A stretch of DNA of 38,892 bases, taken from Actinomycetes bacterium. GTDB taxonomy: Bacteria > Actinomycetota > Acidimicrobiia > Acidimicrobiales > RAAP-2. This document shows, piece by piece, positions 1 to 38,892 of the stretch. Below the pieces are notes generated by a model. That model saw nothing but the letters and a program-made list of their open reading frames with translations. It did no database searches and was not told the origin of the DNA. The stretch covers positions 1 to 38,892 of the forward strand of contig JAJYWF010000012.1 of the NCBI GenBank assembly GCA_021791635.1. Reading direction: 5' to 3'. The position numbers and the translations under genes are program-made. Each line of letters starts with the position of its first letter. Within the stretch, counting starts at the first letter, position 1.

Positions 1-137
1 AGCTAAGAAGTTCTGAAGACTCCTTTTGGGTCGGTGGACCTACCGGTAGGCTCGTGCTCAACCAGCGTCTCCGGGAGCCTCCGGCGACACTCCGAAGCTT
101 GCCGGACCGCAGGTGTTGGGCATGTTCTCGGCCACGA

Positions 138-172
138 GGTCCCAGGAGCAAGGTCCCAGGAGCAAGGTCCCA
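138..172. repeat. 14-bp tandem direct repeat upstream of the response regulator
   Basis: The unit GGTCCCAGGAGCAA occurs twice in full (138-151, 152-165) and continues with a partial third copy (166-172). It lies about 100 bp before the response regulator start. Bases 1-275 otherwise hold no gene I can support. The repeat could be a regulator binding array or simple slippage; nothing in the sequence decides. Confidence 0.6.
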
Positions 173-275
173 ATGCCGATGAAGGCAGGGGCGAAATTGA
201 GGACGGGCCGGGGCCGGTGGAACCAAGTGGGGTCGGACGAGAGCCCAGGGCAGCCCCGAAGGGCCGGGAGGTCGG

Positions 276-947
276 ATGAAGATACTGGTGGTCGAAGACG
301 ATCAGGCGGTGCGGTCGTCGCTGGACCGCGCCCTCCGGCTGGAGGGCTACACGGTCGACACGGCTGACGACGGCGGCCAGGCGCTGCGCTCGTTGGCGGC
401 CGAGCCCGCCGACGCCATCGTGCTCGACTTGGGACTGCCGGTCATGGACGGCCTCGAGGTGTGTCGACGGCTCAGAGCCGCTGGCGACGACACCCCGGTG
501 CTCATGCTCACCGCCCGTGACGCTGTCGACGACCGGGTCCAGGGTCTCGACGCCGGAGCTGACGACTACGTCGTCAAGCCCTTCGCCTTGGCCGAGCTGC
601 TGGCCCGGCTCCGTGCCCTCCTGCGCCGGCGCATGGGGTCGGCTGGCGACGTGCTCGAGTTCGGCGACCTGTCGCTCGACCTGGGCACCCGCGAAGCGCG
701 CCGTGGAGACCGGGTGTTCACCCTCACCCGTATCGAGTTCGACCTCATGGAGCTGTTCCTGCGCCACCCTCGCCAGGTCCTCACCCGTGATGTCATCTTG
801 GACCGGGTCTGGGGATACGACTTCGATTCGGGCACCAACTCGCTCGCCGTGTACGTGGGCTACCTGCGTCGCAAGACCGAAGCCGGGGGCGAGGCCCGTT
901 ACATCCACACGGTGCGGGGCGTGGGCTACGTGCTGCGAGACTCGTGA
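276..947 (+). CDS. OmpR/PhoB-family response regulator (MprA/TcrA-like)
   Basis: This is a 223-residue DNA-binding response regulator. The receiver domain covers about residues 1-115, with the acidic pocket at VEDD (6-9), the phosphoacceptor Asp51 in VLDLGLP, and the Lys of VVKPF near 105. A winged-helix output domain covers about 128-220 ([33 protein letters not shown]). The length is normal for the family. A purine-rich GGGAGG lies just before the ATG. It overlaps the next gene, a sensor kinase, by 4 bp (GTGA), so the pair is almost certainly cognate and co-translated. The order and domain types resemble actinobacterial MprAB, but the stimulus and regulon cannot be read from the sequence. 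Confidence 0.95.
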
Positions 948-2425
948 CCTTCCGGAGCCGTCTCGTCCTGGTGGCCGCCGTCGCTGTGGTCATCGCCGTG
1001 CTGGCGGCGTCGATCGCCAGCTACTTCGCCGCCCGCAACGCGCTCGTGGGGTCGGTGGACGGCACCCTGGAGACCTCGGCCCAGAACATCATCGCCCACG
1101 GCGGTCGGGTGAACGAGGGTGACCTCGGCATTCAGTTGAACCTTCAGTACGTGAACCCGTCGGGTCAGGTCATCGGCAATGGGAACATCCCGGTGCCGGC
1201 GGGGGCCGGGTCGGTGGCATCGGGCCAGGCGGGATCGTTCTACACCGACGTGACACTCCACGGTCAGGACTACCGGGAACTGGTCGTGAGCGCCGGCCAG
1301 GTGGAGGTGGTGACACAGGGGGTGGTGGTGTCCAGCACCCCGGCCGCTCTCCAGATCGTCCTACCCCTGGTGGCGGTGGACAGCCAGCTCGCCCACCTGG
1401 GCTCCATCCTCATCGCCATCGCGCTCTTGGGGATCGCGCTGGCTCTCCTCTTGGCGTGGCTGGTGGGCCGGACGGCGATCGTGCCCCTGAACGAGCTCAC
1501 CTCCTCAGTCGAGACCGTTGCGGCCACCACCGACGTGACCAGGCGCCTTGACCCCGGGGGGGCGGACGAGCTGGGCCGGCTGCGCCGTGCGTTCAACCAT
1601 CTCTTGGCCGCACTGGAGCGGTCGCGCGAAGCCCAACGTCAACTGGTTCTCGATGCCGGCCACGAGCTGCGGACGCCGCTCACCAGCATCCGCACCAACC
1701 TTGAAGTAGTTCGTCGCCTGGACGAGCTCTCGCCCGAGGACCGTACCGTGTTGGTGGACGATCTGCTCACCCAGATGGAGGAGCTCACTGCGCTGGTCGG
1801 CGACCTGTCCGAGCTCGCGCGGGGTGAGCAGCGTCAGAGCGCTCCCGCGCCCCTTCGCCTGGACGAGTTGGTGGAGGACGCCGTCACCGTGGCGCGCGCC
1901 CACGGACGTCTCCGAGACGTCGGGTTCGAGCTCACGTCGACCAAGACGTGGGTCCTCGGCCAACGGGAGCGCATCGCCCGGGCCGTGGGGAACCTTCTCG
2001 ACAACGCTCTCAAATGGAGCCCTGACGGGGAGACCGTCGAGGTGTCGTGCAGCCAGGGTGAGGTGACCGTGAGGGATCACGGACCGGGAATCGACTCCGA
2101 CGACCTTCCACACATCTTCGACCGCTTCTACCGGGCGCCGGCAGCCCGATCCCGGCCGGGTTCGGGCCTGGGACTGGCCATCGTGGCCCAGGTGGCCGAA
2201 GCCGAAGGCGGATCGGTGGAGGCCGGAAATGCCGAGGGCGGCGGGGCCACCTTCCGACTGGCTTTCCCGCCGCTCAGTGAGCCGGCGTCCTCGACCGGCG
2301 ACACGGGGAGCAGACCCGGAGTGGAGGCCACAGCCGGGGTCGGGAGCACACCCGGGGTGGAGGGTCCGACGACTGTCCCGACGCCGGTGCCCCTCACCAA
2401 GGCCCACGAAGACGGCCCGGCGTAG
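944..2425 (+). CDS. Membrane sensor histidine kinase (MprB-like)
   Basis: A 493-residue class I sensor kinase that starts at the GTG shared with the response regulator stop. Two membrane helices (about 7-30 and 152-175) enclose an extracellular sensor of about 120 residues. HAMP follows, then HisKA with the phosphoacceptor His240 in [12 protein letters not shown]. The HATPase has an N box ([11 protein letters not shown]), G1 (DHGPGID), F box (FDRFYRA) and G2 (GSGLGLAIV). After the ATPase the protein carries a Pro/Gly/Thr/Val-rich tail of about 50 residues with repeated [13 protein letters not shown] words. Such a tail is unusual at the cytoplasmic end and may be a disordered linker. It should phosphorylate Asp51 of the upstream regulator. 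It converges on the VOC gene with 8 bp between them. Confidence 0.95.
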
Positions 2426-2433
2426 CGGCGGGC

Positions 2434-2802
2434 TCAGCCGGCGTCGATGAGCTCGATGCGGTTCCCGAAAGGATCGTCCACGTAGCTACGTCGGACCCCT
2501 GGAAGATCACGGTCCGGGCGTACCTCCAGCCCAGCGGCACGCAAGCGGGCCTCGAGATCCTCCAGGTCTTCGACCACCAGGGCTGGGTGGGCCTTGCGGG
2601 CCGGGTGGAAGTCGGGCTCCACGCCCAGGTGCAACGAGACCAGTCCGTTCGAGAACCAGCATCCTCCCCGGGCCGCCAGGGGTTCGGGCTTGACTTGGCG
2701 TTCCATGCCCAACAGGCCGGCGTAGAACGCCTCGGCCCGGTTCTCTTCCCCCACGGGCATGGCCAGCTGGACGTGGTCCAGGGCGACAAGCCGGTACGCC
2801 AT
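2434..2802 (-). CDS. VOC (glyoxalase/bleomycin-resistance fold) protein
   Basis: A 122-residue single-domain VOC protein beginning MAYRLVALDHVQLAMP. The family hallmarks are the His of LDHVQLAMP, the FYAGLLGM helix and the C-terminal DPFGNRIELID with its metal-binding Glu. Such proteins form dimers and bind a divalent metal; members include glyoxalases, dioxygenases and resistance proteins, and the substrate cannot be assigned. The frame stays open 56 codons further upstream, but that part is low-complexity Pro/Arg/Ser and unlike the family, so I start at the ATG at 2802. A TATCGT hexamer lies 10 nt before this ATG and there is no Shine-Dalgarno sequence. Confidence 0.8.
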   Translation of the reverse strand: MAYRLVALDHVQLAMPVGEENRAEAFYAGLLGMERQVKPEPLAARGGCWFSNGLVSLHLGVEPDFHPARKAHPALVVEDLEDLEARLRAAGLEVRPDRDLPGVRRSYVDDPFGNRIELIDAG

Positions 2803-3025
2803 AGTGGGACCAACGATATCGCTCGGGTCGGGCTGAGCTGATCGAAGGGCGACGGTCAGGTCCGTGCCTCTGGCTCGGACCGGTCCTCGCGGCGACGATG
2901 GACTCGCTGGACCGGACGGAATGGCTCGACCGGGGGGACCGCCTCGACCGGCTGGAGCGCGGCCGAGCACGCATCACGACCGGGGTGACCGGACGGCGGC
3001 TTGGCGTCACAGGCCCTCGAACCGC

Positions 3026-3031
3026 TAGCCT
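3026..3031 (+). promoter_or_regulatory. Candidate -10 element (TAGCCT) of the bS22-like gene
   Basis: TAGCCT fits TANNNT and ends 10 nt before the ATG at 3042. No Shine-Dalgarno sequence is present, so the leader would be only a few nucleotides long. The same hexamer precedes the genes at 16933 and 21341. Confidence 0.45.
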
Positions 3032-3041
3032 CCCGCACGAC

Positions 3042-3140
3042 ATGGGATCACTGATCAAAAAGCGCCGCAAGCGTATGCGCAAGAAGAAGCACAAGAAGAT
3101 GCTCAAAGCCACCCGCTGGCAGCGTCGCGCCGGGAAGTAG
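3042..3140 (+). CDS. Small ribosomal subunit protein bS22-like (AURKAIP1/COX24 domain)
   Basis: A 32-residue, extremely basic protein: MGSLIKKRRKRMRKKKHKKM followed by LKATRWQRRAGK. The pattern MGS-[LV]-IKKRRKRM-x-KKKH-[RK]-K-[LM]-L-[RK]-x-TR-x-QRR is that of the tiny mycobacterial small-subunit protein bS22, which is related to the AURKAIP1/COX24 domain of mitochondrial proteins. In the mycobacterial ribosome it sits in rRNA near the decoding region. The frame is open 48 codons further upstream, but that extension is not conserved-looking, and the family always begins MGS. The gene stands alone between a minus-strand VOC gene and the 3' end of ispE. It is easily missed because of its size. 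Confidence 0.88.
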   Translation: MGSLIKKRRKRMRKKKHKKMLKATRWQRRAGK

Positions 3141-3151
3141 CCCTCCCCTCG

Positions 3152-4120
3152 TCATCCGGCGTCGAAAGCGGCGCCTGGCGCAGTTCGGGACCGGAGAAGG
3201 CGAGTGCCGGCCGCCTCTGGTTCCCACCACTGGGGAACCGTACGGACGGCGACGAGCGATCCGTGGGCTCCACCGAGCGTCACGGTCGAGATGCCCTCCA
3301 CCCCGAGCTCCGACGGCGAGCCCTCTACGTACCAGGTGGCGCCGCTCCCGGCCAGGGCCGCTCGGGCGCCGGTGAGCTCTTCGAGCAGTCTCCGCCACGC
3401 CTCCAGGCGCGGTTCCACGGAGATGGCCGCGGCGGTCAGGTCGTTCGAGGAGCCCGGCGCCTCTCCGGGGGCATCGGGCCCCAGTCGGTCCCAGGCGCGG
3501 TACACCGCGGCGGTGTCCACGCCGAACGGAGGGATGAGGAGCACGAAGGTCCGCTCCTCGTAGGGAAGGGGGCGGACCACCTCGCCGACTCCGGTCACGT
3601 GCGCCCGACCACCCACCACGCAGAACGGGACGTCGGCCCCGAGGCCTGAAGCGACCTGCGGGTCGAGGCAACCGGCCCAGCGAAGGATCGCCGCAGCGTC
3701 GGCCGAGCCCCCGCCCAGGCCCCCCCCGACCGGGATGCGCTTCGTGAGGAGCACCCCCGCGGTCCGTCGCACCGCCGACAGCGCCCGGGACACGAGGTTG
3801 CTCGATCCTCGGGGCAGGTCAGCGACTCGAGACGGTATCGCCCCGTCGGCCGCGGTCTCGACCCTGAGGCCGTCGCCAGAAGGGTCGACTTCGAGCACGT
3901 CACAGAGGTCCAGCGCCACCATCTCAGCGTCGAGGTTGTGGTACCCGTCCGGCCGCCGGTCGAGAACCCGGAGCGACACGGTCAGCTTGGCCGGAGCCGC
4001 CAGGACCACCACGCCGGAGCCGCCCGACCCGACCACCTTCCCCTTGTTCCCGGTATCGGGGGTCACGTCCGGTCTCGGATCCCCGGATCGGTTCTCCCCC
4101 ACCCTGACAGCTTGCCCCAT
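3152..4120 (-). CDS. ispE: 4-diphosphocytidyl-2-C-methyl-D-erythritol kinase
   Basis: IspE phosphorylates CDP-methylerythritol with ATP in the non-mevalonate (MEP) isoprenoid pathway. The 322-residue reading has the GHMP-kinase phosphate loop PVGGGLGGGSADAAA (130-144), the expected catalytic Asp141, and the conserved Lys45 in AAPAKLTVSL. The family normally starts about six residues before AAPAK, so the first 30-odd residues (MGQAVRVGENRSGDP and on) may not be translated. GTG codons at 4036 (preceded by AAGGGGAAG) and 4012 are the alternatives. The ATG at 4120 overlaps rsmA by 58 bp and has GAGGAG upstream. It is the last gene of the metG-tatD-rsmA-ispE block. Confidence 0.92.
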   Translation of the reverse strand: MGQAVRVGENRSGDPRPDVTPDTGNKGKVVGSGGSGVVVLAAPAKLTVSLRVLDRRPDGYHNLDAEMVALDLCDVLEVDPSGDGLRVETAADGAIPSRVADLPRGSSNLVSRALSAVRRTAGVLLTKRIPVGGGLGGGSADAAAILRWAGCLDPQVASGLGADVPFCVVGGRAHVTGVGEVVRPLPYEERTFVLLIPPFGVDTAAVYRAWDRLGPDAPGEAPGSSNDLTAAAISVEPRLEAWRRLLEELTGARAALAGSGATWYVEGSPSELGVEGISTVTLGGAHGSLVAVRTVPQWWEPEAAGTRLLRSRTAPGAAFDAG

Positions 4121-4926
4121 GCCGTCACATCGAGCTCCTCAGCCCGGGCATCGGCACGCACGCCGACGGCATCGAAGGCCGCCGGATCGACCACCCCGGC
4201 CAGGGACCGGCGCAGCATCTTCCGACGTTGGGTGAACCCTGCGTTCACCACGGTGCAGAATCTCCGGTAGTCCACCACCGACGGCGGCACCGCCGGTTCC
4301 AGCCGCCGGTCGATACGAACCAGCACCGATGTCACTTTCGGGCGAGGGAAGAACACCGTGGGCGAGACCCTGCCGACGACGGTCGCCTCGGCCCAGTAGG
4401 CGATCTTGACCGACATCGCCCCGTAGGCTCCCTCCCCGGCCGAGGCCGCCATCCGTTCCCCGACCTCCCGTTGGACCATGACGACCATCGACGCGACTTG
4501 GGGGGCGCCCTCCAGCACGCCGACGACCACCGGCGTCGCCACGTTGTACGGCAGGTTGGCCACCAGGTGCCACGGCCCGCGATCCGCAGACAGGACGCGC
4601 TCCCACTCGAGTCGTAGGGCATCGCCCTGGACCACGGTCACGTCGACCCGTGGAACTTGGGATCCGAGCACCTTGCGTAGCACCGTGACCAAGGCCGGGT
4701 CCACCTCGATCGCCACGACGTGGGCACCGGTCTCCGCCAGGGCCAAAGTGAGGGAGCCGAGTCCTGCCCCGACCTCCGCTACCGGCGTGCCTGCATCCAC
4801 TCCGGCCAGGCGCACGATGCGGCGGACGGTGTTGGCGTCCACCACGAAGTTCTGCCCTAACGACCGGCGCGGGTGGAGGCCGTGGTCGGCCAAGAGACGC
4901 TGCACGTCGGCCGGGCTCAGCGTCAC
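4063..4926 (-). CDS. rsmA: 16S rRNA (adenine1518-N6/adenine1519-N6)-dimethyltransferase
   Basis: RsmA (KsgA) dimethylates two adjacent adenines in helix 45 of 16S rRNA late in small-subunit assembly. The 287-residue protein has the LGQNFVVD start region (23-30), SAM motif I EVGAGLGSLT (51-60), the acidic end of strand 2 (AIEVD, about 72-76) and the catalytic NLPYN (124-128). It ends in the small helical domain with FTQRRKMLRRSL. The GTG start at 4926 overlaps the stop of the RlpA-like gene as GTGA, and its 3' end overlaps the likely ispE start. The order rsmA-ispE is the same as in mycobacteria. Loss of this enzyme gives kasugamycin resistance in other bacteria. Confidence 0.96.
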   Translation of the reverse strand: MTLSPADVQRLLADHGLHPRRSLGQNFVVDANTVRRIVRLAGVDAGTPVAEVGAGLGSLTLALAETGAHVVAIEVDPALVTVLRKVLGSQVPRVDVTVVQGDALRLEWERVLSADRGPWHLVANLPYNVATPVVVGVLEGAPQVASMVVMVQREVGERMAASAGEGAYGAMSVKIAYWAEATVVGRVSPTVFFPRPKVTSVLVRIDRRLEPAVPPSVVDYRRFCTVVNAGFTQRRKMLRRSLAGVVDPAAFDAVGVRADARAEELDVTAWGKLSGWGRTDPGIRDRT

Positions 4927-5654
4927 CAGGAGATCGTGACTGTCACTACCCCCTGTCCGGGTGTGGCGATCTGCGAGAAGCCTGTGGCCGACATGTCGAG
5001 GACCCGGCCGGGATTGCTCCCTTCTCGGTCATCCACCACGCATGTGGTCGACGCTCCGGTAGCGGCAGCGACCACTCGGACGGTGGTGCCGAAGGGGAGT
5101 GTGGGGCTGGCGCAGGTTCCCGGGGAGGCCTCGGGGTACCAAGTGGCCTCTCCGCTGAGGGTTGCCGGGGGTGTGGCAGCCGGGGGTGTGGCCGCCGGTG
5201 GTGTGGCTGCCGGAGGTGTGGCTGCCGGTGCCGGAGGTGTGGCTGCCTGGGGTGTGGCTGCGGGTGCCGGAGGTGTGGGTGCCGGAGGTGTGGCTGCGGG
5301 CCCCGGGGCGGGTGCGGGGGGTGTGGCTGCGGGGGCCGGCGCGGGTGCGGGGGCCGGCGTCGTGGGACCCCTGGATGTGGCGAAAGCAGCGAAGTCCACC
5401 AACTCTGAGGGGGGCATCAGAAGCTCGCTGGCCGCCGAGGGAGGAGGCGCGCCGCTGGCACGCTCGTGGCCTATCGACGAGGCGCTCGAACGAGGACTGG
5501 CCAGGAGGGCAAGGGGCATCACCATCAGTGCACCCCCGAAGATCAGCGCGAGCGCGGCTCGTCCTATCGGGCTGTCGTGTGTCCGCAGGGCTCCACCCTT
5601 CGTCTGGGACATGGCGTCGGAGCCAGCGGCAGACCGCCCCTCCGAGAATGCCAC
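4923..5654 (-). CDS. Secreted RlpA-like double-psi beta-barrel protein in the rpfB position
   Basis: A 243-residue exported protein. An N-terminal membrane segment (ALALIFGGALMVMPLALLA, about 34-52) is followed by a Ser-rich stretch and an about 65-residue Pro/Ala/Thr linker of AATPP-type repeats. The C-terminal domain of about 75 residues has the RlpA/expansin-like pattern: EATWYPEASPGTCASP, LPFGTTVRV, VDDREG and GRVLDMS. Two Cys (in GTCASP and TTCVVDD) could form a disulfide. RlpA proteins bind or cleave denuded peptidoglycan; catalysis is not proven for this one. Mycobacteria have the resuscitation factor RpfB at this exact place between tatD and ksgA, so this may be a different wall-acting protein in the same slot. 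Met15 (5612) is an alternative start that leaves a tighter signal peptide. Confidence 0.82.
   Translation of the reverse strand: MAFSEGRSAAGSDAMSQTKGGALRTHDSPIGRAALALIFGGALMVMPLALLASPRSSASSIGHERASGAPPPSAASELLMPPSELVDFAAFATSRGPTTPAPAPAPAPAATPPAPAPGPAATPPAPTPPAPAATPQAATPPAPAATPPAATPPAATPPAATPPATLSGEATWYPEASPGTCASPTLPFGTTVRVVAAATGASTTCVVDDREGSNPGRVLDMSATGFSQIATPGQGVVTVTISW
5167..5363. repeat. Short tandem repeats encoding the Pro/Ala/Thr linker
   Basis: On the plus strand, variants of GGTGTGGCTGCCGGA (15 bp) and related 9-18 bp words are repeated many times. On the minus strand they encode AATPP, APAPG and similar words. The frame is kept throughout, which argues for selection for a wall-spanning linker rather than decay. 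The copy number is likely to vary between strains. Confidence 0.7.
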
Positions 5655-5718
5655 GACGCTAGGGACTCACCCTCGCCCGATGCAAACCGGTCTACCAGCG
5701 CCAGAGCGTTTTTCCAGT

Positions 5719-6639
5719 TCAGCCGCTTGTTCGGCTCTGCGGCAGACCGAACACCGTCGAGGCGTTGCGGGCCGTGATCGAGGCCAGCTCGGAGGGATCC
5801 ATATTCCTCGCCTGCGCCACCGCGGCCCCCACCAGGACCACGTACGCCGGCTCGTTGGGCTTGCCCCGGTGGGGTACCGGGGTGAGGAAGGGGCTGTCGG
5901 TCTCGATCAGGAGACGATCGAGCGGGCACATAGCGGCGGCTTCACGGACTTCGACCGCGTTCTTGAAAGTGACGATCCCGCTGAACGACACGTACATGCC
6001 GGCGTCCAGGCACCGCCGGGCCTCCTCGGGGCCGCCGGTGAAGCAGTGGAGGATCGTGCGCTCGGGCACTCCCTCGGCCGCGAGAACGGAGAACAAGTCG
6101 TCCCAGGCCTGACGAGCATGGATCACCAGCGCAAGTCGGTGACGGTGAGCCAGGGCGATCTGGTCGGCGAACGCCGCCATCTGGGCCTGATGGGGCGAGT
6201 GGTCGTAGTGGTAGTCCAGGCCGCACTCCCCCACCGCCACCAGGTACGGATCGCCCGAAGACACGGACGCGGAGACCAAGCCGACCAGCTCGTCCACCCC
6301 GGACGAGGCCTGGTGGGGATGGAGCCCGGCGGTAGCCCAGATGTCGGGCACGCGATCGCCCAGCTCCCCGGCGGCCGCTGATCGGGCCACGGCCAGGGCC
6401 TGGGTTGAGGTGGCAGGGTCGGTGCCCACGCACACTACGGCCCCCACCCCCGCCTCGAGGGTCCGTACCAGGGTGTCAGTCAGGGCAGCGGTCCTGGGTC
6501 CCTTCGCCGCGTCGGCACCATCGTCGGCATCTTCTGCGGACTCGTCTCGACCCAGGTAGACATCTTGGAGATGACAGTGCGAGTCGAACCAGCTGGTACC
6601 GGGGGACGCCGGCAAGATCTCGCCCTCGGCGAGGCTCAC
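5719..6639 (-). CDS. tatD: TatD-family metal-dependent deoxyribonuclease/hydrolase
   Basis: A 306-residue TIM-barrel hydrolase: WFDSHCHLQD carries the first metal-binding HxH, followed by VGECGLDYHYD, HARQAWDD, LHCFTGG and LLIETDSPFLTP. TatD enzymes act as 3'-5' DNA exonucleases and are linked to DNA repair. I place the start at the GTG at 6639 because it overlaps the metG stop as GTGA, the coupling used throughout this window. The frame remains open to an ATG at 6705, which would overlap metG by 70 bp and add an atypical Arg-rich leader. The gene lies between metG and the RlpA-like gene, as in the mycobacterial metG-tatD-rpfB-ksgA order. Confidence 0.92.
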   Translation of the reverse strand: MSLAEGEILPASPGTSWFDSHCHLQDVYLGRDESAEDADDGADAAKGPRTAALTDTLVRTLEAGVGAVVCVGTDPATSTQALAVARSAAAGELGDRVPDIWATAGLHPHQASSGVDELVGLVSASVSSGDPYLVAVGECGLDYHYDHSPHQAQMAAFADQIALAHRHRLALVIHARQAWDDLFSVLAAEGVPERTILHCFTGGPEEARRCLDAGMYVSFSGIVTFKNAVEVREAAAMCPLDRLLIETDSPFLTPVPHRGKPNEPAYVVLVGAAVAQARNMDPSELASITARNASTVFGLPQSRTSG

Positions 6640-8195
6640 GGTTTGCGACGGGGGAACAGTGCGGCACCCTTCTCGACGGCCAACCCGCCTGGATATCCCC
6701 CCCACGCCGCGGCGTCGGGGAGTCGCTGATCAGCCGGAGAGCCCACGAAGCCGATGCGGTTCCAGAGCGCGCCGGCGGTGGAGGGCATGGCCGGCGACAC
6801 CAACACGGTCACGATACGGAGTGCCTCGAGCGCTGAGCCGAGGACGGCATCCACGTCGGGACCCGGGTCGAGCTTCCACGGCTCGGTCGCCTCCAAGTAG
6901 GCGTTGGCCGCGCCGATCAGTCTCCAGGTGGCCTCGAGCGCCTCGTGGGGCGCCCAACGGTTCCAGGCGTCGATCGCGTCCTGGACGGCCGTGCCGGCGG
7001 CCGCGGCGAGCGGGCTCTGCGGGTCGCACGCCGGACCGGTCCCCCCGCACTTACTGCCCACCACCGTCGCCACCCGGGAGAGGAGATTCCCCAGGTTGTT
7101 GGCCAGATCGGCGTTGTAGCGGGACACGATGCCCTCGTAGGAGAACTCCCCGTCGCTCCCGAGCGGCACCTCCCGGAGGAGGTGGTACCGGACGGCGTCC
7201 ACGCCGAAGTCGTCGACCAGCGCGTCGGGTGCGATCTCGGTGAGACGAACCGGTGACGTCGTCTGCCCTTCACCCCCGTCCTCCCCGGAACGAGCAACCA
7301 GCGTCTTGGAGAGGCGTTCTCCCCCGACGAGGAGGAACCCGTGGACGAACACATGGGGTGCGGGGTCGATATCGGCGGCCATGCACATGGCGGGCCACCA
7401 GACACAGTGGAACTTCAAGATGTCCTTGCCGATGAGGTGATGGGCCACCGGCCACCAATGATCGAATCGATCGGAGTCGGATCCGTACCCGACTGCGGTG
7501 AGGTAGTTCACCAGCGCGTCGTACCATACGTAGAACACGTGTCGTTCGTCCCACGGCACCTGTACACCCCAGTTGAACGAGGTACGCGTGATCGAGATGT
7601 CACGTAGGCCCCCCCGAATGAAGCCGAGTGCCTCGTTGCGCTTGGCCACCGGGAGCACAGCGTCGGGATGGTCTTCATACCACTTCAGCAGGCGGCCCTC
7701 GAAAGCGCTGAGCTTGAAGAAGTAGTTGTCCTCCTCCATAGCCACGACGGGGCGGTGGTGGATCGGACAGTTTCCGTCCTCCAACTGCTCTTCTAGGTAG
7801 TAGTCCTCGCAGGAGATGCAGTAGAGACCCGAGTACGTCCCCAACTCGATGTACCCGCGGTCATAGATGCGCTGGAGGAAGCGGCGCACGGTGTCGTGAT
7901 GGCCGGGCTCGGTGGTGCGGATGAAGCGGTCGTAGCCGATGTCGAGGGACTTCCAGCAGGCCCGAAACCGCTGCACCGTCGTGTCCGTCCACTGCTGCGG
8001 GCTCATCGAGTGTGCGGCGGCGGCCTCGGCGATCTTGGCGCCGTGCTCGTCGGTCCCGGTGAGGAACAGGACATCGTCCCCCATGAGCCGGTGCCAACGG
8101 GCGATGGCATCGGCGTTCACGGTGGTGTACGCCGTCCCGACGTGAGGAGCGTCGTTCACGTAGTAGATCGGGGTAGTAACGTAGAACGGCGGCAC
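6636..8195 (-). CDS. metG: Methionyl-tRNA synthetase with a divergent KMSKS loop
   Basis: A 519-residue class I synthetase that charges tRNA-Met. The HIGH signature is HVGT (18-21). The zinc knuckle uses Cys126, Cys129 and Cys143 with the IHH sequence behind it. WVxxDAL-type and GKDILKFH elements are present. The usual KMSKS is replaced by RLSKT (294-298, in GGERLSKTLV). A Gly/Glu-rich insert of about 20 residues (ARSGEDGGEGQTTSPVRLTE) follows it before the DDFGVDAVRYHLLRE helix. The anticodon-binding helical domain is intact and no C-terminal tRNA-binding domain is fused. GTG is the start and TACGCT lies 7 nt upstream of it. This gene begins the conserved metG-tatD-RlpA-rsmA-ispE run. Confidence 0.96.
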   Translation of the reverse strand: MPPFYVTTPIYYVNDAPHVGTAYTTVNADAIARWHRLMGDDVLFLTGTDEHGAKIAEAAAAHSMSPQQWTDTTVQRFRACWKSLDIGYDRFIRTTEPGHHDTVRRFLQRIYDRGYIELGTYSGLYCISCEDYYLEEQLEDGNCPIHHRPVVAMEEDNYFFKLSAFEGRLLKWYEDHPDAVLPVAKRNEALGFIRGGLRDISITRTSFNWGVQVPWDERHVFYVWYDALVNYLTAVGYGSDSDRFDHWWPVAHHLIGKDILKFHCVWWPAMCMAADIDPAPHVFVHGFLLVGGERLSKTLVARSGEDGGEGQTTSPVRLTEIAPDALVDDFGVDAVRYHLLREVPLGSDGEFSYEGIVSRYNADLANNLGNLLSRVATVVGSKCGGTGPACDPQSPLAAAAGTAVQDAIDAWNRWAPHEALEATWRLIGAANAYLEATEPWKLDPGPDVDAVLGSALEALRIVTVLVSPAMPSTAGALWNRIGFVGSPADQRLPDAAAWGGYPGGLAVEKGAALFPRRKP

Positions 8196-8202
8196 GGCGG
8201 CC

Positions 8203-8208
8203 AGCGTA
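8203..8208 (-). promoter_or_regulatory. Candidate -10 element (TACGCT) of the metG operon
   Basis: Read on the minus strand, TACGCT matches TANNNT and lies 7 nt before the GTG start of metG. There is no Shine-Dalgarno sequence between them, so transcription should begin at or next to the start codon. The rest of 8196-8439 contains no gene I can support. Confidence 0.5.
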
Positions 8209-8439
8209 CCGGGGCTCGCGGGACCTCTCAGACGCCTGGAGCCCCCAGCTCCTTCTCACGCCACACTGGCGATCCCCGGCACCGGTTCCCCCGAAACGCC
8301 CCGGCGGACGCTCGGCTGGGAGCCCACCGCTGACAACGTGCTCGTGCGGACGGCGATGGAGATTGTGGATAGCAAAGCAAGATTGGGCGTTCACGTTGCC
8401 GTCCGCAGACAGGCAAACCTTTCGGGCTCCCACTCCAGT

Positions 8440-11124
8440 TCACTCCAAGCTCCCGAAGTAGGCTCCGACACGACGGACCCGTGCTCGCTGCCGCTCCAAG
8501 GTTGCGCCGAACCAGATCAGCAGGGCGCCAACGACACCAAGGACAAGCCACCGCGGGCCCTCCCACACGTAGGGGAAAGCGGCATTGAGACCCAGCACGA
8601 GAAGGGTGGCCCCACCGAAGAATAGCGGGCTTCCCAGCCGGGCCCGGCCCCCTGCAACGGCGATTCCCAACGCGAGCACGCTCAGGACCAGTGGACGAAT
8701 CAGCCCACCGCAGGAGATGGCGAGGGCCGTGCTCGGTACCAGCGCGATGGCCAGCCCAGGTCCGAAGCGGCCCCACGACGTCAGGTGAGGGCTTGTAGTG
8801 CGCTCGCCGTTCTTCGCCACGGCGATGAGCAAGGTGACGAATACCGCCGTGGGCCAGGTGTAGGCCTCGACCAGGTGGACGTCGCCGGCCACCAGCCATG
8901 CCCAAGTGACCGGTATGGCCCCTGCTGCCGGGGATAGGTGGTAGAGACGGCGCACAACCCTCAATGCCGTCACTCGCGCGTTGGCGGCGGCGAACCCGGC
9001 GGCAAGCGTGCCAAGCGTGAGGCACAAGGCGAGAGTGAACCACGAATGCTCGGCAAGAGGCCACAGGGCGGGCACCAATAGCCCGGCGACGGCGACACCC
9101 TCGGCGGGAAGCGTGGCCGCGCCGTCCGGCCACGACTGGAGGGACACGAGGGCAATCGCTGCCATTCCGGTGACCACCAGACTCAGGAGCATGGTCGGAG
9201 AGGAGATGGCGGCACCAGTCGTTCCGACACAGGCCAATGCCATACCAAGAGCAATGGCCAACGCACCCCTGCGCATCGACGATGTACCGGCCGTGGTGGC
9301 AGCGACCATCGCGAACACCGCTGCGAACGCCAGCACGACCGTGGTGGAGGCCGCAGTCGCCGTACACCATCCGAGACACGGGACTTCCACCACTACCGCT
9401 GCCACCGGCAAGATGCCGGCCCACTTTGACCCCCGGCGCGACGCTCGGTACCACGTTGCGACGAGTCCGCCCACCGTGAACTGCAGGCAGGCGATCTCGC
9501 CCAGGATGTCGGCCCCAAGCAATAGTGGCGCCATCGCTAATGCCGGCACGGCAAGGGCGACCAGGAACCAACTCGCAACGCCAATCCCCAACAGAGGCCG
9601 AGATGCCACTGAAGGAGTCGACTGCGCCGCAACGGCGTCCACCCCACCCATCCGATGCCAATCGGTGGCGACGGCCATACCGGAGCCCAGTACCACAAGC
9701 GACGTCAGAGCGGGCCAGCCGAGCAAGAGCCGACCATGTCGTCTATTGCCGAAGGCGACCGGGCCGGCAAGGTGCGCGGCAGCGGGTAGGTTCAGTGATC
9801 CGGTCCACCCGTGCCCCCACCAGCCGAGCGGCGCCAGCACGGTCACTACTGCTGGCGCCGCAACGAAGGTGGCGCCAATTCCGGTGACGATGGCCACCGC
9901 CACCGCGATCCCACGGCTTGAGGAACTGGGGAGGATGCGCATCGCCACCACCCCGGTCAAGCCCAGACCGATGAGCGCGGTGGGAAGCCAAATGCCGGGT
10001 ACGAACGGTGAAAGGGCGACCGTGGCGGCTCCCAGGAACGATAGGGCAACCGCTGCCACCGCGGCGTGGCCCCATGCGGAACGCGCTCCCTCCTCGCCAA
10101 TGTCGGCAAACCACAGGTAGCGGACCAGAAAGGGGCTGGCCGCCACCGAGGCGATCGCAAGTGCACACACTCCGGCCGGTCCAGCACTGCCCCGAACAAC
10201 CTCGATACCGAGGATGGCAGCTCCAACTACAGCGACGATCTGGCAGGCACCGGTGCTCCAGGCGCCGACCAACGCGCTCACGTGCCATCGAGGACTACGC
10301 CAGAGGGCCCGGGCCAGGGCGGTGTAGAGCGCGGCTAACACTGACCACAGTGCGACCTGCCCTGCCAAGTGCTCGCCGGAGCCATACCCCAAAGGCACCG
10401 CCGCGTCGATGAGCAATGGCAGAGCCGCCACGGCGGCGATGGCACCGAGTACCCGGCCGGTGACTTGGCCGAGCCCCCCCAGTCCCAAGCCAATCGCTGC
10501 CGACAGTACCGCGCCGAGGGCCCACCACATCTCCGTGGCCAGCCCAGCCCCGACCCCGGCGTGGCGGAGAAGCGCCCAGTCCACCGGGACAAGGAGCTGG
10601 CCTACAGTGCCGAGTGCCTTAGCCGTTGCCGGCAACCGGCACTGCAGGGCAAGTCCGGCGCCGCTGGTGCCCAGCGCGGCGACTGCCAGCACAGCCGCCC
10701 GGCTGGGTGGTCTCAGCTGGGTCCACTCATAGCCGGCGAAGCCCACGGCGCTCAGCACCAGGAGGGTCGATCCCAGCCACAGCAGCACCGTACGGATGCT
10801 TCGGCTGTCCCACTCGGATCCAGAGCCGACGGCAGGGGCGGCGGCACAACGGACGGTCGACTCGGACGACCCTGGCCGGGGCACCCACGGTGCGGGACCG
10901 AGGCGGGAGTAGACCGCTTCGAGGAGATCGGACCTCTCGTGGGCCAGCTGCCACATCTCGGACTCGATGGTCCGGCGCGCCGACGTCAGCTCCCAGTAGC
11001 GGTGCAAGTTGGCCCGGATCTTCTCGGTCTCCGGGGCTCCGATCGGGTAGCCGCACTTTGGGCAACGCCCGTCGGAAACATCCGACCAGGCGCCGCAAGC
11101 CGGGCAATCGATCACGTGATCCAT
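8440..11124 (-). CDS. Large polytopic membrane protein with N-terminal zinc ribbon
   Basis: An 894-residue protein of unknown function. Residues 7-24 form a zinc ribbon (C7PAC10, then C21PKC24), followed by a charged helical stretch (about 30-80) that could be a coiled coil. From about residue 105 to the C-terminus it is an almost continuous series of hydrophobic segments, likely more than 20, rich in Ala, Val, Gly and Leu. This layout matches the uncharacterised actinobacterial family often labelled SCO7613 C-terminal domain membrane protein; that assignment is from memory of the layout, not an alignment. It lies downstream of, and in the same direction as, the MacS-type two-component genes (77 bp gap), so co-expression is plausible. 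The zinc ribbon may recruit a cytoplasmic partner. Confidence 0.75.
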   Translation of the reverse strand: MDHVIDCPACGAWSDVSDGRCPKCGYPIGAPETEKIRANLHRYWELTSARRTIESEMWQLAHERSDLLEAVYSRLGPAPWVPRPGSSESTVRCAAAPAVGSGSEWDSRSIRTVLLWLGSTLLVLSAVGFAGYEWTQLRPPSRAAVLAVAALGTSGAGLALQCRLPATAKALGTVGQLLVPVDWALLRHAGVGAGLATEMWWALGAVLSAAIGLGLGGLGQVTGRVLGAIAAVAALPLLIDAAVPLGYGSGEHLAGQVALWSVLAALYTALARALWRSPRWHVSALVGAWSTGACQIVAVVGAAILGIEVVRGSAGPAGVCALAIASVAASPFLVRYLWFADIGEEGARSAWGHAAVAAVALSFLGAATVALSPFVPGIWLPTALIGLGLTGVVAMRILPSSSSRGIAVAVAIVTGIGATFVAAPAVVTVLAPLGWWGHGWTGSLNLPAAAHLAGPVAFGNRRHGRLLLGWPALTSLVVLGSGMAVATDWHRMGGVDAVAAQSTPSVASRPLLGIGVASWFLVALAVPALAMAPLLLGADILGEIACLQFTVGGLVATWYRASRRGSKWAGILPVAAVVVEVPCLGWCTATAASTTVVLAFAAVFAMVAATTAGTSSMRRGALAIALGMALACVGTTGAAISSPTMLLSLVVTGMAAIALVSLQSWPDGAATLPAEGVAVAGLLVPALWPLAEHSWFTLALCLTLGTLAAGFAAANARVTALRVVRRLYHLSPAAGAIPVTWAWLVAGDVHLVEAYTWPTAVFVTLLIAVAKNGERTTSPHLTSWGRFGPGLAIALVPSTALAISCGGLIRPLVLSVLALGIAVAGGRARLGSPLFFGGATLLVLGLNAAFPYVWEGPRWLVLGVVGALLIWFGATLERQRARVRRVGAYFGSLE

Positions 11125-11201
11125 GAGCCCACTCTGCGGGCGTGCCTGGGAAAAGTCGATCAGGGCCAGCCCCTAAATCGCGTTGGAAGAACCCCCAAGC
11201 G

Positions 11202-11819
11202 CTATTCGATGCCGTGCTCCAAAGCAAAGCGAATGAGCTCCTGGCGCCGGTTGAGGTGGAGTTTGGCCAGGATGTTGCGAACGTGGTTCTCGACGGTCTT
11301 TTCAGCGATGAACAGCTCGGCACCGATCTCCCTGTAAGAGTGGCCTCGGGCCACCAATTGAAGGACCTCACGTTCGCGCTCCGAGAGCGGGCGGACGTCG
11401 GTCGAGCTTCCGGAAAGGCGCCGGAACTCTACAAGGACCAGCGAAGCGAGCGACGGGGAGAACACCGGCTCCCCGGCCGCGGCACGGACCAATGCCGAGC
11501 GGAGTTCCTCAGGTGGAGTCGATTTGACTAGGAAGCCGACGGCCCCGGCAGCAACCGCGTCGAGGAGGTCTCGCTCGGACTCCGACACCGTGAGAATCAC
11601 CACCCGGGTACGCTCGCCACACATCCGGGCCACGCGGATTCCACCACCACCGGGCATGTGGAGGTCGCAGACCACCAGGTCCGGTTCGGCCGCCGCCACC
11701 GCGGCGACAGTCTCTTCAGCGTTTGCGCCGCGCCCCACCACTTCGAAACCGTCCCCCAGGTCGGTCGCTACGCCGTCGATCCAGATGGGATGGTCGTCCG
11801 CCAGGACGACCCGAATCAC
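11202..11819 (-). CDS. NarL/FixJ-family response regulator
   Basis: A 205-residue regulator. The receiver domain has LADDH (7-11), the phosphoacceptor Asp52 in VVCDLHMPG, and LVKS with the conserved Lys. The C-terminal LuxR-type HTH reads LSEREREVLQLVARGHSYREIG and then FIAEKTVENHVRNILAKL. I start at the GTG at 11819 because it overlaps the sensor kinase stop as GTGA; a GTG two codons earlier (11825) is in frame. It should be phosphorylated by the upstream kinase. By kinase type it resembles the MacR partner of MacS in Streptomyces, which influences morphology and secondary metabolism there. Confidence 0.93.
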   Translation of the reverse strand: MIRVVLADDHPIWIDGVATDLGDGFEVVGRGANAEETVAAVAAAEPDLVVCDLHMPGGGGIRVARMCGERTRVVILTVSESERDLLDAVAAGAVGFLVKSTPPEELRSALVRAAAGEPVFSPSLASLVLVEFRRLSGSSTDVRPLSEREREVLQLVARGHSYREIGAELFIAEKTVENHVRNILAKLHLNRRQELIRFALEHGIE

Positions 11820-12973
11820 AGCCACATTCCCACCTCCGCCCCGTGCCCGCGCCCACCATCGATCTCCACCCGGCCACCGACCCGTTGGATGCGGCCGCGA
11901 ATCGAGCCTGAGATCCCGAGGCCTTCAGTGGTGGCCTCGACGTCGAAGCCCGTCCCGTCGTCCTTCACCGAGCAGAACACCCCCCCTCCCTCCACCGGCT
12001 CGACGAAGACCGTCACCCTGGAGGCACCACCGTGCTTGCCGGCGTTCACCAGTGCCTCAGACACAGCACCGACGAGGGCGTCAGCCGTCTCCGTACTCAG
12101 GGCAGGGACATCTGGGGCAAAGACCACGTTGGCGCGTACCCGGTAGATCTCCTCAAATTGGGATGACGTTCGGCGCAGCCGCAGCTCTAGCTGACCTGCA
12201 GGCACCGGCGCTCCCTGGCGACGCCCGGGTCGTCGTGCCCGCCCCTCAGAGGCGTCGATCCCAGCACCTGCGAACTCAGCCAGGAAGGCCCTCAGGTCCC
12301 GCTCTTGGCTCCGGGCCATCGCCGCCAGTTGGGGGTCGCTGGCCCGGCGTTCGACAAGGGCCAACGTCTGGAGCACTCCATCGTGCAGGGCACGACTCAC
12401 CTCTTCGCGAGCCCGGGATCGAGCCAGCTCGTCGTCCGCCTGGCGCAGTAGGCGGAATGCGTAGCCCGAAGCCAGGCCGGCCAGCGAGTAGAGCACCAGG
12501 GTGCTGCTCAATGAAAGGACAACTGGGGAGGTGAGGTCGGCCACCGACACACTGTTCAAAGGAACCGACGCGAATCTTGCCAGTCCCATCGAGAAGCCGG
12601 CCAACAGGCCCGGCCACTCTCCGTAGGCGACCCCAGCCGACAACACGCCGGCCAGGGGCCACGCCGTCGCCAGCGACGACTGGCTGGAGCCGATGTGCCC
12701 GTGAGGAAACACCACCCCGTCGAGCACCATCAGAGCCAGGCCGACCGCGAGCTCGACGACCACCGTGGCAGGTTCCAGAAGGGTCAGGGGACGACGGGCT
12801 CGAAGCACGGCCAGCCATATCGTCACTATCACCGCAATACCCACCAAAAGCCAGGCCAGCAACGCATGCCAGCCAGGTGCCAGATCATCGCGCTCAGAGC
12901 ACAGCACCACCACCATCCACACCAAGAAGACGGCCCGCAGTAAGCCAATCCCGGTGAGTGCCGCTCGCTCCAC
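11816..12973 (-). CDS. MacS-like membrane sensor histidine kinase
   Basis: A 385-residue kinase. The N-terminal half has about five membrane helices with almost no extracytoplasmic domain, as in the DUF5931/MacS type, so it probably senses something in or near the membrane. The dimerisation helix carries the likely phosphoacceptor His197 in RALHDGVLQTLALVERR. The ATPase has VSEALVNAGKHGGAS (N box), VKDDGTGFD and GLGISGSIRGRI. The frame is open 34 codons further upstream, but AAGGGGG lies 7 nt before the GTG at 12973, which also gives a clean first helix; I therefore use that start. It forms a translationally coupled pair with the NarL-type regulator downstream. Confidence 0.9.
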   Translation of the reverse strand: MERAALTGIGLLRAVFLVWMVVVLCSERDDLAPGWHALLAWLLVGIAVIVTIWLAVLRARRPLTLLEPATVVVELAVGLALMVLDGVVFPHGHIGSSQSSLATAWPLAGVLSAGVAYGEWPGLLAGFSMGLARFASVPLNSVSVADLTSPVVLSLSSTLVLYSLAGLASGYAFRLLRQADDELARSRAREEVSRALHDGVLQTLALVERRASDPQLAAMARSQERDLRAFLAEFAGAGIDASEGRARRPGRRQGAPVPAGQLELRLRRTSSQFEEIYRVRANVVFAPDVPALSTETADALVGAVSEALVNAGKHGGASRVTVFVEPVEGGGVFCSVKDDGTGFDVEATTEGLGISGSIRGRIQRVGGRVEIDGGRGHGAEVGMWL

Positions 12974-13067
12974 GCTTACCCCCTTCGATCTACACCAGTC
13001 TGTCCGATATGTCGATCGATCAGCGCCTTCCTGCGCGTTCGAGAGATCGGGGGCTCTGGGGGTCCCC

Positions 13068-13101
13068 AGTGACATTTTGGGGGGAACCCCTGATTGTCAC
13101 T
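13068..13101. promoter_or_regulatory. Inverted repeat in the divergent kinase/acyltransferase promoter region
   Basis: AGTGACA (13068-13074) and TGTCACT (13095-13101) are perfect inverted 7-bp arms 20 bp apart. Between them lies GGGG-AA-CCCC (13081-13090). GGGGG tracts also occur just outside (13058-13062 and 13106-13110). The element ends 28 bp before the acyltransferase ATG and about 95 bp before the kinase start, so it could be an operator shared by both divergent genes. The local two-component regulator is an obvious candidate ligand, by inference only. Confidence 0.5.
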
Positions 13102-13128
13102 TCATGGGGGGAGCCTCACACTGGACCA

Positions 13129-14238
13129 ATGAACGACATCACCAAGACACCGACCGTCGACGACCTAGTCGAAGCCACGCCTGCCACACGAGAACGCGTG
13201 GTCGACTTCACCAGGGTGCTCTCCATCGCCGTCGTCGTGCTCTGGCACTGGGTGTTCTCGATCACGCAATGGGACAAGGGCCGGCTCGTGATGCCAAACC
13301 TGATCAGCCACGTTCGCGGACTGTGGTTGGCCACTTGGGTGCTTCAAATCATGCCCGCCTTCTTCATTGTTGGCGGCTACGCAAACCTGGCCAGCTGGGA
13401 CCGGATCGTGCGACAGCGAGGGGGAGCCCGCGAATTCTGGCAGCAGCGACTGCGGCGGCTGCTTCGCCCGGCGCTCGCGATGATGGCGATCTGGGCAGTC
13501 GTGGATCTGGCGCTCGTCGCCGTCGGAGGCCTGAACGACAATGTCCTGCGCTGGGGAATAGTGACGTTCGTCCCATTGTGGTTCCTCGGTGCCTACTCGG
13601 TGGTGGTGTTGGCAGTGCCCATTACCGCCCGTCTCCATCATCGCTACGGGGTTGTCGTTCCCATTGTGATGGTCATGGGTATGGCGGTCGCGGGAAATGG
13701 GTACGTCACCACCGCGCTGGTATGGCTATTCGCTCACCAGCTTGGGTATTTTTGGCGAGACGGCAGAATCACCCATAGGGGCACTCGACGTGCACGGGTG
13801 GTCGCTTCACGCTTGCTCATCGCCGGTGTGTCATCTCTGGTACTGCTCACCACGTTGGGTGGCTATCCCGATTCAATGGTGGCGACGACAGGCGGTGGCG
13901 GGAGCAACATGTTTCCGACCTCGATCTGTATCGCCGCCCTGGCAGTACTCCAACTCGGTCTTTTGCTGCTCGCGCGGCCCTACCTCGATCGGTGGCTCAA
14001 GCGACGCCGCGTCTGGCGCTTGGTGGTCGCCGCGAACGGGATCTCCATGACGCTCTTCTGTTGGCATATGACGGCCCTGATCATCGTGATCGGCATCTTC
14101 AGCTTCCTGGGTGGCCAGCTTCTGCACTCGCCATCAGCGTTGTGGTGGGTTGAGCGGCCCTTCTGGCTCTTGGCCCCCGGGATCGTGCTTGCGGGTCTGG
14201 TATGGGCCTTCTCCAGGATCGAGCGATCACGATCCTGA
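13129..14238 (+). CDS. Acyltransferase family 3 membrane protein
   Basis: A 369-residue integral membrane protein with about ten hydrophobic helices. The early segment VVDFTRVLSIAVVVLWHWVF contains the His/Arg arrangement typical of acyltransferase family 3, and RQRGGAREFWQQRLRRLLRP matches the conserved cytoplasmic loop. Such enzymes move acyl groups, often acetyl, onto sugars or other small groups at the outer face of the membrane. No SGNH or other extra domain is fused. The frame is open 57 codons upstream, but that stretch covers the inverted repeat region, so I take the ATG at 13129. It is transcribed away from the MacS-like kinase. The natural substrate is unknown. Confidence 0.85.
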   Translation: MNDITKTPTVDDLVEATPATRERVVDFTRVLSIAVVVLWHWVFSITQWDKGRLVMPNLISHVRGLWLATWVLQIMPAFFIVGGYANLASWDRIVRQRGGAREFWQQRLRRLLRPALAMMAIWAVVDLALVAVGGLNDNVLRWGIVTFVPLWFLGAYSVVVLAVPITARLHHRYGVVVPIVMVMGMAVAGNGYVTTALVWLFAHQLGYFWRDGRITHRGTRRARVVASRLLIAGVSSLVLLTTLGGYPDSMVATTGGGGSNMFPTSICIAALAVLQLGLLLLARPYLDRWLKRRRVWRLVVAANGISMTLFCWHMTALIIVIGIFSFLGGQLLHSPSALWWVERPFWLLAPGIVLAGLVWAFSRIERSRS

Positions 14239-14551
14239 CCGTACGAGAACCTGCTGCACGAACTCCCGGACGCTCGATGAAGTCCGTGTCGCGAGCGCGT
14301 GACATCCACGACCTGTCCGAGCGCCGTGGCCACGATGGCGCCCTGGCCTCCAACTTCGTCGCCCCCGAGCGCGACCAGAGCGACATGCTGCCGCCAGCGC
14401 TGACCGACCAGCTGGCAGAGCCCTTCGTCCACGTGCTGCCGAGTGGTAGCCCAAGCATGCCGACGAGCGCTATTCCTACGCGGCACTGGTGGCCGAGAGG
14501 CGCTGGGCCGACGACGCGGACGTGGTGGCTGCCCAAGCTCTCCTGCGGCCC
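14239..14551. other. Gene-free 313-bp stretch, possibly decayed coding sequence
   Basis: Between the acyltransferase stop and the rsmI stop no intact gene can be supported. From an ATG at 14280 one frame reads ARDIHDLSERRGHDG, FVAPERDQSD, MLPPALTDQLAEPF. A shifted frame then reads ADERYSYAALVAERRWADDADVVAAQAL. Both look like biased protein-coding sequence joined by a frameshift, so this may be a gene remnant. I could not name the parent family, and a transposase N-terminus is only a weak thought. Confidence 0.35.
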
Positions 14552-15478
14552 TCAGGACGTGGAGCGGAGTCGGTCCGGCATGCCGGCGGACTGCCCCTCT
14601 GAGCCGGCCTTCTGGGCCAGCGCCACCTGGTAGGCCTGCCGGCGGGGCACCCCGAGCGAAGCGGCGACGGCATCGGCAGCGTCACGGACACCGTCACCGG
14701 CGGCCAGACGATCCGCCACGGCGCCGGCCACGGCGGCGGCCGAAGGCGGAGCCGGAGGAGGCGCCCCGCCGATCACCACCACGATCTCGCCGCGCACCGG
14801 ATGCTCGGCGAAGCTCTCGGCCGCGGACATCAGGTCACCGCGCCACGTCTCTTCGTGGATCTTGGTCAGTTCCCGCACGACGGCCACCGGTCGGTCACCG
14901 CAGACTTCGGCCAGATCAGCCAAGGTGGCCGCCAGACGTCCCGGTGCTTCGAGCACCACCGCCGTCCGTTCCTCCGTGGCCAGCACGGCCAACCGGCGAC
15001 GTCGCTCGGCCCCCTTGCGGGGGAGGAACCCCTCCACGCAGAACCTGTCGGTGGGTAGGCCGCTCACCACCAGGGCGGCCACCACGGCCGACGGTCCCGG
15101 GACGACGCTCACCGTCAGTCCTCCGGCGGCGGCGGCGGCCACCAACCGGGCTCCGGGATCCGAGATCGCCGGCGTGCCGGCGTCGCAGACGACGGCCACC
15201 GTCTCGCCGGCCCGTACCCGTTCGAGCAGCCGGGGAACCTGAGCGTCCTCGTTGTGATCGTGTAGGGCCGACAGTCGTCCCCTCCCGGCGACGCCGGCCG
15301 CGGTCAACAGGGCGCGGGTTCGTCGGGTGTCCTCGCAGCACACGACGTCGGCCTGGTCCAAGACGGCCACCGCCCGGGGAGCGAGATCGCCGAGATTGCC
15401 GATGGGCGTGGCCACCAGCACGATCCGGCCCTCCGACCCCTCGTCGGCTCCGTGGTTCACCGGATCGGAAGACGTCAC
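14552..15478 (-). CDS. rsmI: 16S rRNA (cytidine1402-2'-O)-methyltransferase
   Basis: RsmI methylates the ribose of C1402 in the 16S rRNA decoding centre. The 308-residue protein has the tetrapyrrole-methylase-type fold with IVLVATPIGNLGDLAPRA near the N-terminus, VVCCEDTRRTRALL, ALHDHNED, AVVCDAGTPAISDPGARLV and VLEAPGRLAATLADL. After about residue 240 it carries the extra RsmI C-terminal helical region. The start is a GTG overlapping the DUF192 stop as GTGA. In mycobacteria rsmI lies a few genes from metG. Here the two are separated by the 6-kb block at 8440-14551. Confidence 0.95.
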   Translation of the reverse strand: MTSSDPVNHGADEGSEGRIVLVATPIGNLGDLAPRAVAVLDQADVVCCEDTRRTRALLTAAGVAGRGRLSALHDHNEDAQVPRLLERVRAGETVAVVCDAGTPAISDPGARLVAAAAAGGLTVSVVPGPSAVVAALVVSGLPTDRFCVEGFLPRKGAERRRRLAVLATEERTAVVLEAPGRLAATLADLAEVCGDRPVAVVRELTKIHEETWRGDLMSAAESFAEHPVRGEIVVVIGGAPPPAPPSAAAVAGAVADRLAAGDGVRDAADAVAASLGVPRRQAYQVALAQKAGSEGQSAGMPDRLRSTS

Positions 15479-15816
15479 GGGGTCTCCCGAAGCTCGAGGT
15501 GATCACCGATCCGCAGGCCCCATCGTTCGAACGATCCCGCTTCTGCCTCGAGAACGCTGCGGGCGCGCCGTCGGGGCAGTGCCACCCGCCATCGGTCCAC
15601 GCGCACCGTGTCCAGCACCACCAGATCGGCGTCGAGAAAGCCGACGTCCAGGGGGAACCTCACCCCGAAGGTGTGGATGGAGCGGGTGTGAAGGAGCAGC
15701 ATGGCCCCTTCGTAGCCAGGCCTCCCCATCAGCCCCCTGGTCCGATCGGCCAGGGTGTCCGCCACTTCGGCACCAGCCAACACGGCGCCCTCGCACAGGA
15801 GCCAGGCCGTCTTCAC
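15475..15816 (-). CDS. DUF192 family protein
   Basis: A 113-residue DUF192 domain: TLADRTRGLMGRPGYEGAML, the hallmark HTFGVRFPLDVGFLD, and ERWGLRIGDHLEL at the end. The molecular function of this small beta-rich family is unknown. It is often found near RNA-modification or membrane genes. I start at the GTG at 15816. The open frame continues to 15954, but that part would lie antisense across the bL37-like gene (15896-15979) and is unlike the family. The gene is coupled to rsmI by a GTGA overlap. Confidence 0.8.
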   Translation of the reverse strand: MKTAWLLCEGAVLAGAEVADTLADRTRGLMGRPGYEGAMLLLHTRSIHTFGVRFPLDVGFLDADLVVLDTVRVDRWRVALPRRRARSVLEAEAGSFERWGLRIGDHLELRETP

Positions 15817-15882
15817 CGCCGTCGCCTGGGCAATCCGGCTCCACCCGGAACGGTCACGTCGACAGAGGCTAGCCGCGTCCCC

Positions 15883-15888
15883 TAAGCT
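15883..15888 (+). promoter_or_regulatory. Candidate -10 element (TAAGCT) of the bL37-like gene
   Basis: TAAGCT matches TANNNT and ends 7 nt before the ATG at 15896. The intervening CGCCGGG is not a clear Shine-Dalgarno sequence. The spacing predicts a leaderless message. Confidence 0.45.
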
Positions 15889-15895
15889 CGCCGGG

Positions 15896-15979
15896 ATGTC
15901 GAAGCGGACGGTGAAGCGCAAGCTGAGGGCCAAGAAGAAGGCCAACCACGGCAAGAAGCCGAACTGCGGTCGCGGCTGA
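15896..15979 (+). CDS. Large ribosomal subunit protein bL37-like mini-gene
   Basis: A 27-residue basic protein: MSKRTVKRKLRAKKKANHGK followed by KPNCGRG. The centre KANHGK-[KR]-PN matches what I recall of mycobacterial bL37, a 24-residue large-subunit protein seen in structures of the Mycobacterium smegmatis ribosome. The N-terminal basic half is as expected for an rRNA-threading peptide, but it is a few residues longer and the C-terminus has an extra Cys. The gene is isolated, on the opposite strand to DUF192/rsmI, and close to the glycerophosphodiesterase 3' end. It is too short for most gene callers. Confidence 0.8.
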   Translation: MSKRTVKRKLRAKKKANHGKKPNCGRG

Positions 15980-15996
15980 CCGACGTCGGCTGCACT

Positions 15997-16854
15997 TCAG
16001 CCACTCCAGGCGACCCCCCGACCGTTCAGCTCGCCGACGAGGGTGGTGGGCAGGTCTGAGATGATGCCGTCCACCCCGAGGTCGACTAATCGGTCCATCG
16101 ACTCGGTGTCGTTGATCGTCCACACGTGGACGGCGATCCCCGCCCCGTGAGCGGCACGGACGAACTCCTCGTCCACCACCACGAGGTCGCCTTGGCGCTC
16201 GGGCACCTGGAAGGCCACTGCAGCCAGGTCCGGTAGCGGGGTGTGCTCCCGCACCGCCCTCCAGAACGAGGCCGTGGCCAACGTACCGGCAGAAACCGCC
16301 ACTCCGGGCGCCACCTTGGAGAACGCCTCGGTGGCCGGATCGAGGAACGACGCCACAATGACGTCGTCGCGCCGCTCGAACTCGGCCAGCAGGGAAGCCA
16401 GTGCCGCTTCGTAAGGGGGCACCGCGGGGGCAGTCTGCTTAATGTCGAGGTTGAGGACCACCCCGGGGAAGCTCTCGAGGATCTCACGCAACGTCGCCAC
16501 CCGGAAGGCCGGGTCCGAGGCGGCACGACCGCGGTAGGGATAGTCGGCGTCGGAGCGTCCCGGCGTGACGTCGGCCCCGGGAATGAACCAGTAGGCGTTG
16601 TCCAGCCTCTTGATCTCGTCCAGCGTCAGTGTGGCAATCGCTCCGTGGCCGTTGGTGGTCCGGTCCACGGTCTCGTCGTGGCACACCACCAACTCACCAT
16701 CGGCCGTCGCATGCACGTCCAGCTCGATGGCCGTGGCCCCGGCGGCCACGGCCCGCTCGATCGCGAACAGGGTTGACGACGGGGACTCCCACGCGCCTCC
16801 CTGGTGGGCGTAGGCGATGACCCGTCGCTCGAGCCAGGGATTGTCGGGGGGCAT
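15997..16854 (-). CDS. Glycerophosphodiester phosphodiesterase (GDPD family)
   Basis: A 285-residue TIM-barrel enzyme that would release glycerol-3-phosphate from deacylated phospholipids. It shows AYAHQGGAWESPSSTLFAIERA, ATAIELDVHATADGELVVCHDETVDRTTNG with the metal-binding ELD and catalytic His pair, and VHVWTINDTESMDRLVDLGVDGIISDLP at the end. No signal peptide is visible, so it is probably cytosolic. I start at the ATG at 16854 (MPPDNPWLERRV). The open frame goes 49 codons further, but TACCAT lies 6 nt before this ATG, as in other leaderless starts here. It is divergent from the unknown gene at 16933. Confidence 0.92.
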   Translation of the reverse strand: MPPDNPWLERRVIAYAHQGGAWESPSSTLFAIERAVAAGATAIELDVHATADGELVVCHDETVDRTTNGHGAIATLTLDEIKRLDNAYWFIPGADVTPGRSDADYPYRGRAASDPAFRVATLREILESFPGVVLNLDIKQTAPAVPPYEAALASLLAEFERRDDVIVASFLDPATEAFSKVAPGVAVSAGTLATASFWRAVREHTPLPDLAAVAFQVPERQGDLVVVDEEFVRAAHGAGIAVHVWTINDTESMDRLVDLGVDGIISDLPTTLVGELNGRGVAWSG

Positions 16855-16860
16855 GCTCCG

Positions 16861-16866
16861 ATGGTA
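16861..16866 (-). promoter_or_regulatory. Candidate -10 element (TACCAT) of the GDPD gene
   Basis: On the minus strand TACCAT lies 6 nt before the ATG at 16854. It decides the start in favour of MPPDN and predicts a leaderless transcript. Confidence 0.5.
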
Positions 16867-16917
16867 CCCCGGGGGCGGCGCCCGCCCGGAGGCGACCGCA
16901 CCAAGGCGTGTGGAAGG

Positions 16918-16923
16918 TAGCCT
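16918..16923 (+). promoter_or_regulatory. Candidate -10 element (TAGCCT) of the unknown gene at 16933
   Basis: TAGCCT ends 9 nt before the GTG start. The hexamer is the same as upstream of the bS22-like and aminopeptidase genes. Confidence 0.45.
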
Positions 16924-16932
16924 CTGCGCGCC

Positions 16933-17541
16933 GTGCTCGACCACCTGCTCGTCGACGTCATATCGACCATCCGCCGCTCGTTCGAGCGAGCGTTGCTCCA
17001 ACGCCAGGCCGTCGAGGAGCGATTCCAGGTCGACGTGTTCCTCGGTGACGTCTCGTGGGAGACCAGCTACAGCCTGCCTGGCGAAGGGCAGCCTCCCCGG
17101 GTCCGGGCCGACCTCTCCATCGACTGGCCCACCTGGAGCCAGACTTCGTACCGGAGCTGGTCGATCGGCGAGTCACCCGACGAGCTTCCCGAGGTGATCG
17201 TGGAAGTGGCCCTGCGCATCCAACGCCTGGCCCGCACCCCCACACAGGCCCACATCATGGGAGTCCTCTCTCCCCAGAGCCCCCCGATCAGCGGTAGCCC
17301 CCTCCTGCGATCTTCGATCACCATCGAAGAGGTCATCAGCTCGGCTCCGCTCACGTCCCGCTGGGCCGTGGAAGCCACGTACGAAGGGTCGGTGCGCTTC
17401 GACGAGGAGAACCTGGAGGACTCGGCCACGATCGAGCCGGCCGTCGACACCCTGACGAGGTGGATCGCCTCGACCCTGATCGGACTGGCCGACCTCCCGC
17501 TCGACTTCCTCCCTCCCGATCCCGAGACCACAGCGACCTAG
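16933..17541 (+). CDS. Conserved-looking protein of unknown function
   Basis: A 202-residue soluble protein that I do not recognise. It begins MLDHLLVDVISTIRRSFERALLQRQAVEERFQ, a likely amphipathic helix. It continues with alternating strands (FQVDVFLGDVSWETSYSL, RVRADLSIDWPTWSQTSYRSWSI) and a helix EVIVEVALRIQRLARTP. A second strand-rich part has SSITIEEVISSAPLTSRWAVEATYEGSVRF, then a C-terminal helix and the acidic tail LPPDPETTAT. There is no signal peptide, Cys pair or known catalytic motif. Codon bias is like its neighbours, so it is likely a real gene. It starts with GTG 9 nt after a TAGCCT hexamer and is divergent from the GDPD gene. It is followed by the SCO lipoprotein. Confidence 0.7.
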   Translation: MLDHLLVDVISTIRRSFERALLQRQAVEERFQVDVFLGDVSWETSYSLPGEGQPPRVRADLSIDWPTWSQTSYRSWSIGESPDELPEVIVEVALRIQRLARTPTQAHIMGVLSPQSPPISGSPLLRSSITIEEVISSAPLTSRWAVEATYEGSVRFDEENLEDSATIEPAVDTLTRWIASTLIGLADLPLDFLPPDPETTAT

Positions 17542-17660
17542 GCCACGGATGTCGGGGCCGACTGGTACCGGGGTGTGCCGTCGGGTATGGATGGTGGGTG
17601 ACCCATGCTCCCCTGCCAGGCGCTGCCGGCGATTTCCGTCGCGCCTGTGATACCGACAAG

Positions 17661-18443
17661 GTGCACCAGCGGATCCGTCGGTCCGGTCCGGGCCGACGGG
17701 TCCGAGCAATCGTGGCGACGGTGGCCGTCTTCGTCGTCGGGGGAGCCCTTCTCGCCGCCTGTGGCGGTGCTCCGGCACCACCGCCAGCGAACATGGGCGT
17801 GGTGGTGAACCGGCCGGTCCCTTCGACGCCGCTGGTCACCGAGCAGGGCGCGACCACCTCCCTGGCTGCGTACCGCGGGCGCTACGTCCTCATGGCGCCC
17901 TTCCTCACCTTGTGCCAGGAGGAGTGCCCCATGACCACCGGGGCCATCCTGGCCATGGAGCAGGACGTCCGCAAGGCTGGTCTGGCCCGCCGGGTGGTCT
18001 TCTTGGAGGTGACGGTCGACCCGTGGCGGGACACGCCGGCCCGACTGACGGCCTACGCACACCGCTTCGGAGCGAACTGGCCACTGCTGACCGGTTCGCT
18101 GTCCAACCTGACCGCGTTCTGGAAGTACTTCGGCATCTACTTCGCCAAGGTCCCAGAAGGGACCCCACCGGCAACCGACTGGTGGACCGGCCAGCCGCTC
18201 ACCTTCGACGTCGCCCACTCCGACGGGTTCATCCTCATCAACCCTGCCGGACGCGAGCGATTCATCACCGTGGAACCTCCGAACCTCCACGGCCGACTCG
18301 AGCCGGGTCTTCGCCAGCTGCTGGACCGGACAGGTATCCACAATCTGGACCACCAGACCCCTACCTCGTGGACCCTGCCCCAGGGCCTGGCCGCCCTCAG
18401 CTGGCTCGTCGGCGTGCACATCCCCTCGGTGGCTTCCACGTGA
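17661..18443 (+). CDS. SCO1/SenC/PrrC-family lipoprotein
   Basis: A 260-residue thioredoxin-fold protein anchored as a lipoprotein. A basic N-region and hydrophobic core end in the lipobox LLAAC34. The copper/redox site is complete: CQEEC (Cys85 and Cys89, in LTLCQEECPMTTGAI) and His186 in FDVAHSDGFILINPAG. Family members deliver copper to the CuA site of cytochrome c oxidase or act as thiol reductants. The inserted WKYFGIYFAKVPEGTPPATDWWTGQPL precedes the His strand. The frame is open to 17460. GTG at 17661 gives the best signal peptide and GTG at 17598 is the main alternative. It is coupled by a GTGA overlap to the next lipoprotein. Confidence 0.88.
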   Translation: MHQRIRRSGPGRRVRAIVATVAVFVVGGALLAACGGAPAPPPANMGVVVNRPVPSTPLVTEQGATTSLAAYRGRYVLMAPFLTLCQEECPMTTGAILAMEQDVRKAGLARRVVFLEVTVDPWRDTPARLTAYAHRFGANWPLLTGSLSNLTAFWKYFGIYFAKVPEGTPPATDWWTGQPLTFDVAHSDGFILINPAGRERFITVEPPNLHGRLEPGLRQLLDRTGIHNLDHQTPTSWTLPQGLAALSWLVGVHIPSVAST

Positions 18444-18976
18444 GCCGCCATCACGTCGAGAGGAGATGGCAGCCGAGTGGGTTCCGGCGTCGGGCGGCGG
18501 TCGTGGCCGGGGTGGTGGTGCTCGCCATCGTGGCTGCTGGTTGTGGCGGCGGGGTCGAGGTCACCTCACAGGCCACCACCACGACCGCACCTGGCGGAAT
18601 GACGCTCACGGTCGAGCGGTCGCCGGTAGGACCGATCCTGGCGACCGGCAACGGCCACACCCTCTACGACTTCGCCATCGATACGCCCACCCGGAGCCGC
18701 TGTACCTCGTCGGCGTGCGTGTTCCTCTGGCCGCCGCTCCTGGTGACCGGCGCCCCCCGGGTCGGACCGGGCGTGAACAAGGCACTGGTGGGGACCATCC
18801 ACAGGAGCACAGGTGCCACGCAGGTGACGTACGGCGGCCATCCCCTCTACACCTGGAGCAGCGACACCAAGGCCGGCATGGTGACCGGACAGGCCCTCCT
18901 CAACGAAGGCGGGTACTGGTACGTGGTGTCGACCTCGGGGCGGCCGATCACCAAGCCGTTCACCGTGACCGGCTGA
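18440..18976 (+). CDS. Secreted-repeat (COG4315/PF03640) lipoprotein
   Basis: A 178-residue lipoprotein that starts at the GTG overlapping the SCO gene stop. The signal peptide ends in the lipobox VAAGC35. The mature part holds two copies of the short secreted repeat: GPILATGNGHTLYDFAIDTPTRSRCTSSACVFLWPPL, and VTYGGHPLYTWSSDTKAGMVTGQALLNEGGYWYVVSTSGRPI. The first copy contains two Cys. The function of the repeat is unknown. Homologues often sit near respiratory, copper or redox genes, and the tight coupling here to an SCO protein suggests a joint extracytoplasmic redox or metal role. Confidence 0.85.
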   Translation: MSRHHVERRWQPSGFRRRAAVVAGVVVLAIVAAGCGGGVEVTSQATTTTAPGGMTLTVERSPVGPILATGNGHTLYDFAIDTPTRSRCTSSACVFLWPPLLVTGAPRVGPGVNKALVGTIHRSTGATQVTYGGHPLYTWSSDTKAGMVTGQALLNEGGYWYVVSTSGRPITKPFTVTG

Positions 18977-18985
18977 CCGGTCAGC
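18972..18985. terminator. Palindrome between convergent genes, candidate bidirectional terminator
   Basis: GCTGACCGGTCAGC is a perfect 14-bp palindrome spanning the lipoprotein stop codon and ending just before the ychF stop (18990). There is no T-run, so it is not a classical intrinsic terminator, but high-GC actinobacteria often use such hairpins. Confidence 0.4.
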
Positions 18986-18989
18986 GGCA

Positions 18990-20075
18990 TTAGACGTTGA
19001 AGCGGAACTCGACGACGTCACCGTCGCGCATCACGTAGTCCTTCCCTTCGATACGGGCCCTTCCGGCGGCGCGGGCGGCGGCCACCGAGCCCGCCGCCAT
19101 CAGATCTTCGTAGCCCACGATCTCGGCCTTGATGAAGCCCCGCTGGAAGTCGGTGTGGATCACCCCGGCCGCCACCGGCGCCGTGTCACCGGCGTGGATG
19201 GTCCAGGCCCGGGCCTCCTTCGGGCCGGCGGTCAGGAAGGTCTGGAGACCCAGCACCCGGAAGGCGGCGTGCACCAGCTGGTCGAGCCCCGACTGCTCCT
19301 GGCCGTATCCGGCGAGCAGCTCGGCGGCATCGGAAGGATCCAGGGCGGCCAGCTCGGCCTCGATCTGAGCGCACACCGTCACCGACTCCGCCGGGGCCAC
19401 GAGGTCCGACAATCGGTTGCGGAGGGGCTCGTCACCGATCGACCCCTCGTCCACGTTGAACACGTAGACGAAGGGCTTGGCACTCAGCAGGTGGAGATCC
19501 GAGAGCAGGTCCCGATCCACCTCGCCGGCGGCGGCAGCCGAGGCGATCGTCCGGCCCTGGTCCAAGATGCGCTCCGCCTTGGACACCTCGACCAGCACTC
19601 CCTCCAGCTCCGACTGGCGGCGAACCTCGCGGGTCAGCTTGGCGAGCCGGGTCTCGACCGTCTGGAGGTCGGCCAGGACGAGCTCGGTGTTCACGGTGTC
19701 GATGTCGGCCGCCGGGTCCACCGACCCCTGCACGTGGATCACGTCGGGATCGGTGAAGACCCGCACCACCTGGCAGACGGCATCGCACTCCCGAATGGCA
19801 GCGAGGAACGTGTTCCCCAGGCCCTCGCCCTTCGATGCACCTCGTACGATCCCGGCGATGTCGACGAACGTCACGGTGGCCGGCACCGTCCGTGCGCTGT
19901 GGAAGAGCGAGGCCAGCTGGTCCAAGCGCGGATCGGGGACGGCCACCACCCCGACGTTGGGGTCGATGGTGGCGAACGGGTAGTTGGCAGCCAGGACGTC
20001 GTTGCTGGTGAGAGCGTTGAACAGCGTGGACTTCCCCACGTTGGGGAGACCCACGATGCCGACGGACAAGCTCAT
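18990..20075 (-). CDS. ychF: Redox-regulated ATPase/GTPase YchF (OLA1 family)
   Basis: A 361-residue Obg-related P-loop protein. It has Walker A GLPNVGKST (9-17), the switch region TIDPNVGVV, the G3 element FVDIAGIVRGASKGEGLGN, and the NVDE element (VYVFNVDEGS) that favours ATP over GTP. The C-terminal TGS domain contains FLTAGPKEARAWTI, GVIHTDFQRGFIKAEI and MRDGDVVEFRFNV. YchF associates with ribosomes and is implicated in stress responses. The length is standard. GAGAGGAG about 8 nt before the ATG at 20075 supports this start over the longer open frame to 20132. This is one of the few genes here with a clear Shine-Dalgarno sequence. Confidence 0.96.
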   Translation of the reverse strand: MSLSVGIVGLPNVGKSTLFNALTSNDVLAANYPFATIDPNVGVVAVPDPRLDQLASLFHSARTVPATVTFVDIAGIVRGASKGEGLGNTFLAAIRECDAVCQVVRVFTDPDVIHVQGSVDPAADIDTVNTELVLADLQTVETRLAKLTREVRRQSELEGVLVEVSKAERILDQGRTIASAAAAGEVDRDLLSDLHLLSAKPFVYVFNVDEGSIGDEPLRNRLSDLVAPAESVTVCAQIEAELAALDPSDAAELLAGYGQEQSGLDQLVHAAFRVLGLQTFLTAGPKEARAWTIHAGDTAPVAAGVIHTDFQRGFIKAEIVGYEDLMAAGSVAAARAAGRARIEGKDYVMRDGDVVEFRFNV

Positions 20076-20240
20076 CGGGCGTGCTCCTCTCAGAAGGCGG
20101 GCGAACCTGCAGCGTAGGCCACCACCGACCAAGCTCCATAAGCTGATCTCCCCTTGTGTCCGGGAGTCGCAATTCGGGTCACAAGACCGTCGCCAAGGTC
20201 CACGGGAAGTGAGGCTGGGCCGTCCTATCCGCCGCAGGGA

Positions 20241-21299
20241 TCAGAGCAGACCGGCCCGGGAGGCCAGATCCCTCAAGTCCTCCTGCGGGCGGGCTCCGAG
20301 GTGGCCGATGACCTCGCTGGCACACAACGCTCCGAGCTGGGCACAGCGTTCGGGATCGGCGCCGTGGGTCAGCCCGAAGAGGAAACCGGCAGCGAAGAGA
20401 TCGCCGGCCCCGGTGGTGTCGACCACGTCGTCCACCGGGAAGGCCGGCACCTCCACCGGCCCCCGGGGCGTCGTCACCACCGCTCCACGATCTCCGAGGG
20501 TGACGGCCACCAAGAGACCCGTCTCCTCGGCTGCCTCGACGCCAAGGTCCAACGACCGAGCTCCGAAGAGGCGGACGATCTCCTGCTCGTTGCCGAACAG
20601 CACGTCGACCCGGTCTACGAGCAGATCGAGGAACTCTCGCTGGTGGCGCTCGACGCAGAACGAGTCCGAGAGCGAGAGAGCCACCGAGCCGTCGTGGCGA
20701 TGAGCCACGTCGGCGGCGTGGCGGAGCGCGTCCTTCGCTGGGGGAAGATCCCACAGGTACCCCTCGAGGTACACGATCCTTCCCCGTTGGACCAGCGGCT
20801 CAGGCACGTCACCCGGAGCGAGCGTGATCGCCACGCCGAGGTGCGTGGCCATGGTCCGCTCACCGTCGTCGGTGACCAGCACCAGACAGCGTCCGGTGCC
20901 CGGCGATGTGCCGTCGCCGGAGACCGGGACCGGCACCGGCACCGGATCGAACTGCACCCCGGTCGAGCGGATGTCGTGGGTGAACACACGGCCCAGCACG
21001 TCGTCGGCGACCTTGCCCACGAACGCCGCCGATCCGCCGAGAGCGGCCACTCCGGCCATGGTATTGGCCGCCGAACCACCCGAGACCTCGGTGGCCGGCC
21101 CCATGGACCCGTAGATCTCCTCGGCCCGCAGAGCGTCCACGAGCATCATGGAGCCGCGGGTGAGGCCGCTGCGGGAGATGCCCTCTTCGGACGTCGTCGC
21201 CAACACGTCCACCAGGGGCGAACCGATCCCGACCACGTCGAGGTCCATGGATGGTTCGCCCCCGGAACGGGGAACATCGTCCGGCTCCGCGTAGGTCAC
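20241..21299 (-). CDS. PfkB-family carbohydrate/nucleoside kinase (adenosine-kinase-like)
   Basis: A 352-residue ribokinase-fold enzyme. It has the N-terminal LDVVGIGSPLVDVLA, the substrate region EVSGGSAANTMAGVAALGG with FVGKVADDVLG, and the PfkB signature VVDTTGAGDLFAAGFLFGL with catalytic Asp in the anion hole. The pattern is closest to the bacterial adenosine-kinase/PfkB group, but sugar specificity cannot be excluded. A short Val/Pro repeat (PVPVPVPVSG) sits in the lid region. I use the GTG at 21299 because TACCCT lies 6 nt upstream; Met18 (21248) would be the usual homology-based start. It shares a 41-bp divergent promoter region with the aminopeptidase. Confidence 0.9.
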   Translation of the reverse strand: MTYAEPDDVPRSGGEPSMDLDVVGIGSPLVDVLATTSEEGISRSGLTRGSMMLVDALRAEEIYGSMGPATEVSGGSAANTMAGVAALGGSAAFVGKVADDVLGRVFTHDIRSTGVQFDPVPVPVPVSGDGTSPGTGRCLVLVTDDGERTMATHLGVAITLAPGDVPEPLVQRGRIVYLEGYLWDLPPAKDALRHAADVAHRHDGSVALSLSDSFCVERHQREFLDLLVDRVDVLFGNEQEIVRLFGARSLDLGVEAAEETGLLVAVTLGDRGAVVTTPRGPVEVPAFPVDDVVDTTGAGDLFAAGFLFGLTHGADPERCAQLGALCASEVIGHLGARPQEDLRDLASRAGLL

Positions 21300-21305
21300 G
21301 CCGAG

Positions 21306-21311
21306 AGGGTA
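21306..21311 (-). promoter_or_regulatory. Candidate -10 element (TACCCT) of the PfkB-family gene
   Basis: On the minus strand TACCCT lies 6 nt before the GTG at 21299. It supports that start and a leaderless transcript. It lies in the same 41-bp gap as the divergent aminopeptidase promoter. Confidence 0.45.
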
Positions 21312-21327
21312 GTCGGGCCGGGGACGG

Positions 21328-21333
21328 TAGCCT
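21328..21333 (+). promoter_or_regulatory. Candidate -10 element (TAGCCT) of the aminopeptidase gene
   Basis: TAGCCT ends 7 nt before the ATG at 21341. It supports that start rather than the open frame running back to 21251, which overlaps the divergent kinase gene. Confidence 0.5.
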
Positions 21334-21340
21334 CGCGCCC

Positions 21341-23953
21341 ATGACCTTGACCGACGCCGACTCGTTCCGCCTCCCTCGAACCGTCGAACCTCTCGTGTAC
21401 CACGTGACCCTCTCTCCCGATCTGGGGGCGGCGACGTTCACCGGTTCCGTGGCGATCGAGCTGACCGTCCACGAACCGACCGACCTGATCTTGTGCAACG
21501 CTGCCGAGCTAGCGGTCCACGAGGCCTTCGCCGAACATGCCGACGGCACCACGTCGACGGCCGCAGTCACCCTCGACGAGAAGACCGAGCGGATGGAGTG
21601 CCGGTTCGCTGCGCCGATCCCGGCCGGTCCGGCGACGCTGCACGTCACCTTCGCCGGAGTACTCAACGACAAGCTCCGAGGGTTCTACCGGAGCACCTTC
21701 ACCGACGCCGACGGTGCGGACCACACCATCGCCACCACCCAGATGGAGTCGACCGACGCCCGTCGGGCCTTCCCCTGCTGGGACGAACCCGACCGCAAGG
21801 CCGTCTTTGACGTCACCTTGGTGGTGGACTCGGGACTGGCCGCGTACTCGAACTCACCGGTGCTCGAGACGTCGGCGGTGGACGGGGAGGCCAAGCGCTC
21901 CGTCCACTTCGCCCCGACCATGAAGATGTCCAGCTACCTGGTCGCGTTCATCGTCGGGGAGCTCGAAGCCACCGATCCCGTGATGGTCGACGGCACGCCG
22001 CTCCGGGTCGTCCACGCCCCGGGCCGGGCACACCTCACCACCTACGCCCTCGACGTCGCCGCGCACGCCCTGCGTTTCTTCTCCGACTACTTCGCCATTC
22101 CGTACCCGGCCGACAAGCTCGACCTGGTGGCCATCCCCGACTTCGCCTTCGGCGCCATGGAGAACCTGGGGTGCGTCACCTTCCGCGAGACCGCACTGCT
22201 GGTCGATCCGGCTGCCGCGGCCCGCACCGAGCTGGAGCGCGTGGCCGACGTCGTCTCTCACGAGATCGCCCATATGTGGTTCGGGGATCTGGTGACCATG
22301 GGCTGGTGGGAGGGGATATGGCTGAACGAGGCGTTCGCCACGTTCATGGAGATCCTCTGCGTGGACGCCTTCGAACCGGCGTGGCAGCGCTGGGTCAGCT
22401 TCGGCCTGGAGCGCGAGGCGGCGTTGGCTGTCGACGGTCTGCATGCCACCCGCCCGATCGAGTACCCGGTCGGATCACCCGAAGAGGCAGACGGCATGTT
22501 CGACGTGCTCACGTACCAGAAGGGCGGGAGTGTGCTGCGAATGTTGGAGCGCTACCTCGGCGCCGAGACGTTCCGTGACGGGATCCGCCACTACCTCCAG
22601 CGCCACGCGTATGCCAACACCGTGACCTCCGACCTGTGGGACGCGCTGGAGGAGGTGAGCGGGGAGCCGGTCCGGGCGATGATGGACTCGTGGATCCTCC
22701 AGGGCGGTCACCCCATCGTCGCGGTGGAAGGTGATCGCCTCAGCCAGTCCCCTTTCTCCTACGCCCCGGCAAGCCCGGGAACCGAGAGCGCCATCGGTTC
22801 GTCCTGGCAGGTTCCGGTCTTGGTGAGGACGCTGGAGTCAGGGTCGGGCACCGAGGGCACCGGACGTGTCCTGTTAGGTGGGGAGCCATCGAAGCTCCCG
22901 CTCCCCGGCACGGACGCCCCCGCCGCCGCGGTGGTGAACGCCGGTGGGTGGGGCGTCTACCGGACCCGCTACACAGCTCGGCGACTGGCGACGCTGACCG
23001 ACGGCCTGGACCAGCTGGCCCCCCTCGAGCGCTTCAACCTCGTCGCCGATACGTGGGCTCTGGTGCTCGCCGACCGGATCGAGCTGGGGCAGTTCTTCTC
23101 TCTGGCTCGTGCCCTCGAGCGCGTCGAGGAGCACGACCCGGGCACGTGGACCGTGGTCGCCGGCGCCCTCGGGCTGTGCGACCGGGTGGCGACCGAGGCC
23201 GAGCGTCCGCAGGTGCAGGCCGCCGTTCGGACGCTGCTCGGGCCCCGGGCGGCCATCCTCGGATGGGATGCCCGCGGCGGCGAAGGTGAACGCGTGCCCA
23301 CGCTCCGCTCCCTGCTCATCGGGACCCTCGGGACCATCGGAGCGGACCCTGCCGTCCGGGGAGAGGCGGCCAGGCGTTTCGACCAGGCGTTCCGCAGCGA
23401 CGGGCCGGTGCCCATCGACCCCGACATCGAGAGCTCGGTGCTCCAGTCGGTGGCGGCCCAGATGAGAGCTGGTGACTACGAGACCGTCCTCGACCGCTAC
23501 CGCCACCCCGCCACGCCCCAAGAGGAGCTGCGCGCCCTCACGGCGCTGGCGGCCTTCCCCGACGCAGAACTGGCCGTGGCCACCTACGAGCTGGCGCGGA
23601 CCGAGGTGCGGACCCAGAACGCTCCGTACCTCGTCGCCACGCTCCTCGGGAACCGGGTCGGTGGTCCGGCAGTCTGGACCCGGATCTCCACCGACTGGGA
23701 TCAGCTGCTGGACCGGTTCCCGGTGAACAGTCACTCGCGCATGCTCGACGGCGCCCGAGCCCTGTGCGGGGACCCGGAGCTGGCCGCCGACGTGGCAGCG
23801 TTCCTCACCTCCCACCCGCTCCCCAGCGGGCAGCGCTCGGTGGTCCAGATGCTCGAACGGCTGGCGATCAACGTGGCCTTCGGTCGGAGGTGGGCCGGCC
23901 GCCTCGGCGACGTCCTCGGAGCGCTCTCGACCGACCCGGCGACGCGCACCTAA
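21341..23953 (+). CDS. pepN: M1-family aminopeptidase N
   Basis: An 870-residue zinc metallopeptidase that removes N-terminal residues from peptides. The exopeptidase motif GAMEN is at 271-275. The zinc site is HEIAH (307-311) with the third ligand Glu330 in WLNEAFATFMEI, and Tyr in the YQKGGSVLRMLE region completes the catalytic set. The N-terminal beta domain (PRTVEPLVYHVTLSPDLGAATFTGSVAIEL) and the C-terminal ERAP1-type helical domain are both present, and the length is normal. No signal peptide is seen, so it is probably cytosolic. It is divergent from the PfkB gene and followed after 39 bp by the GDT1 gene. Confidence 0.95.
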   Translation: MTLTDADSFRLPRTVEPLVYHVTLSPDLGAATFTGSVAIELTVHEPTDLILCNAAELAVHEAFAEHADGTTSTAAVTLDEKTERMECRFAAPIPAGPATLHVTFAGVLNDKLRGFYRSTFTDADGADHTIATTQMESTDARRAFPCWDEPDRKAVFDVTLVVDSGLAAYSNSPVLETSAVDGEAKRSVHFAPTMKMSSYLVAFIVGELEATDPVMVDGTPLRVVHAPGRAHLTTYALDVAAHALRFFSDYFAIPYPADKLDLVAIPDFAFGAMENLGCVTFRETALLVDPAAAARTELERVADVVSHEIAHMWFGDLVTMGWWEGIWLNEAFATFMEILCVDAFEPAWQRWVSFGLEREAALAVDGLHATRPIEYPVGSPEEADGMFDVLTYQKGGSVLRMLERYLGAETFRDGIRHYLQRHAYANTVTSDLWDALEEVSGEPVRAMMDSWILQGGHPIVAVEGDRLSQSPFSYAPASPGTESAIGSSWQVPVLVRTLESGSGTEGTGRVLLGGEPSKLPLPGTDAPAAAVVNAGGWGVYRTRYTARRLATLTDGLDQLAPLERFNLVADTWALVLADRIELGQFFSLARALERVEEHDPGTWTVVAGALGLCDRVATEAERPQVQAAVRTLLGPRAAILGWDARGGEGERVPTLRSLLIGTLGTIGADPAVRGEAARRFDQAFRSDGPVPIDPDIESSVLQSVAAQMRAGDYETVLDRYRHPATPQEELRALTALAAFPDAELAVATYELARTEVRTQNAPYLVATLLGNRVGGPAVWTRISTDWDQLLDRFPVNSHSRMLDGARALCGDPELAADVAAFLTSHPLPSGQRSVVQMLERLAINVAFGRRWAGRLGDVLGALSTDPATRT

Positions 23954-23992
23954 GTTCGGGCAGGGCACCGGTAGATCCGTGGCGGGGACCTC

Positions 23993-24646
23993 TTGAACAT
24001 CGCCGTCATCGCCACGACGTTCGCTCTGGTGGCGGTGGCCGAGCTCCCGGACAAGACGATGATCGCCACTTTGGTGATGGGGAGCCGGTCGCGCCCCCTG
24101 CCGGTCTGGATCGGGGCATCGGGTGCGTTCTTGGTCCATGTATCCCTGGCCGTGGCCGCCGGTCGCCTGCTCGAGCTCCTCCCGCACCGTGCACTCGACG
24201 CGATCATCACGGTGCTGTTCCTGGCCGGGGCGGTGTACCTCCTGGTGATCCCCGAACGGAGCGAAGAGGAGAAGGGGACCGCCGAGGTCGGGGACCTGGC
24301 CGAAGGGACCGCCGAGGTCGGGGGACCGGCCGAGGGGACCGCCGAGGTCGGGGGGCCGGCGCCGACTCCGGGCACCTCCAGGATCGTGGCCACGGCCTTC
24401 GGGGTCATCCTGGTCGGCGAGTTCGGCGACCTGACCCAGCTGCTCACGGTCAACTTGGTGGCTCGCTACCACCAACCCTTCTCGGTGTTCACCGGGGCGC
24501 TAGCAGCTCTCGTGGCCGTGGCCGCCCTGGGCGCGTTCGGCGGGAGAGCGCTCCTGCGGTTCGTGCCACTGGGGGTCATCCGGAGGGTCGGCGGAGTGGT
24601 CCTGACCGGCTTCGCCGCCTACGGCATCTACTCTCTGGTGCGATGA
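23993..24646 (+). CDS. GDT1/TMEM165 (UPF0016) family membrane transporter
   Basis: A 217-residue membrane protein with two homologous halves of three helices. The signature E-x-G-D-[KR]-[ST] appears as AELPDKT (about 17-23) in the first half and GEFGDLTQ in the second. In each copy one position departs from the textbook motif. The family exports or imports Mn2+ or Ca2+ in exchange for protons; Mn2+ homeostasis is the usual bacterial role. The loop between the halves carries three copies of GTAEVGxxAx. The start is TTG at 23993; alternatives are not obvious. Its stop overlaps the methyltransferase start as ATGA. Confidence 0.85.
   Translation: MNIAVIATTFALVAVAELPDKTMIATLVMGSRSRPLPVWIGASGAFLVHVSLAVAAGRLLELLPHRALDAIITVLFLAGAVYLLVIPERSEEEKGTAEVGDLAEGTAEVGGPAEGTAEVGGPAPTPGTSRIVATAFGVILVGEFGDLTQLLTVNLVARYHQPFSVFTGALAALVAVAALGAFGGRALLRFVPLGVIRRVGGVVLTGFAAYGIYSLVR
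24275..24364 (+). repeat. Three 30-bp tandem repeats within the GDT1 gene
   Basis: Units at 24275-24304, 24305-24334 and 24335-24364 each begin GGGACCGCCGAGGTCGGGG and encode GTAEVGDLAE, GTAEVGGPAE and GTAEVGGPAP. The period is a multiple of three, so copy-number changes would only alter the length of the cytoplasmic or periplasmic loop. Confidence 0.85.
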
Positions 24647-25365
24647 CCAACGCGGGGACCGGATCGAGCACCCGATCGTCGCGCCCCAGGACCGCCGAAC
24701 TGGTGCGCCGGGCACGGGAGACGCGGGGGTTCATGCCTGACGACGAAGGGGAGGCATTGCTCCATGCCGCCGTCCGGGCCGGGCGATCTTGGGAGGGCCG
24801 GGGCGCCAGGTCAGCGGTGATGGTGGAGATCGGCGCCTGGTGTGGCAAGTCCACCTTGTACCTCGGAGCCGCGGCCGAGGCCACCGGCGCCGTGTTGTTC
24901 AGCGTGGACCACCACCGAGGCTCAGAGGAGAACCAGGTCGGGTGGGAGCACCACGACGCCGACCTGGTCGATCCTCTCGACGGACGGCTGGACACGCTTC
25001 CCCACTGGCGACGGGCGGTCGACGGAGCGGGCCTGGACCGCACGGTCGTGGGGGTGGTGGGTGATTCCGCCGTCGTGGCTGCCTGCTGGGGCACCTCGAT
25101 CGCCCTGTGCTTCATCGACGGCGGACACGGCGAGGAGCCGGCCTGGGCCGACTTTCGTGGGTGGACGCCGCACGTCGCCACCGGTGGATGGCTGGCCATC
25201 CACGACGTGTTCCCCGACCCGGCCGACGGCGGAAGGCCCCCCTACGAGCTGTGGCGCGCCGCGCTCGACTCAGGCGAGTGGGTCGAAGACGGCGAGTGCG
25301 GCAGCCTCCGGATCCTGCGGCGGGTAGCCGGCGGCCCGGGGACCCGGTCCGACCGGAAGGAGTAG
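24643..25365 (+). CDS. Class I SAM-dependent methyltransferase (Methyltransf_24-like)
   Basis: A 240-residue methyltransferase. The SAM-binding strand reads VMVEIGAWCGKSTLYLGAAAE (about 62-82), a variant with CGKST in place of the usual glycine loop, followed by LFSVDHHRGSEENQVGWEHH. The later motif is LCFIDGGHGEEPAWADFRGWTPHVATGGWLAIHDVF, typical of the CmcI/Methyltransf_24 group that modifies sugars and natural products. The SAM fold is clear but the substrate is unknown. It starts at the ATGA overlap with the GDT1 gene and converges on a minus-strand operon containing a GT4 glycosyltransferase and another methyltransferase. A shared pathway is plausible. Confidence 0.85.
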   Translation: MTNAGTGSSTRSSRPRTAELVRRARETRGFMPDDEGEALLHAAVRAGRSWEGRGARSAVMVEIGAWCGKSTLYLGAAAEATGAVLFSVDHHRGSEENQVGWEHHDADLVDPLDGRLDTLPHWRRAVDGAGLDRTVVGVVGDSAVVAACWGTSIALCFIDGGHGEEPAWADFRGWTPHVATGGWLAIHDVFPDPADGGRPPYELWRAALDSGEWVEDGECGSLRILRRVAGGPGTRSDRKE

Positions 25366-25380
25366 CCGGTCGGCGAGAGA

Positions 25381-25401
25381 CCGGAGTGGCCTCTCCTCCG
25401 G
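25381..25401. terminator. Hairpin between convergent genes
   Basis: CCGGAG (25381-25386) pairs with CTCCGG (25396-25401) around a 9-nt loop in the 37-bp gap between two convergent stop codons. No T-run follows. It is a plausible bidirectional terminator. Confidence 0.4.
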
Positions 25402-25402
25402 C

Positions 25403-26524
25403 TCATCCTCGGGCCGTGCGGCCGGCGGTGCAGCCGTCGGAAGCCGCCGGCGAGCAGTGTGACTCAGCCAAGTCAAGGCCGGCCCACAATCCCTCTCCCC
25501 GGAAGAGGCCGGCCGCCCGGGACGTGCTCGACAACGCGTCGGCGGCCAGCACGATGGCGGCTGCAGTGTACGTGGTGCGCTCGCCGGTGGGGAACGACAC
25601 GGTGTCGGGGTAGACGAGCCCGGTCCAGTACGAGCCGTCGGGGAGCCGGAGCTCCTGGGCCGCGGCGAAGAGCTCCCGGGCCGTCTGGTCCAGTCCCAAC
25701 GCGTCCAGCGCCATCACGCACTCGGCCGTCTCGGCGGCGGTGACCCAGTCGTTGGTGGCCACGCAACGGACGCCGTGACCGCCCATGACGAAGGTGTCCC
25801 ACTGGCGGGCCATGCGGTCCCGCCCGGCAGCGCCGTCCACCGCTCCCGAGAGCATCGGGTAGTACCAGTCCATTGCGAACTCCGCCTTCGGAGCGAAAGC
25901 AGAGGGATGGTGGGCCACGGCATGGCCGAGGCGACCGGCGGCGAGCTCCCAATCGGGGCGGTCCTTGCCCAGACGCTCGGCGGCGGCCACCCCGCACCGC
26001 AGGCTGTGGTAGATCGACGACGACCCGGTGAGCAGGGCGTAGCTCTCGGGGCGCCCGGAACCGTCGAGCGACCACCGGATGGAGCCGTCGGGCTGTTGCC
26101 AGCGCAGGACGAAATCGAGAGCCTGTTCCATCGTCGGCCACATCCTGCGCAGGAGGTCGTCAGTGCCGGTGACCAGATGGTGATGCCAGAGCCCGGCGGC
26201 CACGTAAGCACAGACATTGGTGTCCAGTCGGGGGTCTTTGACTCCGTGGGCCAAGTAGTAGTTGAACCAGCTCCCGTCGGCCATCTGGTGCTCGGCCAGC
26301 CAGCCGTAGGCCCGCTCAGCCTCGTCGTGGAGCCCGCAGACCGACAGAGCCATGGCGGCTTCCACGTGGTTCCACGGATCACAGTGCCCCCCGGGGAACC
26401 ACGGGATCATCCCGTTGGGGAGTTGCACCTCGGCGATCGAGCAGGCGGTCGCCATGACGTCCGAGGCGCTCAGGATGCCGGGCACCTGTGGGATCGAAGT
26501 GGAGCGTGCTTGATCGGTGGTCAC
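25403..26524 (-). CDS. Alpha/alpha-toroid protein (prenyltransferase/terpene-cyclase-like)
   Basis: A 373-residue all-helical protein. Four spaced motifs, QLPNGMIPW (34-42), QMADGSW (80-86), QQPDGSIRW (143-151) and RLPDGSYW (293-300), recall the QW-type repeats of squalene-cyclase/prenyltransferase toroids. GGHCDPWNHVEAAMAL (45-60) and NDWVTAAETAECVMAL are well-formed helix pairs. Database entries of this kind are often called prenyltransferase, but I see neither the DxDD motif of cyclases nor a clear zinc site, and glycoside-processing enzymes share the fold. It starts at the GTGA overlap with the upstream methyltransferase and is the last gene of the GT4-methyltransferase-toroid operon. Confidence 0.78.
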   Translation of the reverse strand: MTTDQARSTSIPQVPGILSASDVMATACSIAEVQLPNGMIPWFPGGHCDPWNHVEAAMALSVCGLHDEAERAYGWLAEHQMADGSWFNYYLAHGVKDPRLDTNVCAYVAAGLWHHHLVTGTDDLLRRMWPTMEQALDFVLRWQQPDGSIRWSLDGSGRPESYALLTGSSSIYHSLRCGVAAAERLGKDRPDWELAAGRLGHAVAHHPSAFAPKAEFAMDWYYPMLSGAVDGAAGRDRMARQWDTFVMGGHGVRCVATNDWVTAAETAECVMALDALGLDQTARELFAAAQELRLPDGSYWTGLVYPDTVSFPTGERTTYTAAAIVLAADALSSTSRAAGLFRGEGLWAGLDLAESHCSPAASDGCTAGRTARG

Positions 26525-27345
26525 GCCGCGGACACCTTCACTGGAGCCACCGGAGCCACCGGAGCCCCCTCACGTCGTCCCTCCGGCTCCGGCTCTGGCT
26601 CCGCGGCGCCACCGGGAGTGCCGGCCTCGACCTCGGGCTTCGAGACGTAGACCACCAGGCTCTTGCCCATCACCGGGCTCAGCACCCGGTCAGCAACCCG
26701 GGTGAGCCGAGGAGCCTTCACGATGTCCCACACCAGGAGGCGGTGGTAGGCGGCGACCAGCGGGTTCGTGTCGTTCGTGGTCCCGACCAGGCACTTCAAC
26801 CACCAGTAGGGAGAGTGGAGCCCGTGGGCGTGGTGGTGGTCCACCGGCGCCAGCCCGACGGACGTCAGGCGTCGCTCCAGCACTCCCCGTCGGTAGATAC
26901 GGACGTGCCCCCCGGGGACGTCGTGGTAGGCGTCAGACAGCGTCCAGTTCACGAGCTCGGGTCCGCAACGCGGCACGGTCACGGCCATGGACCCCCCGGG
27001 GCGGAGCACCCGGGCCAGCTCGGCCATGGCCGCCGTGTCGTCAGGGATGTGCTCGAGCACTTCGGAGGCGATCACCCTGTCGAACGCCCCATCGGGGAAC
27101 GGAAGGTGAAGGGCATCGCCCTGCACCGCACCGGCCCGGACGCCGCCGGCCTCCAGCTCACCGGCGTCCACCATGGCCCCGAACGTGGCCCTCACCCCGG
27201 CAACCTCGTCGGCACCGGCGTCGAGGGCCACGACCGCCGCCCCCCGCCGTGCTGCTTCGAACGCGTGCCGCCCGAACCCGCACCCGAGGTCCAGCAGACG
27301 ATCGCCGCTCCGCACACCCAGCCGGTCGTAGTCGACGGTCAGCAC
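26521..27345 (-). CDS. Class I SAM-dependent methyltransferase
   Basis: A 274-residue methyltransferase of the Methyltransf_11 type. Motif I is LLDLGCGFGRHAFEAARRG (18-36), the acidic residue closing strand 2 is in VVALDAG, and motif II/III parts are FDRVIASEVLEHIPDD and LARVLRPGGSMAVTVP. The C-terminal part, YWWLKCLVGTTNDTNPLVAAYHRLLVWDIVK, is unlike simple methyltransferases and may bind a lipid or glycan acceptor. It ends in a low-complexity tail of EPEPEPEGR and VAPVAPVK words. It overlaps the upstream glycosyltransferase by 7 bp and the downstream toroid gene by GTGA, so all three are one translational unit. Confidence 0.88.
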   Translation of the reverse strand: MLTVDYDRLGVRSGDRLLDLGCGFGRHAFEAARRGAAVVALDAGADEVAGVRATFGAMVDAGELEAGGVRAGAVQGDALHLPFPDGAFDRVIASEVLEHIPDDTAAMAELARVLRPGGSMAVTVPRCGPELVNWTLSDAYHDVPGGHVRIYRRGVLERRLTSVGLAPVDHHHAHGLHSPYWWLKCLVGTTNDTNPLVAAYHRLLVWDIVKAPRLTRVADRVLSPVMGKSLVVYVSKPEVEAGTPGGAAEPEPEPEGRREGAPVAPVAPVKVSAA

Positions 27346-28784
27346 GATGCCTGGCCCACCTGGGTGACGGTGGCAGGAGCGGGGGCGCCGGCCGCCGCGG
27401 GGGCGCCGGCCGAAGCGTGGTCACCGGTAGCCGCCGAAGCGTCACGCCCGGCCAGGAGAGCCGAGTAGCACTCGGCCGTGCCCTTGGCCGTGACTTGCCA
27501 AGTGAAACGGTGGAGCACTCGATCCCGGCCGGCCCTGCCCAGGCGCTCGCGCAAGTCGGGATCGTCGAGGCAACGCCCGATGGCTGCGGCCAGCGCCTCG
27601 GGATCGTCGGGCGGAACCAGGAGACCCGTCTCCCCGTCGCGCCCGACGACTTCGGGGAGGGCACCACCGGTCGTGGCCACGACCGGCACTCCGCAGGCCA
27701 TGGCCTCGACCGCCGGGAGCGAGAACCCCTCGTACAAAGACGGCACCACAGCCACCTCGGCTTCGGCGTAGGCCCGGGCCAGCTCGGCGTCGCTGATGCC
27801 GCTCACGCAGCGGACATGGGCCCGGAGGCCCAACCGCTCGATGGTGCGGTCCACACGCCCTCCCGGCCGGGGGCGACCGATCACCATCAGCTCAACCCTC
27901 CTCTCGGTGAGGAGCTTCGCCAGCGCTTCGAGCAACGGGACGAGCCCTTTCATGGGGACGTCGCTGGAAGTGGTCACCATGAGGCGGCCGGGAACCTTGG
28001 CCACCCCGACCTGGGGCCGGAACACGGTGTGGTCCACGCCGACGGGGACCACCGTCATCCGGTCGGGGTCCACACCCATCTGGGCGGTGATGTCACGCCG
28101 GGAGGACTGCGACACGGTCACGATGGCCGGGAGGCGACGAGCGACACGGACCTGCATCCGCAAGAACCCAAACCACCTCCGGGTCGTCACCCGCTGCCAG
28201 GGGTTGGTCGTGTGACCGAGAGCCAGCTGACGGTCCACGGTGATGGGGTGGTGCAGCGTGGTGAGCAGCGGCCACCCGTCTTCGACGATGCCCAGCATCC
28301 CCGAGCCCAGGCACTGGTTGTCGTGCACCAGGTCGAATTCGCCTAGCCGCTGCTGGAGCAACCGTCGCACCCGGAGCGAGTACGCCCACGGCTCCCCGAA
28401 GCCGGCCGTGCACATCACACCGAACTCGAGGGCGTCGTAGCGATCGCCGAACTCCCGGGGGTGAGGAACACGGAAAGGGTCGGGATCGCGGTACAGGTCG
28501 AGCCCGGGCACCGGGGTGAACCCGACGCCCTCGTCCAGCTCGGGCCAGGGCTGTCCGGCCAGGACCTCCACCGAGTGCCCGAGAGCCACGAGCTCGCGCG
28601 TCAGGTGTCGCGTGTAGACCCCCTGGCCGCCGCAGCGGGGGTTCCCCCGGTAGATGAGAAAGGCCACTCGGAGCCCACCGGGCTCGGGTGGTCGGGCCGG
28701 CACGCTGGGCGGTACCTGGATCTGGGTCGACCGTTCCCAGCTCTCGCGCATCTGGAGCCACTTCTGGCGCGGCGTCTTAGGCAT
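27339..28784 (-). CDS. GT4-family glycosyltransferase
   Basis: A 481-residue GT-B retaining glycosyltransferase. The N-terminal domain has RVAFLIYRGNPRCGGQGVYTRHLTRELVALGHSVEVL (about 40-76). The C-terminal donor domain has VGVDHTVFRP, VPSLYEGFSLPAVEAMACGVPVVATTGGALPEV with the E-x7-E signature, and TGLLVPPDDPEALAAAI. It has no membrane helix; such enzymes act on the cytoplasmic side of the membrane. An Ala/Gly/Pro tail (ASAGAPAAAGAPAPATV) follows the domain. I use the ATG at 28784 (MPKTPRQKWLQM), which has GGGAG about 8 nt upstream, rather than the longer frame to 28892. It is the first gene of the three-gene operon. Confidence 0.92.
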   Translation of the reverse strand: MPKTPRQKWLQMRESWERSTQIQVPPSVPARPPEPGGLRVAFLIYRGNPRCGGQGVYTRHLTRELVALGHSVEVLAGQPWPELDEGVGFTPVPGLDLYRDPDPFRVPHPREFGDRYDALEFGVMCTAGFGEPWAYSLRVRRLLQQRLGEFDLVHDNQCLGSGMLGIVEDGWPLLTTLHHPITVDRQLALGHTTNPWQRVTTRRWFGFLRMQVRVARRLPAIVTVSQSSRRDITAQMGVDPDRMTVVPVGVDHTVFRPQVGVAKVPGRLMVTTSSDVPMKGLVPLLEALAKLLTERRVELMVIGRPRPGGRVDRTIERLGLRAHVRCVSGISDAELARAYAEAEVAVVPSLYEGFSLPAVEAMACGVPVVATTGGALPEVVGRDGETGLLVPPDDPEALAAAIGRCLDDPDLRERLGRAGRDRVLHRFTWQVTAKGTAECYSALLAGRDASAATGDHASAGAPAAAGAPAPATVTQVGQASC

Positions 28785-28886
28785 CCGACACTCCCGGCCC
28801 TGGCACCATGACCGCACAGCCTCCCCCGACCAGCACATCTGGTGCAAACACACCGTGGCTCCCGGCGTGTCACCTGGGCACCGAGT

Positions 28887-28898
28887 CGTCACGTGACG
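28887..28898. promoter_or_regulatory. 12-bp perfect palindrome in a divergent promoter region
   Basis: CGTCACGTGACG is perfectly symmetrical. It lies 103 bp before the glycosyltransferase start and 68 bp before the PRC/MgtE-N/CBS gene start, within the only intergenic space between the two divergent operons. The size suits a dimeric repressor such as a TetR- or GntR-type protein, but none is encoded nearby. Confidence 0.45.
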
Positions 28899-28953
28899 TT
28901 CACAAAAATGCTTCTGAACAGGGGCGATGTGGCCCGCCAGGCGCCAGAGCCGC

Positions 28954-28959
28954 TACAGT
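28954..28959 (+). promoter_or_regulatory. Candidate -10 element (TACAGT) of the PRC/MgtE-N/CBS gene
   Basis: TACAGT ends 7 nt before the ATG at 28967 with no Shine-Dalgarno sequence between. It supports this start and a leaderless message. Confidence 0.5.
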
Positions 28960-28966
28960 TCGCCCT

Positions 28967-30280
28967 ATGGAGACGCCGTCCACCACCAGCACGACGCGAG
29001 TGGACACGGCCGAGGTACCCGCCATCGAGCTGCTCCACCTCTCAAGCGTCATCGGCCGACCGCTGGTCGACCGGACCGGAGATCGCCTGGGGCGCGTCAG
29101 GGATCTCATCGTCAGGGTCGGGACCAGCCCCCACCCTCCGGTGGTGGGCCTCGTCGTCCGCATCGGCGGGCGCGATCTGTTCGTGCCAATCGCCAAGATC
29201 GCCGGGCTCCGGCCGGGAAAAGCCGAGTTCGAGGGTGAGCGCGTCGACCTACGTCGCTTCGAGCGGCGTCCCGGTGAGCTGCTCCTGGCCCGGGACCTCA
29301 TGGCGCGCCACTTGATCAACTTCGTAGGTGGGCGCCTCATCAGGGCCAACGAGATCGAGCTGGCCCGTATCGACGGGACCTGGGAGGTCGTGGGGGTGGA
29401 CCCCTCCAGTCGCCCGGTCCTGCGGCGCCTGCTGCCCGGGCGCACGGGCGAGCGCGTGGCCCCCGGTTCCCTGGTGGACTGGGCGAGCATCGAGCCCTTC
29501 GTGGCACACGTCCCCTCGGCCCGACTGCACATCCCGTACCGCAAGCTGGCCCGACTCCATCCGGCCCAGATCGCCGACCTGGTCGAAGCGGCGTCCCACG
29601 AGGAGGGCGAGGAGATCATCGAGGCGGTCGGACGTGACCGCGAGCTCGAAGCCGACGTATTCGAGGAGCTCGACACCGAGCACCAGCTGGAGTTCATCGA
29701 CAGTCGCGCCGATGCCGACGCCGCCCGACTACTGGCCTCGATGGCTCCAGACGCCGCCGCAGACTTGATCGCCGAAGTGGACCAGGAACGCCGGCTGCCA
29801 ATCCTCAACCTGCTGCCCGAGCCCCAGCGCCGCAAGGTGCGCTCGCTGCTCAGCTACAACCCTGAGACGGCCGGTGGCCTCATGAGCCCGGACTTCCTCG
29901 CCCTCCCCGACTCCACCACCGTCGGCGAGACTCTGGCCGCGATCCACGCCAACACGGCACCACCCGAAGCCCTGAACGTGGTGTTCGCCACCGATCCGGG
30001 AGGTGATGTCGTCGGCTCGGTGTCGGCCGTCCGCCTCATCCAAGCCGAGCCATCCCAGCCGCTCTCCGCGGTCGTGCGGCCCAACCTGGCCCACTTGCAT
30101 GCCGACTGGGACCTGGGGGCCACGGTCCGAAAGATGTCCGACTTCAACCTCACGGTGGCGCCGGTCATGGACCACGATCACCACACGATGCTCGGTGTGG
30201 TGACGGTGGACGACGTGATCTCATCCCTCATGCCCAGCGGGTGGCGGCGCGACTTCGGCATCACGGCGGCGGAGGACTGA
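28967..30280 (+). CDS. PRC-barrel, MgtE-N and CBS-pair protein lacking the MgtE channel
   Basis: A 437-residue soluble protein. Residues about 15-165 form one or two PRC-barrel-like beta domains (LSSVIGRPLVDRTGDRLGRVRDLIV; ARDLMARHLINFVGGRLIRANEIEL). About 188-300 match the MgtE N-domain superhelix (LHPAQIADLVEAASHEEGEEIIEAV, LEFIDSRADADAARLLASMAPDAAADLI, RRKVRSLLSYNPETAGGLMSPDF). About 305-430 are a CBS pair ending VVTVDDVISSLMP. In MgtE the N and CBS domains sense cytosolic Mg2+ and lock the pore, but here the five-helix channel is absent. The next gene on the same strand is an NRAMP-type transporter, so this protein probably regulates or docks to it. The gene is preceded by TACAGT, 7 nt before the ATG. 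Confidence 0.88.
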   Translation: METPSTTSTTRVDTAEVPAIELLHLSSVIGRPLVDRTGDRLGRVRDLIVRVGTSPHPPVVGLVVRIGGRDLFVPIAKIAGLRPGKAEFEGERVDLRRFERRPGELLLARDLMARHLINFVGGRLIRANEIELARIDGTWEVVGVDPSSRPVLRRLLPGRTGERVAPGSLVDWASIEPFVAHVPSARLHIPYRKLARLHPAQIADLVEAASHEEGEEIIEAVGRDRELEADVFEELDTEHQLEFIDSRADADAARLLASMAPDAAADLIAEVDQERRLPILNLLPEPQRRKVRSLLSYNPETAGGLMSPDFLALPDSTTVGETLAAIHANTAPPEALNVVFATDPGGDVVGSVSAVRLIQAEPSQPLSAVVRPNLAHLHADWDLGATVRKMSDFNLTVAPVMDHDHHTMLGVVTVDDVISSLMPSGWRRDFGITAAED

Positions 30281-30370
30281 GCGGTGCGGCGCATGCGACG
30301 ACCGCTCTTGTTCCCCCGACGGCATCGTCACCCGTCGCGGCGGGCCGGCGGAAAACCCCCCAGCGCCTAG

Positions 30371-30549
30371 CCGCTTCCCGCGGCGACGGGAGAGCGCTCG
30401 GCACCCTTGGACGTGCCCGGTCGTCCCCCCCGACACAGGGCACCTCGAGGTGCCGGACGGGAAGCGGCGAGCCTCACGAAAGGTGACGGGCGCGAGAGCC
30501 GGTCAGTGAAGACCGCCTTTCCGTTCCGAGGGACCCGCCCACCGGGTCC
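30371..30549 (+). promoter_or_regulatory. Structured leader upstream of the NRAMP-type gene, riboswitch candidate
   Basis: The 335-bp gap 30281-30615 holds no gene but several strong pairings. CCGCTTCCCG (30371-30380) and CGGGAAGCGG (30458-30467) are perfect 10-bp inverted arms. They enclose about 77 nt that include the 16-bp palindrome GGCACCTCGAGGTGCC (30439-30454). Downstream are CGGTC-AGTGAA-GACCG (30500-30515) and GGACCCG-CCCAC-CGGGTCC (30531-30549). GAGGAGG lies next to the NRAMP ATG, so ribosome access could be controlled. I compared it by eye with what I remember of the M-box, yybP-ykoY (Mn2+), NiCo, glycine and ydaO classes and saw no consensus match. If it is functional it may be an undescribed metal-sensing leader. 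Confidence 0.5.
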
Positions 30550-30615
30550 GGGTCGGACACCGCACCCGGCACCCGGGGGGGCACACGTTGGAGACGAAGA
30601 TCGAGGAGGTGAACC

Positions 30616-32247
30616 ATGGCCGACGACCGGCCGACGATGCACGATGCCACCGCCGTGCTGGACGAAGCCCACACGGGCGACATCCAAGGCGCCTTCGGCA
30701 CCATCCGCCAGCACGACGTGGGCGCCCGGCGCTCGTGGGCGGCGCGCCTGCTGACCCTCCTGGCCATCATGGGACCGGGGCTGATCGTGATGGTCGGCGA
30801 CAACGATGCCGGGGGCGTCTCCACGTACGCCCAGGCCGGGCAGAACTTCGGGCTCACGCTGTTGTGGACGCTTCCCCTGTTGATCCCGGTGCTCATCGTC
30901 AACCAGGAGATGGTCGTACGCCTGGGGGCCGTGACCGGCGTCGGACACGCGAGGCTCATCAACGAGAGGTTCGGGAAGTTCTGGGGGGCGTTCTCGGTGG
31001 GAGACCTGTTCATCTTGAACTTCTTGACCATCGCCACCGAGTTCATCGGGGTCAGCCTGTCCCTGGGGTACTTCGGGATCAGCACGTACATCTCGGTCCC
31101 CATCGCCGCGGTGGCCCTGGTGGCGATGACCGCCACCGGCAGCTTCAGACGCTGGGAACGGTTCATGTTCGTGTTCATCGTCGCCAACTTCCTCGTCATC
31201 CCGCTGGCCGTCTTCAGTCATCCCAAGGCCGGACCCTTCTTCCACGACATGGTGGTCCCGGGCGTCAAAGGTGGGTTCAACTCCACCTCGGTCCTGCTCA
31301 TCATCGCCATCGTGGGCACCACCGTGGCACCTTGGCAGCTCTTCTTCCAGCAGTCCAACATCGTCGACAAGCGCATCACCCCCCGATGGATCAACTACGA
31401 GCGAGTGGACACGGTGGTCGGCTCGGTGGTCACGGTCTTCGCCGCCTCCCTCCTCGTCGCCGTCACGGCGGCGGCCTTCGGGGGGACCGCTCTGGCCGGT
31501 CACTTCACCAACGCCGAAGGGGTGGCACACGGGTTGACGCACTACGTGGGTCACGCCACGGGGGCCATCTTCGCCGTCGTCCTGCTCAACGCGTCGATCA
31601 TCGGAGCGGCGTCGGTCACCCTGGCCACGTCGTACGCGTTCGGCGACGTGTTCGGTGCCCGGCACTCCCTACACCGGAGCTGGAAGGATGCCAAGTTCTT
31701 CTACGGGGCGTTCACGGCCATGGTGGTGCTCGCCGCCGGCATCGTGCTCATCCCCGGAGCGCCCCTCGGGCTCATCACCACCGGCGTGCAGGCCCTGGCC
31801 GGCGTGCTCCTGCCCAGCGCCACGGTCTTCCTCCTGCTCCTGTGCAACGACAAGGAGGTGCTCGGACCCTGGGTGAACCGACCATGGCTGAACGTCGTGG
31901 CCGCCGTCATCGTCTCCATCCTGCTCATGATGTCGCTCGTGCTCATGGCCACCACGCTGTTCTCCCAGATCAACGTGAACATCCTCGCCCTCGTCCTCGG
32001 TGGGGTCCTCCTGGTCGCCTACGCCGTCGCCGGAGTCATCCTGCTCCGACACCGCTCCCGTCGGCCTCCGGAGCCGCCGGTCGCCCGCGACGTGCGGGCG
32101 AACTGGCGGATGCCCCCGCTCAACCTCCTGCGCCGGCCTACCTGGTCCCGTGGCCGGCTGGTCAGCATGTATGTCCTACGTGGCTACCTGGTGGTGGCCG
32201 TGGTGCTCTTGCTGGTGAAGGCGATCGAGCTGGGAGTGCACCGGTAG
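30616..32247 (+). CDS. NRAMP-family transporter with Mg2+-type (NRMT-like) metal site
   Basis: A 543-residue polytopic protein with the NRAMP fold. Helix 1 reads IMGPGLIVMVGDNDAGGVST: the metal-site DPGN becomes DAGG (64-67). Helix 6 reads TTVAPWQLFFQQSNIVDKR: MPHN becomes APWQ, so the metal-binding Met is Ala238. In classical Mn2+/Fe2+ NRAMPs that Met and the Asn of DPGN coordinate the metal. Their loss is described for NRAMP-related magnesium transporters (NRMT). The N-terminus has about 45 extra residues and the C-terminus extends past the last helices (ANWRMPPLNLLRRPTW, then a further helix). GAGGAGG precedes the ATG. Its neighbour carries Mg2+-sensing MgtE-N/CBS domains, which supports Mg2+ as substrate. 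Confidence 0.9.
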   Translation: MADDRPTMHDATAVLDEAHTGDIQGAFGTIRQHDVGARRSWAARLLTLLAIMGPGLIVMVGDNDAGGVSTYAQAGQNFGLTLLWTLPLLIPVLIVNQEMVVRLGAVTGVGHARLINERFGKFWGAFSVGDLFILNFLTIATEFIGVSLSLGYFGISTYISVPIAAVALVAMTATGSFRRWERFMFVFIVANFLVIPLAVFSHPKAGPFFHDMVVPGVKGGFNSTSVLLIIAIVGTTVAPWQLFFQQSNIVDKRITPRWINYERVDTVVGSVVTVFAASLLVAVTAAAFGGTALAGHFTNAEGVAHGLTHYVGHATGAIFAVVLLNASIIGAASVTLATSYAFGDVFGARHSLHRSWKDAKFFYGAFTAMVVLAAGIVLIPGAPLGLITTGVQALAGVLLPSATVFLLLLCNDKEVLGPWVNRPWLNVVAAVIVSILLMMSLVLMATTLFSQINVNILALVLGGVLLVAYAVAGVILLRHRSRRPPEPPVARDVRANWRMPPLNLLRRPTWSRGRLVSMYVLRGYLVVAVVLLLVKAIELGVHR

Positions 32248-32258
32248 CGGTCCGGCGG

Positions 32259-32326
32259 GCGGCGACTCCACCGCAGCGGCGACTCCACCGCAGCGGCGAC
32301 TCCACCGCAGCGGCGACTCCACCGCA
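32259..32326. repeat. Four perfect 17-bp tandem repeats
   Basis: GCGGCGACTCCACCGCA is repeated four times without mismatch (32259-32275, 32276-32292, 32293-32309, 32310-32326). Each unit begins GCGG and ends CCGCA, so the junctions read CCGCAGCGG and can fold. The array lies between the NRAMP stop and the acyl-CoA dehydrogenase promoter, 25 bp before TATTCT. It could terminate the upstream operon, bind a repressor cooperatively, or be a variable-number repeat. Confidence 0.9.
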
Positions 32327-32350
32327 GCGAGAGGCCTCGGGCCCAGGCGG

Positions 32351-32356
32351 TATTCT
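32351..32356 (+). promoter_or_regulatory. Candidate -10 element (TATTCT) of the acyl-CoA dehydrogenase gene
   Basis: TATTCT ends 9 nt before the ATG at 32366, with no Shine-Dalgarno sequence between. The tandem repeat array ends 24 bp upstream, about where a -35 element or an operator would be. Confidence 0.5.
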
Positions 32357-32365
32357 CTGGCCCGT

Positions 32366-33589
32366 ATGGACCTTACCTACCCGCCCGACGCCGAAGAGTT
32401 CCGCACCCAGATCCGCGACTGGCTCGAGAAGAACCTCCCCGAAGGGTGGGGTGAGCCCGGCTTCTCGATGTCCAAGTCGGAGCGCCGGAAGTTCAACGAG
32501 GAGTGGACCGACAAGCTCCGGCAGGGCGGATGGATCTGCGCCAGCTGGCCGACCGAGTACGGCGGCAGGGGTCTCACCCTCCTCCAGCAAGTGGTCCTGA
32601 ACGAGGAGTTCGCCCGGGCCCAGGCACCGCTGCGGGCCGACTTCTTCGGAGACACCCTGGTCGGCCCCACCATCCTGCAATGGGGCACCGAGGAGCAGAA
32701 GCGCCAGTACATCCCCGGCATCCTCGACGGCTCGATCTCGTGGTGCCAGGGATTCTCCGAGCCCGACGCCGGCAGCGACCTGGCGTCCCTGTCCACCCGG
32801 GCCGAGCTGGACGGCGACGAGTGGGTGATCAACGGTCAGAAGGTCTGGACCACCCAGGCCCAGTTCGCCGACTACATCTTCCTCCTGGCCCGGACCAATC
32901 CCGATGCCCCCAAACACGCCGGGATCTCCTACCTACTGGTCCCGATGAAGCAGGACGGCGTGGAGGTGCGCCCGATTGCCCAGGTCGACGGATCCGCCGA
33001 CTTCAACGAAGTCTTCTTCACCAACGCCCGGGCCCCCAGGGAGAACGTGATCGGCGGCGTCGACAACGGATGGAAGGTGGCCATGACCACGCTCGGGTTC
33101 GAGCGCGGGTCGTCGGCCACGACCGGCCATCGTCGCTTCGCCCGCGAGCTCGACGCCATCATCGCCGAAGCCCGGGCCCGCGGGAAGACCAGCGATCCGC
33201 TCGTCCGCCAGCGGCTGGCCCGGTCGTGGTCGACCATCAAGATCATGGAGATCAACGGGTACCGCACCCTGACCGACTCGCTGAACGGCACCCACCACAC
33301 CGCGGCGCTCGGAGCGTGCAACAAGATGTTCTGGTCCGAGACCCACCAGCAGACCATGGAGCTGGCGATGGACATCCTGGGAATGGACGGCCAGATCCTG
33401 CGGGGAGACGCCGAAGGCGTCGAAGTGCTGCCGGGCATGCGCCGGGGACGCTCGGACTACCCGGTGGACGACATCCAGGCCTCCTTCTTCTTCTCCCGCT
33501 CGGAGACCATCTGGGGCGGTACGGCACAGATCCAGAGGAACATCGTGGGCGAGCGGGTCCTCGGGCTCCCCAAAGAGCCTCGCCCCTAG
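32366..33589 (+). CDS. Acyl-CoA dehydrogenase family protein
   Basis: A 407-residue flavoprotein that introduces a 2,3-double bond into acyl-CoA esters. The N-terminal helical domain is followed by the FAD/substrate signature WCQGFSEPDAGSDLASLSTRAELDGDEWVINGQKVWTT. The middle barrel has AQVDGSADFNEVFFTNARAP, and the C-terminal four-helix bundle ends SETIWGGTAQIQRNIVGERVLGLP. Its length and the IWGGTAQIQ terminus place it with the actinobacterial FadE group used for sterol side chains and unusual acyl chains, whose members often work as heterodimers. No partner is adjacent, so the substrate is open. Its stop codon shares the CTAG tetranucleotide with the convergent MFS gene. Confidence 0.93.
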   Translation: MDLTYPPDAEEFRTQIRDWLEKNLPEGWGEPGFSMSKSERRKFNEEWTDKLRQGGWICASWPTEYGGRGLTLLQQVVLNEEFARAQAPLRADFFGDTLVGPTILQWGTEEQKRQYIPGILDGSISWCQGFSEPDAGSDLASLSTRAELDGDEWVINGQKVWTTQAQFADYIFLLARTNPDAPKHAGISYLLVPMKQDGVEVRPIAQVDGSADFNEVFFTNARAPRENVIGGVDNGWKVAMTTLGFERGSSATTGHRRFARELDAIIAEARARGKTSDPLVRQRLARSWSTIKIMEINGYRTLTDSLNGTHHTAALGACNKMFWSETHQQTMELAMDILGMDGQILRGDAEGVEVLPGMRRGRSDYPVDDIQASFFFSRSETIWGGTAQIQRNIVGERVLGLPKEPRP

Positions 33590-34866
33590 GGGGCGCTGCC
33601 CTCGCCCAGCGGCACCGGCGGTGGCACGGGGACCGGAGCGCTGCCACGGGAGCGGCGGGCGTAGCGCAGGGCCAGCGGACCCGACGCCGCCAGCGTGGCC
33701 ACTCCTCCGACCATGAGGGCGACCCGGGGACTCGAGGCGTCACTGATCCAGCCGACCAGCGGCGCACCTATGGGCGTGCTCCCCAAGAAGGCGATGGCGT
33801 AGAGGGCCATGACCCTCCCCCGCATCGACGGCTCCGCCCGGAGCTGGAGGGTGGAGTTGGCGGTGGCGATGAAGGCGATGCTGAAGAAGCCCATGAAGAT
33901 CAAGGCCGCGACGGCGAAGGCTTCCGTCGGCGCGGCGGCCACGGCGATGATCATGACGCCGAAGACCAGACCGATGATGCTGAGTAGGGCGGCCGATGGT
34001 CGGCTCCGGTGAGCCACCACGAGACCGCCCACCACCGCTCCCGCACCCATGGCCACCGTCAAGGTGCTGTAGGTCCCGGCCCCCCCGTGGAAGGTGAACT
34101 TGGCCAGGAGGGGAAGGGTGGTGGTGAAATTGAAGGCGAAGATCCCCACCACGGCCATGGCCAGGAGCGGGTCACGCAGTGCGGGGGTCGACCACACGTA
34201 CGCCAAGCCCTCTCGCACCTGCCCCTTGGCCCGGGCCACCGGGGGAGTCCGGAACAGCTCGGCCGGGCGCATCAAGAGCAGGGCCACGATCACGGCCACG
34301 TAAGTCCCGGCGTTCACCAGGAAGCACGTAGCGAAGCCGGCGGTGAAGATGAGCACCCCACCGATGGCCGGGCCGATCACCCGGGCCGAGTTCATGAGCA
34401 CGCTGTTCAGGCTGATGGCGTTGGGCAGCAGGTCACGGCCCACCATCTCGGAGACGAAGGTCTGGCGGGCCGGATTGTCGAAGAGGTTGACGACTCCGAG
34501 CAAGGTGGACAGCACGTACAGCTCGGCCAGAGTGACCGAACCCAGCATCGTGAGCAGGCCGAGAGCCAGGGCCAGCGCACCGGCCGACGACTGGGTCATG
34601 TACAGGAGCGTGCGCTTGTCGAAGCGGTCGGCGACGAGTCCCCCCCAGCTCCCCAGCAGCAGCATGGGGAGGAACTGCAGGGCGGTGACCACGCCGACGT
34701 CAACCCCGGTCCCGTGGACCCGATCCGAGAGCACCAGCAAGCCGAGGGCGATCGTCTGCATCCAGGTCCCCGACACCGAGATGGCCTGACCGGTGAAGTA
34801 CAGGCGGAAGTTCCGCACTCTGACGGCCTTGAAGGTCTGGTGGAAGGCGACGCGGACGGTGCTCAC
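33586..34866 (-). CDS. MFS efflux transporter (DHA3/EntS-like)
   Basis: A 426-residue major facilitator with about twelve helices. The start region FRLYFTGQAISVSGTWMQTIALGLLVL and LLLGSWGGLVADRFDKRTLLYMTQ contain the motif-A loop G-x-x-x-D-R-x-x-[KR] of the DHA3 group. The second half has the weaker repeat of this loop. Members export siderophores, macrolides and other drugs. It starts at a GTG overlapping the MarR-type regulator stop (GTGA), so the pair forms a classical regulator-efflux operon. The substrate should be related to the MarR ligand, which is unknown. Confidence 0.93.
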   Translation of the reverse strand: MSTVRVAFHQTFKAVRVRNFRLYFTGQAISVSGTWMQTIALGLLVLSDRVHGTGVDVGVVTALQFLPMLLLGSWGGLVADRFDKRTLLYMTQSSAGALALALGLLTMLGSVTLAELYVLSTLLGVVNLFDNPARQTFVSEMVGRDLLPNAISLNSVLMNSARVIGPAIGGVLIFTAGFATCFLVNAGTYVAVIVALLLMRPAELFRTPPVARAKGQVREGLAYVWSTPALRDPLLAMAVVGIFAFNFTTTLPLLAKFTFHGGAGTYSTLTVAMGAGAVVGGLVVAHRSRPSAALLSIIGLVFGVMIIAVAAAPTEAFAVAALIFMGFFSIAFIATANSTLQLRAEPSMRGRVMALYAIAFLGSTPIGAPLVGWISDASSPRVALMVGGVATLAASGPLALRYARRSRGSAPVPVPPPVPLGEGSAP

Positions 34867-35339
34867 GGCTCGTCGATCAGCTCTTCTAACAGCTCGACCA
34901 GGCGAACCACGTCCTCGTGCCGACCCGGCCCCAAGAGGGTCAGCCGCCGTTCCAGGTAGGCGTTCTTCAGGCGGTGGACGCGCTGGAGGGAGCGACGCCC
35001 CTCGGGAGTGACCCGGAGCCGGGTGATCCTGCGGTCGGAAGGGTCCCCGAACCTCGACACCAGCCCGGCGCCCTCCATGGCCGACACGAGACGGGTGACG
35101 GTCGGCGGCTGCACCTGTTCCACCTCCGCCAGCTCACCCAAGGTCGGTGCACCGAGCCGGTTCACCGAGCCGAGGGCCGAGGCCTGGGAGGGCGACAGCC
35201 CGGCCAGCGACTGCTGGCGCAGTCGCCGATGGAGGCGGGCCACCGCTATCCGAAGACGGGTGGCCAGCTCCTGGTCGGTGGCGGCCGGCAGGGTGGGGAG
35301 GGACCCGCCCCGCGGTGGCGACGACGTAGCCGGGCTCAT
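34863..35339 (-). CDS. MarR-family transcriptional regulator
   Basis: A 158-residue winged-helix repressor-type protein. The core reads LSPSQASALGSVNRLGAPTLGELAEVEQVQPPTVTRLVSAMEGAGLVSRFGDPSDRRITRLRVTPEGRRSL. The D-[PR]-x-D-[RK]-R wing motif is seen as DPSDRR. Dimerisation helices lie at both ends. It is coupled to the MFS transporter by a GTGA overlap, so it most likely controls its own operon. The upstream region has a perfect TATAAT and an imperfect palindrome at the place where a repressor would block polymerase. The ligand is unknown but is probably an exported toxic compound. Confidence 0.93.
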   Translation of the reverse strand: MSPATSSPPRGGSLPTLPAATDQELATRLRIAVARLHRRLRQQSLAGLSPSQASALGSVNRLGAPTLGELAEVEQVQPPTVTRLVSAMEGAGLVSRFGDPSDRRITRLRVTPEGRRSLQRVHRLKNAYLERRLTLLGPGRHEDVVRLVELLEELIDEP

Positions 35340-35345
35340 CGCCCC

Positions 35346-35351
35346 ATTATA
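35346..35351 (-). promoter_or_regulatory. Consensus -10 (TATAAT) of the MarR-MFS operon, leaderless
   Basis: On the minus strand a perfect TATAAT lies 6 nt before the ATG at 35339. A start point 6-7 nt downstream falls on the ATG itself, so the message should be leaderless. The region is strikingly AT-rich against the GC-rich surroundings. Confidence 0.7.
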
Positions 35352-35352
35352 T

Positions 35353-35369
35353 TTACTTGAGCTAACTAA
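35353..35369. promoter_or_regulatory. Imperfect palindrome, likely MarR-type operator
   Basis: TTACTTGAGCTAACTAA has the dyad TTA-N-TT-N5-AA-N-TAA, the size and AT-rich composition of MarR-family operators. It lies directly upstream of the TATAAT, between -10 and -35, so a bound dimer would block transcription of the MarR-MFS operon. Confidence 0.6.
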
Positions 35370-35409
35370 TGTTCCGCCCGTCGCGACCCGGTCCGGGACG
35401 AGCGCCGCA

Positions 35410-35757
35410 TCAAAGGCCCGGGACGTACCCTCCCCGCCCGAGCGAGGCGCTCTCGAACGGGTCCATCGACTCGTCCAGCCCGCCGATGACCTCGGTCACC
35501 CAAGGCAGGCGCTGGGTCAGGATCCGCTCGACCCCGCCCTGGAGCGTGGCCGAGCTGATCGCACAGGAGCTGCATGCCCCTTGGAGCTGCACCTCGACCA
35601 CGCCGGTCACCACATCGGCGCTGACCAGGATCAAGTCGCCACCGTCGGCCTGGACCGACGGCCGCATGAGCTCGATGAGGGCTCGCAGCTGCCCCAGGCG
35701 CTCGGCGCGCTCGTGCTCGTCGGGCTCGACCGCCTGCTCCGGTTCTTTGGCTTCCAT
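35410..35757 (-). CDS. NifU C-terminal (Nfu-type) iron-sulfur scaffold protein
   Basis: A 115-residue protein. The Nfu domain has LRPSVQADGGDL-like sequence (MRPSVQADGGDLILVSADV, 31-49), and the cluster-binding CxxC is Cys62-Cys65 in LQGACSSCAISSATLQGGVERIL. Two Nfu monomers share a 4Fe-4S cluster and hand it to target enzymes. The N-terminal 20 residues are acidic and the C-terminal 20 are family-specific. It has a recognisable GAGGGAG ribosome site about 5 nt before the ATG, unlike the leaderless genes around it. It stands alone between the MarR operon and a divergent VOC gene. Confidence 0.9.
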   Translation of the reverse strand: MEAKEPEQAVEPDEHERAERLGQLRALIELMRPSVQADGGDLILVSADVVTGVVEVQLQGACSSCAISSATLQGGVERILTQRLPWVTEVIGGLDESMDPFESASLGRGGYVPGL

Positions 35758-35902
35758 CGGGCTCCCTCGTTCGATCTCCGGAGGGGATCCCCGCCGGCGT
35801 CACCCTCCATTGTGCCGTGTCCGCCGCCGGCGTATGCCGCCGGGTCCCGGCCCGGACCACCGGGGCGGTCCTCCCGGTTCCACTCGCAACTGCGACGGGA
35901 TC

Positions 35903-35908
35903 TACATT
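35903..35908 (+). promoter_or_regulatory. Candidate -10 element (TACATT) of the second VOC gene
   Basis: TACATT ends 7 nt before the GTG at 35916. It supports that start over the open frame back to 35817. Confidence 0.5.
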
Positions 35909-35915
35909 TGGCGTC

Positions 35916-36368
35916 GTGCCCGAGCTCACCGGTGTTGCCCACGTCAGCCTCTCCGTCCGCAATCTGGAGGTGAGCGACCAGTGGTACCGGGAGCTGTTCG
36001 GATTGGAACGTATCCACGAGGAGCGCCGTCCCCACTTCGACTCCGTGATCCTCCTGGACCGGACCTCGGGTCTACTCGTGAGCCTGCGCCGCCACCACGG
36101 GGCCGGCACCGCCCGGTTCGACGAGACCCGGACCGGTTTGGACCACGTCTCCTTCGGGGTGACCGACCGCGCCGAGCTCGAGTCCTGGGAGGAGCGTTTG
36201 GACGAGCTCGGTGTGGAGCACTCCCCGATCGCCGACACCCCGTTCGGTGCCGTCATGGTGCTCCGGGACCCCGACCACATCCAGCTCGAGCTGTCCTGGC
36301 GGAGCGCCGACGCGACCGCGGTCCCGGCCGACGGGTCCGAGACGGCCGGTCAGTCACCTGCCACCTGA
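35916..36368 (+). CDS. VOC (glyoxalase-fold) family protein
   Basis: A 150-residue VOC-fold protein: GVAHVSLSVRNLEVSDQWYRELFGLERI with the first metal His, GLDHVSFGVTDRAELESWEERLDELGV with a second, and VLRDPDHIQLELSW with the metal Glu. The two beta-alpha-beta-beta-beta modules of one barrel are both present. This looks like a glyoxalase or an extradiol-type enzyme, and the substrate cannot be told. I start at the GTG at 35916 because of the TACATT 7 nt upstream and because the longer frame adds a non-homologous leader. Confidence 0.85.
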   Translation: MPELTGVAHVSLSVRNLEVSDQWYRELFGLERIHEERRPHFDSVILLDRTSGLLVSLRRHHGAGTARFDETRTGLDHVSFGVTDRAELESWEERLDELGVEHSPIADTPFGAVMVLRDPDHIQLELSWRSADATAVPADGSETAGQSPAT

Positions 36369-36392
36369 CGACCGGCAGCTCCAGGCGAGCGC

Positions 36393-37307
36393 CTACGTCG
36401 AAGTCGAGGCGCCGGCGACCACCGGGTTCTCCAGGGCTCCCACCCCTTCGACCTCGATCCGCACCGTGTCACCGGGGCGCAGCCACCGCGGAGGTGTGGT
36501 CCCGGCGCCCACGCCGGCCGGCGTGCCGGTGGCCAGGATGTCCCCGGGCTCCAGCACGAAAGCGGTGGTGAGACACTCGATCATCTCGGGGCCGGTGAAG
36601 ATGAGGTCCGCCGTGGTGGAGTCCTGCCGCAGCTCACCGTTCACCCACGTCCGCAGGCGTAGTGCCGCGCTGTCGCCCACTTCGTCGGGGGTCACGATGA
36701 ACGGACCGGTGGGTCCATGGGTATCGAACGACTTCCCCAGGGTGAACGTGGGCGAGAGGGCCTGCCAGTCCCGGACGCTCACGTCGTTCACCACGGTGAA
36801 CCCGGCGACGACATCCAGCCAGCGATCTGCTGGCACCCCCTTGGCCCGCCGGCCGATGACGATCCCCAGCTCCCCCTCGTAGTCCACCTGCTCTGACACC
36901 GCCGGCACCAGGATGGGGTCCCCGGGACCGGCCACGCACGTTCGTTGCTTGTTGAACCAGTACTGGTGGGCCGGTGGCTCCCGGCCCATCTCGGCCACGT
37001 GGGCGTGGTAGTTCATCCCGATCCCGAGAAACTTTGGCGGCGCCGGCACCGGCGCCAGCAGACGGACCCCCTCGACGGGGAAGCGCCGGGCTCCTCCCCG
37101 CTCGGCATCGGCGGCCGCCACCATCGCTTCGGCGCCCAGGCCGAGGAGGGTCGTCATGTCGCCGGGGAGACCGACTTCGGGATCGGTGAGGTCGACCAGG
37201 TAGTGCCCGTCCACCGTCACCACCCCGGTCCGGGGGCGATCGACCGGATCGTCGGCACCGGTCCTGGGATCAGGCTCGGGTGGGGGAAGGAAGCTGGCCA
37301 GTCTCAT
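36393..37307 (-). CDS. Fumarylacetoacetate hydrolase family protein
   Basis: A 304-residue FAH-superfamily enzyme that cleaves or decarboxylates beta-dicarbonyl acids. The metal-ligand set is visible in VDYEGELGIVIGRRAKGVP (Glu pair) and GFTVVNDVSVRDWQ (Asp). KFLGIGMNYHAHVAEMG, FTLGKSFDTHGPTGPFIV and GDILATGTPAGVGAG are also typical. It resembles the catechol meta-cleavage and acylpyruvase members more than mammalian FAH. The natural substrate is not clear, and no other aromatic-degradation genes are beside it. The ATG at 37307 is favoured because TAGGTT lies 8 nt upstream; the open frame goes 13 codons further. Confidence 0.93.
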   Translation of the reverse strand: MRLASFLPPPEPDPRTGADDPVDRPRTGVVTVDGHYLVDLTDPEVGLPGDMTTLLGLGAEAMVAAADAERGGARRFPVEGVRLLAPVPAPPKFLGIGMNYHAHVAEMGREPPAHQYWFNKQRTCVAGPGDPILVPAVSEQVDYEGELGIVIGRRAKGVPADRWLDVVAGFTVVNDVSVRDWQALSPTFTLGKSFDTHGPTGPFIVTPDEVGDSAALRLRTWVNGELRQDSTTADLIFTGPEMIECLTTAFVLEPGDILATGTPAGVGAGTTPPRWLRPGDTVRIEVEGVGALENPVVAGASTST

Positions 37308-37315
37308 CACCCGGA

Positions 37316-37321
37316 AACCTA
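37316..37321 (-). promoter_or_regulatory. Candidate -10 element (TAGGTT) of the FAH-family gene
   Basis: On the minus strand TAGGTT lies 8 nt before the ATG at 37307, with no Shine-Dalgarno sequence. Confidence 0.45.
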
Positions 37322-37363
37322 CGGGAACCCGGCGCCACACCGCCACACCCCCTCGGTGCGGCG

Positions 37364-38569
37364 CTACAGGTCACCGGTCAAGCGCCCGGCGACCTGAGCC
37401 ACCCGGCGTCCCCAGTCCCGGGACGCCGAGGTCCACCGACCCGGTCGGTCGACGATGGACGCGGCCTCGGACCACAGCTCCTCTTCGACCGGGTCAAGCT
37501 CCCGTCGGATCTCGTAGATCCGCTCGGGATCGAGCTCCACGAGCTGGCGGAGCTTCTCGAAGCGGCGCCAGAGCTCCTCGTCTCCGAGTGCCGGCGCCAC
37601 CCCGACATGGCCGCCGTCACGAGCCATGAACACCGGCACGTACACGCTCACACACGGGCTTCCCGTGGCCACCCAGGCCTGCTGGGGGCGATCTGGGTCC
37701 TCGGCCAGGAAAGCGACCATCGACGACGTGGTGGCCATGTACCCGCGTACGTGCATGCACACCGAGATGCCGGTGAAGTCGGCGCGCAGCTCGGCCGGGG
37801 GCGGGTCCGGAGGGCTCCCGGACCCCGGTTCTCCCCACGGACCGTGCCCGTGGTCGCGCAGGTGGGCCACCACGGACCCGGGGGTGACGTGTCCCGCCGG
37901 GTGTTCGGCCAAGAAGGTCTCCGACGCCTGCAGCCGGATGTCGGCATCTCCGGTGAGCTGCTCGGGGCGGCGGAAGCGATCGAAGTCCTCACCCGGTGCC
38001 AGATCGGGCGAGCTCCGAGTCCAGTCGGTTCGCAGGGAGATCCTGTTGCTGAGGGCGGCCGAACCGACCACCGGCTTGGCTACCCAGGTCCGTCCTGCCG
38101 TCTCGAGGATCCATCCCGAGCGGTAGTCGGCGATGAGGAACGAGGAGAAGTACGCATCCTCGTGGGTGGCGTCGGCGATCCCCCCCTGGCCGAATGACGT
38201 CAGCAGCCCGGTGATGATCTCCAGGGCCTCATCGGCCGAACGGGACCGCTCGAGGGCCAGTCGGACCAGGTCCATGCCGATGAGGGCATCGGCAGGCGGG
38301 GGCGAATCGAGGGTGGTGTAGACCTTCTCGTTCCCGACCGCGACCCCGTGCTCGTTGATGCCGTGTTCAGCTCCCCAGAGCCAGGTCGGCCGGGCCAGAA
38401 GGGTCGCTGCCGCCCCCCGGTCGGGGATCCGCAGGTACTGGGTGGCCACTGTGCCGCCAGCCGGTCGACGCCGGTGGGGCGCGACCAACTGGACCTCGCC
38501 TGGGGGACGGTCGGAGCTCTTGGCGAAGACCGAGCCGTCCAGACCGAGCGCGCACAGGGTGTCGCACAC
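37364..38569 (-). CDS. C69/secernin-like N-terminal nucleophile amidohydrolase
   Basis: A 401-residue protein starting MCDTLCALGLDGSVFAKSSDRPPGE. Cys2 would be exposed after Met removal and act as the N-terminal nucleophile, as in dipeptidase A (C69) and secernin. FAKSSDRP is a conserved strand-loop of this group, and WLWGAEHGINEHGVAVGNEKV, GWILETAGRTWVAKPV and SNRISLRTDW further match it. The bacterial relatives hydrolyse dipeptides or similar amides, but secernins are poorly characterised. No signal peptide is seen, so it is probably cytosolic. The start is a GTG with TAAGGT 6 nt upstream. Confidence 0.88.
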   Translation of the reverse strand: MCDTLCALGLDGSVFAKSSDRPPGEVQLVAPHRRRPAGGTVATQYLRIPDRGAAATLLARPTWLWGAEHGINEHGVAVGNEKVYTTLDSPPPADALIGMDLVRLALERSRSADEALEIITGLLTSFGQGGIADATHEDAYFSSFLIADYRSGWILETAGRTWVAKPVVGSAALSNRISLRTDWTRSSPDLAPGEDFDRFRRPEQLTGDADIRLQASETFLAEHPAGHVTPGSVVAHLRDHGHGPWGEPGSGSPPDPPPAELRADFTGISVCMHVRGYMATTSSMVAFLAEDPDRPQQAWVATGSPCVSVYVPVFMARDGGHVGVAPALGDEELWRRFEKLRQLVELDPERIYEIRRELDPVEEELWSEAASIVDRPGRWTSASRDWGRRVAQVAGRLTGDL

Positions 38570-38575
38570 ACCCCT

Positions 38576-38581
38576 ACCTTA
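38576..38581 (-). promoter_or_regulatory. Candidate -10 element (TAAGGT) of the C69-like gene
   Basis: On the minus strand TAAGGT lies 6 nt before the GTG at 38569. It supports a leaderless start that places the nucleophilic Cys at position 2. Confidence 0.5.
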
Positions 38582-38621
38582 GGGACCACGAGCGCGCCCG
38601 GGTCGGGGACCGAGGAGGGCT

Positions 38622-38892
38622 CTAGGCCATCGAGGCCATGCCGACCATCGGCTTGTTCAAGGGCTGTCCGGCCATCGAGCCCTGGAATTGGGCGTCGCCG
38701 AAACTTCCGACCCCTCCGTCGGTCGTCACCTCCCAGTACCCCTGTCCTGTCGGGGTGGGGGCCATCCCGACCACCGGCACACCGCTCAGCAGACCCGGTG
38801 GCATCCCGGGGGATGACTGGGCCGCCCCGAAGGAGAAGATCCCCCCGTCGGCGGCCACCTCCCAGTAGCCCTGCCCTGTCGGGGTGGCGGCC
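38622..38892 (-). CDS. C-terminal fragment of a GYWxV/DGGxxxFG repeat protein (runs off the window)
   Basis: The frame is open to the right edge, so only the last 89 residues are present. They contain two copies of an about 48-residue repeat: TPTGQGYWEVAADGGIFSFGAAQ, then VPVVGMAPTPTGQGYWEVTTDGGVGSFGDAQFQGSMAGQPLNKPMVGMA. This unit is abundant in large secreted proteins of Acidimicrobiia, usually behind a catalytic or wall-binding domain, and probably folds into a beta-propeller or similar blade array. The function depends on the missing N-terminal part. A Met-like GTG inside the fragment is not a credible start. Confidence 0.8.
   Translation of the reverse strand, partial: AATPTGQGYWEVAADGGIFSFGAAQSSPGMPPGLLSGVPVVGMAPTPTGQGYWEVTTDGGVGSFGDAQFQGSMAGQPLNKPMVGMASMA

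Follow-up and report, generated by a model that had tools for sequence, protein, structure and literature searches.

A channel-less homologue of the MgtE cytosolic domain encoded beside an NRMT-type carrier: a candidate Mg2+ uptake unit

What does a protein built like the cytosolic half of the MgtE channel do when it is encoded next to a carrier of another family? The role of the MgtE-like partner of NRAMP-related magnesium transporters (NRMTs) has been a standing question since 2014. It is raised again by the window analysed here (the whole stretch of DNA, 38,892 nucleotides), which is one entire contig of an incomplete assembly (2.46 Mb in 155 contigs, 95.7% complete). The original prediction for this locus was that a Mg2+ sensor had been detached from its own pore and now controls an unrelated carrier. 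Two open reading frames were confirmed, which do not overlap and are separated by 335 bp. The features of the locus are as follows.

28967..30280, + strand: channel-less MgtE-type sensor, 437 aa, with a beta-barrel/PRC pair, MgtE_N, two CBS domains and a short C-terminal helix, and no transmembrane (TM) pore
29555..29863, + strand: MgtE_N domain, sensor residues 197-299 (Pfam)
29870..30229, + strand: two CBS domains, sensor residues ~302-421 (Pfam, AlphaFold2)
30281..30615, + strand: intergenic region, 335 bp, no Rfam match
30616..32247, + strand: NRMT-type carrier, 543 aa (Pfam, solved-structure search, signature residues)

The upstream gene had been described as an MgtE_N and CBS protein without a channel, and the Pfam search agrees. 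It recognised PRC (residues 24-76), MgtE_N (197-299) and CBS (368-421) and did not find the MgtE pore domain PF01769 in the sensor, which ends about 16 residues past the second CBS domain. The protein also falls below the TIGR00400 (MgtE) cut-off, with 94 against 232.75 bits. An AlphaFold2 model built from a 58-sequence alignment (pLDDT 91, pTM 0.83) predicts beta-rich domains at 22-88 and 104-145, a helical N domain at 191-295 and two CBS domains at 302-421. The plural "PRC barrels" of the original prediction is therefore structurally plausible, since the model gives two beta-rich domains, although Pfam recognises the first barrel only. When the model was searched with Foldseek, the ten best PDB matches were all MgtE chains, and target-normalised TM-scores against isolated MgtE cytosolic domains were 0.81-0.90. 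An in-frame ATG at 28808 is a possible alternative start; conservation begins near residue 18-22.

Ligand positions were mapped with the sequence of T. thermophilus MgtE, whose numbering equals that of the PDB alignment where checked. In that protein, Mg4 is bound by D91 and D247, Mg6 by D95, Mg7 by E59 and Mg5 by D226 and D250 (PMC5882242). Both Mg4 ligands are kept in the sensor (D262 and D416, with the MgtE pair D246/D247 retained as D415/D416 in the CBS region), as is the Mg6 ligand (D266), and the Mg7 ligand appears as Asp instead of Glu (D230). The full set of cytosolic Mg2+ ligands of MgtE is not present: the Mg5 pair is gone (D226 to N394, D250 to S419), Mg2 and Mg3 are lost, arginine stands in for both acids of the plug helix (E258R, D259R), and V355, R356, R371 and L395 stand where the ATP-site residues would be (site as in PMC5529423). 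Across 58 partners, D230, D262, D266 and D416 belong to the 25 of 437 positions with a conservation of 90% or more, and to the 10 conserved ones among 66 acidic residues. Because the Mg4, Mg6 and Mg7 acids are kept and conserved, a sensor that retains some of the MgtE sites is plausible. Compared with the MgtE cytosolic domain (2yvy, 2oux, 8gpv), the sensor shares the N and CBS fold and the Mg4 and Mg6 ligands; unlike MgtE, it lacks a pore, the plug-helix ligands, the Mg5 pair and the ATP site, and it adds the N-terminal barrels.

The carrier, whose ATG is preceded by the Shine-Dalgarno-like GAGGAGGTG, matches Nramp (PF01566, E 1.2e-75) and, at 99 bits, stays under the NCBIfam MntH cut-off of 430 bits. 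By a wide margin, its best solved relative is EleNRMT of Eggerthella lenta (7qia), which scores 223 bits; the next best NRAMP structure reaches 71 bits. NRMTs are defined by DxxG-TxxA/T in place of DxxN-A/CxxM (Ramanadane et al., PMC8806188). The motif changes had been read correctly in the original prediction: the carrier has D64-A-G-G67 and T235-T-V-A238-P-W-Q, that is, DAGG and TTVAPW instead of the canonical NRAMP/MntH motifs DPGN and (A/C)xxM, and this fits the published signature D64xxG67, T235xxA238. These four residues correspond to D55, G58, T224 and A227 of EleNRMT, and the further signature residues E142, W240, Q245 and Q392 align with its E133, W229, N234 and Q379 (Q and N are both non-protonatable). 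As in EleNRMT, the proton-path histidines of helix 6b are replaced by non-protonatable residues (W240, Q245), and the helix-10 glutamine (Q392) is kept. In 92 long-form sequences D64, T235, A238, P239 and W240 are invariant, and position 67 is G or A. Judged by sequence, this is an NRMT carrier. The signature does not by itself prove Mg2+ transport, because the NRMT residues put into a Mn2+ transporter did not confer it (PMC8806188). EleNRMT itself is far from the window carrier in the tree, at ~35-40% identity. Residues ~452-543 (31970-32244) form a C-terminal extension that contains a likely extra TM helix and the conserved motif WRMPP...RP..S; the extension is specific to a clade of ~540-aa NRMTs and absent from the shorter NRMTs aligned. 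The nearest named relatives of the carrier gene lie in metagenome-assembled genomes (MAGs) of Acidimicrobiaceae and other actinobacteria.

The pairing was checked across genomes and is conserved. In a phylum survey of 246 genomes, with adjacency taken as a full-length partner within 1 kb of an NRMT-like match, a partner adjoins 47 of the 67 NRMT-like genes and none of the 73 weaker, canonical NRAMP-type matches, which excludes a chance pairing (Fisher p 4e-33, uncorrected for kinship); 46 of the 47 pairs are on the same strand. A partner is present in 61 of 63 NRMT-bearing genomes. In the clade of the window carrier, surveyed in named genomes, a full partner adjoins the carrier at 56 of 75 assessable loci, which include MAGs of Acidobacteriota, Chloroflexi and Dormibacterota; it lies upstream in 48, downstream in seven and on the opposite strand in one. 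The downstream placement needs at least three changes on the tree (starred branches), so adjacency outlasts rearrangement. Partners were found on either side of the tree's deepest split, and genes 83-95% identical to EleNRMT adjoin one as well. Long open frames at some loci suggested a gene fusion, which was ruled out since the frames are separate. The identities of the two genes and the conservation of their pairing are, to our mind, practically certain.

The gene pair was already in the literature. According to Shin et al. 2014, the majority of NrmT genes adjoin a gene for the cytoplasmic domain of MgtE, many of them behind M-boxes, and these authors speculated on cytoplasmic feedback or chaperoning by the MgtE-like fragment (PMC4072509). 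The original prediction had suggested that the arrangement would be a new type of regulated Mg2+ uptake; as both the pair and the hypothesis had been published, it is an independent rediscovery. Similar to the pairs of that study (the Ca_c0685 operon, A. capsulatum ACP2976-2977), the window encodes, beside an NRMT, a homologue of the cytoplasmic domain of MgtE as a protein of its own. Unlike them, its carrier belongs to the separate ~540-aa clade with the C-terminal extension, its partner has the N-terminal beta-barrel pair, and it has no M-box. We found no paper that treats the PRC barrel together with MgtE. Shin et al. tested one pair, A. capsulatum ACP2976/2977, which lacks an M-box: in B. 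subtilis the carrier functioned as a transporter of Mn2+, and co-expression of the partner gave no further rescue in an assay that scored a gain of rescue, not inhibition (PMC4072509).

Two sets of genomes bear on whether the partner acts on the carrier. First, at 18 of the 75 assessable clade loci the carrier has no adjoining partner, and several of these 18 carriers stand behind an M-box, so the carrier is able to work without one. PRC-only or MgtE_N-only neighbours were sought at these carriers, and a single barrel-only fragment was seen, in a Novosphingobium MAG (L177:6184-6837), where a shortened partner of essentially two N-terminal barrels lies downstream of the NRMT. In one family (f25) the NRMT and the partner are on different contigs. 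Second, in 27 of 28 genomes that have a partner but no NRMT, among them Streptomyces-like genomes, a gene for a DUF1003 protein lies directly 3' of the partner on the same strand (two of the 27 are partial matches at contig ends). The same gene is directly 3' of three second partner copies in genomes with NRMT-like genes, which makes 30 DUF1003-linked partners; those three aside, there were no more among 21 partners checked in NRMT-bearing genomes. We found almost nothing in the literature on DUF1003. Both observations would suit a partner that does not act on the carrier. It would then be a general adaptor that responds to Mg2+, or a protein associated with the membrane, with PRC-type barrels that contact other proteins or RNA, and it would be kept near transporters through a shared response to Mg2+. 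We consider this unlikely. The neighbour is a membrane protein in both settings, which fits a regulatory subunit with alternative clients; an NRMT without a partner anywhere in the genome is rare (2/63); and adjacency has been maintained through changes of order and strand. The two settings also allow a broader proposal, which we put forward tentatively: the cytosolic half of MgtE may be a portable Mg2+-responsive regulatory subunit, whose pore decayed stepwise (a degenerate one of five helices, a single helix, none) and which has been put to new use with at least two membrane proteins that are unrelated, NRMT and DUF1003. If so, DUF1003 becomes a candidate Mg2+-related membrane protein.

At least 24 related loci have an M-box, a Mg2+ riboswitch, ahead of the pair or of the carrier. 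In the phylum survey, M-boxes mark 13 of the 47 adjacent loci. Nine of these riboswitches stand ahead of the partner, three ahead of a carrier placed first, and one (G220) between partner and carrier, where the carrier is 74% identical to that of the window. In the window carrier's own clade, an M-box stands before the carrier in three Alicyclobacillus loci and seven others, and ahead of the pair in one more. No M-box (RF00380) was found in the window, even at E up to 10, or in its genome, and degenerate copies were sought without success in seven close relatives. Neither CorA nor an MgtE pore was detectable in the host genome, and CorA was detected in 14 of 14 control genomes. This absence is probable and not certain, because the assembly may lack some 4% of the genome. 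Its P-type ATPases are all below the Mg2+-ATPase cut-off. From the M-boxes at related loci and the lack of CorA and of an MgtE pore, Mg2+ is likely the main substrate of the carrier. The carrier could instead be mainly a Mn2+ importer that resembles an NRMT, with a partner that is a sensor for Mn2+ or some other ion. This is how the A. capsulatum pair behaved in B. subtilis (PMC4072509), EleNRMT also carries Mn2+ (PMC8806188), and the window carrier is the single NRAMP-family gene of its genome, which leaves no other detectable NRAMP for Mn2+. Nevertheless, homologues up to 74% identical stand under Mg2+-sensing M-boxes, CorA and MgtE are otherwise missing from the genome, and the NRMT signature is complete, and we judge a Mn2+ importer to be quite improbable.

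The reading that we favour is a Mg2+ uptake unit made of an NRMT carrier and a soluble cytoplasmic protein derived from the cytosolic half of MgtE. The carrier would import Mg2+ uncoupled from H+, as in EleNRMT. At high cytoplasmic Mg2+ the sensor would bind the ion, most likely at the interface of the N and CBS domains, and in this form it would contact and restrain the carrier, much as the same domains close the attached pore in MgtE. The A. capsulatum test argues against this mechanism, as co-expressing the partner brought no additional rescue and what the carrier restored was Mn2+ uptake (PMC4072509). The loss of the Mg5, plug-helix and ATP sites, the window without an M-box, the 18 of 75 carriers with no adjoining partner, the split contigs of f25 and the DUF1003-linked partners without an NRMT also weigh against it. 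On balance we hold the mechanism as a whole, with regulation of the carrier by the sensor, to be probable, with moderate confidence. If the sensor does throttle the carrier, this would be a channel's regulatory domain that now acts in trans on a carrier with a different fold. The results predict which acids bind Mg2+ and which gene arrangements to compare, and they point to the relatives with a decayed pore and to the DUF1003-linked copies as a natural contrast.

The relatives of the sensor also indicate where it came from. Other NRMT-linked partners are 600-640 aa long and have a C-terminal TM region, in which Pfam recognises MgtE, weakly, in two of four long partners scanned. The AlphaFold model of one of them (pLDDT 76, with a low pTM of 0.39) places five TM-length helices after a plug-like helix, and its top Foldseek matches are full-length MgtE. 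The GGNTGNQ motif and the Mg1 ligand D432 of MgtE do not appear to be preserved in the long partners when compared by eye. The Eggerthella-type partners, encoded beside EleNRMT-like genes, keep one C-terminal TM helix, and the window type has none. These forms support descent of the sensor from a complete MgtE through loss of the pore. That the sensor was detached from its own pore is thus better supported than from the window alone, since some related partners still have a degenerate pore and others one TM helix. Such a graded loss might also be expected of a functionless remnant of a decayed channel, which is already unlikely because the partner is conserved and which we regard as very improbable: its soluble part is kept across several phyla with near-invariant acidic residues, and the copies examined have no internal stops.

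A conserved hairpin element, CGTTCWAAGGRGG-N5-CTGAAACCYCC-nAGTACC, lies directly after the sensor stop codon at 14 loci in related genomes; one of these (L099) has a compensatory change. Among 119 genomes of the class, three contain an exact match, a single one each and always at the sensor-carrier locus; the element has no match in Rfam. It may be a cis-regulatory RNA. The gap of the window (30281-30615) retains a remnant of it, GGAAAACCCCCCAG, near 30350-30366. At two loci (L059 and L102), an ORF of ~40 codons lies between sensor and carrier and, read by eye, overlaps the carrier start as TGATG, which suggests translational coupling. On the other side of the window carrier, between it and the acyl-CoA dehydrogenase gene, a short tandem repeat occupies 32267-32330, with a CGGCGACTCCACCGCAG-like unit present about four times.
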